From Sphingobium baderi (GTDB lineage: Bacteria; Pseudomonadota; Alphaproteobacteria; Sphingomonadales; Sphingomonadaceae), in NCBI RefSeq assembly GCF_001456115.1, contig NZ_CP013264.1:1162001-1226000 (forward strand): a DNA stretch of 64,000 nucleotides, read 5' to 3'. A program made the position numbers and the translations under genes. Shown in pieces: positions 1-64,000 of this stretch. The notes below the pieces were generated by a model. That model worked only from the letters and a program-made list of their open reading frames with translations. It was not told where the DNA came from and did not search any database. How positions within the stretch are numbered: position 1 is the first letter of the stretch; the number at the start of each line of letters is the position of its first letter.

Positions 1-292
1 CGCTGTTCGGGTTCGTCGCGCGGGCCATGGAGCAAACGCCGCGAACATGCGGTTCACGGCTGAACTCGGCCTTGATGTCGGGCAGCTTGGACCCGCCCAT
101 GCCGGTGCCGGTCGGATCGCCGCCCTGCGCCATGAAGCCGGGGATGACGCGGTGGAACACCACGCCGTCGTAAAAGCCGTCCTTGGCGAGCGACGTGATG
201 CGCTCCACATGGCCCGGGGCCAGATCGGGGCGCAGCTTGATGACGACGTCGCCGCCGCTGTCGAGGGTGAGGGTAAGCGTTTCGTCGGCCAT
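1..292 (-). CDS. cyclophilin-type peptidyl-prolyl cis-trans isomerase, C-terminus cut by window edge
   Basis: The product catalyses cis-trans isomerisation of X-Pro bonds. The visible N-terminal ~97 residues start MADETLTLTL and hold the cyclophilin core FHRVIPGFMAQGG with the active-site Arg and Phe, then the MARATNPNS segment, which in small bacterial cyclophilins usually reads MAR-x-x-x-PNS. No signal peptide is seen, so a cytoplasmic PpiB-like enzyme is likely. The ATG at 292-290 is preceded by AGAGGAC at good spacing. The gene runs off the left edge, so length and C-terminus are unknown. A longer open frame upstream on this strand is not supported by the family start. Confidence 0.9.
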   Translation of the reverse strand, partial: MADETLTLTLDSGGDVVIKLRPDLAPGHVERITSLAKDGFYDGVVFHRVIPGFMAQGGDPTGTGMGGSKLPDIKAEFSREPHVRGVCSMARATNPNS

Positions 293-461
293 GATGTCCT
301 CTTTGTAGGGAAGGGTCGATGGCCGTCATATAAAGGCTTGAGACCGGGATGGAAGCATTTAGGGACATGACGCTCCGTTCCTCCCCCGAACCCCATTGCA
401 ATTCGATTCCGCATGAGCGAAAGCGGCCGGATGTTACAGGAACCGGACAGTAGGGGACGCG

Positions 462-1901
462 ATGAGCGAGCACGGCGACGTGGCCGAACCCCGGCCGGAC
501 GAGCAGCCTATTGACGAAACGACCGTCGATCAGGCGGATTCCCGTCATGACGAGGATGACCGGCTGAAAACCGACTTCGTATCCGCCGTGCTCGACGCGG
601 TGGAAGAGGGCGAGAGCGAACGTGCGCGCGAACTCGTGTCGCCACTGCACCCGGCCGATATTGCCGACCTTCTGGAACTCACCCCCTCCGAACGGCGCGG
701 GGAAGTCGCCGCAGCGCTGGGCGACCTTGTCGGCGCGGAGGTGCTTTCCGAGCTCAACGACTATGTGCGCGACGATCTGCTCGATTCGCTCGCGCCCGAA
801 CAGGTCGCCGAATTTGCGTCCGAACTGGATACCGACGACGCCGTCGCCATCATCGAGGACATGGACGACGCCGATCAGCAGGCCGTCCTCGACGCGCTCG
901 ATCCCGAAGATCGCGCCGCCATCGAAAACGCGCTTTCCTATCCGGAGGAATCAGCCGGTCGCCTGATGCAGCGCGACCTGATCGCGGTGCCCGAGCATAT
1001 GACGGTCGGGCAGGTGATCGACTACCTCCGCGACAATAGCGACCTCACCACCGATTTCTGGGAAATCTTCGTGGTGGACGAGCAGCACAAGCCTATCGGC
1101 ACTTGCCAGCTTTCGTGGATTCTCACCTGCCCGCGTTCCGTCGCCATGTCGGACCTCATGAAGCGGGAGCAGACACTGATCCCGGTCGATATGGATCAGG
1201 AGGAAGTGGCGCTACGCTTCCAGAAATATGCGCTGATCTCCGCCGCGGTGGTGGATGGCAGCGGACGGCTGGTGGGCATGATAACGGTCGATGACATCGT
1301 CCACATCATTTCCGAGGAAGCGGGCGAGGACATCCTGCGCCTGTCGGGCGCGGGCGAAGGCGACATCAACGAGCCCGTGATGGACAGCTATCGCGCTAGA
1401 GTGCGCTGGCTGCTCACCAATCTGCTGACCGCGCTGGTCGCCTCCACCATCATCGGCATTTTCGAAGGCACGATCGAAAAGATGGTGGCGCTCGCCACGC
1501 TGATGCCGATCGTCGCGGGCGTGGGCGGCAATGCGGGCAGCCAGACCATGGCCGTTACCGTCCGCGCGCTTGCCACCAACCAGATCACCGGGACCAACAC
1601 GCGCCGCACCATATTGCGCGAGATCCGCGTGGCGCTGCTCAATGGCGCGACCGTGGCGGTCGTGCTGGGCATCGGCGTCGCGCTGGTGTTCCAAAACGTC
1701 CATCTGGGGGGCGTGATCGCGGCGGCGATGATGACCAACATATTGACGGCGGGTTTTGCCGGGGCGGCGGTGCCTTTGGCCTTCGACCGGATGAACCTCG
1801 ATCCGGCGGTGGCATCCTCCATCTTTGTCACCATGATTACTGATTCGATGGGCTTTCTCGCTTTCCTGGGCCTGGCGACGGCAGCGGGATTGACGGGCTG
1901 A
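462..1901 (+). CDS. mgtE: magnesium transporter MgtE
   Basis: Inner-membrane Mg2+ channel/transporter of 479 residues, the usual family length. An acidic N-domain (about residues 25-140, with HPADIADLLE) is followed by two CBS domains (about 145-265) that gate the pore by Mg2+ sensing. The C-terminal membrane domain (about 290-479) carries the signature PIVAGVGGNAGSQ. The first ~30 residues are an acidic, low-complexity extension. The ATG has AGGGGA seven bases upstream. A DUF1489 gene follows after 22 bp, probably in the same transcript. I see no M-box-like structure in the short leader. Confidence 0.96.
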   Translation: MSEHGDVAEPRPDEQPIDETTVDQADSRHDEDDRLKTDFVSAVLDAVEEGESERARELVSPLHPADIADLLELTPSERRGEVAAALGDLVGAEVLSELNDYVRDDLLDSLAPEQVAEFASELDTDDAVAIIEDMDDADQQAVLDALDPEDRAAIENALSYPEESAGRLMQRDLIAVPEHMTVGQVIDYLRDNSDLTTDFWEIFVVDEQHKPIGTCQLSWILTCPRSVAMSDLMKREQTLIPVDMDQEEVALRFQKYALISAAVVDGSGRLVGMITVDDIVHIISEEAGEDILRLSGAGEGDINEPVMDSYRARVRWLLTNLLTALVASTIIGIFEGTIEKMVALATLMPIVAGVGGNAGSQTMAVTVRALATNQITGTNTRRTILREIRVALLNGATVAVVLGIGVALVFQNVHLGGVIAAAMMTNILTAGFAGAAVPLAFDRMNLDPAVASSIFVTMITDSMGFLAFLGLATAAGLTG

Positions 1902-1923
1902 GTTTCGCGCCCATCTTGACGAT

Positions 1924-2322
1924 ATGTCCCTTCACCTCACCAAGATCGCCTTTGGCGCTGAAAGTCCCGCCACCCTGCGCGCCTGGCTGGAAAGCCAGGC
2001 AGACGAAGCGCGGACCAGCACCCGTTACATGCCCAAGCGTTTCGAGGAACTGGCGGGCGGCTCCCTTTACTGGATACACAGCAGCCAGCTTGTAGGGCGC
2101 AGCGCGATATTGGGTTTTGAGGAAACAGGGCAGGGTCGTTTCTGGATACGTCTGGAACCGCGTCTCATCCCCGTGCGCGCTATGCCCAAGCGCCCCCATC
2201 AGGGCTGGCGCTATCTGGAAGCAAAGGATGCTCCGCCCGACCTCGGATCGGGGGAAGCGGACGATCTCGACGCCATGCCGCCCGCGCTGCTGGGGGAATT
2301 GTCGAAACTGGGACTGGTGTGA
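1924..2322 (+). CDS. DUF1489 family protein
   Basis: Soluble 132-residue protein of the alphaproteobacterial DUF1489 family, recognised from the N-terminal pattern MSLHLTKIAFGA, the central YWIHSSQLVGR segment and the motif GWRYLEAKDAPPD near the C-terminus. No signal peptide or membrane segment is present. Its function is not established. It lies 22 bp after mgtE on the same strand and converges with the MFS gene, so it is probably co-transcribed with mgtE. Whether that link is functional cannot be told from sequence. Confidence 0.85.
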   Translation: MSLHLTKIAFGAESPATLRAWLESQADEARTSTRYMPKRFEELAGGSLYWIHSSQLVGRSAILGFEETGQGRFWIRLEPRLIPVRAMPKRPHQGWRYLEAKDAPPDLGSGEADDLDAMPPALLGELSKLGLV

Positions 2323-2371
2323 TCCTGTTTGCCCGGCAGGCGAACCAACCTCTCTGCCGGCCTTGGCGGCA

Positions 2372-3649
2372 TCAGTATCCGTGGCGGCTGGTCCACCACA
2401 GGCCTAGCAGGCTGATCGCCGCCGCTGCCGCCATGTAGAGGCCGACCAGTTCCACGCCCTGCGCCGCGATCAGCCATGTCGCGACGATGGGGGCCAGCGC
2501 GCCGCCAATGATCCCGCCCAGATTGAAGGAGAAGGACGCGCCGGTATAGCGCAGCTGGACCGGGAACAGGGCGGGCAGATAGGCGCCCAGCGGCCCGTAG
2601 ACAAAACCCATCATGAAGAGGGCAAGGCTCAGGATCAGGAAGATCGGCAGCAATGCGCCCGTGCCCATAGCGGGCCCGAAGGCGACGCCCATCAGCACGG
2701 TGCCGATGCACCCCACGACCAGCACGCGCGTCGGGCTGGTCTTGTCAGCCCACCATCCGGCCAGGACGATGCTGATCGCCATGAAGATGATCGCGCCCAA
2801 CTGGACCGAGAGGAATATCTCACGGTCGATCTTCAATATCGTCGTGCCATAGCCCAGCGCAAAGGCGGTCGCGATATAATAAATGGCAAAGCAGGCAACC
2901 ACGGCGAAGGTGCCCGCAATTGCCGCGCCCAAATGGCTTTGGAATAGCGTGGCGAGCGGTACGGCGGGCGGTGGCGCTTCCGCCTGCGCGGCGGCAAATT
3001 CCGGCGTTTCGGTGAGCTTCAGGCGAACCCACAGGCCAACGAACACCAGCACCGCGCTGCCCAGGAACGGCAGACGCCAGCCCCAGGCGAAAAACTCCTC
3101 GTCGCTCAGCCACAACCCCAGCAGCAGGAACATGCCGTTGGCGGCGAGGAAACCGACCGGTGCGCCCAGCTGTGGGAACATGCCGAAGCGGGCACGCCAT
3201 CCCGGCGGCGCATTCTCCACCGCCAGCAAGGCCGCGCCGCCCCATTCTCCGCCAAGGCCCAGGCCTTGCCCGAACCGCAGGATGCACAGGATCAGCGGCG
3301 CCCACCAGCCGATCATCTGGTAAGTCGGCAGGAACCCGATGGCGAGTGTCGATCCGCCCATCAGCATCAGCGATATGACCAGCGTCACCTTGCGCCCGAT
3401 GCGGTCTCCATAATGGCCGAACACCGCCGCGCCCAGGGGTCGCGCGAAGAAGGCGAGCGACAGACTGCCATAGGACGCCATAAGCTGCGCCGTGGGAGAG
3501 GATGCCGGGAAGAACAGCGCGGGAAAGATCAGGCTCGCCGCCGTCGCATAGATGTAGAAGTCGTAAAATTCGACCGCCGTTCCGACCAGGCTGGCGCCCA
3601 GCACCCGTCGGTGACGCCAGACCGCGCCGATGCCGTTTTCATTCCCCAT
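2372..3649 (-). CDS. MFS transporter, metabolite:H+ symporter type
   Basis: Twelve-helix inner-membrane carrier of 425 residues. The opening (about residues 17-35, LVGTAVEFYDFYIYATA) and the loop after helix 2 (YGDRIGRK, an A-like motif D-R-x-G-R-K) fit the MHS subfamily, which imports small carboxylates or osmolytes such as dicarboxylates, shikimate or proline/betaine. Substrate cannot be assigned. The ATG at 3649 has a GGGGGAG ribosome site. The upstream methyltransferase gene ends 15 bp before it on the same strand, so they may share a transcript. Confidence 0.9.
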   Translation of the reverse strand: MGNENGIGAVWRHRRVLGASLVGTAVEFYDFYIYATAASLIFPALFFPASSPTAQLMASYGSLSLAFFARPLGAAVFGHYGDRIGRKVTLVISLMLMGGSTLAIGFLPTYQMIGWWAPLILCILRFGQGLGLGGEWGGAALLAVENAPPGWRARFGMFPQLGAPVGFLAANGMFLLLGLWLSDEEFFAWGWRLPFLGSAVLVFVGLWVRLKLTETPEFAAAQAEAPPPAVPLATLFQSHLGAAIAGTFAVVACFAIYYIATAFALGYGTTILKIDREIFLSVQLGAIIFMAISIVLAGWWADKTSPTRVLVVGCIGTVLMGVAFGPAMGTGALLPIFLILSLALFMMGFVYGPLGAYLPALFPVQLRYTGASFSFNLGGIIGGALAPIVATWLIAAQGVELVGLYMAAAAAISLLGLWWTSRHGY

Positions 3650-3664
3650 TTCCGCTCCCCCCGT

Positions 3665-4462
3665 TTATCTTTTCCGCTTCTGGTTCAGCAATTCATAGGC
3701 CATCACCGCGCAGGCGACGGCGGCGTTCAGGCTGTCCGCCTTGCCCAGCATCGGCATCTTCACCAGCAAGTCGCACTCGGCTTCATAGGCTTCCGGCAAT
3801 CCCTGCGCCTCGTTTCCGACGAGGAGGAAGGACGGGCTGTGGTAGCGCGGTTCCTGATAATCCTGCGTGGCTTTCAGGCTGGTGCCGATCAGTTCGCCGG
3901 GACCGGCGCGCAACCATGTCATGAACTCGCCCCAGCGCGCCTGCGTGATCGACTGGGTGAAGAGCGCCCCCATGCTCGCCCGCACCGCTTCGACGGAAAA
4001 AGGGTCCACGCAATCGTCGATCAGGATCAATCCGCCTGCGCCGACCGCGTCGCCCGTCCGCAGGATCGTCCCCAGATTGCCCGGATCGCGCAGCGACTGC
4101 GCGACGATCCAGATGTCGGCCTTCGTCCTGTCGAGTTTCGCCAGCGGCACCAGCCGGTCGCGATAGACGCCGACCACGGCCTGCGGATTGTCCTTGCCCG
4201 AAATCTTGGAAAGAATGTCCGGCGTAGTCTCGATAACGTCGCCGCCCGCCGCCCCCATCGCCGCGATCAGGTCCATGGCCAGCGGATGTGTGGACCCGGC
4301 ATGGAACAGCATTTCGGGCAGCACGCCTTCCTCGCGCGCTTCGGTCAGGATACGAAGCCCTTCGGCAAGGAACAGTCCTTCGGCCTTGCGGAATTTCTTC
4401 TCACGCAGGGACCGGACGCGCTTGACCAGAGGGTTGGAAAATCCGGTGATCTCGCGTGCCAC
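3665..4462 (-). CDS. TrmH/SpoU-family RNA 2'-O-methyltransferase
   Basis: A 265-residue SPOUT enzyme predicted to methylate a ribose 2'-OH in rRNA or tRNA. The N-terminal substrate-binding domain opens with NPLVKRVRSLREKKFR (about residues 10-25). The SPOUT core shows the three family motifs: SLRDPGNLGTILRTGDA (about 142-158), LLVGNEAQGL (about 211-220) and SLNAAVACAVMAYE (about 242-255). The start is GTG at 4462-4460 with no strong Shine-Dalgarno sequence. Target site is unknown; RlmB- or TsnR-like is the nearest guess. It lies 80 bp downstream of ptsH. Confidence 0.9.
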   Translation of the reverse strand: MAREITGFSNPLVKRVRSLREKKFRKAEGLFLAEGLRILTEAREEGVLPEMLFHAGSTHPLAMDLIAAMGAAGGDVIETTPDILSKISGKDNPQAVVGVYRDRLVPLAKLDRTKADIWIVAQSLRDPGNLGTILRTGDAVGAGGLILIDDCVDPFSVEAVRASMGALFTQSITQARWGEFMTWLRAGPGELIGTSLKATQDYQEPRYHSPSFLLVGNEAQGLPEAYEAECDLLVKMPMLGKADSLNAAVACAVMAYELLNQKRKR

Positions 4463-4542
4463 GCCCGTGCCTGTTCTTCGAAAGCGAATGAAGCGGCTTC
4501 TCTATAGGGGCAATGCGGAAAAGGGTAGGGCTGTATTTTGCC

Positions 4543-4815
4543 CTAATCCTCCCCGAACTTGTCCTCCACCAGCGTCACCAGCTGGATCAGCGAATCCTGC
4601 GCTTCCGGCCCTGCTGCGCTGATGACGATCGAATCGCCCATTGCCGCGCCCAGCATCATCAGGCCCATGATCGACGTGCCGGTGACTTCATTGCCGTCTT
4701 TCCTGACGGTGATCTGCGAAGGAAGACCGCTGGCCAGGGTGACGAACTTGGCGCTGGCGCGGGCGTGGAGGCCGCGCTTGTTGCTGATCCGGACTTCCTG
4801 GCTGATTTCGTTCAT
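4543..4815 (-). CDS. ptsH: HPr-family phosphocarrier protein (NPr-like)
   Basis: A 90-residue phosphocarrier. His17 in RGLHARAS is the site phosphorylated by enzyme I (here the PtsP encoded at 17.8-20.1 kb). Ser48 in the motif GTSIMGLMML is the HPr-kinase site and hprK lies 1.4 kb upstream in the same operon, so both modifications look possible. No sugar-specific PTS permease is encoded in the window, so the role is regulatory, as in other alphaproteobacterial incomplete PTS. Its ATG overlaps the manX stop (ATGA), implying coupled translation. Confidence 0.95.
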   Translation of the reverse strand: MNEISQEVRISNKRGLHARASAKFVTLASGLPSQITVRKDGNEVTGTSIMGLMMLGAAMGDSIVISAAGPEAQDSLIQLVTLVEDKFGED

Positions 4816-5216
4816 GGAGTGCTACCCAACAGTTCCGACGCTACGCTGATATATTTCTGGCCTGCCTCGCGCGCGGCGGCGACGGCGGACCGCACGTCCA
4901 TCACCTTGCGGGCGCTTTCCAGGCGGATGAGCATGGGCAGGTTGATGCCCGCGATCACTTCGATTTCACCCGCACGCAGCAGAGATATGGCCAGGTTAGA
5001 CGGGGTGCCCCCGAACAGGTCCGTCAGCAGGATCACGCCCGACCCGTCGTTCACGCGCTCGACCGCGGCGGAGATGTCCGCGCGGCGCAATTCCATGTCA
5101 TCTTCCGGCCCGATGCAGATCGTTTCGATCTGCTGCTGCGGCCCCACGACATGCTCCATCGCGACGACGAATTCCGTCGCCAGCGACCCATGAGTGACGA
5201 GTACGAGTCCAATCAT
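4812..5216 (-). CDS. manX: PTS EIIA component, mannose (ManX/EIIA-Man) type
   Basis: A 134-residue EIIA domain of the mannose family. It begins MIGLVLVTHG with the phosphorylatable His9 and carries LLTDLFGGTPSN around residues 64-75. There are no fused IIB, IIC or IID parts, so it acts as a phosphorylation-dependent regulator accepting phosphate from HPr. The start at 5216 was chosen because the family begins at this methionine; the open frame upstream reads through the end of rapZ. It ends overlapping ptsH by four bases and starts 22 bp after rapZ. Confidence 0.95.
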   Translation of the reverse strand: MIGLVLVTHGSLATEFVVAMEHVVGPQQQIETICIGPEDDMELRRADISAAVERVNDGSGVILLTDLFGGTPSNLAISLLRAGEIEVIAGINLPMLIRLESARKVMDVRSAVAAAREAGQKYISVASELLGSTP

Positions 5217-5238
5217 CTGCGCTAACGGCCCACCTGTT

Positions 5239-6180
5239 TCATGATTGTGCTTTCGGGCCTCCCGGTCTGCGCTTCTCCAGGGCGTCCTGGGGCGCTGATT
5301 CCATGTTTCTGTGGCTGACCGTGGGCGAAAAGCCCGCATCTTGCAAGTATCTGGCGACACGCTCGGCCACATGCACTGATCTGTGCCGCCCGCCGGTGCA
5401 GCCGAACGCCACGGTGATGTATGTTTTCCCACCCTCCGCATAGCGCGGCAGCAGGGTGGCGAGCAGCGCCTCGATCCGGCTCACCGTATCCTCATAGGCC
5501 GGGTCCCGCGCGATATAGGCGGCGACATCGGGATCAAGGCCGGTCTTGGGCCGCAGCGCGTCGTCCCAATGCGGGTTACGCAGATAGCGCATGTCGAACA
5601 TCAGGTCGGCATTGCGGGGCATGCCGCGCGAAAAGCCGAAGGACAGGATCGTCAGCACCGGGTCGGACAACCGTTCGCGCGTGTAGCGATTGCGGATTTC
5701 CTGTTGCAGCGCATTGCTGCTGAACGCTGTCGTGTCGATGACCTGGCTGGCCCAGCGGCGCAGTGGCTCGGTCAATTCCCGTTCCCGCGATATGCCGTCG
5801 GCGGCGGGGCGGTCGAGCGCCAGCGGATGCCGCCGCCGCGTCTCGGCAAAACGCCGCTCCAACTCGCTGCCCGAACAATCGAGGAACAGCGTTTCGACAT
5901 CATGGCCATGCTTTTCGCGCAAAGCCTTGATCCGGCGGACGATGGCGTTGGCGTCGAAACCCCGCGTGCGCGCGTCGATGCCAATGGCGAGCGGGCGTTC
6001 GTCCGCATCGCTGTGCCCGGCGGGCAAAGGCGTGTCGAGCAGCCGGTCGAGCAGGACCAGCGGCAGGTTGTCCACCACTTCCCAGCCCATATCCTCCAGC
6101 GTCTTGAGCGCGGTCGTCTTGCCAGCGCCGGAGAGGCCCGACACCAGCAGGATCGTCTTGGGCGCAGGAGTGGATGTCAT
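5239..6180 (-). CDS. rapZ: RNase adapter protein / nucleotide-binding protein RapZ
   Basis: A 313-residue P-loop protein of the RapZ (YvcJ) family. Walker A GLSGAGKT lies at residues 15-22, and the C-terminal RapZ domain includes FGFSRGMPRNADLMFDMRYL and IAFGCTGGRHRS-like text (here VAFGCTGGRHRSVHVAE). In enterobacteria it binds glucosamine-6-phosphate and directs RNase E to the sRNA GlmZ. No GlmZ is known to me in this group, so only a metabolite or RNA-linked regulatory role is inferred. It sits between hprK and manX, as in many alphaproteobacteria. Its ATG overlaps the hprK stop. Confidence 0.95.
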   Translation of the reverse strand: MTSTPAPKTILLVSGLSGAGKTTALKTLEDMGWEVVDNLPLVLLDRLLDTPLPAGHSDADERPLAIGIDARTRGFDANAIVRRIKALREKHGHDVETLFLDCSGSELERRFAETRRRHPLALDRPAADGISRERELTEPLRRWASQVIDTTAFSSNALQQEIRNRYTRERLSDPVLTILSFGFSRGMPRNADLMFDMRYLRNPHWDDALRPKTGLDPDVAAYIARDPAYEDTVSRIEALLATLLPRYAEGGKTYITVAFGCTGGRHRSVHVAERVARYLQDAGFSPTVSHRNMESAPQDALEKRRPGGPKAQS

Positions 6181-6611
6181 GTCCGGCCCAGTTCCCTGAG
6201 CGCGAGTTCGACCTTGATCGGGGCGGAGGCTTCCAGCGGCGCGATGCGGACCAGCGGAATATCGATGCCGGCGATCCGGCGGCTTGCTCCTTCGGCGGGC
6301 AGCCGTTCCGTTACATCGCCCAGATGCGCGATCAGCGCGACCGGCACGCTATCGGCGTGAGGCATGTCGACGACCCCGATGCCGCGCACTTCCATCTTGT
6401 CTGCGATGGTGGCGGGTGCGGTGGCGATCAACTGGCCGCCCTCTGCCGTCAGGATCGTATAATCATCGCTCACCAGCACAGCCCCCCGGTCGATCAGGCG
6501 CAGAGCAAGGTCGGATTTCCCCGCACCGCTCGGCCCATGGAGCAGGACGGCGCGCCCGCCGATGGCGACGCTCGTTGCATGAAGTGTCTGATGTGAAGTC
6601 GCGCCCGTCAT
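6177..6611 (-). CDS. hprK: HPr kinase/phosphorylase, short alphaproteobacterial form
   Basis: A 144-residue protein equal to the C-terminal catalytic half of Firmicute HprK, lacking the N-terminal domain, as is normal in alphaproteobacteria. Walker A GPSGAGKS is at residues 26-33, VSDDYT around 46-51, and the HprK signature EVRGIGVVDM near 74-83. It phosphorylates and dephosphorylates Ser48 of HPr. Location between chvG and rapZ couples the envelope-sensing kinase to PTS control. SD-like AGGATC precedes the ATG, and the gene overlaps rapZ by four bases. Confidence 0.93.
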   Translation of the reverse strand: MTGATSHQTLHATSVAIGGRAVLLHGPSGAGKSDLALRLIDRGAVLVSDDYTILTAEGGQLIATAPATIADKMEVRGIGVVDMPHADSVPVALIAHLGDVTERLPAEGASRRIAGIDIPLVRIAPLEASAPIKVELALRELGRT

Positions 6612-6705
6612 GATCCTGTCACCCTTCTAACCCCAGTCGCGAAGGGAAGATACGAAGGAAAGGCCCGCGCGCCCAAAAACTGTCCCGAGAGGGGACGTAG
6701 AGGCG

Positions 6706-8298
6706 CTATTCCGATACGAGGCCGGGATCGCGCTCCACCGCCATGGGCAGGCGGACGATGAAGCGCGCGCCGGTCTGTGCGTCCTCGCGGTCGGCGATGC
6801 TGACCTTGCCCTGATGCCCTTCCACGATGGACCGGGCGATGGCGAGGCCAAGACCGGAATGTTTTCCGAAGGCTTCGTTTTCGGGCCGCACGCTATGGAA
6901 GCGGCGGAACACATGCTCGCGCTCCGATTCCGGCACGCCCGGCCCTTCATCCTCGACGCTGACCAGCACTTCATTGTCGGCCACGGTCGCGATGATCTGG
7001 ACCAGCCCGCCTTCGGGTGAAAAAGACACGGCATTGTCGATCAGATTGTCGAGCACGCGGATCAGCCGCTGTTCCTCGCCCAGCACTACGGCCACGTCCT
7101 TGCGCGGGCGGGCGAAGGCGAGGCGCACGCCACGCGGCACGCCGCGCGCCTCGCGGGCGATCACCATCCTCTCGATCAGCAGCCCCAGGTCAATCGGCTC
7201 GAAGCGTGTGCGCGAAAGCTGGGCGTCGATGCGGGAAGCCTCGGCGATGTCGGTGACAAGCCGGTCCAGCCGCCGCACATCCTCCCTGCAGATGTCCATG
7301 AGCTGTTCGCGCAGGTTGGGCTGCTCCACCCGGTCCAGCGCGTCCAGCGCGGAGCGGAGCGAAGCGATGGGGTTTTTCAGCTCATGGCTCACATCGGCCG
7401 CGAAGGCGTCGGTGGCGTCGATCCGCTGACGCAGCGCATGACTCATGTCGGAAAGGGCGCGGGCCAACATCCCGATCTCGTCCCGCCGTTCGGGCAGGCG
7501 AGGCACCATCACCTCCCGCGCCCGGCCCAGCCGCACGCGCACGGCGGCGCGGGCAAGGCTCTGGATGGGCTGCACGATCGTGCGCGCCAGAAACAGCGAC
7601 AGCAGCACCGAAGCCAGCACCGCGGCGGCCAGCACGATGCCCAGCCGCAAACGCTCGGCGCGGACGATGCGCGTGATGTCGCGAGCGTTCTCTGTGGACA
7701 GCAGGCTGGTGCCGTCCTTCATCTTCACGGCGGCGGAAATCATGAAAGTGCGGTCGGGCGCGTAGCGGTTGGTTGCCTGCGGCTTGCCGGTCCGGTCGGC
7801 CAATATGATTTCGGGCCATGCCTGCGCCCGGTCGACCGCCGGTTCCTCGAAATTGGGCGGCCGGTCGGCGAACACGATGCGGTCCATCATCTTGTCGAGG
7901 AAGCGGGCGACATGCCGCTTCAATTCCTCTTCGGACGGCAGGCGCAGGCGATAGCGCGGCGCATCCATGGTGAAGCTGTCGGCGACCAGCCGCCCGTCGG
8001 GCGCATAGCGGCGCACCCGATCATCGGTCTGTCGCGCATAGGCCGCGATCAGCCTGTCATGCAGCTCGGGCGGCGCGTTTTCGAGGCCGATGGCAAGCAA
8101 TTTCAACTCGCGCGCGGACTGTTCCAGCCGGTCGTCGACGATCCGTGTGCGATAGCTGTCGAGATAGAAGAATCCCCCCGCCAGCAGCGCCAGCGCAAAG
8201 ACATTCACCGCCAGGATACGCAGCGTCAGGCTGATGCGGCCCGACCAGCGCACCGCCAGCGGTGCGTCATTCTTCCGAGAATCGGTATCCGGCGCCAT
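6706..8298 (-). CDS. chvG: sensor histidine kinase ChvG (ExoS-type)
   Basis: Inner-membrane sensor kinase of 530 residues. TM1 spans about 22-46, a periplasmic sensor 47-218, TM2 about 219-240, then HAMP. HisKA carries the phosphorylated His305 in DVSHELKNP, and HATPase shows N-box DNLIDNAV (417-424) and G-boxes DEGPG (450-454) and GLGLA (483-487). ChvG partners ChvI and, in rhizobia and Agrobacterium, responds to acidity or envelope stress. I prefer the ATG at 8298, which overlaps chvI by 32 bp; a more upstream start would add 33 non-conserved residues lying inside chvI. It is 94 bp from hprK. Confidence 0.92.
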
Positions 8299-8971
8299 AG
8301 AGCGTATCGATTGCGTTGAAATCGGAATCCACCTCGCGGAATTTGCGACGCAGCCTCTTGATATGGCTGTCGATCGTTCGGTCGTCGACATAGACATCGT
8401 CCTGATAGGCAGCGTCCATCAACTGATTGCGGTTCTTGACCACGCCGGGGCGCGCGGCCAGCGTTTCCAGGATCAGGAATTCGGTGACGGTCAGCGTCAC
8501 ATCCTTCCCGTCCCATTTGACGCGATGGCGGGCCGGGTCCATCTCCAGCCGCCCGCGCACGATCGGGTCGATCGCTGGCTCGTCGGCGGCAGGGGGCGTG
8601 CGGCTGACTTCCGCGCGGCGCAATATGGCGCGGATGCGCGCGATCAGCAGCCGCTGGGAAAAGGGCTTGGCGATATAGTCGTCCGCCCCCATCGCAAGAC
8701 CCAGTGCCTCGTCCAGCTCATCCACCTTGGACGTCAGGAAGATGACGGGCATCTGGTTCCTTTCCCGCAGCCGCCGCAGCAGTTCCAGCCCGTCCATCTG
8801 CGGCATCTTGATATCGAACACCGCCAGGTCCGCCGGATTGTCGAGCAGGGCCTTCAACGCGGCGTCCGGGTCCGAATAGATGCGCGTTACGAAGCCTTCG
8901 GCCTGAAGCGCGATCGACACGGAGGTCAGAATATTCTTGTCATCATCCACAAGGGCGATGGTGGCGGTCAT
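8267..8971 (-). CDS. chvI: response regulator ChvI (OmpR family)
   Basis: A 234-residue OmpR/PhoB-type regulator. The receiver domain has the acidic triad DDD at 9-11, phosphoacceptor Asp53 in VFDIKMP and the switch Thr/Lys segment FLTSK near 102-106. The C-terminal winged helix (about 130-230) includes the DNA-recognition helix region [13 protein letters not shown]. It is first in a chvI-chvG-hprK-rapZ-manX-ptsH gene string and divergent from pckA, the classic alphaproteobacterial arrangement. GGGATG precedes the ATG. Confidence 0.95.
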
Positions 8972-9254
8972 GCATCATCCCGGTAATGGCGAAAGGGCAA
9001 TGGGCGCAATCGTTAGACGATGCCTGCCCCGGCTGCAAGGAAGTCGCCATATCCCATCATTATGCGGCATGACCGTCGATTTTCGGGACAAACTCAGCCT
9101 TTCGGGGGTTTGACGGTTTCTATCCGACCGCCTAATGCCGACTCCATCCACCACGAGGGACGTCTGCCGGCAGTGATCGGTGCGCCTGAGCGGAAAGGAT
9201 CGGCCGCCTCCACATGATGAACGGTGGCATGGACTTATATTCAGGAGCAAAGGC
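8972..9254. promoter_or_regulatory. divergent chvI/pckA intergenic region
   Basis: This 283-bp spacer must hold the promoters of both chvI (minus) and pckA (plus). I see no perfect long palindrome or recognisable riboswitch. AGGAG at 9243-9247 is the pckA ribosome site. The stretch just before it, CATGGACTTATATTCAGGAG, nearly repeats at 38756-38775 before rpsU. ChvI is known to control pckA in relatives, but a ChvI box cannot be identified with confidence by eye. Confidence 0.5.
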
Positions 9255-10853
9255 GTGCAGGCCAAATCCGCTATCACCTTGGAAAAACAAGGTATTTCAA
9301 CAAACGCAACGCAATTCTGGAATCTCGGCACCGCGCCGCTGGTGGAAGCCGCCATCCGCAATGGCGAAGGCGTCCTGTCAAAGGACGGCCCTCTGGTCGT
9401 CAAGACCGGCAAGCACACTGGCCGCAGTGCGAACGACAAGTTCATCGTCAAGGATGCGGAAACGGAAAACACCGTTTGGTGGGGCAAGACCAATGTCCCC
9501 ATGACGCCGGAACATTTTGCCGCATTAAAGGCTGATTTCTTCAAGGCGCTGGGCGAAAAGGCGACGCTTTACGTCGCTGACCTCTATGGTGGCTCGCAGG
9601 CTGAACATCGCGTCAATGTCCGCGTCATCAACGAACGCGCCTGGCACAACCTGTTCATCCGCACCCTGCTGGTCCGCCCGACGGCGGAGGAACTGGCCGG
9701 CTTTGCGCCCGAATACACCATCATCGATCTGCCGACCTTCCGCGCCGATCCGGCCCGTCACGGCAGCCGCAGCGAAACCGTGATCGCGGTCAACTTCACC
9801 GAAAAGCTGATCCTGATCGGCGGCACCGCCTATGCCGGCGAGATGAAGAAGTCGGTTTTCGGCATCCTCAACTATCTGCTTCCGACCAAGGGCGTGATGC
9901 CGATGCATTGTTCGGCCAATATCGGCCCGAACGGCGACACTGCTGTGTTCTTCGGCCTGTCGGGGACCGGCAAGACCACCCTGTCAGCTGACGCCAGCCG
10001 CACGCTGATCGGTGATGACGAGCATGGCTGGTCGGACACCGCTGTCTTCAATTTCGAGGGCGGCTGCTACGCCAAGATGATCAACCTGTCGGCCGAGGCG
10101 GAGCCGGAGATCTTCGCCACCACCAAGCGATTCGGCACGGTGCTGGAAAATGTCGTGATCGACGAGGAAACCCGCGTCATCGACCTGGACGACAACAGTC
10201 TCGCGGAAAATAGCCGCGGTTCCTATCCCATCGACTTCATTCCCAATGCGTCGAAGGACAATCTGGGGCCGGTGCCCAAGAACATCATCTTCCTGACCGC
10301 CGACGCCTATGGCGTGCTGCCTCCGATCGCGCGGCTGACCCCGGATCAGGCGATGTATCACTTCCTGTCCGGCTACACCGCGCGCGTCGCGGGCACGGAA
10401 ATCGGCGTGACGGAGCCTTCCGCCACCTTCTCCACCTGCTTCGGCGCGCCTTTCATGCCCCGTCATCCGTCGGTCTACGGCAATCTGCTGAAGGAACGGA
10501 TCAACAAGGGCGGCGTCACCTGCTGGCTGGTCAACACGGGCTGGACCGGCGGCAAATATGGCGTGGGCAAGCGTATGCCGATCAAGGTCACGCGGGCGCT
10601 GCTCAACGCCGCGCTCGACGGCAGCCTCAACAATGCCGAATTCCGCACCGACCCGAATTTCGGCTTTGAAGTGCCGGTCGCCGTACCAGGTGTGGAAACC
10701 GCGATCCTTGATCCGCGTACGACCTGGGCCGACAAGGCAGCCTATGATGAAACGGCTGGCAAGCTGGTCAAGCAGTTCGTCGACAACTTCGCGCAGTTCG
10801 AGGATCATGTCGATGAATCCGTGCGCGGCGCGGCGCTGACCGCCGCCGTCTGA
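9255..10853 (+). CDS. pckA: phosphoenolpyruvate carboxykinase (ATP)
   Basis: Converts oxaloacetate and ATP to phosphoenolpyruvate, the first step of gluconeogenesis. The 532-residue length is typical for the ATP-dependent class. The kinase P-loop GLSGTGKT is at 234-241, preceded by MHCSANIG (217-224), and a metal-binding GDDEHGW follows at 253-259. The start is taken as GTG at 9255 with AGGAG seven bases upstream; an ATG 75 bp further up has no ribosome site and adds non-family residues. Divergent from chvI. A strong terminator follows. Confidence 0.95.
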
Positions 10854-10876
10854 CAGGCGCCCGCGACAGATTCGCG

Positions 10877-10913
10877 AAAGAGCCGGGAAGGGGAGACCTT
10901 TCCCGGCTCTTTT
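10877..10913 (+). terminator. Rho-independent terminator after pckA
   Basis: Arms AAAGAGCCGGGAA (10877-10889) and TTCCCGGCTCTTT (10100 offset: 10900-10912) pair over 13 bases, extended by two or three pairs inside, and the 3' arm ends in a short T-run. It lies 23 bp after the pckA stop. Confidence 0.85.
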
Positions 10914-10971
10914 GCTTTCTGCGGCCTCATAGAGATGCTAATCTGGATTTGATTTATAGCGGGAGTCGTAC

Positions 10972-11289
10972 ATGGGCATGTTTGATGAACTTCTGGGCAG
11001 TGTGGGCGGGCTGGAAGCCATTGCCGCAAAAATCGGCGTCTCGCCTGAACAGATGCAGGCCCTGATGACCGAGATTGGCGGTAAGATAGGCGGAGGCGAA
11101 ACCAGCGTGTCCGCGCTCGCGGAAACGGCGGCGGAACATGGCGTATCGGCCGACAAGCTGCAGGAACTGCTTGGACAGTTCGGCGGCCCCGAAGCGCTTC
11201 TCGGCAAGCTGGGTGGCCTCTTCGATCGTGACGGTGATGGCAATCCACTCGGTGAACTGGGCAGCATCGCCAAGGGGCTGTTCGGCTAG
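10972..11289 (+). CDS. small acidic protein with calcium-loop-like motif, function unknown
   Basis: A 105-residue glycine-, alanine- and glutamate-rich soluble protein. It begins MGMFDELLGSVGG, a pattern like the YidB/DUF937 group of small proteins, and contains several short amphipathic helices. Near the C-terminus (about 84-95) it has FDRDGDGNPLGE, which fits an EF-hand-type or dockerin-like Ca2+ loop (D-x-D-x-D-G). No signal peptide. It has its own short upstream region after the pckA terminator and is followed by a long stem-loop. Function is not known to me. Confidence 0.75.
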   Translation: MGMFDELLGSVGGLEAIAAKIGVSPEQMQALMTEIGGKIGGGETSVSALAETAAEHGVSADKLQELLGQFGGPEALLGKLGGLFDRDGDGNPLGELGSIAKGLFG

Positions 11290-11299
11290 GGCAGGCAAA

Positions 11300-11338
11300 A
11301 AAGCTGGTCAGGCGTTTGGCATCCCCTGCACCAGCTTT
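11300..11338 (+). terminator. stem-loop downstream of the small acidic protein
   Basis: AAAGCTGGT (11300-11308) pairs perfectly with ACCAGCTTT (11330-11338), and CAGG/CCTG continues the stem inward. A T-rich stretch (seven Ts) starts 13 bases further on, within a second small hairpin (GCCAAAA ... TTTTGGC). It is probably a terminator for the upstream gene, although the T-run is not directly adjacent. Confidence 0.5.
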
Positions 11339-11474
11339 CCCCGCCAAAAGTTTTTTTGGCCTTGCCATCGCGGCCCGCACGCGCCATTTCGCAGACGCAT
11401 CATTTATTGCGAACGATATGCAACTGGCGTCATTGTGCGCTGGCTTTTGGCATGGATTGGCAAGGATAAAGGTC

Positions 11475-12290
11475 TTGAGCGAAGTGACGATCGAAAAGCC
11501 GGTGTTGGAACCGACGGGCGCGCTGAGCGTGGAAACGGTGCTGTCGGTGCGGCACTGGAACGAACATCTTTTCAGCTTCCGTATCACGCGGCCCGCCAGC
11601 TTCCGCTTCCGCTCCGGCGAATTCGTGATGATCGGGCTTCAGGGCGACAATGGCAAGCCGCTGCTGCGGGCCTATTCGGTCGCCAGCCCGTCCTGGGACG
11701 AGGAACTGGAATTCCTGTCGATCAAAGTGCAGGACGGCCCGCTCACGTCCAGGCTCCAGCTGATCCAGCCGGGCGACCAGATCTATCTTGGCCGCAAACC
11801 GACCGGCACGCTCGTCACCGATGCGTTGTTGCCGGGCAAGCGCCTTTTCATGTTGTCCACCGGCACGGGCCTTGCGCCCTTTCTCAGCCTGTCGCGCGAT
11901 CCGGACGTCTACGAATTCTATGAGGAAGTGGTGATCGTCCATTCGGTTCGACGAGTCAGCGATCTTGCGTTCCATGACGAACTGACGGGCAAGCTGGCTG
12001 ATGACCCGCTGGTCGCCGAGCAAGCGGCCAAGCAGTTCCATTATGTGCCGACCGTCACGCGCGAGGCTTTCCGTAACAATGTCCGCATCGATGCGCTGAT
12101 TGAGAATGGCAAGCTGTTCGAGGGCATTGCCGGCGCGCCGAAGTTCGACCCGGAGACTGACCGGATCATGATGTGTGGCAGCATGGAGATGATCAAGCAA
12201 TTCGGTGCCTGGTTCGAGGAGAACGGCTTTGCCGAAGGCTCCAACGCCGCGCCTGGCGCCTATGTGATCGAACGCGCCTTCGTGGGTTGA
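11475..12290 (+). CDS. fpr: ferredoxin--NADP+ reductase
   Basis: FAD-containing reductase exchanging electrons between NADPH and ferredoxin or flavodoxin. The 271-residue length fits the bacterial FPR class. The FAD motif RAYSVAS lies near residues 62-68, the NADP-binding STGTGLAPF near 128-136, and the C-terminus is YVIERAFVG, where many bacterial FPRs end with an aromatic or VEKAFV-like tail. I take the TTG at 11475 as start, with AAGGA eight bases upstream and family-like text from there; upstream in-frame ATGs add 53 unrelated residues. A palindrome TTGC-N9-GCAA sits at 11407-11423. Confidence 0.9.
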   Translation: MSEVTIEKPVLEPTGALSVETVLSVRHWNEHLFSFRITRPASFRFRSGEFVMIGLQGDNGKPLLRAYSVASPSWDEELEFLSIKVQDGPLTSRLQLIQPGDQIYLGRKPTGTLVTDALLPGKRLFMLSTGTGLAPFLSLSRDPDVYEFYEEVVIVHSVRRVSDLAFHDELTGKLADDPLVAEQAAKQFHYVPTVTREAFRNNVRIDALIENGKLFEGIAGAPKFDPETDRIMMCGSMEMIKQFGAWFEENGFAEGSNAAPGAYVIERAFVG

Positions 12291-12312
12291 TCGAATACGC
12301 ATCCGTTCAAGG

Positions 12313-12336
12313 AAAGGGTCGCTCGCGCGGCCCTTT
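12313..12336 (+). terminator. Rho-independent terminator after fpr
   Basis: AAGGGTCGC and GCGGCCCTT pair (one G-U wobble) around a four-base loop and are followed by TTTT. It lies 23 bp past the fpr stop. Confidence 0.8.
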
Positions 12337-12422
12337 TTTGTGGCGATAATATTGCCCAGAAAATGGATGACGGCGGCATTGCGGCCATCCTTTGACCGCC
12401 AATCTGCCAAACTCGCATCGAT

Positions 12423-12451
12423 AAAAGAAAGGCGCGGAAGATACCGCGCCT
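12423..12451 (-). terminator. Rho-independent terminator after ftsH
   Basis: Read on the minus strand, AGGCGCGG and CCGCGCCT pair around six bases and run into TTTCTTTT. It sits 29 bp beyond the ftsH stop and faces the fpr terminator. Confidence 0.8.
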
Positions 12452-12479
12452 CTCCTTCTCATCATCTTGTTGATCCCGG

Positions 12480-14429
12480 TCAGGCGCCTGCGGGAGCAGG
12501 GTCGCCGAAGGGGCCCTTGCGCTTGCGCGTCTTAGGAATCGACGATCCTGCCGCCGGAATGACGGACGGCTTGATCGTCGTCCCGTCGTCGCGGGTGATC
12601 TCGCCCTTGTCGAGCAGCGTCTTGATTTCCTCGCCGGAGAGCGTCTCATATTCCAGCATCGCATTGGCGAGCAGGTGCAGCTGGTCCTCATGGGTTTGCA
12701 GCACTTCCTGCGCCCGGGCATAGCCCTGCTCGACCAGCCCGCGAATTTCCTTGTCGATCAGCTTTGCCGTCTCGTCCGACATATGGACGCGCTGGCTCTG
12801 CGAATAGCCGAGGAAGGTTTCGCCCTGCTGCTCTTCATATTGCAGCGGCCCCAACTTGTCCGACATGCCCCACTGGGTGACCATGTCGCGCGCCAGCTTG
12901 GTGGCGTACTGGATGTCGCCCGAAGCGCCCGACGACACCTTGTCATAGCCGAAGATGATCTCCTCAGCGACGCGGCCGCCCATGGCGACGGCCATGTTCG
13001 CGTGCATCTTGTCGCGGTGATAGCTGTAGCTGTCCCGTTCCGGCAAGCGCATCACCATGCCCAGCGCACGGCCGCGCGGGATGATCGTCGCCTTGTGGAT
13101 CGGATCGGACGCGGGTTCATGGACCGCGACGATGGCATGGCCCGCCTCATGATAGGCGGTCATCTTCTTCTCGTCCTCGGTCATGACCATGGAGCGGCGC
13201 TCGCTGCCCATCATGACCTTGTCCTTCGCCGCTTCGAACTCGTCCATGGCGACCAGGCGCTTGCCCCGGCGCGCCGCCATCAGCGCGGCTTCGTTGACGA
13301 GGTTGGCGAGATCCGCGCCTGAGAAACCCGGTGTGCCGCGCGCGATGGTGCGCGGGTTTACATCGGGGGCCAGCGGCACCTTCTTCATGTGCACGGCCAG
13401 GATCTTCTCGCGGCCTTCAATGTCGGGGCGCGGCACCACGACCTGCCGATCGAAGCGGCCCGGACGCAGCAGCGCGGGATCGAGCACGTCGGGACGGTTG
13501 GTGGCCGCAACGATGATGATGCCCTCGTTCGATTCGAAGCCGTCCATTTCGACCAGAAGCTGGTTCAGCGTCTGTTCGCGCTCGTCATTGCCGTTGCCCA
13601 GGCCCGCGCCGCGATGGCGGCCGACCGCATCGATTTCGTCGATAAAGACGATGCAGGGGGCGTTCTTCTTCGCCTGCTCGAACATGTCGCGCACGCGGCT
13701 CGCGCCGACGCCGACAAACATTTCCACGAAGTCCGAACCGGAAATGGTGAAGAAGGGCACGCCCGCCTCCCCCGCGATGGCGCGGGCGAGCAGCGTCTTG
13801 CCGGTGCCGGGCGAACCGACCAGCAGCGCGCCCTTGGGAATCTTGCCGCCCAGACGCGCGAACTTGGTCGGGTCTTTCAGGAATTCGACGATTTCCTGCA
13901 ATTCCTCGCGCGCTTCGTCGATGCCGGCGACATCATCGAACGTCACCTTGCCATGTTTTTCGGTGAGCAGCTTCGCCTTGGACTTGCCAAAGCCCATGGC
14001 GCCGCCCGCGCCGCCGCCCTTCTGCATCTGGCGCAGCACGAAGAAGGCGATGCCCAGGATCAGCAGGAACGGGAGCGACTGGTAGACGAGGATCAGCCAG
14101 AAGCTCGGTTGCTCCTCCGGCTGACCGGAATATTTGACGTTATAGTCGTCCAGCAAGCCGGTAAGACCCGGATCGTTGACCGGGACAGTGTTGAACTTCT
14201 GTCCGCTCGACAAGGTGCCGCTGATGCGGTCAGGGGCGATGGCGACATCCTTCACCTGGCCTTCCTGCACCTTGGAACGGAATTCGGAATAGGCGATGCC
14301 AGTGCCCGCGGTCGATGCCGTGCGGCTGTCGAACATGGAGACGAAAAGCAGCAGGGCGATAATCACCCCCGCCCAAATCATGGCGCTTTTGATCCAGGGA
14401 TTGCCCTGCGGGTCTTTCTCGTCGTTCAT
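12480..14429 (-). CDS. ftsH: ATP-dependent zinc metalloprotease FtsH
   Basis: Membrane-anchored AAA protease that degrades misfolded and short-lived proteins. The 649-residue chain has TM1 at about 16-33, a periplasmic domain, TM2 at about 111-133, and an AAA module with Walker A GSPGTGKT (205-212) and Walker B IVFIDEID (260-267). The second region of homology follows, then the zinc site HEAGH (427-431). It is the last gene of the rodZ-cpoB-tilS group and is followed by a terminator. Start ATG at 14429. Confidence 0.97.
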
Positions 14430-14492
14430 CGATACTCACTTTCCCCCTGCAAGATAAGGTGCGCGGGTAAAATCGCAAGCGGCCTCGACCGC

Positions 14493-14684
14493 TCAGCCTC
14501 CAGTGAGGAGGGTGAGTGCCATATAGGCAAGCACCAGCGCGATGCCCGTCGACACGCCGCAGAGCAGATAACCGACATACAGCAGCAACGGCGGATGGGG
14601 GCGCGCCAGCTTGCGGTTACGCTGCGCCGCCGAAAGAATGACGCTGGCCAGCAAGCCGTAGGTCAGCGCCGCAAATTCCATCAT
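14493..14684 (-). CDS. small two-helix membrane protein, function unknown
   Basis: A predicted 63-residue protein with two hydrophobic segments (about 5-18 and 33-60) separated by the basic turn AAQRNRKLARPHP. It lies in the gap between tilS and ftsH on the same strand, 63 bp before ftsH. There are two adjacent ATGs (14684 and 14681) and only a weak GAG-type ribosome site. Position and composition support a real small membrane protein, but I do not recognise a family. Confidence 0.5.
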   Translation of the reverse strand: MMEFAALTYGLLASVILSAAQRNRKLARPHPPLLLYVGYLLCGVSTGIALVLAYMALTLLTGG

Positions 14685-14809
14685 ATCTCGATAATCCTGC
14701 CATGAAGAGGCGGGGATTAACCATGATGGCCGTTAAGAAAAGGTCATTGCATCGCACCAAAGCGACAGGCCGTGGAAGGGACGGGCCAATCTGTGGAACC
14801 TTGCCAGCC

Positions 14810-15763
14810 CTATCGGCGCGGAGGTGCCGGAATCAGTATCCATTCCGCACCGCCGATCAGCAGCCAGTCTCCCAAACTCGCCTTTTGCCCTGTCATGGCA
14901 GCGGCGATGGCACGATCGACCGAATCGCCCCGCGGCGGCGACGCATCGGGCGCTGCCTGCGCGAGCATCCGCAGCAGAAGGCGACGCTGCAATTCATGGG
15001 GAAAGTCGCTTTTCTCCAGCCGCCAGCCATTCCCTTCGCGCCGCAGGTGGCGATCCGCCAGCGAATCGACTGTCCAGCCCAGCGCTTCCTCGGCCTCCCC
15101 CAACGCCGCCGCGCTCCGCGCCGCCGCCAGCGGATCAAGCCAATTTGCATCTGCCAGAGCCGACCGCATCAGCGATCGGTCGAAACGGGGGTCGGCATTG
15201 GATGGGTCTTGCACATGTGGCAATCCTTCCGTGTCGACCAATGCTTGAAGCACGGACTTCCGCACGCCCAGCAGCGGGCGCAGCACATGGCCCATCTGGG
15301 GCCGGACGCCTGCCAGCCCGCCAATGCCCGCTCCCCGGTTGAGCCGCATCAGCATCGTTTCAAGCTGATCGTCGGCATGATGCGCGGTAAACAGCCAATC
15401 CAGCTTCCGCTCCACACGCCATGCTTCCAATAGCGTATAGCGTTGGGCGCGGCCCCAATCATGCAGGTTGCCCGTCCTTGGCGCGACCGGGTGCAGGATG
15501 GCATGCGCGATACCCTGCGCCGCGCACCACCGTGCGACCATGGCCGCTTCATCGGCGGATTCGGGGCGCAGGCCGTGATCAACCGTAGCCGCCTCCACCC
15601 GCCCCGGAAAGGCGCAGGCCGACACATGCAGCAGCGCCATGCTGTCCGGTCCGCCCGATACGGCAATCCCGAAGCGGGCCTGGTCGATGTCCACCGCCAG
15701 CCCCTTGACCGCCTCGCGCAGAGACGTCTCCAGCGCGGTCGCATCCGTCAAGGGTTCAGCCAT
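14810..15763 (-). CDS. tilS: tRNA(Ile)-lysidine synthetase
   Basis: Converts C34 of the CAU-anticodon tRNA-Ile to lysidine, using ATP and lysine, so that it reads AUA. The N-terminal PP-loop SGGPDSMALLH (about residues 35-45) and the following THH-like FTAHHADDQLETMLMRL segment (about 136-152) are diagnostic. At 317 residues it is the short form lacking the full C-terminal domains of E. coli TilS, as is usual in alphaproteobacteria. It starts six bases after cpoB ends, so the two are translationally close. Confidence 0.93.
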   Translation of the reverse strand: MAEPLTDATALETSLREAVKGLAVDIDQARFGIAVSGGPDSMALLHVSACAFPGRVEAATVDHGLRPESADEAAMVARWCAAQGIAHAILHPVAPRTGNLHDWGRAQRYTLLEAWRVERKLDWLFTAHHADDQLETMLMRLNRGAGIGGLAGVRPQMGHVLRPLLGVRKSVLQALVDTEGLPHVQDPSNADPRFDRSLMRSALADANWLDPLAAARSAAALGEAEEALGWTVDSLADRHLRREGNGWRLEKSDFPHELQRRLLLRMLAQAAPDASPPRGDSVDRAIAAAMTGQKASLGDWLLIGGAEWILIPAPPRR

Positions 15764-15769
15764 CGCCGA

Positions 15770-16669
15770 TCAGCTACATTTGGCTTTGGTCCGGCCCTTT
15801 TCCATCATGCCGCGCAGGCCGGCGGACAGGGTCGCGCCATAGACCTGTTCCAGTTCCGCATAGACCTTGCAAGCGTCGGCAGGCTTCTTGAGCTGGATCA
15901 AAGCTTCACCCAGATAGGCCAGGCTGTCGGGCGCCCGGTCCCCGCGCGGCCGCTTCTGGTAATTTTCATACAGGGCGACCGATGCCAATGCGGGTTTGCC
16001 GTCGTCCAGATAGGCGCGGCCCAGCAGGTTCTGCGCGCGGCTGGCGACGGACGTGTCGCTATATTTGTCCACCGTGGCTTTAAGCTGTGCCTGCGCCTCC
16101 GGGTAGAATTTCGCGTCCCACAGGCGGAAGCCATATGTATAGGCATCCCCGGCGGCATCTCCCGTCTCGGGCCGTTCGATCGCCGCGACAGCCGCCTTGC
16201 GCGTGTCGCTCGCCTCAGCCGCCGGTGCCGCGGGCCGGGTTCCGGCGGCGGGCGCGGATACCGTGGATCTGGCGGCCGGTGGAGCGGCGGGGGCGGCGAC
16301 GCTCGTCTGCTCCGCTTTATATTTGTTGAACGCTTCCTCAAGCTGCTTCAGCTTGTAGCTGTTCTCCTCCACCTGCCCCGTGATGGACGCAAGCTGCGAT
16401 TCCAATGCTCCCACCCGCGCGGTCAGGTCCGCGATGGGTGCGGAGGACGGGGTTCCCGGCGGCGGCGTCGTGGTGGCGGGCCGGGTGATTTCCGGCTCGA
16501 CGGGCGTGCCGGCAGGGAACACCTTGCGCTGGACGGCGCGCAGTTCCTTTTCGATGCGGTCCACTCGCGTGTCGAGCGACACGGATTGGGCGGCCGCGGG
16601 CATGGCAAAGAGCATCGATGCCGACGCCCCCAAAGCCAATGCGGAGGTCGCAAAAAAGGCGTTACGCAT
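15770..16669 (-). CDS. cpoB: cell division coordinator CpoB / Tol-Pal system protein YbgF
   Basis: Periplasmic protein linking the Tol-Pal system with septal peptidoglycan synthesis. The 299-residue chain has a cleavable signal peptide (about 1-28, ending MPAAAQS). An N-terminal coiled-coil trimerisation segment (about 33-115) is broken by a Pro/Thr-rich stretch, and an Ala/Pro linker precedes a C-terminal TPR domain (about 175-299) with YTYGFRLWDAKFYPEAQAQL. The family normally follows pal; tolQRAB-pal is not in the window. tilS follows after six bases. Confidence 0.92.
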   Translation of the reverse strand: MRNAFFATSALALGASASMLFAMPAAAQSVSLDTRVDRIEKELRAVQRKVFPAGTPVEPEITRPATTTPPPGTPSSAPIADLTARVGALESQLASITGQVEENSYKLKQLEEAFNKYKAEQTSVAAPAAPPAARSTVSAPAAGTRPAAPAAEASDTRKAAVAAIERPETGDAAGDAYTYGFRLWDAKFYPEAQAQLKATVDKYSDTSVASRAQNLLGRAYLDDGKPALASVALYENYQKRPRGDRAPDSLAYLGEALIQLKKPADACKVYAELEQVYGATLSAGLRGMMEKGRTKAKCS

Positions 16670-16765
16670 GATTATCCCCGACTAAATCCTTCGCCTTAAC
16701 CATAAGGCGATATTCCGCGCCGTAAAGCGCGACTTTCATCGGCCTGAGCCGTGTGTCCCAGGCTG

Positions 16766-16868
16766 GAGCATCATCCGACCGGTTGGAATCGGATCATGGC
16801 CTACTCCTGTTTGCCTCCAGCGATTTTCGGGCGACCCGGATGATGCCGTCCGGTTCGAACTCGCTCTA
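16766..16868. repeat. structured intergenic repeat A (dumbbell type)
   Basis: About 103 bp filling the rodZ-cpoB gap and ending exactly at the rodZ stop codon. It has one hairpin with arms ATCCGA/TCGGAT around CCGGTT, then TGTTTGCC and ATTTTCGGGCGACCCG, then a second imperfect hairpin ending CTCTA. The same layout and several of the same words (TGTTTGCC, ATTTTC-CGGGTCGCC, GCTCT ends) occur at 59577-59669. I recall similar ~100-bp elements between genes in sphingomonads and rhizobia; that is recollection, not a search. Confidence 0.6.
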
Positions 16869-17771
16869 TGTACCGGGCGCCTCTGCCGGCGACGGTGCGG
16901 GGACAGGGGCCGGAGCAACGCCGCCTCCCCCTTGAGCGGAGGGCGGAGCGGCGGCCGGCGCCGGAATTGTGGAAACGGACGAAGGCGCGGCGCGCGACAA
17001 CAGCGCTTCTGCGCTGACGGGGACGTCCGCGATGGTGCGGTCGGCGGCGCCCAGGGGTGGAACGGGCTTGCCGCCCACCGTCACGGTCAGCGCCTGTGGA
17101 CGCCCGGTCAGGATCATCGGATTATGCGCGTCGGCGGGCAGGGTGAAGCTTTCACCCTTCTTCATCAGGCCATCCTTCAAACGCTCGCCCGCTTCGTCAT
17201 AGATACGCAGCCAGACATCGTCATTCGCCGTGAAGACCACGGTCTGATTGACCGGCGCGGCGGGCGCTGCGCTCGCCGGTTGCTGCGGCGCGGTGAGAGC
17301 GGCACCCTCTTGCTGCGCGATTTCCTCGGTCGTGGGCGGCGTCAGGAGCTGCGAACGCCACAGCGCGAAACCGACCACCACCAAAATGGCGATGACTGCG
17401 GCTGTCCAGGCCAGCGCCCGGGATGGCACGCGGGTCGGATCGACCGGCTCGAACACTTCATAGCGGTTTGCGCCCAGATCGGAATTATGGACGGCGTGGC
17501 GCACCTCGGCGGCAATAGCCACCTCGTCCATGTCAATCGCGCGGGCATAGGCGCGGGCGAACCCCACGGCGTAGGGAATGCCCGGAAGCGCGGTATAATC
17601 ATCCTTTTCAATGGCTTCGAGCTGGCGTTGGGCGATACGCGTGCGAGTCGCCACATCCTGTATCGAAAGCCCTTGCGCTTCTCGTGCAGCACGCAGCTTC
17701 GCGCCGGGTGTGGCGGATTGGCTTTCCTGCGCGTCGACCGCGCCGGTTTCGATTTCCGGTTCTTCTGCCAT
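16866..17771 (-). CDS. rodZ: RodZ-like helix-turn-helix membrane protein
   Basis: Cell-shape protein connecting cytoplasmic MreB to the periplasm. The 301-residue chain has an N-terminal HTH of the RodZ kind (about 22-90, KLRAAREAQGLSIQDVATRT and YAVGFARAYA) and one transmembrane helix (about 118-135). A Pro/Ala linker follows, then a periplasmic beta domain (DUF4115-like, about 170-240, DVWLRIYDEAG), and the tail is a long Ala/Pro-rich stretch. It lies between ptsP and cpoB on the same strand. Confidence 0.88.
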   Translation of the reverse strand: MAEEPEIETGAVDAQESQSATPGAKLRAAREAQGLSIQDVATRTRIAQRQLEAIEKDDYTALPGIPYAVGFARAYARAIDMDEVAIAAEVRHAVHNSDLGANRYEVFEPVDPTRVPSRALAWTAAVIAILVVVGFALWRSQLLTPPTTEEIAQQEGAALTAPQQPASAAPAAPVNQTVVFTANDDVWLRIYDEAGERLKDGLMKKGESFTLPADAHNPMILTGRPQALTVTVGGKPVPPLGAADRTIADVPVSAEALLSRAAPSSVSTIPAPAAAPPSAQGGGGVAPAPVPAPSPAEAPGT

Positions 17772-17845
17772 GCTGCTCCGCGACCTAGGATGGGTCGGCC
17801 TTGTCTCATTGTGGGACGGGGATTGTCAACGCCGGGACGAATAGT

Positions 17846-20119
17846 TCAGCTCAGTTCCACGCCCTTGTCCGCTGCCCACTGGCTGAGGCTGCCGCGAATG
17901 TCGACGACGGCGCGTTCCAGCACGTTCCGCATGAACGCTTGCAATTCGCCGACATCGACGGATCGGATCATCGCTTTCACCGGACCAACGGACGCCGGGG
18001 TGATCGACAGACGCCGCACGCCAAGGCCGATCAGGGCCATGGCCTCCAGCGTGCGCCCGCCCATCTCACCACATACGCCGACGGGCACTTTATGCGCGTC
18101 GCAGGCGCGCACAACCCGGTCGAGGAAGCGGACGATGGCGATGCTGAGCCAGTCATAGCGTTCCGCCAGCCGAGGATGGGCCCGGTCCGCCGCGAACAGG
18201 AATTGCGTCAGGTCATTGGTGCCTATGGACAGGAAGTCGATGCGCGGCAGCAGCAGGTCCAGCACTTCGGCAAGCGCGGGAACCTCCAGCATCGCGCCGT
18301 AGCGAACGGCGATCGGCATCTTCTTGCGCTGCTTCACCAGCCATTCGCGCTGATGTTCGACCAGAATGCGGGCCTGTTCATATTCCCAGGGCTCCGACAC
18401 CATCGGGAACATGATGTGCAGCACCTTGCCAGCCGCCGCCTCCAGCAGGGCGCGGGCCTGCGCCTTCATCAGCCCATCGCGGTCCAGCGCCAGCCGCAGG
18501 GCGCGCCAGCCCATCGCCGGATTATCCTCCAACTCCTCATCGGCCCGCTGCATATAAGGCAGCGCCTTGTCCCCACCGATATCGACGGTGCGGAAGATGA
18601 CGGGGCGATCGCCCGCCGCGTCCAGCACATCCTTATAGAGCCGCTGCTGCTTTTCCCGCTGCGGCAGGGTGGAGGACACGAGAAACTGGAATTCCGTGCG
18701 GAACAGGCCGATGCCGTCCGCCCCCACCACATCGAGCGCCTGCGCGTCGTCGCGCAAGCCGGCATTGACCATCAATTCGATCCGCGCCCCGTCCTGCGTG
18801 ACGGAAGGCAGATCGCGCATGGCGGCAAATTCGGCGCGGCGTTTCTGCGTGATATGCAGCTTGTTCTCGAACCCCTCGTCCATGTCGGGCGTCGGGCGGA
18901 TGAGCAGCGCGTTGGCGGCCACGTCCATGAGCAACAGGTCGCCTTCGTTCACCTGATGCCGGATGTCGCGCACCCGGCCCAGCACCGGCACGCCCATGGC
19001 GCGCGCGACAATGGTGACATGGGCGGTCAGCGATCCTTCCTCCAGGATCACCCCTTTCAGCCGCCGCCGGTCATATTCCAGCAGTTCGGCCGGGCCGAGA
19101 TTGCGGGCGATCAGGATGGCGTCCTGCCGCAGGCCCAGTTGCGCCGCCGTGCCAAGCTGACCCGACACGATCCGCAACAGGCGGTTGGACAGGTCCTCCA
19201 GATCGTGCATCCGGTCCTGCAACAACGGATCGTCGATCTGGCGCATCCGCATCCGGGTGCGCTGCTGCACCCGCTCGATGGCGGCTTCGGCGGTCAGGCC
19301 GCTGTCGATCGCTTCGTTGATCCGGCGAACCCAGCCTTCGTCATAGGCGAACATCTTGTAGGTTTCGAGAACCTCCTGATGCTCGCCCTCCATGCCGAAA
19401 TCGATTGCCCCGGTCATGCGGTCGACCTGCTCGCGCATCTTCGCGAAGGCGGAAAGAAGGCGCTGGCGCTCGGCCTCCACATCTTCCGCGACGGTATGTT
19501 CGATATGGACGCGGGGCTGGTGGAATACCGCATGGCCGCGTGCCATGCCCATCACCAGTTGCAGGCCGTGCAGGACGACGGTGCCGGTTTCCTGCTCGCG
19601 CTGGTCGACGGGGCCATCATCAGCCAGTTCCGCATTGGCGATCAGTTCCGCCAGCACCATGGCGACGGTCTGAAGCGCCTCTATCTCCACCTCTTCATAC
19701 CGGCGCGGTTCGACATGCTGGACGCACAGCACGCCGATGGCGCGCTCACGCCGGACAATGGGCACGCCCGCGAAGCTGTGGAACAATTCTTCGCCGGTTT
19801 CGGGGCGATAGGCATAGTCGGGATGCGATGCCGCCTCATCCAGGTTCAGCGTTTCGACATTGGTGGCGATAAGGCCGACCAGTCCTTCCCCCATCGCCAT
19901 GCGGGTGACATGGACCGCGTCCTGCTTGAGGCCGCGCGTCGCGAAAAGTTCGAGCACGCCTTCGCGCACCAGATAGATGGAGCAAACTTCGCTCGACAGG
20001 GACTGGCCGATGATGTCGACCACCTTGTTCAGCTTGGCCTGTGCGCTCGAACGCGCTGCCATGACCTCTTGCAAACTGGTGAGGATCATGCGGGCGGCGG
20101 CGGCGGGCGTGCTGGACAT
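17846..20119 (-). CDS. ptsP: phosphoenolpyruvate--protein phosphotransferase PtsP (enzyme I-Ntr)
   Basis: First enzyme of the nitrogen-related PTS, passing phosphate from PEP to HPr. The 757-residue chain has an N-terminal GAF sensor (about 15-160) and the phosphohistidine domain with His367 in SLTAHVTIVARAMGVP. A PEP-binding barrel contains SIGTNDLTQF and VCGEMGG. In relatives the GAF domain senses glutamine. Its partners HPr, ManX and HprK are encoded at 4.5-6.6 kb. lysC, the frequent neighbour of ptsP in alphaproteobacteria, is 6 kb away here behind the accessory block. Confidence 0.95.
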   Translation of the reverse strand: MSSTPAAAARMILTSLQEVMAARSSAQAKLNKVVDIIGQSLSSEVCSIYLVREGVLELFATRGLKQDAVHVTRMAMGEGLVGLIATNVETLNLDEAASHPDYAYRPETGEELFHSFAGVPIVRRERAIGVLCVQHVEPRRYEEVEIEALQTVAMVLAELIANAELADDGPVDQREQETGTVVLHGLQLVMGMARGHAVFHQPRVHIEHTVAEDVEAERQRLLSAFAKMREQVDRMTGAIDFGMEGEHQEVLETYKMFAYDEGWVRRINEAIDSGLTAEAAIERVQQRTRMRMRQIDDPLLQDRMHDLEDLSNRLLRIVSGQLGTAAQLGLRQDAILIARNLGPAELLEYDRRRLKGVILEEGSLTAHVTIVARAMGVPVLGRVRDIRHQVNEGDLLLMDVAANALLIRPTPDMDEGFENKLHITQKRRAEFAAMRDLPSVTQDGARIELMVNAGLRDDAQALDVVGADGIGLFRTEFQFLVSSTLPQREKQQRLYKDVLDAAGDRPVIFRTVDIGGDKALPYMQRADEELEDNPAMGWRALRLALDRDGLMKAQARALLEAAAGKVLHIMFPMVSEPWEYEQARILVEHQREWLVKQRKKMPIAVRYGAMLEVPALAEVLDLLLPRIDFLSIGTNDLTQFLFAADRAHPRLAERYDWLSIAIVRFLDRVVRACDAHKVPVGVCGEMGGRTLEAMALIGLGVRRLSITPASVGPVKAMIRSVDVGELQAFMRNVLERAVVDIRGSLSQWAADKGVELS

Positions 20120-20210
20120 AAGCTATGCGCTATCAGATAGACAGGCCACGTCCAATGCGATTTCGTATTGAAACCGACAAAGCCGTTTTCGCCGCCGCCG
20201 CGCACTGTCG

Positions 20211-20678
20211 TCAGGCGCTCGCGGCGGAGGTTTCGCAAAGCGCCTTGAACTGATCCGCCATCTGGTCCCAGCCGGGATGGAAGCCCATTTCCAGATGTTT
20301 GTTGAGCGTTTCCGCGTCCCAGTGGCGCGCCGTCGCAGTGAAGCGCGTGCCTTCTCCCTCGTCGGCAAAGCTCCAGATCGCGGTCATGAAGGGGGTTTGC
20401 GGCACCCAGCCAACGGCATAGGCATCGGTGGTGACGATCCGCTCATGCGGCACGACTTCCAGGAATATGCCCTCCATCGGGCCGGTATCCTCGCCGTCCG
20501 GGCCATACATGCGGACGGCGCTGCGGCCGCCGGGGCGCAGATCTTCCTCCACCACCTCGGCGCGCCAGGGCTTGGGACAGAACCATTCGTCCTTGAGATC
20601 GACCCACACTTTCCAGGCAATTCCGCGCGGCGCATTCACATGCCGCGTCACTGAAAGCTCATGTTCCGCGCCGCTCAT
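20211..20678 (-). CDS. SRPBCC (AHSA1-like) domain protein
   Basis: A 155-residue START-fold protein related to Aha1 C-terminal/PF08327 proteins. It begins with ELSVTRHVNAPRGIAWKVWVD and contains GPMEGIFLEVVPHERIVTTD and a C-terminal WDQMADQFKAL, the usual closing helix. These proteins bind hydrophobic small molecules; the ligand is unknown. The ATG at 20678 overlaps the stop of the VOC gene (ATGA), so it is the last gene of the five-gene operon controlled from 22.9 kb. Confidence 0.88.
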   Translation of the reverse strand: MSGAEHELSVTRHVNAPRGIAWKVWVDLKDEWFCPKPWRAEVVEEDLRPGGRSAVRMYGPDGEDTGPMEGIFLEVVPHERIVTTDAYAVGWVPQTPFMTAIWSFADEGEGTRFTATARHWDAETLNKHLEMGFHPGWDQMADQFKALCETSAASA

Positions 20679-21166
20679 ACGGTTTCTCCCTTGAAAGCGG
20701 CTTTCAGCGCAGCGATGTCCAGCTTGCCCATGGTCATGAGCGCGCCCATCATGCGACCGACCGCCTGCGTGTCGTCGCTCTTTTGCAGGGCAAGTATCTC
20801 CTCCGGCACGATCTGCCAGGAAAGACCATATTTGTCCTTGAGCCAGCCGCATGGCCCCGGCTCCCCGCCGTCCGCCGTCAGCGCTTCATGCCAGCGGTCT
20901 ACTTCCGCCTGATCCTTGCAGGATACGGACAGCGAAACCGCTTCGTTGAAGCGGAAATGCGGCCCGCCGTTCAGCGCCTGATAGCTCTGGCCGAACACAG
21001 TGAACTCCGCCACCAGAACATCCCCTTCCTTGAAGGGGGAGGGTGATGATGTGCCGGGCGGATAATAGCTGATGCCGTCCACCGATCCGCCGAAAACGGA
21101 AACATAGAAGCGCGCGGCTTCCTCGGCCTGTCCGTCGAACCACAGGCATGGGGAAATCTTCGACAT
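20675..21166 (-). CDS. VOC family protein, PhnB-like
   Basis: A 163-residue single vicinal-oxygen-chelate domain of the PhnB / 3-dmu-9_3-mt type. The N-terminus reads SKISPCLWFDGQAEEAARFYVSVF, and the motifs GGPHFRFNEAVSLSV and GWLKDKYGLSWQIVP (about 107-121) are typical. Many family members are annotated as demethylubiquinone methyltransferases without evidence; no methyltransferase fold is present. A GGAGG site lies nine bases before the ATG. It is 15 bp after the two-domain VOC gene and overlaps the SRPBCC gene. Confidence 0.88.
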   Translation of the reverse strand: MSKISPCLWFDGQAEEAARFYVSVFGGSVDGISYYPPGTSSPSPFKEGDVLVAEFTVFGQSYQALNGGPHFRFNEAVSLSVSCKDQAEVDRWHEALTADGGEPGPCGWLKDKYGLSWQIVPEEILALQKSDDTQAVGRMMGALMTMGKLDIAALKAAFKGETV

Positions 21167-21181
21167 GATGATCCACCTCCC

Positions 21182-21973
21182 TCAGCTTGCGCGCGTGCCG
21201 ACCAGCGCGAACATCGCGCCCTGCGGGTCTGTCGCCTGGATGATCCACGCGCCGCCGGGCACCTCCATCGGGCCGTTGAGCAGGGTTCCGCCGCCCGCCT
21301 TCACCTTGTCCACTGCCTCGTCGATGTCGCCTACCACGAAGTAGAACAGCCAGAGCGGCTGCGGCATTTCCGCGGGCTTCTTCATCATGCCGCCGGACAT
21401 GTTGTTGAAATCCGTACCGCCGGACAGGGAAAAAAGCTGATAGCTGCCCATCTCGCCCATATCCATGGCGTCGCCCTTTCCCCATCCGAACTGGGATGTG
21501 TAGAAGGCAAGGTCCGCGTCGAAATCGCCGGAATAGAGTTCATGCCAGCCGACATGACCTTTTGCCATGGATGAGGAGGCATCCATCCCTTCAGGGCTGG
21601 AGCCTTTGAGCAGCAGGAAGGTCGCGCCGCCGGGATCGCCCATCACCGCAAAGCGTCCCACGCCCGGAATATCCTCCGGCGCGCGCTGCACCTTGGCGCC
21701 CGCTTCCGAAAGGCGCCTCGCATCGGCATCGACGTCCGCCGACCCGATATAGCCGCCCCACCAGGGACTCATGCCGCACGCCCCTGCTTCCGCCGGGATC
21801 GCCATGATCCCGCCCAGCGGCCCGGTGCTGCCCGAAATCACATGATAGCTGTGATCGCCGCCTTCGAATGCCTGCGCGCTCCACCCAACCACGTCGCCGT
21901 AAAAGGCAAGGGCTGCCTGCGGATCGCTGGTCATCAGTTCATACCAGAAGAATTGGCCAGTCAGATTGGTCAT
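21182..21973 (-). CDS. two-domain VOC (glyoxalase/bleomycin-resistance fold) protein
   Basis: A 263-residue tandem VOC protein. Domain 1 is about residues 3-125 (TGQFFWYELMTSDPQAALAF) and domain 2 about 135-260 (GHVGWHELYSGDFDADLAFY). Both repeats start with W-x-E-L-x-(S/T)-x-D, indicating internal duplication. Each ends in a metal/ligand-strand segment such as DPGGATFLLLKG and DPQGAMFALVG. It resembles the CFP-30B/27-kDa antigen group; substrate is unknown. AGGAGA precedes the ATG. Third gene of the cluster. Confidence 0.88.
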   Translation of the reverse strand: MTNLTGQFFWYELMTSDPQAALAFYGDVVGWSAQAFEGGDHSYHVISGSTGPLGGIMAIPAEAGACGMSPWWGGYIGSADVDADARRLSEAGAKVQRAPEDIPGVGRFAVMGDPGGATFLLLKGSSPEGMDASSSMAKGHVGWHELYSGDFDADLAFYTSQFGWGKGDAMDMGEMGSYQLFSLSGGTDFNNMSGGMMKKPAEMPQPLWLFYFVVGDIDEAVDKVKAGGGTLLNGPMEVPGGAWIIQATDPQGAMFALVGTRAS

Positions 21974-21997
21974 CGTCCGTCTCCTGATTGCGGGGCG

Positions 21998-22360
21998 TCA
22001 GGCGCGCTCGTCCAGCAGCACCGAAAAGCCGCCATAGACCATCCGGGCGCCCGAAAAGGGCATGTCCTGTCCCTCCTGTGGCTTCATGCGCTCATCGGCC
22101 ATCACTTTCGCCATGCCCGCGTCGCGAGCCTCCTTCGAAGGCCATTCGATCCAGGAAAAGACGACTTCCTCATTCTGCTCCGCAATGACGCAGGTTCGGA
22201 AATCGTTGATCTTCCCTTCCTTGATGTCATCGCCCCAGCATTCGACCACGCGGGTCGCGCCATGTTCGATGAAGATCGGCGCGGCATAGGCCGCCGCGTC
22301 CTTGTAGGCCTGCTTGTTCTCTTTTGGCACAGGCACCACGAAACCGTCCATATAGCTCAT
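21998..22360 (-). CDS. DUF1428 domain protein (YbaA-like)
   Basis: A 120-residue protein recognised as DUF1428 by YMDGFVVPVP at the N-terminus, FIEHGATRVVECWGDD in the middle and DMPFSGARMVYGGF near the C-terminus. The fold is a ferredoxin-like dimeric alpha/beta barrel. Function is unknown; YbaA of E. coli is the best-known homologue. AGGAGAG precedes the ATG. It lies 30 bp after the first VOC gene and 24 bp before the next, consistent with one transcript. Confidence 0.9.
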   Translation of the reverse strand: MSYMDGFVVPVPKENKQAYKDAAAYAAPIFIEHGATRVVECWGDDIKEGKINDFRTCVIAEQNEEVVFSWIEWPSKEARDAGMAKVMADERMKPQEGQDMPFSGARMVYGGFSVLLDERA

Positions 22361-22390
22361 CGTCTCTCTCCTAATTGCCCTGTTCGGGTC

Positions 22391-22837
22391 TCAGGCAGCC
22401 GCAGGCTCGCCCTGTCCGGTCGCCAGGGCGGCCTCCATATCCATCCACGTCACCTCCCAGATATGGCCGTCCAGATCCGCAAAATTGCGGCCATACATGA
22501 AACCATGATCTTGCTTTGGATTAGGCTCCGTTCCGCCCGCGGCAAGCGCCCTTTCCACAGTCGCATCGACATCCGGGCGGTTCGCTTCGCTGAGCGCCAG
22601 CAGCATCTGCGCGGTTTCATGGGCATCGGGAATTTTGCGCGGTGTAAAGCTGCTAAACCGCTCATGCGTCAGCAGCATGGCGTGGATCGTGTCGGAAAAG
22701 CTCATCATCTGCGCGTTATCATCGGCAAAATCATTGTTCCGGACCGCGCCGACCGCCTCATAAAAGGCTATCGAGGCGGAAAGATTCTTCACCGGCAGGT
22801 TCACGAATATCATCTTGGGAGCAGGGGCATTCGACAT
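22391..22837 (-). CDS. VOC family protein, first gene of the cluster
   Basis: A 148-residue single VOC domain (about 7-130): MIFVNLPVKNLSASIAFYEAV at the start and DLDGHIWEVTWMD at the end, where the E of WEV is a usual metal ligand position. The start at 22837 was chosen because GAGGAG lies at good spacing; the frame is open further upstream into the regulatory region but without family text. It is divergent from the HxlR regulator and closest to the palindromes at 22918-22958. Confidence 0.88.
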   Translation of the reverse strand: MSNAPAPKMIFVNLPVKNLSASIAFYEAVGAVRNNDFADDNAQMMSFSDTIHAMLLTHERFSSFTPRKIPDAHETAQMLLALSEANRPDVDATVERALAAGGTEPNPKQDHGFMYGRNFADLDGHIWEVTWMDMEAALATGQGEPAAA

Positions 22838-22917
22838 CACATATCTCCTCGGGATTATCTGGTCCGGCATCGCATCTGACCTGAACAGGCGAATCGCCGA
22901 CTTGAACTTTTTGCACT

Positions 22918-22958
22918 CATAACTTATGTTATGCAACAGACAAGTTATAAAATATAAC
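22918..22958. promoter_or_regulatory. paired palindromes, candidate HxlR operators
   Basis: Two perfect inverted repeats lie in the divergent promoter region: CATAACTTATGTTATG (22918-22933) and GTTATAAAATATAAC (22944-22958). Each is built from the half-site GTTAT/ATAAC. Their centres are about 25-26 bp apart, and the second ends 15 bp before the regulator's GTG. Autoregulation plus control of the VOC operon is inferred. Confidence 0.7.
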
Positions 22959-22973
22959 TATGGATTCTCAAAC

Positions 22974-23654
22974 GTGAAAAAACGAGCCTATCTGGACGGA
23001 TGCGCGGTTGCCCATGCGCTCGACATCATCGGAGATCGCTGGGCCATGCCGATCATGCGGGAATTGATGCTGGGACCGAAGCGCTTTACCGATCTGCGCG
23101 CCAGCCTGCCCGGAATCAGCGCCAATGTGCTGACGCAGCGGCTGGAGGAACTGGAAGCGGCCAGCATATTGATCCGCCGCCGCCTGCCCCCGCCCGCCGC
23201 CAGCCAGATCTATGAGTTGACCGATTGGGGCCGCGAGTCGGAAATCCTGTTTCAGGTGCTGGGCCGCTGGGCGTGCCGCTCTCCCACGATGCAGCCGGGT
23301 CAGCCGATGAGCAATGTGTCGGTGATCCTGTCGATGCGGACCATGATCGACCGCGGCCGGATCGGCGACATGGATGCCGCCATCGGTATGCGCTTCGGCG
23401 AGGAGGTGTTCCGCGCCACCTTGAAGAGCGGGGATTTCATCATCCATCGGGGCGAAACGGAGGATGCCGACGTCATCTTCTCCGGCGACCAGAATGCGCT
23501 CGTCGCGGTGGTTTACGGCGGTGCGCGGTTCGAGGATGTGGCGGACGTCCTGACGGTGGAGGGCGACAGGGAACTTGCCGAACGCTTCATCCGGCTGTTT
23601 CCCCTGCCACCCAAGGCCCCCTCGACCGTTACGCCGGAGACGACAGCTTCATGA
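22974..23654 (+). CDS. HxlR-type transcriptional regulator with SCP2-like C-terminal domain
   Basis: A 226-residue DNA-binding protein. The N-terminal winged helix (about 5-100) shows the HxlR pattern DIIGDRWAMPIMRELMLGPKR and NVLTQRLEELEAASI. Unlike ordinary HxlR proteins (about 110-130 residues) it continues with a domain of about 100 residues (115-215; GMRFGEEVF, DADVIFSGDQNALVAVVYGG) that looks like an SCP2 sterol-carrier fold and may bind the inducer. The GTG at 22974 is preferred. A five-codon ATG frame upstream (22960-22977) overlaps it. The 3' end overlaps gdx convergently by 26 bp. Confidence 0.88.
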   Translation: MKKRAYLDGCAVAHALDIIGDRWAMPIMRELMLGPKRFTDLRASLPGISANVLTQRLEELEAASILIRRRLPPPAASQIYELTDWGRESEILFQVLGRWACRSPTMQPGQPMSNVSVILSMRTMIDRGRIGDMDAAIGMRFGEEVFRATLKSGDFIIHRGETEDADVIFSGDQNALVAVVYGGARFEDVADVLTVEGDRELAERFIRLFPLPPKAPSTVTPETTAS

Positions 23655-23949
23655 GGAGGAGGCCGCCAAGGATCAGCGCGGCTGCGACCAGACGCATGGC
23701 CGACGCGGCTTCTCCCAGAACGGCGATGCCGACCAGAAACGCGCCGACCGCACCGATCCCGGTCCAGATCGTATAGGCCGTGCCGAGTGGCAGGCTTTTC
23801 ATCGATACGGACAGCAGGGCGAAACTGCCGATCATCGCGACCAGAGTGATGATGGTGGGCGTGAGGCGCGAAAAGCCCTGGGACTGCTTCATCGCAAAGG
23901 CCCAGACGATTTCCAGCAGACCGGCGGCGACCAAATATACCCAGGCCAT
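23629..23949 (-). CDS. gdx: SMR-family guanidinium exporter Gdx (SugE)
   Basis: A four-helix small multidrug-resistance protein of 106 residues. Glu13 in LLEIVWA is the proton/substrate-coupling residue. The SugE/Gdx subclass marks FSRLTPTIIT (26-35), MKSLPLGTAY (50-59) and WTGIGAVGAF are present, distinguishing it from EmrE-type pumps. Known Gdx proteins export guanidinium in exchange for protons. GGAGG lies six bases before the ATG, just downstream of hairpins resembling a guanidine-II riboswitch. Confidence 0.92.
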   Translation of the reverse strand: MAWVYLVAAGLLEIVWAFAMKQSQGFSRLTPTIITLVAMIGSFALLSVSMKSLPLGTAYTIWTGIGAVGAFLVGIAVLGEAASAMRLVAAALILGGLLLMKLSSPA

Positions 23950-23954
23950 AAAGG

Positions 23955-24010
23955 CCCTCCTTTCGCAAAGAGAGCCGGGCCGTCCCGGACTTATGCCCGC
24001 GTCAGGCGGG
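23955..24010 (-). promoter_or_regulatory. candidate guanidine-II (mini-ykkC) riboswitch leader of gdx
   Basis: On the minus strand the proximal hairpin is CCGGG-ACGG-CCCGG (23988 to 23975), a perfect stem capped by the ACGR tetraloop that defines guanidine-II. A second GC hairpin lies six bases upstream (24010 to 23995) with ACG at its tip (arms GCCTG and CGGGC). Its fourth loop base is not a purine, so it is degenerate. The GGAGG ribosome site follows the proximal hairpin, as in known examples. Confidence 0.55.
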
Positions 24011-24066
24011 GGAGGACGTGGCCTCGCTTGCCGCTCAGATAGGCCCGCCGCTCCGGATGGGCAAGG

Positions 24067-24897
24067 TCAGCGTTGTCCGGAAGGCAGGGTCGGCACGACG
24101 GGCACGGGCGATGCCGACGGCGCGGGTGGCGTCGCGATGCGAGGTGCCGGAGCCGCCACAGCGGGCAGGGTCGGCTTGAAACCCGGTGGCGGCGCTTCGC
24201 CCGGCGGCACCGGCGGAGGCGGCAGGGGAGTGGGCGACACGACCACCGTCACGCTCGCGCCAAAACGGGCCTGCCATTCCGCCAGTCGCCGCAGATAGTC
24301 GGCATAGGCTTCGTAAAAATCCTGGAACGGCTTTTCCAACGCCGCCAATGCCTCTGGCGCATAGGTCAGCAGCGAAGCGGAAGGCATGGACAGCATCTTC
24401 GCCCCGACTTCGACGGCTGCTTTGCAGAAGGTGGGTTGCACTGGCGGCAGCGAGAAGAAATTATAGACGACGGTGTTGAGCTGTTCGCGCCGGGCGATCC
24501 CGGTGCTGCCATATTCGAACTGGTAGTTGCGGTCGACAGCGGCGTTCGCCGCGCCCAATGCCGCTTTATGGACATGCAGCATCTGATTATATTGCATCCG
24601 CGCCAGATCGCCCGCCCCATGACAGGAAAGAGCCGCGACATTCAGCGCCATGCGAACATGCCACAAAGCCGTGTTGGAGGTGACGCCGCGATTGGGCGTC
24701 AGCCGCTTCCCGTCTGGCCCGACATCCGGCACGCTCATGCCAGCCACCGCGCCCATCGGCGGAACGGGCCTTATGGTTTCAATGACCGGAGGCGGGGTCA
24801 CGACCTCCTTCTTCGGGGTGGCACAGCCCGCGATCAGCGCGAGCGTCGTCAGGGACGCCACTGAACAGAAGCGACGAAATGCGGTACGCGGCGGCAC
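24067..24897 (-). CDS. putative lipoprotein, function unknown
   Basis: From the GTG at 24897 the protein has a classical lipoprotein signal (basic start, hydrophobic run, lipobox LIAGC with Cys25), then a Pro-rich linker. A conserved-looking helical domain follows (about 60-205) with ALSCHGAGDLARMQYNQML and FFSLPPVQPTFCKAAVEV, so it contains two further cysteines. The tail (about 210-276) is strongly Pro/Ala/Val-rich. AAAGGGGA precedes the GTG; an ATG 45 bp further up lacks a ribosome site. I do not recognise the family. It is upstream of gdx on the same strand. Confidence 0.75.
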   Translation of the reverse strand: MPPRTAFRRFCSVASLTTLALIAGCATPKKEVVTPPPVIETIRPVPPMGAVAGMSVPDVGPDGKRLTPNRGVTSNTALWHVRMALNVAALSCHGAGDLARMQYNQMLHVHKAALGAANAAVDRNYQFEYGSTGIARREQLNTVVYNFFSLPPVQPTFCKAAVEVGAKMLSMPSASLLTYAPEALAALEKPFQDFYEAYADYLRRLAEWQARFGASVTVVVSPTPLPPPPVPPGEAPPPGFKPTLPAVAAPAPRIATPPAPSASPVPVVPTLPSGQR

Positions 24898-25030
24898 CCG
24901 TATCCCCTTTTTCCCTATATTATCCAGACAGCAGAAACTCATGGCAAATGCTGGAGTTCCTGACGACTGCGCCGGACTCGCTTCGTCCAGAAAGGGATTC
25001 GGTTCGTCCCGTTTGGATTGGCAGGCGGTG

Positions 25031-26056
25031 TCAGGCCGCCCGACGTTCGAGCGCGAAGGCCGCTTCTTCCATCAATTGCGCGATAATGGCGGCGACCGGT
25101 TCTTCCTTGCTGACCATGCCGACCGACTGACCGGCCATCAGCGATCCGCCCTCCACATCGCCATCGATCACGGCGCGGCGGAGCGCACCGGCCCAGTAAT
25201 GCTCGATCTGCAACTGCGCCTCATTCATATCGACCGCGCCGCTATCCAGCAGGTTGGCGACTTCCCGCTGCTTGGCGGTGAAGGCTTCGGTGCCCGCATT
25301 TTTGAGCGCGCGCACCGGGATGACCGGCAGGCGCGCGTCGATCTGGACGCTGGCGATGGCGTCGCGGGCGGAGGCGCGGAAGAAAGCCTTCTTGAACGCG
25401 GGATGGGCGATGCTCTCGCTCGCGCAGGCGAAGCGGGTGCCAAGCTGCACGCCAGCCGCGCCCATTTCCAGATAGCCCGCAATCGCTTCGCCCCGACCGA
25501 TGCCGCCAGCGACGAACACGGGAAGTTGCGGCGACATTTCCGGCAATATCTCCTGCGCCAGCACGCTGGTCGCGACCGGTCCGATATGGCCACCCGCCTC
25601 CATCCCCTCGATGATGAGCGCATCGACGCCCGAGCGCGCCAGCTTCTTCGCCAGCGACAAGGCGGGGGCAAAGCAGAGCAGCTTCGCGCCCTTGGCCTTG
25701 ATCGCCTCGATGCTGCCTTTGGGTGGCAGGCCGCCGGCCAGCACGACATGCCCCACATCATGCTTCGAACAAACCTCGATCAGTTCGAAAAGCTGGGGAT
25801 GCATGGTGATGAGGTTCACGCCGAAAGGCTTGTCCGTCAGCGCCTTGGTCGCCGCGATTTCCTTGTCGAGCAGGTCGGGCGTCATCGCGCCACAGGCGAT
25901 CACGCCAAAGCCGCCTGCATTGGAAATGGCCGAAACGAGATGGCGTTCGGACACCCAGCTCATCGCTCCGCAAAGGATTGCGGTTTCACAGCCCAGAAAT
26001 TCGGTGCCGCGTGCCATGAGGGACTGGAGCTTGGCGTTCGTCATATCGTGTTCCAT
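25031..26056 (-). CDS. NAD(P)H-dependent flavin oxidoreductase (nitronate monooxygenase family)
   Basis: A 341-residue FMN TIM-barrel enzyme of the NMO / enoyl-ACP-reductase-II family. Seen are LGCETAILCGAMSWVSERHL (about 21-40), AISNAGGFGVIACG (43-56), the central EGMEAGGHIGPV and the phosphate-binding VAGGIGRGEAI. The substrate could be a nitronate or an unsaturated acyl group; sequence alone does not decide. Two in-frame ATGs (26056 and 26044) are possible. It lies between lysC and the lipoprotein gene on the same strand. Confidence 0.88.
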   Translation of the reverse strand: MEHDMTNAKLQSLMARGTEFLGCETAILCGAMSWVSERHLVSAISNAGGFGVIACGAMTPDLLDKEIAATKALTDKPFGVNLITMHPQLFELIEVCSKHDVGHVVLAGGLPPKGSIEAIKAKGAKLLCFAPALSLAKKLARSGVDALIIEGMEAGGHIGPVATSVLAQEILPEMSPQLPVFVAGGIGRGEAIAGYLEMGAAGVQLGTRFACASESIAHPAFKKAFFRASARDAIASVQIDARLPVIPVRALKNAGTEAFTAKQREVANLLDSGAVDMNEAQLQIEHYWAGALRRAVIDGDVEGGSLMAGQSVGMVSKEEPVAAIIAQLMEEAAFALERRAA

Positions 26057-26064
26057 CGAATCAA

Positions 26065-26093
26065 AAGCCCCTCCCGTGTGAAGGGAGGGGTTT
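26065..26093 (-). terminator. GC-rich hairpin between lysC and the flavin oxidoreductase
   Basis: CCCCTCCC (26068-26075) and GGGAGGGG (26083-26090) pair, extended by three A-T or G-T pairs. Read on the minus strand the hairpin is followed by CTTTTGATT, so it can end the lysC transcript. Similar GGGAGGGG hairpins are frequent in sphingomonad genomes. Confidence 0.6.
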
Positions 26094-26155
26094 GGGATGG
26101 CAACGACCCAAAGCCGTCACCGGTTGATATTCTCTGAAGCGGAGAAATCCTCCGG

Positions 26156-27421
26156 TCAAGCTACCGGCGCATCAAGACCGTAGGCCGTGTGCAGCACGCG
26201 CACTGCCAGCTCCGTCTCGTCCTCGTCGATCAGCACGCTGACCTTGATCTCGCTGGTGGAGATGGCGAGGATGTTGATGCCGCGATCTGCCAACGACTGG
26301 AACATGGTGGAAGCCACACCAGCGTGGCTCTTCATGCCAACGCCCACGACACTGATCTTCGTAACCTTCGTATCGGGAATGATGCGATTGAAACCGATGG
26401 TTTCCTTCTGGCTTTCCAGTACGTCCAGCGCCCGCGCAAGGTCAGCGCCCGGCACGGTGAAGGTCACATCCGTCTCCCCCTTGTCGCGGCCGACATTCTG
26501 GATGATCATGTCTACATTGATCGCCGCTTCGGCCAGCGGGCCGAAGATATGGGCCACCGCGCCGGGACGATCGGGCACGCGGGTGATGGTGACCTTCGCC
26601 TCATTCTTGTCATGGGCGATGCCGGTGATGAGCTGACGTTCCATCTGGTTTTCCTTGAGCTTGGCTTCCAGTTCCTCCTCGCTGACGATCAGCGTGCCGG
26701 GGAGGTCTTCCTGGGTGGGATCATCGAAGGAGGAAAGCACCTGCACGACCACGCCTTCCTTCATGGCGAGGCCGACTGAGCGGGTCTGGAGCACCTTGGC
26801 GCCGACCGACGCCAGTTCCAGCATTTCCTCATAGGTGACGAGATCGAGCTTGCGCGCCCGCGCCACGATGCGGGGGTCGGTGGTGTAGACGCCGTCCACA
26901 TCGGTGTAGATGTCGCAGCGATCGGCCTTGAGCGCCGCGGCCACCGCGACCGCCGAGGTGTCGGACCCGCCACGGCCCAGCGTGGAGATGCGGCCATCTT
27001 CCATCATGCCCTGAAAGCCGGGGATCACCGCGACCGTGCCCGAACCCATGGACGCCAGGAGATCGCTGGTGTCGATTTCCCCGATCCGCGCCTTGCTATG
27101 CGCTTCGTTCGTGCGGATCGGAAGCTGCCAGCCGAGCCAACTGCGCGCGTTCACGCCCATGGCTTTGAGCGTCATGGCCAGCAGGCCGCTCGTCACCTGC
27201 TCGCCGCTGGCGACGACCACGTCATATTCTGCCGGATCGTAAAGCGCCGAGGCTTCCTTGCAGAAGCCGACCAGCCGGTCAGTCTCGCCCGCCATGGCGG
27301 AAACGACGACCGCGACTTCATTTCCCTGCTCGACCACATGCTTGACGCGGGCGGCCACATTGCGAATCCGCTCCATCCCCGCCATGGAGGTGCCGCCGAA
27401 CTTCATCACGATGCGCGCCAT
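26156..27421 (-). CDS. lysC: aspartate kinase
   Basis: Phosphorylates aspartate, the first step towards lysine, threonine, methionine and diaminopimelate. The 421-residue chain begins MARIVMKFGGTS (the ATP-site KFGGTS at 7-12), with the catalytic region TLGRGGSDTSA around 165-175. Two ACT domains lie at about 265-335 and 345-415 for feedback control. I use the ATG at 27421; the open frame above it overlaps ubiG. The gene is divergent from ubiG with a 35-bp spacer. ThrC of the same pathway is at 50.2 kb. Confidence 0.96.
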   Translation of the reverse strand: MARIVMKFGGTSMAGMERIRNVAARVKHVVEQGNEVAVVVSAMAGETDRLVGFCKEASALYDPAEYDVVVASGEQVTSGLLAMTLKAMGVNARSWLGWQLPIRTNEAHSKARIGEIDTSDLLASMGSGTVAVIPGFQGMMEDGRISTLGRGGSDTSAVAVAAALKADRCDIYTDVDGVYTTDPRIVARARKLDLVTYEEMLELASVGAKVLQTRSVGLAMKEGVVVQVLSSFDDPTQEDLPGTLIVSEEELEAKLKENQMERQLITGIAHDKNEAKVTITRVPDRPGAVAHIFGPLAEAAINVDMIIQNVGRDKGETDVTFTVPGADLARALDVLESQKETIGFNRIIPDTKVTKISVVGVGMKSHAGVASTMFQSLADRGINILAISTSEIKVSVLIDEDETELAVRVLHTAYGLDAPVA

Positions 27422-27456
27422 TTGCTTGTCGAGCCTGCCTGCTGGTAAGAAAGAAA

Positions 27457-28260
27457 ATGTCCCAAAAGGGCGAAACGGCGCTTCTCTTAGCAGCGGATAC
27501 GGATATGGCAAGCAGCCCAGACACAGCGATCAACGGGACAATCGATCCGAAGGAGGCCGCGCATTTCGGCGCGATGGCTGCCGAGTGGTGGGATCCGAAT
27601 GGCAGTAGCGCCATGCTGCACAAGCTGAACCCGGTGCGGTTGCGCTATATCCGGGAAGCCATCGACCGGCATTGGCCGGGAAAGGATCATTCTTTTCAGC
27701 CGCTTGCTGGCAAACGGGTGCTGGATGTGGGGTGCGGTGCGGGTCTGCTGGCGGAGCCGTTGGCACGCATGGGCGGGGCGGTGACGGCGCTGGATGCGGC
27801 CGAGGAAAATATCGCCGCGGCAATAGCCCATGCACAGCCGCAGGGTCTTTCCATCGACTATCGCGCGACTCCGGTGGAGCAATTGGCGGAGGGCGGATTC
27901 GATCTCGTCACCTCCATGGAAGTGATCGAGCATGTGGCCGATCCCGCCGTGTTTGTGGAAGCGGTGGCGGACAAGCTGGCGCCCGATGGCCTGATGATCC
28001 TTTCGACGCCCAATCGCACGCCCCTTTCCCGCGTCGCCATGATTACCATCGGCGAAAGCGTTGGCGGCATTCCCAAGGGCACGCATGACTGGAACAGGTT
28101 CCTCACGCCCGACGAGCTGACCGCGCTGCTGGAAGATGTCGGGCTGGAGGTGATCGATTCGAGCGGCCTCAGCTTCGATCCGCGTAAGGGCTTTGTGCTG
28201 ACGGAGAACAAGGCGATCAACTATCTGCTGACCGCCCGTCACCGTCAGGAGAACGGCTGA
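27457..28260 (+). CDS. ubiG: ubiquinone biosynthesis O-methyltransferase UbiG
   Basis: SAM-dependent enzyme carrying out both O-methylations in ubiquinone synthesis. Family text starts at TIDPKEAAHFGAMAAEWWDP and KLNPVRLRYI. The SAM site LDVGCGAGLLAEPLA (about 88-102) and the late motif TPNRTPLSRVAMITIGE are typical. The length is 267 residues from the ATG at 27457 or 251 from the ATG at 27505; neither has a decisive ribosome site. It is divergent from lysC, an order common in alphaproteobacteria. Confidence 0.94.
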   Translation: MSQKGETALLLAADTDMASSPDTAINGTIDPKEAAHFGAMAAEWWDPNGSSAMLHKLNPVRLRYIREAIDRHWPGKDHSFQPLAGKRVLDVGCGAGLLAEPLARMGGAVTALDAAEENIAAAIAHAQPQGLSIDYRATPVEQLAEGGFDLVTSMEVIEHVADPAVFVEAVADKLAPDGLMILSTPNRTPLSRVAMITIGESVGGIPKGTHDWNRFLTPDELTALLEDVGLEVIDSSGLSFDPRKGFVLTENKAINYLLTARHRQENG

Positions 28261-28273
28261 GAAACGGGAGGGG

Positions 28274-29107
28274 CTACAACCCTACCGCTTCGGCGCGGGC
28301 GACCAAGGCCTTCGCCTCCGCCACATGCATGGATTCGATCATGCGCCCTTCGAAGCGTTCGGCGCCGCCGGTCGCCGCTTCGATCAGGCGGCGGGCGTCT
28401 GCGACGGCCTGTGCGTCCGGGCCGAACACCTGATTGGCGACTGGCACCTGGCTGGGATGGATCAGCGTCTTGCCGTCGAACCCCAGGGTATGACCCGCGA
28501 CGCATTCCGCCTCGAACCCCGCTTCGTCGTCCAGTCGGTTGAACACGCCATCGAACACGGCGATCCCGGCCGCGCGGGCAGCGAGAATTACGGATTGCAG
28601 GGCCAGCGCGAGCCCCTCGCGGTTCGCCGATGCGGGGATGCCGATGTCTTGCCGCAGGTCGTTGGTGCCCATGAACAGTGCTGCCGTGCCTTCCCCCGCC
28701 GCGATTTGGGACGCGGCCAGTACGCCCTTGGCGCTTTCGATCATGGCGATGACCGGCTTTTGCGTGACGCTGAATACGTCCTTCACCTGTTTGGAATTTT
28801 CCACCTTGGGCAGCACGACATAGTCGACGCCGGACTGCTTGGCGGCGATCATTTCCATGCCGTGCCAGGGCGTGCCCTCGACATTGATCCGCAGCGCCGT
28901 CAGCCGATTTCCGAACCCCTCCGCCAAGGCTTCCAGAGCGCCGGCGCGCGCCTCTGCCTTTCTGTCGCCGGGCACTGCGTCCTCCAGGTCCAGGATCACG
29001 AGATCGCAGGGCAAGGTGCGGACCTTGGCAATGGCGCGAGCATTGGACGCAGGCAGAAACAGCAGCGAGCGGGCGTGGCGAAGCAACATGGCGGCAATCG
29101 ACTCCAT
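28274..29107 (-). CDS. HpcH/HpaI aldolase - citrate lyase (CitE-like) family protein
   Basis: A 277-residue TIM-barrel C-C lyase acting on acyl-CoA or 2-oxo acids. Seen are RSLLFLPASN at the start (about 12-21), LDLEDAVP (metal/substrate region, about 39-46), VLPKVEN, IAMIESAKGV with the metal-binding Glu, and GFDGKTLIHPSQV near the C-terminus. No citrate lyase partner genes (citD, citF) are present, so it is more likely a malyl/citramalyl-CoA lyase-type orphan. Starts at 29107 or 29089 are both plausible. Convergent with ubiG. Confidence 0.88.
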   Translation of the reverse strand: MESIAAMLLRHARSLLFLPASNARAIAKVRTLPCDLVILDLEDAVPGDRKAEARAGALEALAEGFGNRLTALRINVEGTPWHGMEMIAAKQSGVDYVVLPKVENSKQVKDVFSVTQKPVIAMIESAKGVLAASQIAAGEGTAALFMGTNDLRQDIGIPASANREGLALALQSVILAARAAGIAVFDGVFNRLDDEAGFEAECVAGHTLGFDGKTLIHPSQVPVANQVFGPDAQAVADARRLIEAATGGAERFEGRMIESMHVAEAKALVARAEAVGL

Positions 29108-29204
29108 GGAAGAACGGTTCTTGCGGCGGGTTTAGCCGGATTGGCTTCCCCCGTTAATCTTTTCACGTCATAGTCAATTTTGTTCGGGTTTGAGGGGAGG
29201 ACCT

Positions 29205-30167
29205 ATGGTGACGACATTCGCGCTCACGGTAACCTTGCTGGTGCTGTTCTATCTGGCGGCCAGTATCAAGGTAGTGCGGCAGGGCTATCAATATACGATC
29301 GAACGCTTTGGCCGTTTCACCGAGGTGGCGAAGCCCGGTCTTAATTTCTATCCCGCCTTCTTTTACGCTGTCGGTCGCAAGATCAACATGATGGAGCAGG
29401 TCGTCGACATTCCAGGGCAGGAGATCATCACCAAGGATAACGCCATGGTGTCGGTTGACGGGGTGGTGTTCTTTCAGGTGCTGGACGCGGCCAAGGCAGC
29501 CTATGAAGTGTCCGAACTCTATGTCGCGATCATGCAGCTTGCGACGACCAATTTGCGGACCGTCATGGGGTCGATGGACCTGGATGAGACCCTCTCCAAA
29601 CGTGACGAGATCAATGCGCGGCTGCTGTCCGTGGTCGATCATGCGACTAACGCCTGGGGCATCAAGATCACCCGAGTGGAACTCAAGGACATTCGCCCCC
29701 CCGCCGATATCGTCAACGCCATGGGCCGGCAGATGAAGGCCGAGCGCGAGAAGCGCGCCCTCATCCTGGAATCGGAAGGCTTGCGCGCGTCGGAGATCCT
29801 GAAAGCGGAGGGACAGAAGCAAAGCCAGATCCTTGAGGCCGAAGGCCGCCGCGAAGCCGCTTTCCGCGATGCCGAGGCCCGCGAGCGCGAGGCCGAAGCG
29901 GAGGCCAAGGCGACGCAGATGGTGTCCGACGCCATCGCCAATGGCAACGCACAGGCAATCAACTATTTCATCGCCCAGAAATATGTGGAAGCGGTCGGCC
30001 AGTTCGCCACGTCACCCAATGCCAAGACGATCCTGTTCCCGGTCGAAGCCACGCAGCTGATCGGAACGCTGGGCGGAATCGGCGAACTGGCGCGCGACGC
30101 GCTGGGCGGTGACAGGACGCCCCCTCCGCCGCCTCCGCCCGCGCCGCGTCGCGGGCCGTTCGAATAA
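29205..30167 (+). CDS. SPFH/band-7 membrane protein (stomatin/QmcA-like)
   Basis: A 320-residue membrane-anchored SPFH protein. One N-terminal helix (about 4-20) precedes the band-7 domain (about 22-185: VVRQGYQYTIERFGRF, SVDGVVFFQVLDAAKAAYEV, NLRTVMGSMDLDETLSKRD). A long charged coiled coil (about 185-250) with alternating Glu/Lys/Ala follows, then a Pro-rich tail. Such proteins form membrane rings linked to protease control and microdomains. GGGGAGG lies four bases before the ATG. The nfeD gene follows 12 bp later, the usual partner pair. Confidence 0.92.
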   Translation: MVTTFALTVTLLVLFYLAASIKVVRQGYQYTIERFGRFTEVAKPGLNFYPAFFYAVGRKINMMEQVVDIPGQEIITKDNAMVSVDGVVFFQVLDAAKAAYEVSELYVAIMQLATTNLRTVMGSMDLDETLSKRDEINARLLSVVDHATNAWGIKITRVELKDIRPPADIVNAMGRQMKAEREKRALILESEGLRASEILKAEGQKQSQILEAEGRREAAFRDAEAREREAEAEAKATQMVSDAIANGNAQAINYFIAQKYVEAVGQFATSPNAKTILFPVEATQLIGTLGGIGELARDALGGDRTPPPPPPPAPRRGPFE

Positions 30168-30179
30168 GGAGCGGAGCCG

Positions 30180-30623
30180 ATGGATATGTTGGCGATGCTG
30201 GAGGACCATTGGTGGTGGCTGATCTTCGCCGCGCTGCTGGGTATCGGCGAGGTGCTGTTGCCCGGCGTGTTCCTGATCTGGATCGCAATCGCGGCGGCGA
30301 TCACGGGGCTGGCGGCGCTGGCACTGCCGATCGGGGTGCCGTTGCAGTTCCTGATTTTCGCGCTGCTTTGCCTGATTGCGGTGTGGGGCGGACGGCGATG
30401 GTATGCGGCCAATCCAGTGTCGTCGGAAGACCCGTTGCTCAATGATCGCACCGCCCGGCTGATCGGAGAGGTCGTGACCGTGGTCGAAGCGATCGACAAC
30501 GGGCGAGGGCGCGTGAAGGTGGGGGACGGCGTATGGTCGTGCCGTGGCCCGGAAGCGCCAGCGGGAGCGCGGGTAAGGATCGTCGGCGCGGACGCCTCCG
30601 TGCTTCAGGTGGAACTGGCCTGA
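30180..30623 (+). CDS. NfeD family membrane protein, partner of the SPFH protein
   Basis: A 147-residue NfeD-short protein: two or three membrane helices (about 10-75, HHWWWLIFAALLGIGEVLLP-like text) followed by an OB-fold domain (about 85-147; LIGEVVTVVEAIDNGRGRVKVGDGVWSCRG). NfeD proteins interact with their adjacent SPFH proteins. It is 12 bp downstream of the band-7 gene with AAGGAG before the ATG, so the two form one operon. Confidence 0.92.
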   Translation: MDMLAMLEDHWWWLIFAALLGIGEVLLPGVFLIWIAIAAAITGLAALALPIGVPLQFLIFALLCLIAVWGGRRWYAANPVSSEDPLLNDRTARLIGEVVTVVEAIDNGRGRVKVGDGVWSCRGPEAPAGARVRIVGADASVLQVELA

Positions 30624-30837
30624 GCAGCAGCGGTTCATTTCGTATAATTCGCGTGGCCCCGATTCTATTCGACTTTCGGATGAGACGCGAGGGCCGACTA
30701 TACCAAAGAGCCGGACGGATACGGGCATGACGCTACCGCTGTAGGAAAGCGGCCATCGCGGGTGCGTGCGCGATATGCTATTTTCCGGCCGCCATCGCCC
30801 GGCCGCCAGAGTCGGACGTGACGAGAGGAGCGCAGCC

Positions 30838-31899
30838 ATGTCCGCACCGATCGACGAAACGAAACTTCACGCCTTTGTTGGAAAGATGCTGGGCGATCTG
30901 GGCGGCGCGATGAGCGTGCCGACGGTGCGGCTGGGTGCGCGGCTGGGGCTGTTCGATGCGCTGGCGCAGGCACCCGCCACCGCTGCTGAACTGGCGCGGC
31001 GAGCGGGCGGCCTGCATGAGCGCTATGTGCGAGAATGGGCGCTGGCGCAGGCGGCGAACGGCTATGTCGATTATGACCCGGCCACGGAACAGTTTAGCCT
31101 GTCGCCCGAACAGGCGATGGTGTTCCATGATCCCGATAGCCCCGTCTATCTGATCGCGGCGTTCGAGATGGTGGCCGCGATGATCGAGGCGGAGCCTAAG
31201 GTGGAGGAATGTTTCCGCCACGGAACCGGCGTGCGCTGGGGCGATCATGCGGGATGCCTGTTCTGCGCGACGGGCGCTTTCTTCCGGCCCGGTTACCTCA
31301 ATAATATCGTCCAGACGTGGATTCCCGCGCTCGATGGCGTGGAAGCGAGGCTGCGGGAAGGCGCGAAGGTCGCTGATGTCGGGTGCGGCGTGGGCTTTTC
31401 GACGCTGCTGATGGCGCAGGCTTATCCACAAAGCCGCTTCACCGGCTATGATTTCCACGAACCGTCCATTGAGGAAGCGCGGCGTCATGCACAGGCGCAT
31501 GGCTTGGGCGACCGGGTGCGTTTCGAGGTGTCGACCGCGAAGGATGTGGCTGGGCGGGATTTCGACCTTGTCACCATGTATGACTGTTTGCACGACATGG
31601 GCGACCCGCGCGGCTGCGCGGCTCATATGCGGCGGATATTGGCGCCGGGGGGAAGCTGGATGATCATCGAGCCGGTGGCCGGGGACCGGCCGGAGGAAAA
31701 TCTCAATCCGGTCGGGCGCTTATATTATAATGCGTCCACGATGATCTGCGTGCCGACGTCGCTCGATCAGGAAGTGGGTGAAGCATTGGGCGCGCAGGCC
31801 GGGGAAGCCCGGTTGTCGCAGATCGTCCGCGAGGGCGGTTTCGAAAATGTCCGGCGCGCGGCGGAAGGGCCATTCAACATGGTGCTGGAGGCGCGGTAG
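30838..31899 (+). CDS. class I SAM-dependent methyltransferase with N-terminal winged helix
   Basis: A 353-residue protein of the Rv2258c-like group. The N-terminal part (about 1-90) is a winged-helix/dimerisation domain (VRLGARLGLFDALAQAP, RYVREWALAQAANGY). The C-terminal Rossmann domain holds the SAM motif VADVGCGVGFSTLLM (about 179-193), FTGYDFHEPS, and MYDCLHDMGDP. The substrate is a small molecule of unknown type. GAGAGGAG precedes the ATG at 30838; an upstream start is not supported. The 214-bp gap before it shows no other gene. Confidence 0.87.
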   Translation: MSAPIDETKLHAFVGKMLGDLGGAMSVPTVRLGARLGLFDALAQAPATAAELARRAGGLHERYVREWALAQAANGYVDYDPATEQFSLSPEQAMVFHDPDSPVYLIAAFEMVAAMIEAEPKVEECFRHGTGVRWGDHAGCLFCATGAFFRPGYLNNIVQTWIPALDGVEARLREGAKVADVGCGVGFSTLLMAQAYPQSRFTGYDFHEPSIEEARRHAQAHGLGDRVRFEVSTAKDVAGRDFDLVTMYDCLHDMGDPRGCAAHMRRILAPGGSWMIIEPVAGDRPEENLNPVGRLYYNASTMICVPTSLDQEVGEALGAQAGEARLSQIVREGGFENVRRAAEGPFNMVLEAR

Positions 31900-31964
31900 A
31901 GCTGGTTTCTGCTTTTGTGGACGTGACGCGATGACCTCGTCAACTTGAAGTCCATTTCGCCGAA

Positions 31965-32501
31965 TCAAGGTTTCCGCAGGGCAGGCACGGTGCGCGCGGC
32001 TTCTTCCGGCGTGATGCCCGGCGGCGGCGCAGCGGCGACCTGTTCTTCGCCGCGCATGATCCGCCCCGCGCGCTGGATCGCGCCGCGCAGCCGGGGATAG
32101 ATGCCGCAGCGGCAGAGGTTGGTGATCGCCGCGTCGATCTCCTCGTCGCTCGGATCGCTGTTCCGCCGCAGCAGCACGGACGCCGCCATCACCATGCCGG
32201 GAATGCAATATCCGCATTGCGATACATTTTCCGCCGCGAAAGCCTGTTGCACCGGATGCCCCCGATCGGGCGAAAGTGCTTCGATGGTGGTGACGAATCG
32301 GCCTTCGGTTTGGGCGATGCTGACCTGGCAGGACCGCACGGCTTCCCCATCTATGTCCACCGTGCAGGCCCCGCAATCGCCGGTGCCGCATCCATATTTG
32401 GTGCCTGTCAGGTTCGACGCGTCGCGCAGCGCCCAGAGCAGCGGCGTGGCGGGGTCCATGCGATATTGCACCGGCCGGTCATTCACTGTGAAGCGCGTCA
32501 T
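31965..32501 (-). CDS. (2Fe-2S)-binding subunit of a molybdenum hydroxylase (IorA-like), orphan
   Basis: A 178-residue protein of the xanthine-oxidase small-subunit family. The plant-type cluster is bound by YGCGTGDCGACTV (C38, C43, C46) plus the Cys near 58. The second, all-helical domain has CGYCIPGM and LCRCGIYPRLR. Such subunits normally pair with a large molybdopterin subunit, which is absent nearby. Instead the gene overlaps a DUF2721 gene by four bases. The C-terminal ~25 residues are a Pro/Ala-rich extension. Confidence 0.9.
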   Translation of the reverse strand: MTRFTVNDRPVQYRMDPATPLLWALRDASNLTGTKYGCGTGDCGACTVDIDGEAVRSCQVSIAQTEGRFVTTIEALSPDRGHPVQQAFAAENVSQCGYCIPGMVMAASVLLRRNSDPSDEEIDAAITNLCRCGIYPRLRGAIQRAGRIMRGEEQVAAAPPPGITPEEAARTVPALRKP

Positions 32502-32983
32502 TGTCCCTCCGCCGCCTCTTCATCTTCGGCCTTGTGATAAAGCACTTCGTTGCGAATATGGATGGTGCGCGACGCCAGCCGGATTTCCTGGATGAAAGTG
32601 GCGAAGGCAGCCGCCAGCAAGACCATCGCCAGGCTGAACAGGATCGCGATGATCCTGCCCAGATGCGCGTCGAACAGTTCCGCCGCGAACAGCAGGATGA
32701 CGACCAGGCAGATGGCGCAGGCACTGGCGACCGATAGGAAAATCGCGATGTTGACGACGCTCATCCGCCGGTCGAGCACCCGGATTTCGCTCACCATCCG
32801 GTCATGTTCCTGGCCGCGCGTGGACAGCACCAGCTTTTCCACCATCCGCGCCCGGTCGATGATGCGCGCCAGCCGTCCCACGCACACGTTCAGGAACGCG
32901 CCGATGCCCGCCAGCAGGAACACCGGCGCCAGCGCGAGCTGGATCGTCTGCGCGACCTGCGAAACCTGCGGCAGGGGGATCAT
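32498..32983 (-). CDS. DUF2721 membrane protein
   Basis: A 161-residue membrane protein of the DUF2721 family. The N-terminal hydrophobic segment (about 9-33, ALAPVFLLAGIGAFLNV) is followed by a charged amphipathic stretch RLARIIDRARMVEKL. Two close membrane helices lie at about 76-120, and the C-terminal tail is acidic. Function is unknown. Start and stop overlap both neighbours by four bases (DUF2061 upstream, 2Fe-2S protein downstream), indicating one coupled transcript. Confidence 0.85.
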   Translation of the reverse strand: MIPLPQVSQVAQTIQLALAPVFLLAGIGAFLNVCVGRLARIIDRARMVEKLVLSTRGQEHDRMVSEIRVLDRRMSVVNIAIFLSVASACAICLVVILLFAAELFDAHLGRIIAILFSLAMVLLAAAFATFIQEIRLASRTIHIRNEVLYHKAEDEEAAEGQ

Positions 32984-33258
32984 GTGGGTACGCTGTCCTG
33001 TTGGGGCAGCACGTCCCCCTTATCTTCCTCCGGCTCCGCCTTTGGCAGGCCCCAGCCAACCTGGGCCCATGCGCGTTCGTGGAAATAATAAAGCAGGATC
33101 TTGGTGACCACCTCGGTCGACGCGATCGCGCCAGCCGCCTTCACGTCGTGCGTGAAGAGAAGGCCCAGCACAAAAGTGTCGATGCTGCCCAGTGTGCGCC
33201 AGCTTATCGCTTTCATCAGCGATCGGGGATTGGACTCCTTGCCGCGAAACAACAGCAT
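32980..33258 (-). CDS. DUF2061 membrane protein
   Basis: A 92-residue protein with the DUF2061 pattern: SLMKAISWRTLGSIDTFVLGLLFT (two parts: SLMKAISWRTLGSID then TFVLGLLFT, about 13-36) and STEVVTKILLYYFHERAWAQVGWG (about 47-70, again best read as two short motifs). It forms a small two-helix membrane domain with an acidic tail. Function is unknown; some homologues are fused to sulfate-assimilation enzymes. It is first of three overlapping genes, 128 bp downstream of the aminotransferase gene. Confidence 0.85.
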   Translation of the reverse strand: MLLFRGKESNPRSLMKAISWRTLGSIDTFVLGLLFTHDVKAAGAIASTEVVTKILLYYFHERAWAQVGWGLPKAEPEEDKGDVLPQQDSVPT

Positions 33259-33386
33259 ATTCCGGTCACATCCCCTCGAAACCTGCGCCAGCCCCCGGAC
33301 GCTGCGCCCGCATATCCACCATCATTGCCGCGCGGGCAAGGGCCAGCTATCGTGCCGATGCCAGCCCCGTCGCGGAAAAGGGAGGA

Positions 33387-34595
33387 TCAGGCCGCGCCCT
33401 TGGCGGGTGTATTCACGCCCATGGACTTGAGATATTGCTTGATGTTGCGTGCCGCCTGCCGCAGCCGCTGTTCATTTTCCACCATGGCGATGCGGACATA
33501 GCCTTCGCCGTCCTCGCCATAGCCGACGCCCGGCGCGACCGCGACCTTGGCATGGGTCAGGAGCTGCTTGGAAAATTCCAGGCTCCCCATGTCCTTGAGC
33601 GCGGGGGGCAGGGGCGCCCAGGCGAACATCGACGCCTTGGGCGCGGGAATGTCCCACCCGGCGCGGCCGAAGGCTTCCACCATCACGTCGCGGCGCTTGT
33701 GATACAGTTCGCGATTCTTCTGCACGATGTCCTGCGGTCCGTTCAATGCCGCGCAGGCGGCCGCCTGGATCGGCGTGAACGCGCCATAGTCGAGATAGCT
33801 TTTGACGCGCTTCAACGCCGTGATCAACTGCCGGTTGCCGACCGCGAAGCCGATGCGCCAGCCAGCCATGCTATAGGTCTTGGAAAGCGACGTGAACTCC
33901 ACCGCCACATCCTTGGCGCCGGGCACCTGAAGGATGGAGGGCGTGGGGTTTCCGTCATAATAGAGTTCGGAATAGGCAAGGTCGCTCAGCACCCAGACCT
34001 TGTTCTCCTTCGCCCAGGCGACCAGCCGCTCATAAAAGGCGAGGTCCACCGTCTCCGCCGTCGGATTGCTGGGATAGCCCACGACGAGAATCGACGGGCG
34101 CGGCACGGTGAAGGCCATCGCTCGTTCCAGCGATTTCCAATAATGCTCGTCCGGCGTTGTTGGCACGGAGCGAATCGTCGCTCCCGCGATGATGAAGCCG
34201 AACATGTGGATCGGATAGCTTGGATTGGGCGCCAGCACGACGTCGCCCGGCGCGGTGATCGCGGTGGCGAGGCTGGCGAGGCCCTCCTTCGACCCCATGG
34301 TCACGACGACTTCGCTCTCCGGGTCGAGGTCGACCCCGAAGCGGCGGCCATAATAATTCGCCTGCGCCTTGCGGAGGCCGGGAATCCCCATGGACTGCGA
34401 ATAGCCGTGCGCGCTCGGCTTCTGAGCCACTTCGCACAGCTTGGCGATGACATGGTCGGGTGGCGGCAGGTCGGGATTGCCCATGCCAAGGTCGATAATG
34501 TCCTCTCCTGCCGCGCGCGCCGCGGCCCGCATCGCGTTGACTTCGGCGATGACATAGGGGGGCAGGCGCTTCATGCGATAGAATTCTTCGGACAT
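33387..34595 (-). CDS. alaC: PLP-dependent aminotransferase, AlaC / LL-DAP-aminotransferase-like
   Basis: A 402-residue class I aminotransferase that most resembles glutamate-pyruvate aminotransferase AlaC. It begins EEFYRMKRLPPYVIAEVNAM, and IIDLGMGNPDLPPP, the substrate-site YPSNPTAE, and the PLP lysine in SLSKTYSMAGWRIGF are visible. The start at 34595 is the family methionine. The reading frame is open for another 1.8 kb upstream, but that part is antisense to phaC and not a gene. It is divergent from phaC with a 141-bp spacer. Confidence 0.92.
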   Translation of the reverse strand: MSEEFYRMKRLPPYVIAEVNAMRAAARAAGEDIIDLGMGNPDLPPPDHVIAKLCEVAQKPSAHGYSQSMGIPGLRKAQANYYGRRFGVDLDPESEVVVTMGSKEGLASLATAITAPGDVVLAPNPSYPIHMFGFIIAGATIRSVPTTPDEHYWKSLERAMAFTVPRPSILVVGYPSNPTAETVDLAFYERLVAWAKENKVWVLSDLAYSELYYDGNPTPSILQVPGAKDVAVEFTSLSKTYSMAGWRIGFAVGNRQLITALKRVKSYLDYGAFTPIQAAACAALNGPQDIVQKNRELYHKRRDVMVEAFGRAGWDIPAPKASMFAWAPLPPALKDMGSLEFSKQLLTHAKVAVAPGVGYGEDGEGYVRIAMVENEQRLRQAARNIKQYLKSMGVNTPAKGAA

Positions 34596-34736
34596 TATAG
34601 ACTTTCCTGAAATCGCTCCGTGGAGGATAGTGGCCGCCGCGCTTCGTCGCGGAGCCGTCCCGGCTATATACCGGCCTACGGCGCCGCGCCACAAAAAGCG
34701 CAGCGGAACGGCAAGGCCAGGATGAGGAGAATGGCT

Positions 34737-36476
34737 ATGGATAGACTCGAAAATATCGAACCTCATATGCCCAGCCTGGAGGACATGCAGCAATGGACAC
34801 AGGTGATCGGCCGCGCACAGCAATTGATGCTGGAGCAGGCGGCGGGCGCGACCGGCCGCCATCTGCCCTTCGATCCGCAAACCGTCGCTGATGTCCAGAG
34901 CAGCTTCGCCAAGGAAGGGATGGCGCTGTGGCAGCGTTTCCTCGACACCGGCGGGATGCTGCGTAACCAGCCTGTCCCCGCGCCGGAGGGTAGCCCCGCC
35001 GCCCGCAAGGATCGCCGCTTCGCCGATCCGGCCTGGACCAGCCACCCCTTTTACGACCTCATCCGCCAGAGCTATCTCCTGGTGTCGGACTATCTGATGC
35101 GGCTGACCGATGCGGTGGACGGCGTCGACCCAAAGCAGAAGGCCAGGCTGCGTTTCGCCGCCAGCGGCATCCTTGACGCCCTTGCGCCCAGCAATTTCCC
35201 CCTGACCAACCCGACCGTGGTGGAAAAGACGTTGCAGAGCGGCGGTGAGAATCTGGTGAAAGGCCTCCAGCACATGCTGGCGGACATGGAAAAGGGCCAG
35301 CTCACCCACACCGACGGCACCGCGTTCGAGGTCGGCCGCAACATCGCCGCCACGCCCGGCAAGGTCATCAAGGAAACGCCCCTTTACCAGCTCATCCATT
35401 ATGAGCCGACGACGGACAAGGTGTTGGAAACGCCCCTCATCATCTTCCCGCCGTGGATCAATCGTTTCTACATCCTCGACCTCGCGCCGGAAAAAAGCTT
35501 CGTCAAATGGGCGGTGGAGCAGGGGCTCAGCGTGTTTCTGGTCTCGTGGAAATCCGCTGACGCTTCCATGAAGGATCTCGTCTGGGACGATTATATCCTG
35601 CAAGGGCAGGTCGACGCGATCGACACGGTGCGCGACCTTCTCGGCGTGAAGCATGTCCACGCCATCGGCTATTGCGTCGCGGGCACGACGCTGGCGGCCA
35701 CGCTGGCCCTGCTCACCGCGCGCGGCGAAGCGGACAAGGTCGCCAGCGCCACCTTCTTCACCGCGCAGGTCGATTTCAGCAAGGCGGGCGACCTCTGCCT
35801 CTTCATCGACGATGAGCAATTGAAGCTGGTGGATCAGCTTTCGGCGGGCGGCTATCTGGACGGGCGCTACATGGCCGCGACCTTCAATCTTCTGCGCGGG
35901 CGCGACCTCATCTGGAACTATGTCGTCAACAATTACCTGCTGGGACAGGATTATCCGCCCTTCGACCTGCTCTACTGGAATGGCGACACCACCAACCTGC
36001 CCGCACGCTGGCACAAGGAATATCTGACGCGGCTCTATCGCGACAATCTGCTGATCCAGCCCGGCGCGATCAGCATCGACGGCACGCCGATCGATCTTAG
36101 CCGGATCGAAACGCCCGCTTATGTTCAGGCGGGGCGCGAAGATCATATCGCGCCGGTGGAAAGCGTGTGGAAGATAGTGGGGCATCTGTCCGGCCCCGTG
36201 CGCTTCCTGCTCGCGGGTTCGGGTCATATTGCGGGCGTCATCAATCCGCCGGCCGCCGGTAAATATCAATATTGGTCCTGTGACACGCCACAGCCGACGC
36301 TGGACGATTTCATCGCCGCCGCTACGGAAACCAAGGGAAGCTGGTGGCCGGACTGGATCGAATGGATTCGCGGCCATGGCGAAAAAAATGTGACCGTGCG
36401 GGGCGCGCGCAAGCCCGGCGGGGGCAAGCTCAAGGCCATCGAAAACGCACCCGGAGCCTATGTAAAGTCCCGATAG
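34737..36476 (+). CDS. phaC: class I poly(3-hydroxyalkanoate) synthase
   Basis: Polymerises 3-hydroxyacyl-CoA into storage polyester granules. The 579-residue chain matches class I length. The lipase-like box GYCVAG (311-316) carries the catalytic Cys313. IIFPPWINRFYILDL (about 235-249), the Asp region DLLYWNGDTTNLP and the His region GSGHIAGVINPP complete the triad area. GAGGAG at 34724-34729 is seven bases before the ATG at 34737 and only one before that at 34731, so the former is preferred. A phasin gene follows after 132 bp. Confidence 0.96.
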   Translation: MDRLENIEPHMPSLEDMQQWTQVIGRAQQLMLEQAAGATGRHLPFDPQTVADVQSSFAKEGMALWQRFLDTGGMLRNQPVPAPEGSPAARKDRRFADPAWTSHPFYDLIRQSYLLVSDYLMRLTDAVDGVDPKQKARLRFAASGILDALAPSNFPLTNPTVVEKTLQSGGENLVKGLQHMLADMEKGQLTHTDGTAFEVGRNIAATPGKVIKETPLYQLIHYEPTTDKVLETPLIIFPPWINRFYILDLAPEKSFVKWAVEQGLSVFLVSWKSADASMKDLVWDDYILQGQVDAIDTVRDLLGVKHVHAIGYCVAGTTLAATLALLTARGEADKVASATFFTAQVDFSKAGDLCLFIDDEQLKLVDQLSAGGYLDGRYMAATFNLLRGRDLIWNYVVNNYLLGQDYPPFDLLYWNGDTTNLPARWHKEYLTRLYRDNLLIQPGAISIDGTPIDLSRIETPAYVQAGREDHIAPVESVWKIVGHLSGPVRFLLAGSGHIAGVINPPAAGKYQYWSCDTPQPTLDDFIAAATETKGSWWPDWIEWIRGHGEKNVTVRGARKPGGGKLKAIENAPGAYVKSR

Positions 36477-36533
36477 TAAAAGGCAATTTTCTCCGGCGGG
36501 GCGGGTGCTCCGGCCGCCTCCATGTCACTTTTG

Positions 36534-36594
36534 TTGCAGTGCACAAATTCTCTTGCAATGCGTCCCGGAAATGCTTATTGTGCAATGCAGCAAA
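36534..36594 (+). promoter_or_regulatory. TGCA-repeat region upstream of the phasin gene
   Basis: Three copies of TGCA(G/A)TGC occur at 36535, 36554 and 36581 (TTGCAGTGCA, TTGCAATGCG, TGCAATGCA). PhaR-type repressors that control phasin genes in relatives bind TGC/GCA-rich sites, so these are candidate operators. No phaR gene is in the window. Confidence 0.5.
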
Positions 36595-36608
36595 TGGAGG
36601 CAGAGGCG

Positions 36609-37463
36609 ATGGCCGTTACCCCAAGGACAAGGCGTGCCGCGCCGCGCGCCAAGAAAAGCGGCGACAAGACCCTTTCCGCCGCGGACGTGCTGAAAGCGGC
36701 GGAAACCGCGATCGGCGAAAAACCCCGGAGCGCCACGCCCAAGGCTGCCGCTCCCACGACTGTGGCGGCAAATCCCGCCGCCGCAAAGCCTGCCCCGTCG
36801 CGGAAGCCCGTGACCAGGCCGGCAACTCCGGCGTCTGACGCCGCTCCGGCCGTTGTGGCCGCTGCCGTCATGGCAGTGGACGCCGCGCCCGAACCGAACA
36901 GCGAAGGGGCCGAAACCTTTGGCAAGCTAAGGGATGCGTCTTCGACTGCCGGTGTGAAAAAAACGCCTAAGCTGCTGCCTGTTACGGAAGGAAATGCGAC
37001 GATGAACGAGATTATCGAAAACGGAAAGAAGTTCGCCGAAGACGCCAAGGCGAAGATCGAAACCGCCTATGCCGATTTCAACGAGAAGGCGAAGGCCGGC
37101 GTTGAAAAGTCGACCAAGGCGATGGAAGAGATCAGCGACCTTGCCAAGGGCAATGTCGAAGCGCTGGTCGAATCGGGCAAGATCGCGGCCAAGGGTGTCG
37201 AAACCCTGGGCCAGGAAGCCGTCGACTACAGCCGCAAGAGCTTTGAAAAGGCGACTGCCTCTTTCAAGAGCTTCTCGACCGTGAAAACCCCGACCGAGTT
37301 CTTCCAGCTCCAGAGCCAGCTTTTCGCGACCAGCTTCGACGACTTCGCCAAGGAAGCCGCCAAGGGCAGCGAAACCCTGCTGAAGCTGGCAGGCGACGTG
37401 GCCCAGCCGCTCGCGGCGCGCGTATCGATCGTCACCGACAAGGTGAAGACGCTGGCCCGCTAA
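36609..37463 (+). CDS. phaP: phasin family protein with long Ala/Pro/Lys-rich N-terminal extension
   Basis: Granule-coating protein, 284 residues from the ATG at 36609 (GGAGG eight bases upstream). Residues 1-130 are disordered, Ala/Pro/Lys/Thr-rich. The phasin_2 helical domain occupies about 132-284 (NEIIENGKKFAEDAKAKIE, KTPTEFFQLQSQLFATSF). An internal ATG at 37002 with AAGGA nine bases upstream begins exactly at the phasin domain and would give 153 residues, the size of ordinary phasins. Follows phaC and is ended by a very strong terminator. Confidence 0.92.
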   Translation: MAVTPRTRRAAPRAKKSGDKTLSAADVLKAAETAIGEKPRSATPKAAAPTTVAANPAAAKPAPSRKPVTRPATPASDAAPAVVAAAVMAVDAAPEPNSEGAETFGKLRDASSTAGVKKTPKLLPVTEGNATMNEIIENGKKFAEDAKAKIETAYADFNEKAKAGVEKSTKAMEEISDLAKGNVEALVESGKIAAKGVETLGQEAVDYSRKSFEKATASFKSFSTVKTPTEFFQLQSQLFATSFDDFAKEAAKGSETLLKLAGDVAQPLAARVSIVTDKVKTLAR

Positions 37464-37483
37464 GCGGCACAGGGTCAGAACCC

Positions 37484-37526
37484 AAAAAAAAGGCGCGCCT
37501 TCCATTGGAAGGGGCGCCTTTTTTTT
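37484..37526 (+). terminator. strong Rho-independent terminator after the phasin gene
   Basis: A run of A and GGCGC (37484-37496) pairs with GCGCC and eight Ts (37514-37526). An inner stem CCTTCC/GGAAGG closes on ATT. It lies 20 bp after the stop and could work in either direction. Confidence 0.92.
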
Positions 37527-37618
37527 GGTGATGCTGTTTGCAACCATCCGGCTCTTTCACATCGCCGCGTTCAGGTCAGTCAGCCTGACACCGCCAGATA
37601 ATATATGATCGCCCTGCT

Positions 37619-38083
37619 TTAATTCTCCGCTTCGGCCCGCTTGAGTTCCGCAGGTTTGCGGTGGGCGAAAAGGGCCGCGAGCCGTTCTTCCTCGTCTGCG
37701 GTCAGTTCCTTGGCGGCGTCGGGGAACATCTCCTCTTCCTCCTCGTCGATATGGTGGAGATAGCGTTTTCGCATCTCGGCGAACTTGCGTTTCCACGCTT
37801 CACCATTGAACTTAAGTTCGCTCAATTCCTCCAGATAATCGTCGATTTCCTTATGTTCCGACACGCTGTGCTGGGCGTCTTCCCGCAGATCCGGTCGCGC
37901 CAGCATCGTGGCGTAGAGCGTTTCCTCTTCGGCCGCCGCATGGGCGGTCACCTCGATCTTGAATTGCTCGAACAGCTTGTCCAGCCGGTCCGGTTCGCTC
38001 TTGGCGTCGCTGATCTTGTCCAGCAACTGGCGGTGGGCGTCGTGATCCTGTTTCAATCGGTTGAAAATCGTGGCGTCGGCCAT
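37619..38083 (-). CDS. hemerythrin-like domain protein
   Basis: A 154-residue four-helix protein with spaced iron-ligand candidates: LKQDHDAHRQLLDKI (about 10-24), HAAAEEETLY (about 47-56), VSEHKEIDDYL and HHIDEEEEEMFP (about 109-120). It probably binds a di-iron centre for O2 or NO sensing or stress protection. The start at 38083 has AGGAGG eight bases upstream; a longer frame begins six codons earlier without a site. The C-terminal ~30 residues are charged. It converges on the phasin terminator. Confidence 0.87.
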   Translation of the reverse strand: MADATIFNRLKQDHDAHRQLLDKISDAKSEPDRLDKLFEQFKIEVTAHAAAEEETLYATMLARPDLREDAQHSVSEHKEIDDYLEELSELKFNGEAWKRKFAEMRKRYLHHIDEEEEEMFPDAAKELTADEEERLAALFAHRKPAELKRAEAEN

Positions 38084-38143
38084 GGGTCGTTCCTCCTGCA
38101 ATCGGGAAGAAACGAAGTAGGGATCGCTTTGGCTCCGCCCGGA

Positions 38144-38509
38144 TCAGCCGAACAGGGCGTGATAGACGATCGCTACCGGAATCCACAGCAGGGCGCCGAT
38201 CAGGCTGGCCGCCCACAATTGCAGCACATCGCGTCGGAACCGCAGCGCCAGCCCGCTATGCGACAGCCCCGCATGTTCGATCATCTGCCAGCGCCGTTCC
38301 AACCCTCGCGCGGCCACCGCAAAGCCGCCAATGGCGATGATCACGCCCAGATGCAGGACCAGCGATCCGCCCATTTTTGCGACGATGAAGATCTGAAGCA
38401 GGCAAAAGACGACAAGGGCGGCGGCAAGGTGCGAACTGATCCGCTTGGCAAAGGAGGCATCCCGGCCATTCTTCGCGGCGTGATTGTTCCATATTGTTGC
38501 CAACCTCAT
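38144..38509 (-). CDS. small membrane protein, function unknown
   Basis: About 121 residues with three hydrophobic segments (about 28-45, 49-69 and 98-119) and a basic loop GLERRWQMIEHAGL. The assigned ATG at 38509 lies very close to GGGAGG, so a TTG six bases downstream is an alternative start with better spacing. It precedes the hemerythrin-like gene by 60 bp on the same strand. I do not recognise a family. Confidence 0.65.
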   Translation of the reverse strand: MRLATIWNNHAAKNGRDASFAKRISSHLAAALVVFCLLQIFIVAKMGGSLVLHLGVIIAIGGFAVAARGLERRWQMIEHAGLSHSGLALRFRRDVLQLWAASLIGALLWIPVAIVYHALFG

Positions 38510-38755
38510 CCCTCCCTTGCGTTCGGCCGGGGTAAGAAAACCATGAAGTGCCACGCCGATCAACCGCAAAGAGCAGGGAAAGGGCGGAAAATCGTCCGCC
38601 GCGTGGCTGGAGGTCAGCGGTGGTGTGCCCTCCGCTTCGCCGGATGACGGCGATTCATGCGGTGAATGGCCGGGACAGGGCGGCTTTAGGGTTGAATTTG
38701 CGCGACTCTGCTGGTAGGGCGCGCCCCACACGGCGCAGGGTGACTTGCGGCGACT
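38510..38755. other. spacer between small membrane protein gene and rpsU leader
   Basis: With the leader at 38756-38841 this makes a 332-bp gene-free stretch. The two flanking genes are divergent, so both promoters must be here. I see no gene, long repeat or clear operator in this part. Confidence 0.4.
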
Positions 38756-38841
38756 CATGGATTTATATTCGGGAGGCCCGCCGGGAATGGGTTTTTCATT
38801 CCTGGCGAACCGCCCGTTTTCGATTGGAGATTGACTGGCTT
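38756..38841 (+). promoter_or_regulatory. structured 5' leader of rpsU
   Basis: An 11-bp hairpin (arms CGCCGGGAATG 38779-38789 and CATTCCTGGCG 38797-38807, one G-U pair) with a T-rich seven-base loop stands 35 bases before the rpsU start. A GGGAGG ribosome site at 38771-38776 lies just before it and serves a 15-codon open frame. The segment CATGGATTTATATTCGGGAG at 38756-38775 matches the pckA leader at 18 of 20 positions. Confidence 0.5.
38787..38834 (+). CDS. possible 15-residue leader peptide upstream of rpsU
   Basis: The ATG at 38787 lies ten bases after GGGAGG. The frame encodes [15 protein letters not shown] and stops at 38832-38834, seven bases before the rpsU ATG. Its last codons contain the GGAG that serves rpsU, so translation of the two could be coupled. 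Its start codon lies inside the hairpin stem. It may also be chance. Confidence 0.25.
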
Positions 38842-39048
38842 ATGCAAATCATCGTTCGCGATAACAATGTGGATCAGGCTCTTCGCGCGCTCAAGAAGAA
38901 GCTCCAGCGTGAAGGCGTTTATCGCGAGATGAAGCTGCGCCGTCATTATGAAAAGCCGTCGGAAAAGCGCGCCCGTGAAAAGGCTGCGGCGGTCCGCCGT
39001 GCGCGCAAGCTGGAGCGCAAGCGCGCCGAGCGTGACGGCGTCCGGTAA
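38842..39048 (+). CDS. rpsU: 30S ribosomal protein S21
   Basis: A 68-residue basic protein of the small subunit. It begins [20 protein letters not shown], and [20 protein letters not shown] is typical of S21; the C-terminal half is almost all Lys/Arg/Ala/Glu. S21 assists initiation complex formation. The ATG at 38842 is preceded by GGAG at a rather long distance (12 bases). A terminator follows 13 bp after the stop, so it is monocistronic. Confidence 0.97.
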
Positions 39049-39061
39049 ACATATCTGACGG

Positions 39062-39085
39062 GGCGGTCGAAGGGCCGCCTTTTCC
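39062..39085 (+). terminator. Rho-independent terminator after rpsU
   Basis: GGCGGTC and GGCCGCC pair (one U-G) around GAAG and are followed by TTTT. It lies 13 bp downstream of the rpsU stop. Confidence 0.8.
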
Positions 39086-39120
39086 TTCAAAGTCTTTATC
39101 CAACTGCAAGGCGCGCGCCC

Positions 39121-39684
39121 ATGTCCACGACGGCTGTTCCCCTTCATCCCATCGCCAAGGGGTCGCTGACGCGGCTCTGGATCGGCGTCGCCGCGATTGC
39201 GCTGGCGGCGGGAGGGCTCGCCTGGGCCGGGCAGCGCAATCTGGAACCGTCGCCCGCGACCTTCCTGACGCAGAATGCGAACGCGGACGGCGTGGAGACG
39301 ACGCAATCGGGCTTGCAGTTCAAGGTGCTGGAAGAAGGCGCCGGCCCCAGCCCGACCGGGCAGGATGTGGCGCTGGTCGGCTACAAGGGCGCGCTGCTCG
39401 ATGGCACGGTGTTCGATGAGAACCCGCAGACGGCGATGCCGGTGGATGGCGTCGTGCCGGGCTTTTCCGAAGGCCTGCAGAAGATGAAGAAGGGCGGCAA
39501 ATACCGCCTGTGGATTCCGCCGCAGCTTGGCTATGGCGAGCAGGCCGCCGGCCCGATCCCGGCCAATTCGGTCCTGGTGTTCGACGTCCAGCTCCATGAC
39601 TTCAAGTCACGCGCGGAAATCATGCAGATGCAGCAGATGATGCAGCAGCAGGGCGGCGCCCCGCAGGCTTTGCCCGGCAACTGA
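39121..39684 (+). CDS. membrane-anchored FKBP-type peptidyl-prolyl isomerase
   Basis: A 187-residue protein with an N-terminal signal anchor (about 18-40). An FKBP domain (about 60-162) shows GYKGALLDGTVFDE, GVVPGFSEGLQKMKKGGK and IPPQLGYGEQAAG-IPANSVLVFDV. The C-terminal tail (about 165-187) is rich in Met and Gln (MQMQQMMQQQ). It likely assists folding of exported proteins. Separate from rpsU by a terminator and followed by a bidirectional terminator. Confidence 0.92.
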   Translation: MSTTAVPLHPIAKGSLTRLWIGVAAIALAAGGLAWAGQRNLEPSPATFLTQNANADGVETTQSGLQFKVLEEGAGPSPTGQDVALVGYKGALLDGTVFDENPQTAMPVDGVVPGFSEGLQKMKKGGKYRLWIPPQLGYGEQAAGPIPANSVLVFDVQLHDFKSRAEIMQMQQMMQQQGGAPQALPGN

Positions 39685-39710
39685 TCGCCGCGCTCATCGC
39701 AGGATCAAGG

Positions 39711-39734
39711 AAGAGGCCCCATTGCGGGCCTCTT
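39711..39734. terminator. bidirectional terminator between the FKBP gene and the AI-2E permease gene
   Basis: AAGAGGCCC (39711-39719) and GGGCCTCTT (39726-39734) pair perfectly around a six-base loop, with T on one side and A on the other. It serves the two convergent genes whose stops lie within 30 bp. Confidence 0.8.
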
Positions 39735-39737
39735 TGC

Positions 39738-40823
39738 TTATGAAGCGTCCTGAAGGATGGCGGGGTCTTCCGTCCGTTCGGCTTCCAGCGCCTTCGACCG
39801 TTCCTCCAGATAGACTTTGAGCATGGCGACGATCGGGTCGGCCAGGAACAGGCCCAATATGCCGAACAGCGCGCCGAACAGGATCTGCGCCGCCAGCACC
39901 AGCGCAGGAGCGAGGTCCGTCGCGCGCTTGGCGACCATCGGCACGATCAGATAGCCGTCCACGATCTGCACGACCAGATAAACGCCAAAAGCATAGAGCC
40001 CGGCGTCCACTCCTGCCGAAAAACCGACCAGAACGATCAATATGCCCGATATGATCGACCCGATATTGGGCAGAAAGGCGAACAGGCCGGTCAAGATGCC
40101 GAGCAGACCCGCCATCGGCACGCCGCCCGCCCATAGCAGCAGCCATGTGCCCACGCCCTCCACCGCCATGCCGATCAGCCGCCCGAACATCAGCCGGCGC
40201 AGCGTCCAGCCCATCTTGTCCGCGATCCTGTAGAAACGCGCGCGCTTTTCCATCGGCAGCATCCAGGCGACGCCGCGCTCGTAGAGCTTCGGCTCGACGG
40301 CGATGAAGATCGCCAGCACCAGCATCATGACCCCGCTGGTCAGCGCGCCCACCATCGTCCCGACCGCCGCCGTGACGCGGCCCAGCGAACTCATCGCCTG
40401 GCTCGCCAGGTTCTTGAAGTCCTCGGGCGTCGTCGTGATCCCGAGTTGCTGCATCCATCCGCCGATCTGCGTCACCTGCGTCTCGACGATGACCCGCATG
40501 GCCTGCGCCTGCGCGGCGAGGCTCGATCCGGTGAGAAAGAAGGTGTAGATCAGGAAGGCCAGCGCGGCGAGCAGCACGATGGCGAGCCGCCAGCCCCGCC
40601 CAATGGGCAGCACGCGGCCCAGCAGGCGGGTTCCGCCATCCATCATCGCCGTCAGGACCAGCGCGCCCAGGATCAGCATGATGGGCTGGGCCAGCAGCAC
40701 GACCAGCGCAACCGCGATGCCCATCGCGATCCACACGCTGGCGCGTTTCATTTCATGCTGGACAAGAAGACTGCGATATTCGCTGGGGCCGGGCTCTTCG
40801 ATATGGATCTGCTTGTCGCTCAA
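39738..40823 (-). CDS. AI-2E family (TerS/PerM) membrane transporter
   Basis: A 361-residue integral membrane protein of the AI-2 exporter superfamily with about eight helices. Recognised by LTGLFAFLPNIGSIISGI near the middle and VAKRATDLAPALVLAAQILFGALFG-type text near the C-terminus (quoted in parts). Substrate is uncertain; family members export autoinducers or ions. The TTG at 40823 has GGGAG six bases upstream and is preferred to the longer frame. It follows lepB by 22 bp and is the last gene of the pyrE string. Confidence 0.88.
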   Translation of the reverse strand: MSDKQIHIEEPGPSEYRSLLVQHEMKRASVWIAMGIAVALVVLLAQPIMLILGALVLTAMMDGGTRLLGRVLPIGRGWRLAIVLLAALAFLIYTFFLTGSSLAAQAQAMRVIVETQVTQIGGWMQQLGITTTPEDFKNLASQAMSSLGRVTAAVGTMVGALTSGVMMLVLAIFIAVEPKLYERGVAWMLPMEKRARFYRIADKMGWTLRRLMFGRLIGMAVEGVGTWLLLWAGGVPMAGLLGILTGLFAFLPNIGSIISGILIVLVGFSAGVDAGLYAFGVYLVVQIVDGYLIVPMVAKRATDLAPALVLAAQILFGALFGILGLFLADPIVAMLKVYLEERSKALEAERTEDPAILQDAS

Positions 40824-40845
40824 ACCCGGCTCCCTGATAAATCGT

Positions 40846-41742
40846 CTATTGTGGCGCGGTAACGCTCCGGGGGCGCAGGCTGTTCCCGGCGCGCCCGCTC
40901 CGCAGGGCATGGAGCCAGCTCACGGGGTTCCAGGTGGCGTCGCCGTCCAGCGAGAAGGTGATGAACTCGGCCCGCCCGCCGATCGCTTCCCATGGCACCG
41001 GTCCGCCCAGACCGTTTTCCTCCAGCGGTGCGCGGCTGTCGGCGCTGTTGTCGCGATTGTCGCCCATCAGGAAGACATGGTGCGGCGGTATGCGGACGGG
41101 ACCATACCAGTCCAGCGCGCTCGGCCCCATGTCGATGGTGACATAGGTTTTGCCGTTTGGCAGTACTTCCTGCTTCACGGGCAGTTCGCAATAGCTCTTG
41201 CCGTCTGGGCCTGTCCGCCGCGCGCCGGGGAATTGCAGCGGTGGGCAGGGCGCGTTGCCGTCGATGGGGACGCGAACGGGCTTCAGTGTCTTTTGGGGCA
41301 CTGGCCTGTCGTTCAGGATGATCTGCCCGCCGCGCACTTCCAATATGTCGCCGGGCAGGCCGATCACGCGCTTGATATAGTCCTCCCGCCGGTTCTGCGG
41401 GGATACGATCACGATGTCGCCGCGCTGGGGCATATGGCCGAACACGCGCCCTTTCAGAAAGGGCAGCGGGTGGAAGCTGGGCGAGACATAGGACCAGCCA
41501 TAGGGAAATTTGCTGACCACCAGCCGGTCGCCTTTCAGCAACACCGGCATCATCGACTCCGACGGAATGTAAAAAGGCTTCGCGACGAAGCTGTGAAAGG
41601 CCAGCACCGCCAGAATGAGCAGCGCGATGCTCCGCACTTCATGCCACCAGTTGACCGGGCCGGAACGGGCGTCGGCTTCCGGCGGCGCAGGGTTCTGGTC
41701 TGCGGGGGGCGGGCTGTTTTCGGTCATGTCGGGTGCCGTCAT
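40846..41742 (-). CDS. lepB: signal peptidase I
   Basis: Membrane serine protease that removes signal peptides. The 298-residue chain has a Pro-rich cytoplasmic start and one helix (about 37-53). Catalytic Ser63 lies in IPSESMMP, the general-base Lys in [12 protein letters not shown] (about 130-141), and box E is [14 protein letters not shown]. The ATG at 41742 overlaps the acpS stop; a second ATG lies five codons in. In many alphaproteobacteria rnc and era follow lepB; here an AI-2E permease does. Confidence 0.94.
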
Positions 41743-42173
41743 GGGTGGGGGCGGGCCTCTGGCGCCGCAACGTCCTGCGGCAGGATTTCGATGATGACGA
41801 ACGCCTGCGCCCATGGATGATCGTCCGTGAGCGTCAAGTGAATGACCGGCTTGTAGCCTGTCGGAACCAGCGATTGAAGCCGGGCGAGCGCGCCGCCCGT
41901 CAGCGCCAGCGTCGGCGCTCCGCTGGGCGCGTTGACGACGCCGATGTCCTTCATGAACACGCCGCGCTTGAAGCCCGTGCCCACGGCCTTGGAAAAGGCT
42001 TCCTTGGCGGCGAACCGCTTGGCGAGCGTGCCGGCCTTGGTGAAGGGGCGGCGATTGGCCTTGGCGCGTTCAACATCGGTGAAGACCCGCTGTTCGAAAC
42101 GGTCGCCGAAGCGGTTGAGCGAATTTTCGATTCGTTCGATATTGCACAGGTCGGAACCGAGGCCGATGATCAA
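41739..42173 (-). CDS. acpS: holo-[acyl-carrier-protein] synthase
   Basis: Transfers 4'-phosphopantetheine from CoA to acyl carrier protein. The 144-residue length is normal. The Mg2+/CoA motif [13 protein letters not shown] with Asp8 and the second motif [16 protein letters not shown] (about 51-66) with the catalytic Glu are clear. It overlaps pdxJ upstream and lepB downstream by four bases each, so the three are translated in a chain. Confidence 0.95.
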
Positions 42174-42907
42174 CGCACGAGGTCCATCTGCCGCCGCATT
42201 TCGCGAATGGCGTTTTCCAGGCCTCCGAAGATCGCCTCGCCGATCAGGAAATGGCCGATATTGAGTTCCGCGACCTGCGGAATGGCGGCAATCGGCCCCA
42301 CATTGTCGAAGGTCAGGCCGTGGCCCGCATGGGGTTCTATGCCGTTTTTCGCAGCGAGCGCGGCCGCGTCCGACAGGCGCCGCAATTCCTGCGTCCGTTC
42401 CGCGCCGGCCAGATGGGCGTAGCGGCCGGTATGGAATTCGACCACTGGCGCGCCGAGGCGGATGGCCGCTTCGATCTGGGCGGGGTCGGGTTCGATGAAC
42501 AGACTGACGCGCACGCCCGCTTCGCCTAACGTGTCAACGATGGGGCGCAGGGCTTCGATCTGCCCCGCTGCATCCAGCCCGCCCTCGGTCGTCCGTTCCT
42601 CGCGCTTTTCGGGCACGATGCAGGCGGCGTGCGGCCGATGCCTGAGCGCAATGTCGAGCATTTCCCGCGTCGCCGCCATTTCCAGATTCAGCGGCACGGA
42701 GAGCGCGCCGATCAGCGTCGCTATATCCTCATCCCGGATATGGCGGCGATCCTCGCGCAGATGCGCCGTGATGCCGTCCGCCCCGGCCTTGACCGCCAGA
42801 AGAGCGGCTTTCACCGGGTCGGGATGCTCGCCTCCGCGCGCGTTGCGGATGGTCGCCACATGGTCGATGTTGACGCCAAGGCGAAGATGCGCGGGAGGGG
42901 ACGTCAT
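42170..42907 (-). CDS. pdxJ: pyridoxine 5'-phosphate synthase
   Basis: Last step of DXP-dependent vitamin B6 synthesis, condensing 3-amino-2-oxopropyl phosphate with DXP. The 245-residue TIM barrel begins with [16 protein letters not shown] (active-site His and Arg), continues with [12 protein letters not shown] (about 45-56) and FIEPDPAQI, and ends with a [10 protein letters not shown] phosphate loop. It starts three bases after pyrE ends and overlaps acpS. Confidence 0.95.
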
Positions 42908-42910
42908 TGG

Positions 42911-43507
42911 CTACTGCTTCCGGCTGCCCGGCTTTTCGGCGGGGATGGCCGCCAGTTCGGGCGGCACCTCATTTGTTTCATAAACGGGGAAATTGATGCT
43001 GACGAGGGGATAGAAGGGCACGCCCAGATCGACCTCGCCCGCCGAACGGTCCACCAGCGCCGCTTCCGCGATCACGATGCCGCCTTCCGCCGCCACGGCC
43101 TCGATCGCCTGGCGCGAAGACAGGCCCGTCGTGACCACATCCTCCACCATCAGCACTTTCTGCCCTGGCGCAATGGCAAAGCCGCGCCGCAGTTCGAACG
43201 TCCCTTCGGGCCGTTCCAGGAAGATGGCGTCCTTGTCGAGCGCCCGGCCGACCTCATGGCCGATGATAAGGCCTCCCATTGCCGGGGAAACCACCAGATC
43301 GATCTCCTGCCGCAATTCGCGCGGAAGTTGCTGCACTATCGCCCGGGCGAGCCGTCCGGCCCGCTCCGCATTCATCAGCACGCGCGCGCATTGCAGATAA
43401 TTGCCGCTGCGGCGTCCCGATGACAGGATGAAATGTCCTTCGAGCAGCGCTCCCGCCGCCCGAAACTCCGCCAATACTTCCTCGTCGGTCATTCGATACA
43501 GATCCAT
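42911..43507 (-). CDS. pyrE: orotate phosphoribosyltransferase
   Basis: Adds orotate to PRPP in pyrimidine synthesis. The 198-residue protein has the PRPP loop LMVEDVVTTGLSS (about 120-132), an N-terminal HFILSSGRRSGNYLQC and SPAMGGLIIGHEV. The start at 43507 (MDLYRMTDEEV) is preferred; another ATG is five codons in. First gene of pyrE-pdxJ-acpS-lepB. The 267-bp region before it, divergent from ctaC, shows no other gene. A dihydroorotase homologue is encoded at 54.9 kb. Confidence 0.94.
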   Translation of the reverse strand: MDLYRMTDEEVLAEFRAAGALLEGHFILSSGRRSGNYLQCARVLMNAERAGRLARAIVQQLPRELRQEIDLVVSPAMGGLIIGHEVGRALDKDAIFLERPEGTFELRRGFAIAPGQKVLMVEDVVTTGLSSRQAIEAVAAEGGIVIAEAALVDRSAGEVDLGVPFYPLVSINFPVYETNEVPPELAAIPAEKPGSRKQ

Positions 43508-43774
43508 TCGCGTGGCGAATGCGGGGCAAGCCCGCCCGTCACACTCCTTTATTAAAGGGCATGTCGCGCCCCATGAAACAGCGCCCCTATGCGCGGGAGC
43601 GGAATAGGCGGGCAAGGGAGGCGTTGCAACAGAGAAGAAAATCTGCTCCTGGATGCTTGAGGCTGAAAAAAACCATGCCTATAAGCCGCCGCAGACCGAC
43701 CGGGCGAGGACGAAGCATGTGCGCGTGCGTCTTTGCCGCAGGGGCGCGAAGGGGTTACGGGGTAAGAAGACGCT

Positions 43775-44770
43775 ATGAACAAGGTGAAATCGCTCATTCT
43801 CGCCGGGATGCTGGCCTTTGCGCCAGCTTTGGCGATGGGCAGTCCGGCGCTGGCGCAGGATAATGCCGTCGCGGCGCCGGCCGCTGCAAATGCCGCCGCG
43901 CCGGTCGAATCGGTTGCCAATGCCGCCGAAGCGGCGCCCGCCGCCAAGGTCGCGGCGCCGCCGCGCATGAAGCCGACCGAAGGCATCGGCATGCCCCGTC
44001 CGGGCGAAATCACCCTTCAGGAGCAGTTTACGTCCACCGGGCACTCCGCCCGCTGGTTGCATGACAAGATGCTTCTGCCGATCATCACGATCATTTCGAT
44101 CTTCGTACTGATCCTCATGCTTTATGTGATGTTCCGGTTCCGCCGCAGCGCGAACCCGAATCCGTCCAAGACCTCGCACCATACCCTGATCGAAGTGGTC
44201 TGGACGGTGGTGCCGGTCGTGATCCTGCTGGTGATCGCGGTGCCGTCGATCGGCTTGCTCGCCGACCAGTATAAGCCCGCGCCCAAGGATGCGATCACCG
44301 TCAAGGTGACCGGCTATCAGTGGTATTGGGGCTATGAATATCCCGACAACGAAATCCCCGAATTCGTGTCGAACATGCTGACCAAGGAAAAGGCGGCCGA
44401 AAATGGCGAGCCTTATCTGCTGGCGCCCGACAATCGCCTGGTCCTGCCCGTGGGCCGTCCGATCAAGCTCATCATCACCGGCGCTGACGTGATCCACAGC
44501 TTTGCGGTTCCTTCGCTCTGGGTGAAGATGGACGCCGTGCCGGGCCGTCTCAATGAGAAGAGCTTCACCATCGAGAAGCCGGGCGTCTATTACGGCCAGT
44601 GTTCGGAACTTTGCGGCGCGCGTCACGGCTTCATGCCGATCGCGATCGAGGCGCTGCCTCCCGCGCAGTTCGACCAGTGGGTGCAATCGCAAGGCGGCAA
44701 GCTCAAGGCCGCAGGCGCCCCGGCGACGGCGGAGGCCCCCGCGCCCGCCGCCGCTCCGGCCAAGATTTGA
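43775..44770 (+). CDS. ctaC: cytochrome c oxidase subunit II
   Basis: CuA-bearing subunit of the aa3 terminal oxidase, 331 residues. A signal peptide (about 1-28) precedes an Ala-rich stretch, two membrane helices (about 95-115 and 140-160, the latter with EVVWTVVPVVILLVI) and the cupredoxin domain. This ends with the CuA ligands: HSFAVP, then CSELCGARHGFM. The last ~25 residues are Ala/Pro. First gene of the oxidase operon; its promoter must lie in 43508-43774. Confidence 0.97.
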   Translation: MNKVKSLILAGMLAFAPALAMGSPALAQDNAVAAPAAANAAAPVESVANAAEAAPAAKVAAPPRMKPTEGIGMPRPGEITLQEQFTSTGHSARWLHDKMLLPIITIISIFVLILMLYVMFRFRRSANPNPSKTSHHTLIEVVWTVVPVVILLVIAVPSIGLLADQYKPAPKDAITVKVTGYQWYWGYEYPDNEIPEFVSNMLTKEKAAENGEPYLLAPDNRLVLPVGRPIKLIITGADVIHSFAVPSLWVKMDAVPGRLNEKSFTIEKPGVYYGQCSELCGARHGFMPIAIEALPPAQFDQWVQSQGGKLKAAGAPATAEAPAPAAAPAKI

Positions 44771-46456
<1,686 letters not shown>

Positions 46457-46572
46457 CGCTTGATGAAGTAGCGCTCCGAATTGGCGGGGCGCTGATGGGC
46501 AGGGCTTTGGAGCCCTGGCCTTGGGTTCAGTCCCGGCGCTGCATCGGCGCCGGGCTGACGCATGAGGAGTTT

Positions 46573-47493
46573 ATGGCAAGTTCGCCGATCATGTCCGGGG
46601 CCATCTCGCCCACCTTGCCAGCCCATTGGCGGGACTTTGTGGCGTTGACCAAGCCCAGAGTGATGACGCTCGTCGTCTTTACGGGCCTGTGCGGACTATT
46701 GGCCGCGCCGGGGCATATTCATCCGGTTCTCGCCTTCACGGCGATCCTGTGCATCGCCTTGGGGGCGGGGGCTGCCGCCACGCTCAACCAATGGTATGAG
46801 AAGGATATGGACGGCCTGATGAAGCGGACGGCCAATCGCCCGCTTCCCGCAGGCCGCATGGACCCGCAGTCCGCTTTGCATTTCGGTGTCGGCCTGTCCG
46901 TCTTTTCGGTCCTGCTGATGGGGATTGCGACCAACTGGCTTGCGGCAGGCGTGCTGGCGGTATCGATCCTGTTCTATGTCTTTATCTACACTATTTGGCT
47001 GAAGCCCCGCACGGCGCAGAATATCGTCATTGGCGGGGCGGCCGGCGCTTTTCCGCCCGTCATCGGCTGGGCGGCGGTCACGGGCGATATTTCGGCCTTG
47101 CCCGTTGCGCTCTTCATGCTGATCTTCTTCTGGACGCCCCCGCATTTCTGGGCCTTGGCCCTGTTCGTGAAGACGGACTATGCCGCCGCCGGTATTCCGA
47201 TGCTGCCCGTGGTGTCGGGCGAGGTCGCGACCCGGCGCCAGATCTGGTTCTATACCGCGATCATGGCGGCGGCCGCCATGGCGCCGGTGCTGCTTGGCCT
47301 GACGGGCCCCGTTTACGGCACCACGGCGCTGCTGGGGACGGCGCTCTTCGCGTTTTTTGCCTTTCAGGTGTTCCGCCGCCGGGAAAGCGATCCGAGCCGG
47401 ATGGGGCCGGAACGCCGCCTTTTCAAATATTCCATCCTCTATCTGTTCCTGCTGTTCGGAGCGGTCGTGGTCGACCGCTGGTTGATGGCATGA
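46573..47493 (+). CDS. ctaB: protoheme IX farnesyltransferase (heme O synthase)
   Basis: UbiA-type prenyltransferase that makes heme O for the oxidase. The 306-residue chain has about nine helices. The family motif [18 protein letters not shown] (about 73-90) carries the Asp residues for Mg-diphosphate, and NRPLPAG follows. The ATG at 46573 with GAGGAG just upstream is preferred to a longer frame. It is 116 bp after ctaD. The next small gene overlaps its stop. Confidence 0.95.
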
Positions 47494-47621
47494 CGCCCGA
47501 GGAAGACGGTCAGATTCGCGCGCGGCAAAAATCCCGCGCCCTTGTCACCGGCGTGCTGCTGGCTGCGCTGGTGGTGCTCTTTTACGCGATCACCATCGTA
47601 AAGATCGGCGGAGGCAATTGA
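47490..47621 (+). CDS. 43-residue single-helix membrane protein in the oxidase operon (CoxF-like)
   Basis: Begins [20 protein letters not shown], then one membrane helix (about 18-37) and a KIGGGN tail. The ATG overlaps the ctaB stop (ATGA) and its TGA shares a base with the ctaG ATG, so all three are coupled. Small proteins of this type at this place are known in alphaproteobacterial oxidase operons. A role in oxidase assembly is inferred from position only. Confidence 0.8.
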
Positions 47622-48196
47622 TGGCAAGTCTTCCTCCCTCCCCCTTCGATCGTGATCGCCGTAACCAGCGGACGCTCATCACGATGGCCATCGTCGGGCT
47701 GGCGATGCTGGGGCTGGGCTTCGCATCGGTTCCCCTATACCGCATTTTCTGTCAGCAGACGGGCTTTGGCGGCACGACGCAGCGCGCATCCGCCGATGTC
47801 CAGGTGAAAGCGGCTGTCGGTCATACCCTGTCCATCCGCTTCGATTCCAACGTGCAGCCCGGCATGCCCTGGAAATTCTATCCCGAGCATCCGACCGACA
47901 CCGTGACGGTGGGTGCGCGCGACATGGCGATCTTCATTGCCAAGAACATGTCGGACAAGCCGGTCACGGGCACGGCCAGTTTCAACGTCACGCCAACCCA
48001 GGCGGGCGCCTATTTCACGAAGATCCAATGCTTCTGCTTCACGCAGCAGACGCTGAAGCCCGGCGAAGAAGTGCGGATGCCGGTTCTTTATTATGTCGAT
48101 CCGAAAATCCTGTCGGACCCCGACAACAAGGACACGCAGGAAATAACGCTGAGCTACACCTTCTATCCTGTTGAGCAGGACAAGAAGCCAAGCTAA
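47621..48196 (+). CDS. ctaG: cytochrome c oxidase assembly protein CtaG (Cox11 type)
   Basis: Copper chaperone that delivers CuB to subunit I. The 191-residue protein has one N-terminal helix (about 18-40) and PLYRIFCQQTGFGGTT, then a periplasmic immunoglobulin-like domain with the copper motif KIQCFCF. GGAGG lies six bases before the ATG at 47621; a TTG three bases earlier is less likely. It lies in the conserved order before subunit III. Confidence 0.95.
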   Translation: MASLPPSPFDRDRRNQRTLITMAIVGLAMLGLGFASVPLYRIFCQQTGFGGTTQRASADVQVKAAVGHTLSIRFDSNVQPGMPWKFYPEHPTDTVTVGARDMAIFIAKNMSDKPVTGTASFNVTPTQAGAYFTKIQCFCFTQQTLKPGEEVRMPVLYYVDPKILSDPDNKDTQEITLSYTFYPVEQDKKPS

Positions 48197-48233
48197 GGCA
48201 ACAGGCAATAACGCGAACAGGGAAGAGTAGGTC

Positions 48234-49064
48234 ATGGCAGGCGCCAAGAATCACGATTATCACATTCTCCCGCCCAGCATCTGGCCGATGTTCGGCTCGC
48301 TGTCGGCGCTGGTCATGGCGTTCGGGGCGATCATGTGGATGCATCCCGATGCGCTGCCCGCGGGCGGTGGCTGGGTATTCCTCATCGGCGTCGCGGGCGT
48401 TCTCTTCACCATGTTCAGCTGGTGGAGCGACGTGATTCGGGAAGCCCATGCGGGGGATCACACGCCGGTTGTGCAATTGCACCTGCGTTACGGCATGATC
48501 CTGTTCATCGCGTCGGAAGTGATGTTCTTCGTCGGCTGGTTCTGGGCCTTTTTCGACTTCTCGCTTTTCCCCAGCCAGCTTGCCCCGATCGATGGCCTGT
48601 TCCCGTCCAAGGGTATTGAGGTGATGAACGCGTTCGAGCTTCCGCTGCTCAACACGCTGATCCTGCTCTGCTCGGGCACCACCGTCACCTGGGCGCACCA
48701 CGCGCTGATCCACGGCGACCGCGAGGGCCTCAAGAAGGGTCTGTGGTGCACCGTGATCCTGGGCCTGCTCTTCTCGTCGATCCAGGCCTATGAATATGCC
48801 CATGCGCCGTTCCCGTTCGGCGGCAGCCCCTATAGCTCGGCCTTCTACATGGCGACCGGCTTCCACGGCTTCCACGTTCTGGTCGGCACGATCTTCCTGA
48901 TCGTCAATCTGGTGCGTTCCTATAAGGGCGACTTCACGCCCCGGCAGCATTTCGGTTTCGAAGCGGCCGCATGGTATTGGCACTTCGTCGACGTCGTCTG
49001 GCTGTTCCTCTTCGTCGCCATCTATGTGTGGGGCGGCTGGGGCGCGCCGATTCACGGCGGCTGA
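48234..49064 (+). CDS. ctaE: cytochrome c oxidase subunit III
   Basis: Seven-helix subunit of the aa3 oxidase, 276 residues. Seen are [14 protein letters not shown] at the N-terminus, [14 protein letters not shown] (about 94-107), [20 protein letters not shown] and a terminal [21 protein letters not shown] (in parts). It is preceded by AGGGAAGAG-type ribosome site text and followed by a clear terminator, so part of transcription stops here before the DUF983-SURF1 genes. Confidence 0.97.
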
Positions 49065-49089
49065 GGGTTCCGATCCTTTCCAGCGAAAT

Positions 49090-49124
49090 AAACGGCCGGG
49101 GATCATTTCCCGGCCGTTTTCTTT
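49090..49124 (+). terminator. Rho-independent terminator after ctaE
   Basis: AAACGGCCGGG (49090-49100) pairs perfectly with CCCGGCCGTTT (49109-49119), followed by TCTTTT. The downstream DUF983 and SURF1 genes may therefore be transcribed at a lower level or from another promoter. Confidence 0.88.
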
Positions 49125-49153
49125 TGCCGCTCCGGGCGCTATGCCGGTTGCTC

Positions 49154-49552
49154 ATGACGACGCAGAACGATCCCCCTTCCGCGCTACCCATGCCGCTCCT
49201 GCAAGCGGCGGCCAAAGGAGCGTGTCCGCGCTGCTCTGCGTCCACCATCTTTGCCGGCCCGGTCCGTTTTGCGTCTTCCTGTCGGCAGTGCGGGCTGGAT
49301 TATGAACAGTTCAACGTCGGCGACGGACCGGCGGCCTTCCTCACCCTGATCGTGGGCGCGGTCATTGTCACGCTTGCGCTGGTGCTGGAACTGAAGGTTC
49401 ACCCACCGCTCTGGCTGCATGTCCTGCTGTGGACGCCGCTCATCGTGCTGGCGGTCATGGGAAGCCTGCGCCTTGCGAAGGGGGCGCTGCTGATCCTCGA
49501 ATATCGCAACAAGGCGCGTGAGGGGCGCATCATGGACAAGTCCGACGCATGA
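49154..49552 (+). CDS. DUF983 membrane protein
   Basis: A 132-residue protein with two zinc-ribbon-like cysteine pairs (CPRC at about 24-27 and CRQCGLDY at about 43-50) followed by two membrane helices (about 62-80 and 86-105). DUF983 proteins commonly sit in cytochrome oxidase operons between subunit III and SURF1, exactly as here, so an assembly role is inferred. The ATG at 49154 has only a weak ribosome site; the SURF1 ATG overlaps its stop. Confidence 0.87.
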   Translation: MTTQNDPPSALPMPLLQAAAKGACPRCSASTIFAGPVRFASSCRQCGLDYEQFNVGDGPAAFLTLIVGAVIVTLALVLELKVHPPLWLHVLLWTPLIVLAVMGSLRLAKGALLILEYRNKAREGRIMDKSDA

Positions 49553-50193
49553 GCGATCGGCGCCCCTTGCCGCTGGTCCCAACGATCATCGTCGCCCTCG
49601 CCGTGGTGGCGATGATCGCCCTTGGCATGTGGCAACTTGAGCGGCGGCATGAAAAGGAGGCGATGCTGGCGCTGGCGGCCGCCAATCCTACCAAGGTCGC
49701 GGTCGCCTTTCCTGTCCTGCCGCCGGTGCCGCCGGAAATCCTCTTTCGCCCATCTTCCGTCCACTGCCTGCGGGTCGTCGGCTGGCAAACCGAAGCCGGG
49801 CGCGCGGCGGACGGTTCCACCGGCTATCGCCATATCGCCCAATGCGCGACCGGAGCCGAAGGGCCGGGCGTTCTTGTGGCGCTGGGCGTGGGCCAGCGTC
49901 CCGACGTCAAGCCGCAATGGAACGGCGGCCAGATCGCGGGCTGGATTTCCGAGGAGCCTGATCACCGCTCGCTCCTGTCGCGACTCGACCGCCGCGTATC
50001 GCCGCTTCGTCCCATGCTGATCGCCCGCGCAGCACCGGCAGGCCTGAAACCGGTTGCGCCGCCCAATGTCGCGGACGTGCCCAACAACCATCTGGCCTAT
50101 GCGGTGCAATGGTTCTTCTTCGCGGCGGTGGCGGTGGCGATCTACCTTCTTGCGCTTCGGCGGCGGGCCAGGCAGCCCGCCGATCCGTCGTAA
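49549..50193 (+). CDS. SURF1 family cytochrome oxidase biogenesis protein
   Basis: A 214-residue inner-membrane protein with two helices at its ends (about 10-27 and 185-202) and a large periplasmic loop. The family features GMWQLERRHEKEAM at the front and NNHLAYAVQWFFFAAVAVAIY (in parts) at the back are present. SURF1 helps insert heme a into subunit I. It overlaps DUF983 by four bases and is followed by thrC after 44 bp. Confidence 0.93.
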   Translation: MSDRRPLPLVPTIIVALAVVAMIALGMWQLERRHEKEAMLALAAANPTKVAVAFPVLPPVPPEILFRPSSVHCLRVVGWQTEAGRAADGSTGYRHIAQCATGAEGPGVLVALGVGQRPDVKPQWNGGQIAGWISEEPDHRSLLSRLDRRVSPLRPMLIARAAPAGLKPVAPPNVADVPNNHLAYAVQWFFFAAVAVAIYLLALRRRARQPADPS

Positions 50194-50237
50194 AGGCTTG
50201 CTCCAAAGGCCGCGCGCCGTTACCGCGCTTCTCCATC

Positions 50238-51638
50238 ATGCAATATGTGAGCACCAGAGGGAGCGCGCCTGCGCTGGGTTTTGAAGATGTGACGCTGGCG
50301 GGGCTGGCGTCCGATGGGGGACTATATGTCCCGGAAAGCTGGCCCAGCTTCTCGCCCGACCAGATTCGCGCCCTCGCTGGCCTGTCCTATGTGGAAACGG
50401 CGGTGCGCGTCATGGCCCCCTTCGTGGCCGGATCGCTCTCCGAAGAGGAACTGCGCGAATTGTGCGAAGCCGCCTATGGCCGGTTCAGCCATGATGCCGT
50501 GACTCCGCTGGTGCAGCTCGATCATCGCAACTGGATGCTGGAGCTGTTCCACGGTCCCACGCTGGCGTTCAAGGATGTGGCGCTGCAATTGCTCGGTCAA
50601 TTGTTCGAGCGCTTCCTGTCGCGCCGCGACGATCATCTCACCATCGTCGGCGCGACCTCGGGCGACACCGGGTCGGCGGCGATCGATGCGGTCGCTGGCC
50701 GGGAAAAGATCGACATCTTCATGCTGCATCCCGATGGCCGCGTATCGGACGTTCAGCGGCGGCAGATGACGACGGTGCGCGCGCCCAATGTTTATAATAT
50801 CGCTATTGAAGGCAGCTTCGACGACGCGCAGGCGCTGGTGAAGGCGATGTTCAACGACGCGGATTTCTCGCGCCGCTTCAACCTGTCCGCCGTCAACAGC
50901 ATCAACTGGGCGCGGCTGATGGCGCAGGTGGTTTATTATTTCTACGCCGCTGTCCGTCTGGGCGCGCCGGACCGGGAAGTCGCCTTCTCCGTCCCCACCG
51001 GCAATTTCGGCGACGTGTTCGCGGGCTATGTAGCGGCGCAGATGGGGTTGCCCGTCGCGAAGCTGATGGTTGCGACCAACGTCAACGACATTCTGCACCG
51101 CGCTCTGTCGGAGGGCGACTACAGCCAGGGACAGGTGGTGCCGACCGTGACGCCCAGCATGGACATTCAGGTCAGCTCCAATTTCGAGCGGCTGCTGTTC
51201 GACGCGGGCGGGCGCGATGGCAAGGCGCTGGCCGATCAGATGCGCGGTTTCGAAGCGAGCAGGGCAATGCGCCTCACCAACGCCCAGCGGGATGGCGCAT
51301 CGAAGCTGTTCACCTCGGCGCGCGTGGATGCCGACAGCATGACCATGGCGATGCGCTGGGCGCTGGACGCGGCGGGGCAGGTGATTGATCCGCACAGCGC
51401 GGTCGGTCTGGCTGCGGCGCGAACGATGGAGCTTGATCCGTCGATTCCGGTGGTCACGCTGGCGACGGCCCATGCCGCCAAGTTCCGTGATGCGGTGGAG
51501 CGGGCGACGGGCACGCGGCCGCCCTTGCCGGCCCGCGTCGGCGACCTGTTCGCGCGCGAGGAAAGCTATGCCAAGCTGCCCGGCACGTTCGAGGCCGTGA
51601 CCGCCTATGTCGCGGAACGTGCGACGCCCCGGGGATAG
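50238..51638 (+). CDS. thrC: threonine synthase
   Basis: PLP enzyme turning O-phosphohomoserine into threonine. The 466-residue length fits the gram-negative type. The N-terminus is MQYVSTRGSAPALGFEDV. The PLP lysine is in TLAFKDVALQLL (about 110-121), and SGDTGSAA and PTGNFGDVFAGY bind cofactor phosphate and substrate. The start at 50238 is the family methionine; the open frame above overlaps SURF1. Placement of thrC after SURF1 is common in alphaproteobacteria. Confidence 0.96.
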   Translation: MQYVSTRGSAPALGFEDVTLAGLASDGGLYVPESWPSFSPDQIRALAGLSYVETAVRVMAPFVAGSLSEEELRELCEAAYGRFSHDAVTPLVQLDHRNWMLELFHGPTLAFKDVALQLLGQLFERFLSRRDDHLTIVGATSGDTGSAAIDAVAGREKIDIFMLHPDGRVSDVQRRQMTTVRAPNVYNIAIEGSFDDAQALVKAMFNDADFSRRFNLSAVNSINWARLMAQVVYYFYAAVRLGAPDREVAFSVPTGNFGDVFAGYVAAQMGLPVAKLMVATNVNDILHRALSEGDYSQGQVVPTVTPSMDIQVSSNFERLLFDAGGRDGKALADQMRGFEASRAMRLTNAQRDGASKLFTSARVDADSMTMAMRWALDAAGQVIDPHSAVGLAAARTMELDPSIPVVTLATAHAAKFRDAVERATGTRPPLPARVGDLFAREESYAKLPGTFEAVTAYVAERATPRG

Positions 51639-51657
51639 AATAAGCGCGGAGGCTGGC

Positions 51658-52527
51658 TTGGAACTCCACACACTCGTTGGCGAGCCGTGGGCCGATTATG
51701 GGCTGATCGATTCGGGCCATGGCCGCAAGCTCGAACGCTATGGCCGTTTTCGCTTCATCCGTCCTGAGCCGCAGGCGATGTGGGCGCCCGCGACCGACGA
51801 CTGGCGCGCCGATGGAGAGTTCGTTCCCGGCTCTGACGAGGAAGGCGGCGGGCGCTGGTATTATGAGCGTCCGGTGCCTGCCGAAGGGTGGCCGCTCACA
51901 TGGAATGAGGTGACGTTCCAGTCCAGTTGCACGCCCTTCCGCCACCTGGGCTTCTTTCCCGACATGGCGCCGGTGTGGGACTGGATGCGCGAGCGGACGG
52001 CGGACAAGGCCGAAGCCGATGTCATGAACCTGTTCGGCTATACTGGCGTGGGCACGCTGGCCATGGCGGCGGCGGGCGCGAAGATGGTGCATGTCGACGC
52101 TTCCAAGAAATCCGTGGCGCAGGCGCGGTCCAATGCGGCGCTTTCCGGGCTGGATGACCGCCCCGTCCGCTGGATCGTGGACGATGCCGCCAAATTCGTG
52201 GCGCGCGAGGTGCGGCGTGGGCGGCGCTATGACGGCATATTGCTCGACCCGCCCAAATATGGGCGCGGTCCCGATGGCGAAGTGTGGCGGCTGGAGGAAG
52301 ATCTGCCCGGCCTGATCGCCCATTGCCGGCAGTTACTGGATGCCGACAGCCGCTTTCTGTTCCTGACCGTTTATGCCGTGCGGATGTCGGCGCTGGCGAT
52401 CGGGGAACTCCTGAAACAGGCCTTTGCCGATCTGCCCGGCACGGTCGAAGCGGGCGAACTGGCCGTGCGGGAGGAAACGCGCGGCCTGCTGCTGCCGACG
52501 GCCATCTGGGCGCGCTGGAGCCGCTGA
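51658..52527 (+). CDS. class I SAM-dependent (RlmI/RlmK-like) RNA methyltransferase
   Basis: A 289-residue protein related to the 23S rRNA m5C methyltransferases. The SAM motif NLFGYTGVGTL is at 124-134, VDASKKSVAQARSNA at 146-160, and the catalytic DPPKYGRG at 197-204. The PUA domain of RlmI is missing; instead ~95 N-terminal residues have beta-rich text with RFRFIRPEPQAMW. The TTG at 51658 with GGAGG five bases upstream is the preferred start, since the earlier ATG lies inside thrC. Confidence 0.88.
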   Translation: MELHTLVGEPWADYGLIDSGHGRKLERYGRFRFIRPEPQAMWAPATDDWRADGEFVPGSDEEGGGRWYYERPVPAEGWPLTWNEVTFQSSCTPFRHLGFFPDMAPVWDWMRERTADKAEADVMNLFGYTGVGTLAMAAAGAKMVHVDASKKSVAQARSNAALSGLDDRPVRWIVDDAAKFVAREVRRGRRYDGILLDPPKYGRGPDGEVWRLEEDLPGLIAHCRQLLDADSRFLFLTVYAVRMSALAIGELLKQAFADLPGTVEAGELAVREETRGLLLPTAIWARWSR

Positions 52528-52534
52528 TACAGCC

Positions 52535-53092
52535 TCAGCGGCGCGGGCGGAAAAGCGGCAGCATCCGGCTCAGCACCTCGTCCCGGTCCAGAAAATGATG
52601 CTTGAGCGCCCCCAGCACATGCAGGGCCAGCACGACATAGATCGCCTTCACCATCAATTTGTGCACGCCGCCCAGCACTTCGGACAGCTCCTTGCCCTGC
52701 GCGATGGGCAGGTTGGGTGCAGGCACAGCGCCATAGAGCGGCACTTCCGGCGCGCCTCCGGCTGAGGCTGCGGCCCAGCCCAACAAGGGCGCGCCGATCA
52801 TCAGTACATAGAACAGGATATGCGTGCCCCGCGCCAATATGCGTTCCCACTGGGCCATCCCACCGGGAAAAGGCGGCCAGGGATGCGCGAAACGCCAGCC
52901 GAGCCGGATGAGGCTGAGCAGCAGGATCGTGATGCCGACCGATTTATGAAGAGCGAAATAGCGCAGTCCATCGGCAGGCGTCGTCGCATCCTCCATCCAC
53001 CCGCCAAAGGTCGCATTGGCAAGGATCAGGACGAAAATCGTCCAGTGGAGCAGGATCGAGACCGTGGAATAGCGGCTTCTGTTTTCGCGCAT
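52535..53092 (-). CDS. cytochrome b561
   Basis: A 185-residue diheme membrane cytochrome with four helices. Heme-ligand histidines fit: ILLHWTIF (about 13-20), ALHKSVGI (about 47-54), GVHKLMVKAIYVVLALHVLGALKHH (about 140-166, in parts). It probably passes electrons from quinol to periplasmic acceptors. Its stop faces that of the methyltransferase gene at a distance of 7 bp. The gene begins after a 61-bp gap from the glutaminyl cyclotransferase gene on the same strand. Confidence 0.92.
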   Translation of the reverse strand: MRENRSRYSTVSILLHWTIFVLILANATFGGWMEDATTPADGLRYFALHKSVGITILLLSLIRLGWRFAHPWPPFPGGMAQWERILARGTHILFYVLMIGAPLLGWAAASAGGAPEVPLYGAVPAPNLPIAQGKELSEVLGGVHKLMVKAIYVVLALHVLGALKHHFLDRDEVLSRMLPLFRPRR

Positions 53093-53153
53093 CTGTCATC
53101 CTCCCTGTGCCGATGGAGGAAGAACGCGCCCGGCCCCATCCCGTTGCGCGCTC

Positions 53154-53882
53154 TTATCGTTCCACCCGGATCTCGAACAGTTTCGGCCAGTTCTTGCCCG
53201 TCACGAACAGCCGGTCGCCCGCCGCGTCATAGGCGATGCCGTTCGCCACCGCTTCGCTGTCGCGCACGCCCGCCGCCTTCCGCAAGGGCGCGATGTCGAT
53301 CCAGTCGATGACGCTGCCGGTGCGCGGATCGATGCGGGCGATATGGGTGTCATACCAGATGTTCGCCCAGATCTCCCCCTTCACCCATTCCAGTTCGTTG
53401 AGCCGTTCGACCGGACGGCCGTTCCAGGTGACGGTGATGCGCCGCTCCTCCGCCAGCGTATCGGGATCGAGGAAACGTAGCTGCGCGCTCCCGTCGCTCA
53501 TGATGAGGTGGCGGTCATCCTGCGTCAGCCCCCAGCCTTCGCCTTTATAGTCGAAGCTGGAAACGGGCGAAAAATCGTCGAGCTTCCACACGAACCCGCG
53601 TTCATGCTGCCAGGTCAGGCTGATGAGCCGGTCCTTCCAATTGACGATGCCTTCGCCGAAATAGGGTCGCTCAATGACGCGGCGTTGGAGAACCTTGCCG
53701 TCCTTCAGGCGCAGCTTGCGGATTTCCGACTGGCCGGCCAGGCCTGTGCTTTCATAGAGCGCGCCATCGTGGAAGAAGAGGCCCTCCGTAAAAGCGGTGG
53801 GGTCATGGGGGTAGCTTTTGACCAGCTTCCACGGCGTATCGGCATAGGCGGGGGACGCGAGCAGGAAAAGAAGCGCAGCCAT
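53154..53882 (-). CDS. glutaminyl-peptide cyclotransferase (plant/bacterial beta-propeller type)
   Basis: Converts N-terminal glutamine of peptides to pyroglutamate. The ~242-residue chain has five-blade propeller text: PHDPTAFTEGLFFHDGALYESTG, split as PHDPTAFTEGL and ALYESTGL, then QDDRHLIMSDGSAQLRFL, LNELEWVKGEIWANIW and ANGIAYDAAGDRLFVTGK. The ATG at 53882 gives a signal sequence ending in SPAYA but with no basic residue and no good ribosome site. The 5' end abuts a repeat element (53897-54010), so the original start may have been lost. Confidence 0.85.
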   Translation of the reverse strand: MAALLFLLASPAYADTPWKLVKSYPHDPTAFTEGLFFHDGALYESTGLAGQSEIRKLRLKDGKVLQRRVIERPYFGEGIVNWKDRLISLTWQHERGFVWKLDDFSPVSSFDYKGEGWGLTQDDRHLIMSDGSAQLRFLDPDTLAEERRITVTWNGRPVERLNELEWVKGEIWANIWYDTHIARIDPRTGSVIDWIDIAPLRKAAGVRDSEAVANGIAYDAAGDRLFVTGKNWPKLFEIRVER

Positions 53883-53896
53883 TAGCCATGACAGGC

Positions 53897-54010
53897 TCCG
53901 TTCGTGTCGAGCCCTTCGACTGTCCGCCTGCGGCAGGCGCTCAGGATAAACTATGTCGAGGCACGCTGGCGCGCCATATCCGTTTATCGACTGCGCTCGA
54001 AACGAACGGA
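53897..54010. repeat. structured intergenic repeat C with 16-bp terminal inverted repeats
   Basis: The ends TCCGTTCGTGTCGAGC (53897-53912) and GCTCGAAACGAACGGA (53995-54010) are inverted copies with one mismatch. Inside are the palindrome CGCCTGCGGCAGGCG (53925-53939) and the inverted pair GATAAAC/GTTTATC (53945, 53982). It looks like a small non-coding palindromic or MITE-like unit between ygfZ and the cyclotransferase gene. Confidence 0.75.
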
Positions 54011-54031
54011 TGGCAGCGAATATGGCATCGC

Positions 54032-54769
54032 TCATTCGGCCGCCTGCTCAGCGATGGCGGCGGCAAGCCAGCCGGGGAGCGCGGCGGGGTCCAGATCCTC
54101 CACCCGCCGCAGTTCGATGGAAAGGCCCAGGTCCGGCAGGGCGGCGCGCTGGCGCTTTTCGTCGGCTTGCACCAGCGGCACGGTGACGAGGCGGCGGTTC
54201 ACCTTGTTGCGGTAATGCATCCGCGCGGTGTTTTCCTGCCCGACATAGCAGCCCTTGTCATAGTCGACGCCGCGCAGGTCCTCCGCATTGGTTTCCAGCC
54301 AGAGCGTCTGGTCCTGCCCCAGTTCCGCCGCGCCCTCGAACACGCCCAATGACAGCCGCTGGGCGCGGAAGGCGGGGGAGGCGTCGCCTTCCTCCGGCGC
54401 GGCCAGCCAGCGATGGCCGAGCGCGGGCAGGCGCGGATCGAGCGGCCTGTCGGCGGCATCGAGCGACCAATGCACGGCAAGGCCCTCCTCCCGCGCGATC
54501 GTCACCTTGCGGCGCAGGCGATAGAGGGTGAGGCGTTTCGCCAGCGCGTCGGCTTGGCTTCCTTCGCAGTCGATCAGCACATCATCGCCGTCCGCCCACA
54601 GGATGAAGTCGAACAGCGCCTTCCCCTGCGGCGTCAGCAGGCCGGTCCAGCGCGGCTCGCCCTCTTTCAGGCCCAGAACGTCGCGGGTCAGCAGCCCCTG
54701 AAGGAAGGAGCGGGCGTCCTCGCCCGAAATTCTCAAGATCGCGCGGTCGCGAAGGGTGGTGCCGGTCAT
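54032..54769 (-). CDS. ygfZ: YgfZ/GcvT-domain folate-binding protein
   Basis: A 245-residue protein of the YgfZ (Iba57-like) family that supports Fe-S cluster assembly through tetrahydrofolate. The diagnostic K-G-C-Y-x-G-Q-E is present as DKGCYVGQENTAR (about 174-186). The N-terminus has ILRISGEDARSFLQGLLTRDV, then LLTPQGKALFDF. It is on the minus strand, divergent from the dihydroorotase gene with a repeat between them. Confidence 0.92.
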   Translation of the reverse strand: MTGTTLRDRAILRISGEDARSFLQGLLTRDVLGLKEGEPRWTGLLTPQGKALFDFILWADGDDVLIDCEGSQADALAKRLTLYRLRRKVTIAREEGLAVHWSLDAADRPLDPRLPALGHRWLAAPEEGDASPAFRAQRLSLGVFEGAAELGQDQTLWLETNAEDLRGVDYDKGCYVGQENTARMHYRNKVNRRLVTVPLVQADEKRQRAALPDLGLSIELRRVEDLDPAALPGWLAAAIAEQAAE

Positions 54770-54804
54770 CGGCTTTAGGTAGGACAGTTCCGCCCGATTA
54801 CCAA

Positions 54805-54851
54805 CCCGTTCGGGCTGAGCTTGTCGAAGCCAGCGCCTGAACTTGGCGAAG
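54805..54851. repeat. intergenic repeat D (short tandem motif)
   Basis: CTGAGCTTGTCGAAG (54815-54829) is repeated 22 bp on as CTGAACTTGGCGAAG (54837-54851), the first copy preceded by CCGTTCGGG. I recall CCGTTCGGGCTGAGC-type text with TTGTCGAAG as very abundant between genes in sphingomonad genomes; abundance here cannot be tested in one window. Confidence 0.6.
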
Positions 54852-54888
54852 GCCCGACCTCACGGACTTCATGGAACGGAATCACGCC

Positions 54889-56220
54889 ATGCCCCAGACT
54901 TTCGACCTGATCCTCAAGAACGGCACCGTGCATACGCCGGGCGGCGCGGAAAGCGTGGACGTGGGCGTGCGGGGCGGGCGGATCGCCGCCATCGGCACGT
55001 CGCTGGGCGACGCGGGCGAGGTGATCGACTGCGCGGGGCTGGACGTGCTGCCCGGCTGCATCGACAGCCAGGTGCATTTCCGCGAGCCGGGCCTCGAATA
55101 TAAGGAAGACCTCGAATCGGGCAGCCGCGCGGCGGTGCTGGGCGGCGTCACGGCCGTGTTCGAAATGCCCAACACCAATCCCAATACCGACAGCGCCGAA
55201 CGCGTCCATGACAAGCTGTCCCGCGCGCACCATCGCATGTGGTGCGATCATGCCTTCTATGTCGGCGCGACGGCGGACAATGCCGAGCAACTCGGGGAAC
55301 TGGAGCGTATCCCCGGCACGGCGGGGGTGAAGATCTTCATGGGCGCATCGACCGGCAGCCTGCTGGTGGACGACGACGATGCGCTTTCCCGCGTGCTGGC
55401 GAGCGGCTGGCGCCGCGTCGCCATCCATGCCGAGGACGAGGCGCGGATGAATGCCCGCAAGGACTTGCGCGTCGAGGGCGATCCGTCCTCCCATCCCGTC
55501 TGGCGCGACGATGAAAGCGCGATGATCGCCACGAAGCGCATCATCGCCCTTGCCCGCAAGGCGCGGCGGCGCATCCACATATTGCATGTGACGACGCCCG
55601 CCGAACTGGAATATATCGGCCAGAACAAGGACATCGCCACCTGCGAGGTGACGCCGCAGCATCTGACGCTGGCGGCGGAGGATGCCTATCCGCGCCTTGG
55701 CACCTATGCCCAGATGAACCCGCCGATCCGATCCGGGGCGCATCGCGAGGGTCTCTGGCGCTGGCTCAATCAGGGCGTGCCCGATGTGCTGGGCAGCGAC
55801 CATGCGCCCCATACCATCGAGGAAAAGGCGAAGAGCTATCCCGCGTCCCCCAGCGGGATGCCGGGGGTGCAGACGCTGGTGCCGCTGCTGCTCAACCATG
55901 TGGCGGAGGGGCGGCTCACGCTGCGTCGCTTCATCGAACTCACTTCTTCCGGACCGCAGCGCGTGTTCGGGCTGGTGGGCAAGGGCCGGATCGCGCTCGG
56001 CTATGACGCCGACTTCACCGTGGTCGACCTGAAGAAACGGTGGACGGTCGGGAGCGACTGGCTTGCCTCGCGCTGCGACTGGTCGCCCTTCGAGGGCATG
56101 GACCTCACCGGCAAGGCGGTCGGGACGATCATTCGCGGCCATCGCGTGATGTGGGAAGACGCCCTCGCCAACGAAGCCGTGGGCGAGCCGGTCCGTTTCG
56201 AAGCGACGGAATTTTCCTAA
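54889..56220 (+). CDS. pyrC: dihydroorotase-family amidohydrolase with altered HxH motif
   Basis: A 443-residue metal-dependent amidohydrolase closest to class I dihydroorotases (carbamoyl-aspartate to dihydroorotate). Present are HFREPGLEYKEDL (63-75), EMPNTNPNTDS, the carboxylated lysine region VKIFMGAS, HAEDEARM, HILHVTTPAE and GSDHAPHT. The first metal motif reads D-S-Q-V-H rather than D-x-H-x-H: Gln61 replaces the first histidine. The ATG at 54889 is preferred to one 18 bp earlier. Activity as a true dihydroorotase is therefore uncertain. Confidence 0.88.
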   Translation: MPQTFDLILKNGTVHTPGGAESVDVGVRGGRIAAIGTSLGDAGEVIDCAGLDVLPGCIDSQVHFREPGLEYKEDLESGSRAAVLGGVTAVFEMPNTNPNTDSAERVHDKLSRAHHRMWCDHAFYVGATADNAEQLGELERIPGTAGVKIFMGASTGSLLVDDDDALSRVLASGWRRVAIHAEDEARMNARKDLRVEGDPSSHPVWRDDESAMIATKRIIALARKARRRIHILHVTTPAELEYIGQNKDIATCEVTPQHLTLAAEDAYPRLGTYAQMNPPIRSGAHREGLWRWLNQGVPDVLGSDHAPHTIEEKAKSYPASPSGMPGVQTLVPLLLNHVAEGRLTLRRFIELTSSGPQRVFGLVGKGRIALGYDADFTVVDLKKRWTVGSDWLASRCDWSPFEGMDLTGKAVGTIIRGHRVMWEDALANEAVGEPVRFEATEFS

Positions 56221-57128
56221 GCCGTCGCCGGCCGGTTACGGCGGGCGGCGGCCATGCTGTCGCTGGCGAACAGGATGAGGCCCAGCCAGATCAGCGCGAA
56301 GCTCACCATCTGGCCATGGCTCAGCGTCTCGCCGAACAGCAGCACGCCGCACAGGAACTGCAATAACGGCGCGACGAATTGCAGCAGGCCCAGCGTCGCC
56401 ATGGGCAGGCGATGCGCGGCCACGGCGAACAGCACCAGCGGCACCGTCGTCATCGCGCCGCTCACCACCAGCATGACGGTGGTGAAGTTGTCCTGACCGA
56501 ACGCCAGCCCGCCATGCCCCGAAAGCCAGCCGAGATAGGCGAGCGCAACGGGCGTCAGGATCAGCGTTTCCGCGCCAAGGCCCGCCATCGGCGCAACCGG
56601 CGTCAGCTTGCGGACCAGCCCATAAAAGGCGAAGGAAAGCGCCAGCATGATGCTGATCCACAGCGTCGTCAGCGCCGCCGCCGCCATGATCGCGACGCCG
56701 ATGGCGGCCACGCCGATCGCCAGCGTCTGCCCCCGCCGCAGCCTTTCCTTGAGCACCAGCACGCCCAGCGCGACATTGACCAGCGGGTTGAGGAAATAGC
56801 CCAGGCTCGCGGCGATCACATGATCGTCGTTGACCGCCCAGATATAGGTCGTCCAGTTGATCGCGATGAAGAGCGAACTGGCCGTGAGCGGCAGCAGCAG
56901 GCGCGGCGTCGAAAGCGCCGCCCACAGCGGACCGAGCGCCCGGCGCGCCGCCAGCAATATCAGAATCAGGACCAGCGACCAGATGACCCGCTGCGCCACC
57001 AGTTCGAACGGGCCGACATGGTGAAGCAGCTTGAAGAAGATGGGAAGCAGGCCCCACAGGCCATAAGCCGCCAGCGCCGCCAGCAGGCCGCTGCGTATCT
57101 CATCGGCCGGCTGCTGGCCGGCGTTCAA
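56217..57128 (-). CDS. rarD: EamA-family transporter RarD
   Basis: A 303-residue drug/metabolite transporter with ten helices in two EamA repeats. RarD marks are YGLWGLLPIFFKLLHHVGPFELVAQRVIWS (in parts), FIAINWTTYIWAVNDDHVIAASLGYFLNPL (in parts) and QFVAPLLQFLCGVLLFGE. Substrate unknown. The start is TTG at 57128, which overlaps the stop of the small membrane protein gene. The 3' end overlaps the dihydroorotase gene by four bases convergently. Confidence 0.92.
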   Translation of the reverse strand: MNAGQQPADEIRSGLLAALAAYGLWGLLPIFFKLLHHVGPFELVAQRVIWSLVLILILLAARRALGPLWAALSTPRLLLPLTASSLFIAINWTTYIWAVNDDHVIAASLGYFLNPLVNVALGVLVLKERLRRGQTLAIGVAAIGVAIMAAAALTTLWISIMLALSFAFYGLVRKLTPVAPMAGLGAETLILTPVALAYLGWLSGHGGLAFGQDNFTTVMLVVSGAMTTVPLVLFAVAAHRLPMATLGLLQFVAPLLQFLCGVLLFGETLSHGQMVSFALIWLGLILFASDSMAAARRNRPATA

Positions 57129-57346
57129 AGCAACCCGCCGCCCATGAATAGCCGCAGAGCGCCGAAGGCCGCGACGATCAGGCAGAAATTGCGTCCACCA
57201 TTTTTGGACGAAAGCATGCCGATGAACGCACCGACCAGCGCGATCGGCACCAATATCCAGTTCAGCGCGCCCAGCAGGGGCAGCACGGCGGGGATCATCA
57301 GGATCAGGGTGACAAGGCCGATCAGGGCTGACAGAATGTTGAGCAT
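57125..57346 (-). CDS. small hydrophobic membrane protein
   Basis: A 73-residue protein with two or three membrane segments (about 4-25, 27-44 and 53-70) and a short polar loop SSKNGGRNF. It directly precedes rarD, whose start codon overlaps its stop, so the two are co-translated. I do not recognise a family. A longer upstream frame is not supported by composition. Confidence 0.7.
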   Translation of the reverse strand: MLNILSALIGLVTLILMIPAVLPLLGALNWILVPIALVGAFIGMLSSKNGGRNFCLIVAAFGALRLFMGGGLL

Positions 57347-57655
57347 GGCCGTCAAATGGCCCTTCCGCCGCGTCAGGGCAAGCGCCCCGGCCATGCCATT
57401 ACAACGCAACTGGCCTGATCGCCGAGAGAATCGGGCATCGCCGCTTGTAAACACAAGGCTTGGCGATGACCGAAAGCGGCCAATAGCCGCCACCCCACCT
57501 CAGGGCGAACGGAGATGGGAATAGCAGACCGTCCGTTCCCCGCCCATCTCAACCATAGATTCTCTCCGCGCCCGCTCGGGAAAAGCCAATCCCTGACGGC
57601 CGGCCCTGTCCCCTCGCGCGCCAACCGGGCAAACGGGCGCGACAAGGAGAAACCC
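57347..57655. promoter_or_regulatory. divergent spacer with two hairpins upstream of phzF
   Basis: This 309-bp gap holds no gene. A stem-loop at 57436-57468 pairs CATCGCC with GGCGATG and, inside, CTTGT with ACAAG around AAAC. A second inverted repeat, GAGATGGG (57512-57519) and CCCATCTC (57543-57550), lies about 105 bp before the phzF ATG. Either may be part of a leader or operator; no known riboswitch class is recognised. Confidence 0.4.
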
Positions 57656-58441
57656 ATGACCAGCCTGCCTTTCGCTCAGGTCGATGCCTTTGCCGATGCG
57701 CCCTTCACCGGCAATCCCGCCGGGGTGATGCCGCTCGGCCAATGGCTTGCCGACGATGTGCTGCAAGCTATCGCCGCGGAAAACAACCTGTCTGAAACCG
57801 CCTTCACCGTGCCGACGCCCGACGATCCGGATGCCGATTATGCCCTGCGCTGGTTCACCCCGGCGGTCGAGGTGAAGCTATGCGGCCATGCCACGCTGGC
57901 GAGCGGCCATGTGCTGATGGAGCGGGACAGCGTCCGCTTCCGCACGCGCCATGCCGGCATACTCACCGTGTCGCGGGCGGAGCAGGGCTATGCGCTGTCG
58001 CTGCCGGCATGGACCATGGAGCCGCGCTCGCTGCCTGATCTGGCGGCGGGTCTTGGCGGCGCGCCGCTCGAAAGTCACTGGCGCGAGGGCGGCTACAGCC
58101 TGTTCCTCTTCCCCGATGCCGCCGCCGTTCGGGCGCTCTCCCCCGATTTCGCGCGCCTCAGGGCATTGGGCGACATCATGCTGATCGCCACGGCAGCGGG
58201 TGAGGATAGCGACATCGTCAGCCGCGTATTCGTCCCCGGCGGCGGCGTCGATGAAGATCCCGTCACCGGATCGGCGCATGGCCTGCTCACCCCCTTCTGG
58301 GCGGATCGGCTGGGCCGAAATCGGATCAGCGCCTATCAGGCGTCGGCGCGTGGCGGTCGCATCGGCTGCGCGCTGGAGGGCGACCGGGTGATCCTGACCG
58401 GCGCGTGCCGCACGGTGATAGAAGGCCGCTTTTCCCTCTAA
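57656..58441 (+). CDS. PhzF family isomerase-like protein
   Basis: A 261-residue protein with the duplicated diaminopimelate-epimerase fold. Seen are QVDAFADAPFTGNPAGV (about 8-24), the catalytic-glutamate motif NNLSETAF (about 43-50), LRWFTPAVEVKLCGHATLASGH (in parts) and DEDPVTGSAHG near 200. In phenazine producers PhzF isomerises DHHA, but no phenazine genes are here, so the substrate is unknown. AAGGAG precedes the ATG at 57656. Confidence 0.92.
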   Translation: MTSLPFAQVDAFADAPFTGNPAGVMPLGQWLADDVLQAIAAENNLSETAFTVPTPDDPDADYALRWFTPAVEVKLCGHATLASGHVLMERDSVRFRTRHAGILTVSRAEQGYALSLPAWTMEPRSLPDLAAGLGGAPLESHWREGGYSLFLFPDAAAVRALSPDFARLRALGDIMLIATAAGEDSDIVSRVFVPGGGVDEDPVTGSAHGLLTPFWADRLGRNRISAYQASARGGRIGCALEGDRVILTGACRTVIEGRFSL

Positions 58442-59565
58442 CCCGGAAACAGGCCGATCAGCCTGGCCAGTCCCGCCTTCAACGCCTCCTGCTGCTGCGT
58501 GCGCGGCGACATGCCGATCCGCACCACGGTCAGCTTCTGCCCCGGCGACACGAGGATATATTGTCCGTTATGCCCGACGCAGCCGAACAGGCTGTCGGGC
58601 GCGATCCCCGGCATCAGCGGGCTTTCCTCGCTCGCCCGGTTGATCCACAGATGCGCGCCATAGGCCGGATTGCGCGGCGAAGGGCGGCGCATGAAGTCGA
58701 TCCATTTTTCCGGCACGATCTGGTGCCCGCCCACGCCCCGGCCATGGTTGCGGAGCAATTCCCCGAAGCGCGCATAATCCCGCGCCGTCATGTGCAGGAA
58801 GCTGCCGCCGATCATCGTTCCCGCCGGGTCATATTCGACGGTCAGGCTCTTCAGCCGCGCGGGCGCCTTCAGCCTGCCGTCGATGAATGTCTGCATCGCC
58901 CGCCGCCGCGCGTCGGGATCGCGGCTGTTGGTCAGCATCCGCGCCATCAGTTCCGACAATATCGTCGTGCTGCCGGTGCTGTAGGAAAAGGCCGAACCGG
59001 GCGCATGGGCCAGCGGCTTCGCCTCGGCATAGGCGGCCATGTCCTGCGCCCCGTCGGTGAACAGCATCCGGGGCGTGTCGCCGCGCTCGATCGGCTTCAT
59101 TTCCTCCACATGGTCAAGGCCCGACGTCATGGTCAGCAACTGGCGCAGCGTGATTCGTCCGCGCGGATCGCCCGGCTGGCCCCATGCCTCGACCGGCACC
59201 GGCGAATCGATGCCCAGCCGTCCGTCCGACACCATCAGGCCGACCAGCACCGCCGTCACGCTCTTGGCGATGGACCAGGACAGCAGCTTCGTCTCCGGCC
59301 CGAACCCGGGCGCATAGCGTTCCGCGACGATCCGCCCCCGGTGCATCACCACCAGCGCCCGGGTCTCGCCCATCGCGCCATCCTCGAACAGCGGATCGAC
59401 GGCGGATCGGATCATGGCCTCGCTCACATCGTCGTCGCTGGCGACGCTATAGACCGGCGCGACGGCGTTCTGCGCGCGCACGGCCCACGCCCCCGCCACG
59501 CCGATCAGCGACAAAAAGGCCACCCCTGCGCCAAGGCGCTTTACGCTTATCCCACGGAGCTTCAT
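58438..59565 (-). CDS. serine hydrolase, beta-lactamase/penicillin-binding-protein fold
   Basis: A 375-residue exported or membrane-anchored esterase-type class C homologue. An N-terminal hydrophobic segment (about 12-31) precedes the catalytic domain with SIAK (Ser98-Lys101), the Tyr motif YSTGS and the third box HNG (in GCVGHNGQYI). LTMTSGLDHVEE and GGSFLHMTARDYARFG are family marks. The ATG at 59565 is the likely start. It overlaps phzF by four bases convergently and is divergent from the next small gene across a repeat. Confidence 0.88.
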   Translation of the reverse strand: MKLRGISVKRLGAGVAFLSLIGVAGAWAVRAQNAVAPVYSVASDDDVSEAMIRSAVDPLFEDGAMGETRALVVMHRGRIVAERYAPGFGPETKLLSWSIAKSVTAVLVGLMVSDGRLGIDSPVPVEAWGQPGDPRGRITLRQLLTMTSGLDHVEEMKPIERGDTPRMLFTDGAQDMAAYAEAKPLAHAPGSAFSYSTGSTTILSELMARMLTNSRDPDARRRAMQTFIDGRLKAPARLKSLTVEYDPAGTMIGGSFLHMTARDYARFGELLRNHGRGVGGHQIVPEKWIDFMRRPSPRNPAYGAHLWINRASEESPLMPGIAPDSLFGCVGHNGQYILVSPGQKLTVVRIGMSPRTQQQEALKAGLARLIGLFPG

Positions 59566-59576
59566 AAGCCGCGCAT

Positions 59577-59669
59577 AGAGCGTTTTCCCTTCCGGTGAAA
59601 ACGCTCTGATTTTTGTTTGCCGCATTTTCCGGGTCGCCGCCCATGAATGGGTGGCTCGAAAATGCTCTG
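59577..59669. repeat. structured intergenic repeat B (dumbbell type)
   Basis: First hairpin: GAGCGTTTTC (59578-59587) with GAAAACGCTC (59597-59606), perfect over ten bases. Then GATTTTTGTTTGCC, then a second hairpin with outer arms GCATTTTC (59622-59629) and GAAAATGC (59658-59665), and CTCTG at the end. The layout matches repeat A. It sits in the promoter gap of two divergent genes. Confidence 0.7.
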
Positions 59670-59692
59670 CACGGTTTTTGGGAAAGGGGAGC

Positions 59693-60013
59693 ATGTCCGC
59701 GCGCCGCAAATGGATTTACGGGTTGGGGGGCCTCATCGCGGTCCTACTCGCCCTGCTGGCGTGGAATTGGCGGTCCCTGAACGCCCGCGCGGCGCTGGGC
59801 GCGGCCTATGGCGCGCGCGTCGCCTGCTCCTGCCGCTATGTTGAGCGGCGCGACATGCCAAGCTGTCAGGGCGACAAGGAACCGGGCATGGGCATGGTGG
59901 CGCTCACCGACCATCCCGATGCGCGCGCCGTCAGCGCCAGCGTGCCGCTCATCGCGACACGCACCGCCCGCTATCGTCCCGGCTGGGGTTGCCTGCTCGA
60001 CCCCGTCCGCTAA
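59693..60013 (+). CDS. small signal-anchored protein with four cysteines, function unknown
   Basis: A 106-residue protein. A basic start (MSARRKW) and one membrane segment (about 9-25) precede a short exported domain with Cys in ACSCRY (about 44-48), SCQGDKE and PGWGCLLDP. Two disulfides are possible. AAGGGGAGC lies just before the ATG at 59693. It is divergent from the serine hydrolase gene, and recQ follows 9 bp later. I do not recognise a named family. Confidence 0.7.
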   Translation: MSARRKWIYGLGGLIAVLLALLAWNWRSLNARAALGAAYGARVACSCRYVERRDMPSCQGDKEPGMGMVALTDHPDARAVSASVPLIATRTARYRPGWGCLLDPVR

Positions 60014-60022
60014 GGCGTCTCC

Positions 60023-61795
<1,773 letters not shown>

Positions 61796-61856
61796 TCCTT
61801 CCCTCTTGAATCCCGCAGCCCCAAAGCGCAAGGAAGGCCGCAAAGGAGTCCCGCCG

Positions 61857-62285
61857 ATGTTCCGCCAGCTTACCCCCAGCATCCTCGTTTCGCCGCAGAT
61901 CAGCGTGGCGGATGTCGAACAGGCCAGGGCGCAGGGCGTGACCGTCATCATCAACAACCGCCCCGATGACGAGGAGCCGGGCCAGGTGAACGGCGCGGAA
62001 ATCGAAGCCGCTGCCAAGGCCGCCGGCATCGCCTACGCCGCCGTCCCCGTCGCCCATGGCGGCTTCGCCCCGTGGCAGCTTGACGGCATGGCCGCCGCCC
62101 TCGCGCAGGCGGGCGAAGGCAAGATCCTCGCTTATTGCCGCTCCGGCACGCGCAGCACGCTCCTTTGGGCGCTGACCCGCGCCCGCGCGGGCGATCACCC
62201 CGCCGCCCTCACCGAACAGGCCGCCAATGCGGGCTATGACGTGACGCCGGTGCGGCAGATCATGGACGCGCTCGCCGCGAACTGA
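61857..62285 (+). CDS. TIGR01244-type sulfurtransferase/phosphatase-like protein
   Basis: A 142-residue protein of the tyrosine-phosphatase fold. FRQLTPSILVSPQISVADV opens the protein, TVIINNRPDDEEPGQ follows, and the Cys loop AYCRSGTRS (C-R-S-G-T-R, about 109-117) is the active-site candidate. In other alphaproteobacteria this domain is fused to a beta-lactamase-like sulfur dioxygenase (Blh); here it stands alone. AAAGGAG precedes the ATG. It is 61 bp after recQ. Confidence 0.87.
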   Translation: MFRQLTPSILVSPQISVADVEQARAQGVTVIINNRPDDEEPGQVNGAEIEAAAKAAGIAYAAVPVAHGGFAPWQLDGMAAALAQAGEGKILAYCRSGTRSTLLWALTRARAGDHPAALTEQAANAGYDVTPVRQIMDALAAN

Positions 62286-62293
62286 TCCACCGA

Positions 62294-63478
62294 TTGCCCC
62301 AAAGCGACACCCATTATGACGTGATCGTCCTCGGCGCGGGCGGGGCCGGGCTGCTATGCGCCGCCACCGCAGGCCAGCGGGGCAGGCGCGTGCTGCTGAT
62401 CGACCACGCGCCCGAAGCGGGCAGGAAGATCGTCATCTCCGGCGGCGGCCGCTGCAACTTCACCAACATCCACACCGCGCCGGACCGCTATATCTCCGCC
62501 AATCCCCATTTCGCCAAGTCGGCGCTGGGCCGCTACACCCCGTCCGATTTCCTCGCCCTCATCGAGCGCCACAGGATCGCCTGGCACGAAAAGACGCTGG
62601 GCCAGCTATTCTGCGACGGCTCCGCGCGGCAGGTGGTGGCGATGCTGCTGGACGAATGCGCGGCAGGCGGCGTCGACATCCGCCTCGACCACCCCATCAC
62701 CGCCGTGGATCATGCCGACGCCCTATATCGCGTCACCCATGGCGCCCGAACGGCCACCGCCCCCGCGCTGGTGATCGCGACCGGCGGCCCCTCCATCCCG
62801 AAAATGGGCGCGACCGGCTTCGCCTATGACCTCGCCCGCCGCTTCGGCCTCAAGGTCGTGGAGCCGCGCCCCGCGCTCGTCCCCTTCACGCTGGGCGGCG
62901 AGGATGTGTTGTTCCGCTCCCTCTCCGGCGTCTCGACCGAGGTGATCGCCCACAGCGGCAAGACCGCCTTCCGCGAGGCCACCCTGCTCACCCATCGGGG
63001 CCTGTCCGGCCCGGCGATCCTCCAGATTTCCTCCTATTGGCGGCACGGGGAGGCCATCGCGCTCGATTTCCTGCCCGATCGGCCGGACGGCTGGCTGATC
63101 GACGCCAAACGCCACAAGCCCCGCGCCACGCTGGCCCAGAGCCTGCGCGCCCATCTGCCCGACCGCCTTGCCGATGCGCTGGGCGAACGCCTTGCGCTGC
63201 ATGGCGACCTCGCCAACCTCCCCGACCGCAAGCTGGCGGAGGCGGAGCGCCGCCTCGCCCGCTGGTCCTTCACCCCCAACGGCACCGAAGGCTATGCCAA
63301 GGCCGAAGTCACCTCCGGCGGCATCGCCACCGACGGCCTGTCCTCCCGCACCATGGAGGCGCGCAAGATGCCCGGCCTCTACGCGATCGGAGAGGCGGTG
63401 GACGTCACCGGCTGGCTGGGCGGCTATAATTTCCAATGGGCCTGGGCCAGCGGCTGGGCGGCGGGGCAGGCGGTGTAG
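62294..63478 (+). CDS. NAD(P)/FAD-dependent oxidoreductase, BaiN/HI0933 family
   Basis: A 394-residue flavoprotein. The FAD Rossmann motif VIVLGAGGAGLLCAATAG lies at about 10-27. The family motif GRKIVISGGGRCNFTN (about 48-63) follows, and the C-terminal FAD site is LYAIGEAVDVTGWLGGYNFQWAWASG (in parts). Function of most members is unknown. The apparent start is TTG at 62294, eight bases after the previous stop, with no clear ribosome site; coupling to the previous gene may help. Confidence 0.92.
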   Translation: MPQSDTHYDVIVLGAGGAGLLCAATAGQRGRRVLLIDHAPEAGRKIVISGGGRCNFTNIHTAPDRYISANPHFAKSALGRYTPSDFLALIERHRIAWHEKTLGQLFCDGSARQVVAMLLDECAAGGVDIRLDHPITAVDHADALYRVTHGARTATAPALVIATGGPSIPKMGATGFAYDLARRFGLKVVEPRPALVPFTLGGEDVLFRSLSGVSTEVIAHSGKTAFREATLLTHRGLSGPAILQISSYWRHGEAIALDFLPDRPDGWLIDAKRHKPRATLAQSLRAHLPDRLADALGERLALHGDLANLPDRKLAEAERRLARWSFTPNGTEGYAKAEVTSGGIATDGLSSRTMEARKMPGLYAIGEAVDVTGWLGGYNFQWAWASGWAAGQAV

Positions 63479-63705
63479 AATCGGTTCGCGGCGGAAAAGC
63501 CGAAAATAGCCCCTTTCCTTGGGCGATGATGCAGCTTGCAAACGATCCTTGCCTGATAGCCATTATCGATCATAATTAGTCATTGAAACGATAGCCATAT
63601 CACCCCGGATGCGGTCACGCGCGTATTCCCACGCATCAGGGCCCAGCAATTGGCTTATTCTGCCCAGAGCAGATATTTTCTTGTGCATATGAGGGGGGGG
63701 CGTCG
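63479..63705. promoter_or_regulatory. AT-richer upstream region with direct repeats
   Basis: Composition falls from very GC-rich to mixed. GATAGCCAT occurs twice, at 63555-63563 and 63590-63598, 35 bp apart in the same orientation. A weak promoter-like pair, TTGGCT (63650) and TATTTT (63674), lies before the next gene. GAGGGGGGG at 63690-63699 is its ribosome site. Confidence 0.4.
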
Positions 63706-64000
63706 GTGCGCTATCGTATTTTTGCTTTCACAATAATGCTCTCGATGCTCGCGGTTATTGCTCCTCCCACCAGCGCCAATGAAGTCGCAAACGGAACGCG
63801 ATTAGTTACAGCGGCGCAACCAGACCACTGCACTCCGGCCTATGACGCTGAGAAATGCAGAACCGCTTGGGCAAAGGCTCATGAAAAGCGCGAGCTTCTC
63901 GCCCGGTGTCTTCGTAAGACTGGAAATCGCCTTGCTGCTTCTGCCAACACATTGGACAAAAATTTTGTCGAATTCGTCGGATCATGCAGCCATGAAAGGG
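63706..64000 (+). CDS. secreted protein with several cysteines, C-terminus cut by window edge
   Basis: The GTG at 63706, just after a G-rich ribosome site, opens a frame that reaches the window end (98 complete codons). A signal peptide (about 1-24: basic MRYR start, hydrophobic core, PTSA/NE cleavage) is followed by a short region with Cys in DHCTPAYDAEKC, LARCLRK and VGSCSHE, so at least four cysteines. Codon use is AT-richer than all neighbours. No family is recognised. It may mark the start of an accessory region to the right. Confidence 0.6.
   Translation, partial: MRYRIFAFTIMLSMLAVIAPPTSANEVANGTRLVTAAQPDHCTPAYDAEKCRTAWAKAHEKRELLARCLRKTGNRLAASANTLDKNFVEFVGSCSHER

Follow-up and report, generated by a model that had tools for sequence, protein, structure and literature searches.

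The HxlR-type regulator of Sphingobium baderi with an SCP2-like C-terminal domain and the operon divergent to it, encoded within the 64,000-nucleotide stretch of DNA analysed here (the window), constitute a real unit that is conserved beyond strain level and looks like a genuine stress-response unit. Computational analysis of the unit and its relatives adds to the original prediction, which was read from the letters of the window, (i) a putative operator that overlaps two predicted promoters, together with its local range; (ii) a wider and variable gene set; and (iii) a single conserved cysteine in the regulator, at the position of Cys14 of HypR, plus the SCP2-like domain. HxlR-controlled operons are already known, and the locus belongs among them.

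Architecture of the Locus

The locus comprises six genes between positions 20211 and 23654, with one plus-strand regulator and five divergent minus-strand genes identified from open reading frames and Pfam (Table 1). The minus-strand genes are separated by 30, 24, and 15 bp and then overlap by 4 bp, bearing out the close packing of five genes facing an HxlR regulator that had been proposed. The predicted gene positions also hold, except that the long SRPBCC reading frame, beginning at 20852, starts too far upstream; for the AHSA1 gene the ATG inside the ATGA overlap is the preferred start, and for VOC1 the ATG at 22837. The GTG is the most likely start of the regulator, because the orthologue of locus L144 has an ATG at the same codon, the upstream in-frame ATG being a possible alternative.

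Table 1. Coordinates of the genes, candidate operator boxes, and predicted promoters in the window
Feature	Positions	Strand	Remarks
HxlR-SCP2 regulator	22974..23654	+	226 aa from GTG 22974 (most likely start); alternative in-frame ATG 22926
VOC1, single-domain glyoxalase fold	22391..22837	-	Pfam Glyoxalase 28.8; PDB 4gym 116 bits
DUF1428 protein (YbaA family)	21998..22360	-	Pfam DUF1428 149.7 (cut-off 27); PDB 2okq YbaA 154.4 bits
VOC2, two-domain VOC, Rv0577-like	21182..21973	-	Pfam Glyoxalase 78.3; PDB 3oxh Rv0577 118.9 bits
VOC3, PhnB / 3-dmu-9_3-mt type	20675..21166	-	Pfam 3-dmu-9_3-mt 142.5; PDB 1u69 137.5 bits
AHSA1-type SRPBCC protein	20211..20678	-	Pfam AHSA1 72.7; ATG overlaps VOC3 stop by 4 bp
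Operator box 1 (candidate)	22922..22938		7/10 dyad positions; over predicted regulator -10 TATGTT and operon -35 TTGCAT
Operator box 2 (candidate)	22943..22959		AGTTATAAAATATAACT; 10/10 dyad positions; starts 21 bp from box 1
Regulator promoter (predicted)	22902..22930	+	TTGAAC-17-TATGTT; fixed geometry relative to box 1; 8/12 consensus positions
Operon promoter (predicted)	22908..22936	-	TTGCAT-17-CAAAAA, weak -10; fixed geometry relative to box 1; 6/12 consensus positions

The flanks are formed by a PtsP gene beyond the operon end (17846-20119) and by the gene of a SugE-type SMR transporter (23629-23949; NCBIfam 126.9 bits, cut-off 126), which overlaps the 3' end of the regulator. A riboswitch beside SugE was rejected, with no Rfam match at gathering score within the window, as was an anti-phage system, with no PADLOC family for any of the six proteins at E 0.001 or better. 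A phage origin was likewise discarded: 14 phage records matched the query, none over 80% of its length, and the five matches listed reach query residues 1-112 at most.

Conservation of the Gene Unit

The neighbourhood was compared in two samples, including (i) 149 genomes of the same family, 64 of which contain 66 loci taken as long HxlR-SCP2 homologues (at least 148 bits; one in genome G052, split into two frames, is counted once) and (ii) a named sample from a scan of genome contigs, formed by the best 80 of its 584 confirmed candidates. Five core classes, VOC1, DUF1428, VOC2, VOC3, and AHSA1, were scored when divergent from the regulator within 4 kb. At least one core class is found in 63 of the 66 family loci, all but L071, L116, and L122, and in each of the best 80 of 584 named loci, with three or more classes in 48 and 51 loci, respectively. 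Twenty short HxlR control loci, hand-picked among the stronger partial-length matches rather than drawn at random, display no core class on either side within 4 kb (two of them, L258 and L262, have a GST nearby), and a chance neighbourhood is rejected on this ground. The notion that any HxlR-SCP2-like gene is accompanied by the operon was also dismissed: 25 distant members (L227-L251; 87-117 bits, some partial), inspected over as much as 1.5 kb of flanking sequence, lack the query classes, with the exception of L244, where DUF1428 lies on the same strand as the HxlR-SCP2-like gene. The genes thus form one unit with the regulator, as originally proposed, and a co-occurrence limited to one strain is refuted by the family loci and by the presence of the regulator in 72 of 94 genomes of the genus at E 1e-30 or better.

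Gene content and order vary between loci. DUF1428 is found in 58, VOC3 in 47, VOC2 in 46, and VOC1 in 36 of the 66 family loci, and among the best 80 of 584 named loci VOC1 and VOC3 are found in 62 each and DUF1428 in 53. VOC1 is the first operon gene in 86 of the 142 loci for which a gene chain was called (146 examined, including the best 80 of 584 named) and is missing in 9 of L142-L166, the 25 closest loci among the best 80 of 584 named. DUF1428 is frequently a tandem fusion, with two domains in L062, and further recurrent members in the relatives include GST, RibD_C (DHFR-like), DoxX, DUF899, another VOC, and YCII. Among the matches listed, the closest named relatives at the locus are Sphingobium, the S. 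wenxiniae regulator being 91% identical; the best 80 of 584 named loci also include Microvirga, Methylobacterium, Skermanella, Roseomonas, Aureimonas, and a Woeseiaceae MAG. In addition, 644 plasmid records gave a match, 45 of them covering 80% of the query, and the six plasmid records inspected, one from Deinococcus, all annotate a divergent VOC, DUF1428, GST, or dihydrofolate-reductase-family gene.

A Tandem Putative Operator in Overlapping Predicted Promoters

The divergent region of the relatives contains two 17-bp dyads, AGTTA-N7-TAACT, with starts 21 bp apart. With a threshold of 7 of 10 dyad positions per box, 122 of 145 distinct divergent regions (window included; family and best 80 of 584 named) contain the pair, compared with a mean of 0.12 and a maximum of 1 in a first-order Markov resampling control. 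The 145 regions derive from 147 by removal of two duplicates (L191 of L062 and L212 of L063), and the family and named sets therefore share two loci; the first dyad survey was anchored on ORF starts and missed some regions with long ORFs. Counted per locus, again including the best 80 of 584 named, a spacing of 21 is observed in 116 of 146 and every other spacing from 15 to 29 in 0-4. Outside the divergent regions, seven pairs occur in 1.96 Mb, and the pair is absent from 59 other loci, comprising 14 DUF1428 loci without the regulator, the 20 short HxlR controls, and the 25 distant homologues. The only pair in the window starts at 22922, with 7 and 10 of 10 positions; in L142-L166, the 25 closest of the best 80 of 584 named loci, box 2 scores at least 8 of 10 throughout, and 13 loci have a box 1 score under 7. 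Among the six plasmid loci, the pair is found at 7/10 in one and at 6/10 in three, with no pair in the Deinococcus locus. Altogether, the dyads support a shared, position-conserved putative operator between regulator and operon.

The relatives also display predicted promoters on both strands, each with a 17-bp spacer and a fixed place relative to box 1: the regulator promoter TTGACA/TATAAA, matching a mean of 8.05 of 12 positions (1.91-3.86 when shifted by 3-9 bases), and the operon promoter TTGCTT/CATCAA, with a mean of 6.20 of 12 (1.75-4.77 when shifted likewise). Box 1 covers both the predicted regulator -10 and the predicted operon -35, whereas box 2 is located just downstream of the predicted regulator promoter, where it coincides with the start codon in most relatives, and near the operon -50, so that the geometry fits repression of both promoters. 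In 100 of the 122 regions, a start codon, in frame and open, falls exactly between the boxes, and in 115 of 122 a TTG lies 19-21 nt upstream of box 1 (both counts including the best 80 of 584 named). A start codon in this place, preceded by the promoter, suggests that the regulator message may be leaderless in most relatives; the clade of the window is mostly without the between-box start and uses a start further down.

The range of the putative operator appears local. Box 2, with up to two mismatches allowed, has a single site in its own 4.58-Mb genome, with none on the reverse strand, and the backward control gives 0 and 2. A strict tandem pattern, which is not matched anywhere in the window itself, yields 44 matches in the 149 family genomes, one each in 44 genomes, and 4 matches when read backwards; by comparison of positions by eye, 40 of the 44 are placed at the start of an HxlR-SCP2 gene and four elsewhere (G024, G037, G109, and G117). 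These counts leave a global regulon unsupported and point to the regulator as a probable locally acting switch.

Domains and Conserved Cysteine of the Regulator

The regulator comprises (i) an HxlR winged helix-turn-helix domain (PF01638, 69.4 bits, above the cut-off) and (ii) a C-terminal SCP2-like domain, matched by Pfam Alkyl_sulf_C at 27.2 bits against a cut-off of 27. The nearest solved winged helix-turn-helix is YodB, both by sequence (75.1 bits) and by fold (Foldseek), including the quinone-bound structure 5hs9. The nearest folds of the C-terminal part are the alkylsulfatase/SCP2-like end, with UbiJ-SCP2 also among the matches; the VIA-align list is a re-examination of the Foldseek matches alone. 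Cys10 is the single conserved cysteine of the regulator, invariant in all 65 ungapped rows of an alignment of 67, and aligns to Cys14 of HypR chain 4a5m. A second redox cysteine of the HypR type is lacking: the cysteine of the HypR motif RRICPS aligns to Leu45, a residue invariant in the 38 rows of alignment A2. The alignment covers L113 and L126, both among the 66 family loci, incompletely.

Proposed Mechanism and Alternative Readings

A dedicated, local one-component repressor that controls detoxification-type proteins until an electrophile or a hydrophobic compound releases it is the reading to which we give about even chances. We infer dimer binding, repression, the inducer, and the function of the enzymes as follows. 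In the divergent promoter region, HxlR-SCP2 dimers would bind both dyads, which are spaced by two helical turns, and so block two promoters: the regulator's own, through box 1 on the -10 and box 2 just downstream, and that of the operon, whose -35 is covered by box 1. The regulator would be released by a small molecule, reactive or hydrophobic, that Cys10 senses and/or the SCP2-like domain binds, and the detoxification-type proteins would then be made: VOC, DUF1428, and AHSA1 and, in relatives, also GST, RibD_C, DoxX, YCII, and DUF899. A presumed link to electrophiles is drawn from the conserved cysteine, the YodB-like fold, and the recurring detoxification-type partners GST, VOC, and DoxX. 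The original prediction is thereby supported in part, for the conserved unit of genes and regulator; its one toxic aldehyde, quinone, or hydrophobic compound, sensed by the regulator and acted upon by the operon proteins, would be a hypothetical inducer.

The weakness of the operon promoter by consensus, with its CATCAA -10, and the location of box 2 upstream of the operon -35 would also suit a regulator that represses itself and activates the operon from box 2 near -50, as HxlR activates in Bacillus subtilis; this is unlikely, since box 1 fully covers the operon -35, an unusual place for an activator, where the TTG is kept at 98-100% per position in the 122 regions (including the best 80 of 584 named). 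Compatible with such activation is a hydrophobic-ligand switch in which Cys10 is structural and sensing is left entirely to the SCP2-like domain, the ligand being a lipid or a sterol-like, isoprenoid, or aromatic compound. The assignment of this domain by Pfam and by fold, where alkylsulfatases and UbiJ-SCP2 are matched, and the lack of a second redox cysteine are in its favour, but the invariance of Cys10 at the position of HypR Cys14 makes us regard it as possible, if rather doubtful.

A further reading concerns the operon itself, which might be a mixed-purpose accessory set, its small ligand-binding proteins loosely gathered under a mobile regulator and without a common substrate. The variable gene content and order, the plasmid copies, one of them in Deinococcus, and the occurrence of the same enzyme classes downstream of a TetR-type gene instead of HxlR-SCP2 in L140 and L141 would agree with it; nevertheless, the same few classes recur across the 66 family and the best 80 of 584 named loci, even with the regulator swapped, and we consider it distinctly improbable. 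A broader and only tentative reading holds that the HxlR-SCP2 proteins of this clade might be dual-input sensors, combining a reactive thiol and a pocket for a hydrophobic ligand, in charge of a dedicated and as yet undescribed stress unit that extends across Alphaproteobacteria and, by plasmid, to Deinococcus. The unit would have a strictly spaced double operator in two overlapping promoters and, in most members, a regulator message without a leader; it would also provide DUF1428, PhnB-type VOC, and AHSA1 proteins with their first physiological role, the handling of a single class of electrophiles, endogenous or environmental.

Relation to Known Systems

YodB, CatR, and HypR are MarR/DUF24 (HxlR-type) redox repressors of B. 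subtilis, and HypR operates a two-cysteine switch in which the second cysteine forms an inter-subunit disulfide. The regulator shares the conserved N-terminal cysteine of the YodB/HypR kind of redox sensor but lacks a counterpart of the second cysteine of HypR; compared to all three, it adds an SCP2-like domain of about 110 residues and faces a divergent operon of VOC, DUF1428, and AHSA1 genes across a tandem putative operator. In B. subtilis, HxlR is a formaldehyde-responsive regulator of hxlAB, of the ribulose monophosphate (RuMP) pathway; it is named an activator in its PDB record, whereas the regulator described here is a predicted repressor, with an extra domain and with neither hxlAB nor other RuMP pathway genes among its neighbours. 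The SCP2-like fold is common to the regulator and to the alkylsulfatase C-terminal and SCP2 domains (Pisa1, SdsA1, UbiJ, and SCP2), but, unlike the alkylsulfatases, the regulator has no sulfatase domain and its SCP2-like part is fused to a DNA-binding domain. The locus points to a form of HxlR regulator that carries a lipid-type ligand domain in addition.

The ECF41/ECF42 sigma factors have partner sets of YCII/DGPF, RibD_C, VOC, and SRPBCC proteins, and the families YCII, RibD_C, VOC, and AHSA1 are also present in the operons of the relatives. The neighbours of the regulator are VOC, DUF1428, AHSA1, SugE, and PtsP proteins and one protein lacking a Pfam match. Eight window proteins scanned with Pfam contain no sigma-factor domain; the HxlR-SCP2 regulator stands in place of a sigma factor.

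Proteins of the Operon

DUF1428, PhnB-type VOC, AHSA1, and YCII proteins are widespread and, to our knowledge, without known function. Here they are apparently controlled by a single-site, predictable switch, so that the question of what they respond to becomes testable. VOC2 resembles, by protein sequence alone, the two-domain VOC Rv0577 of Mycobacterium tuberculosis (118.9 bits), which has a role in methylglyoxal; a KbpA signalling function was rejected for VOC2, which scores 80.5 bits against 250 for the NCBIfam equivalog NF053614. Several of the closest solved relatives are deposited as hypothetical or uncharacterised. In alignments restricted to matches above 80 bits with 75% query coverage, inspection by eye of the residues conserved in at least 90% disclosed no evident metal triad in VOC1-VOC3, Cys106 of VOC3 is kept in all 108 aligned rows, and His119 and His128 of the AHSA1 protein are kept in 68 of 68.

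Regulator Exchange and Variation among Related Loci

L140 and L141, two loci devoid of the HxlR-SCP2 regulator, represent a regulator swap, with a TetR-family protein in place of HxlR-SCP2 and the enzyme classes preserved. Both loci were checked for the pair of tandem dyads, which was found at neither. The TetR-family gene, and not HxlR-SCP2, is located immediately upstream of the enzyme genes in both cases.

Among the loci that carry HxlR-SCP2, the regulator gene looks broken in genomes G778 and G052, because it is found as two pieces in overlapping stretches. In addition, locus L071 retains the HxlR-SCP2 gene and the predicted tandem operator, but all five divergent gene classes are missing up to 4 kb from that gene; a second HxlR-SCP2 copy in the same genome (L099) is accompanied by DUF1428 and VOC2.

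Conserved Element Upstream of the Operator

A second conserved element, CGA[ACG]TC, occurs no more than 75 nt upstream of box 1, the first dyad of the predicted operator, in 72 of the 122 regions with a dyad pair, compared with a background frequency of 21/610, the commonest distance to box 1 being 31 nt.

Neighboring Genes and DUF1428 Variants

Of the 25 closest named loci (L142-L166), which come from the best 80 of 584 confirmed candidates, 9 have a SugE-type gene detected next to the regulator gene. An Rfam search of the whole window returned no match at gathering score. A single protein in L062 comprises two fused DUF1428 domains, and double DUF1428 matches were seen again in many family loci. 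In the distant class member L244, DUF1428 adjoins an HxlR-SCP2-like gene, both on the same strand.

Locations of the features described
Feature	Position	Remark
SugE-type SMR transporter gene	window 23629-23949	overlaps 3' end of regulator gene
CGA[ACG]TC element	window 22889-22896, equivalent place in relatives	within operon leader
L140 enzyme genes	L140:5363-9477	DUF1428, VOC2, VOC3, AHSA1, GST (GST identified by eye)
L141 enzyme genes	L141:4952-9919	DUF1428, VOC2, VOC3, AHSA1, GST, plus VOC1
Regulator gene, two pieces	G778:C2:2554375-2555048	
Regulator gene, two pieces	G052:C2:807223-807866	
HxlR-SCP2 gene of L071	G072:C2:730588-731253	
Fused DUF1428 protein	L062:9132-9860
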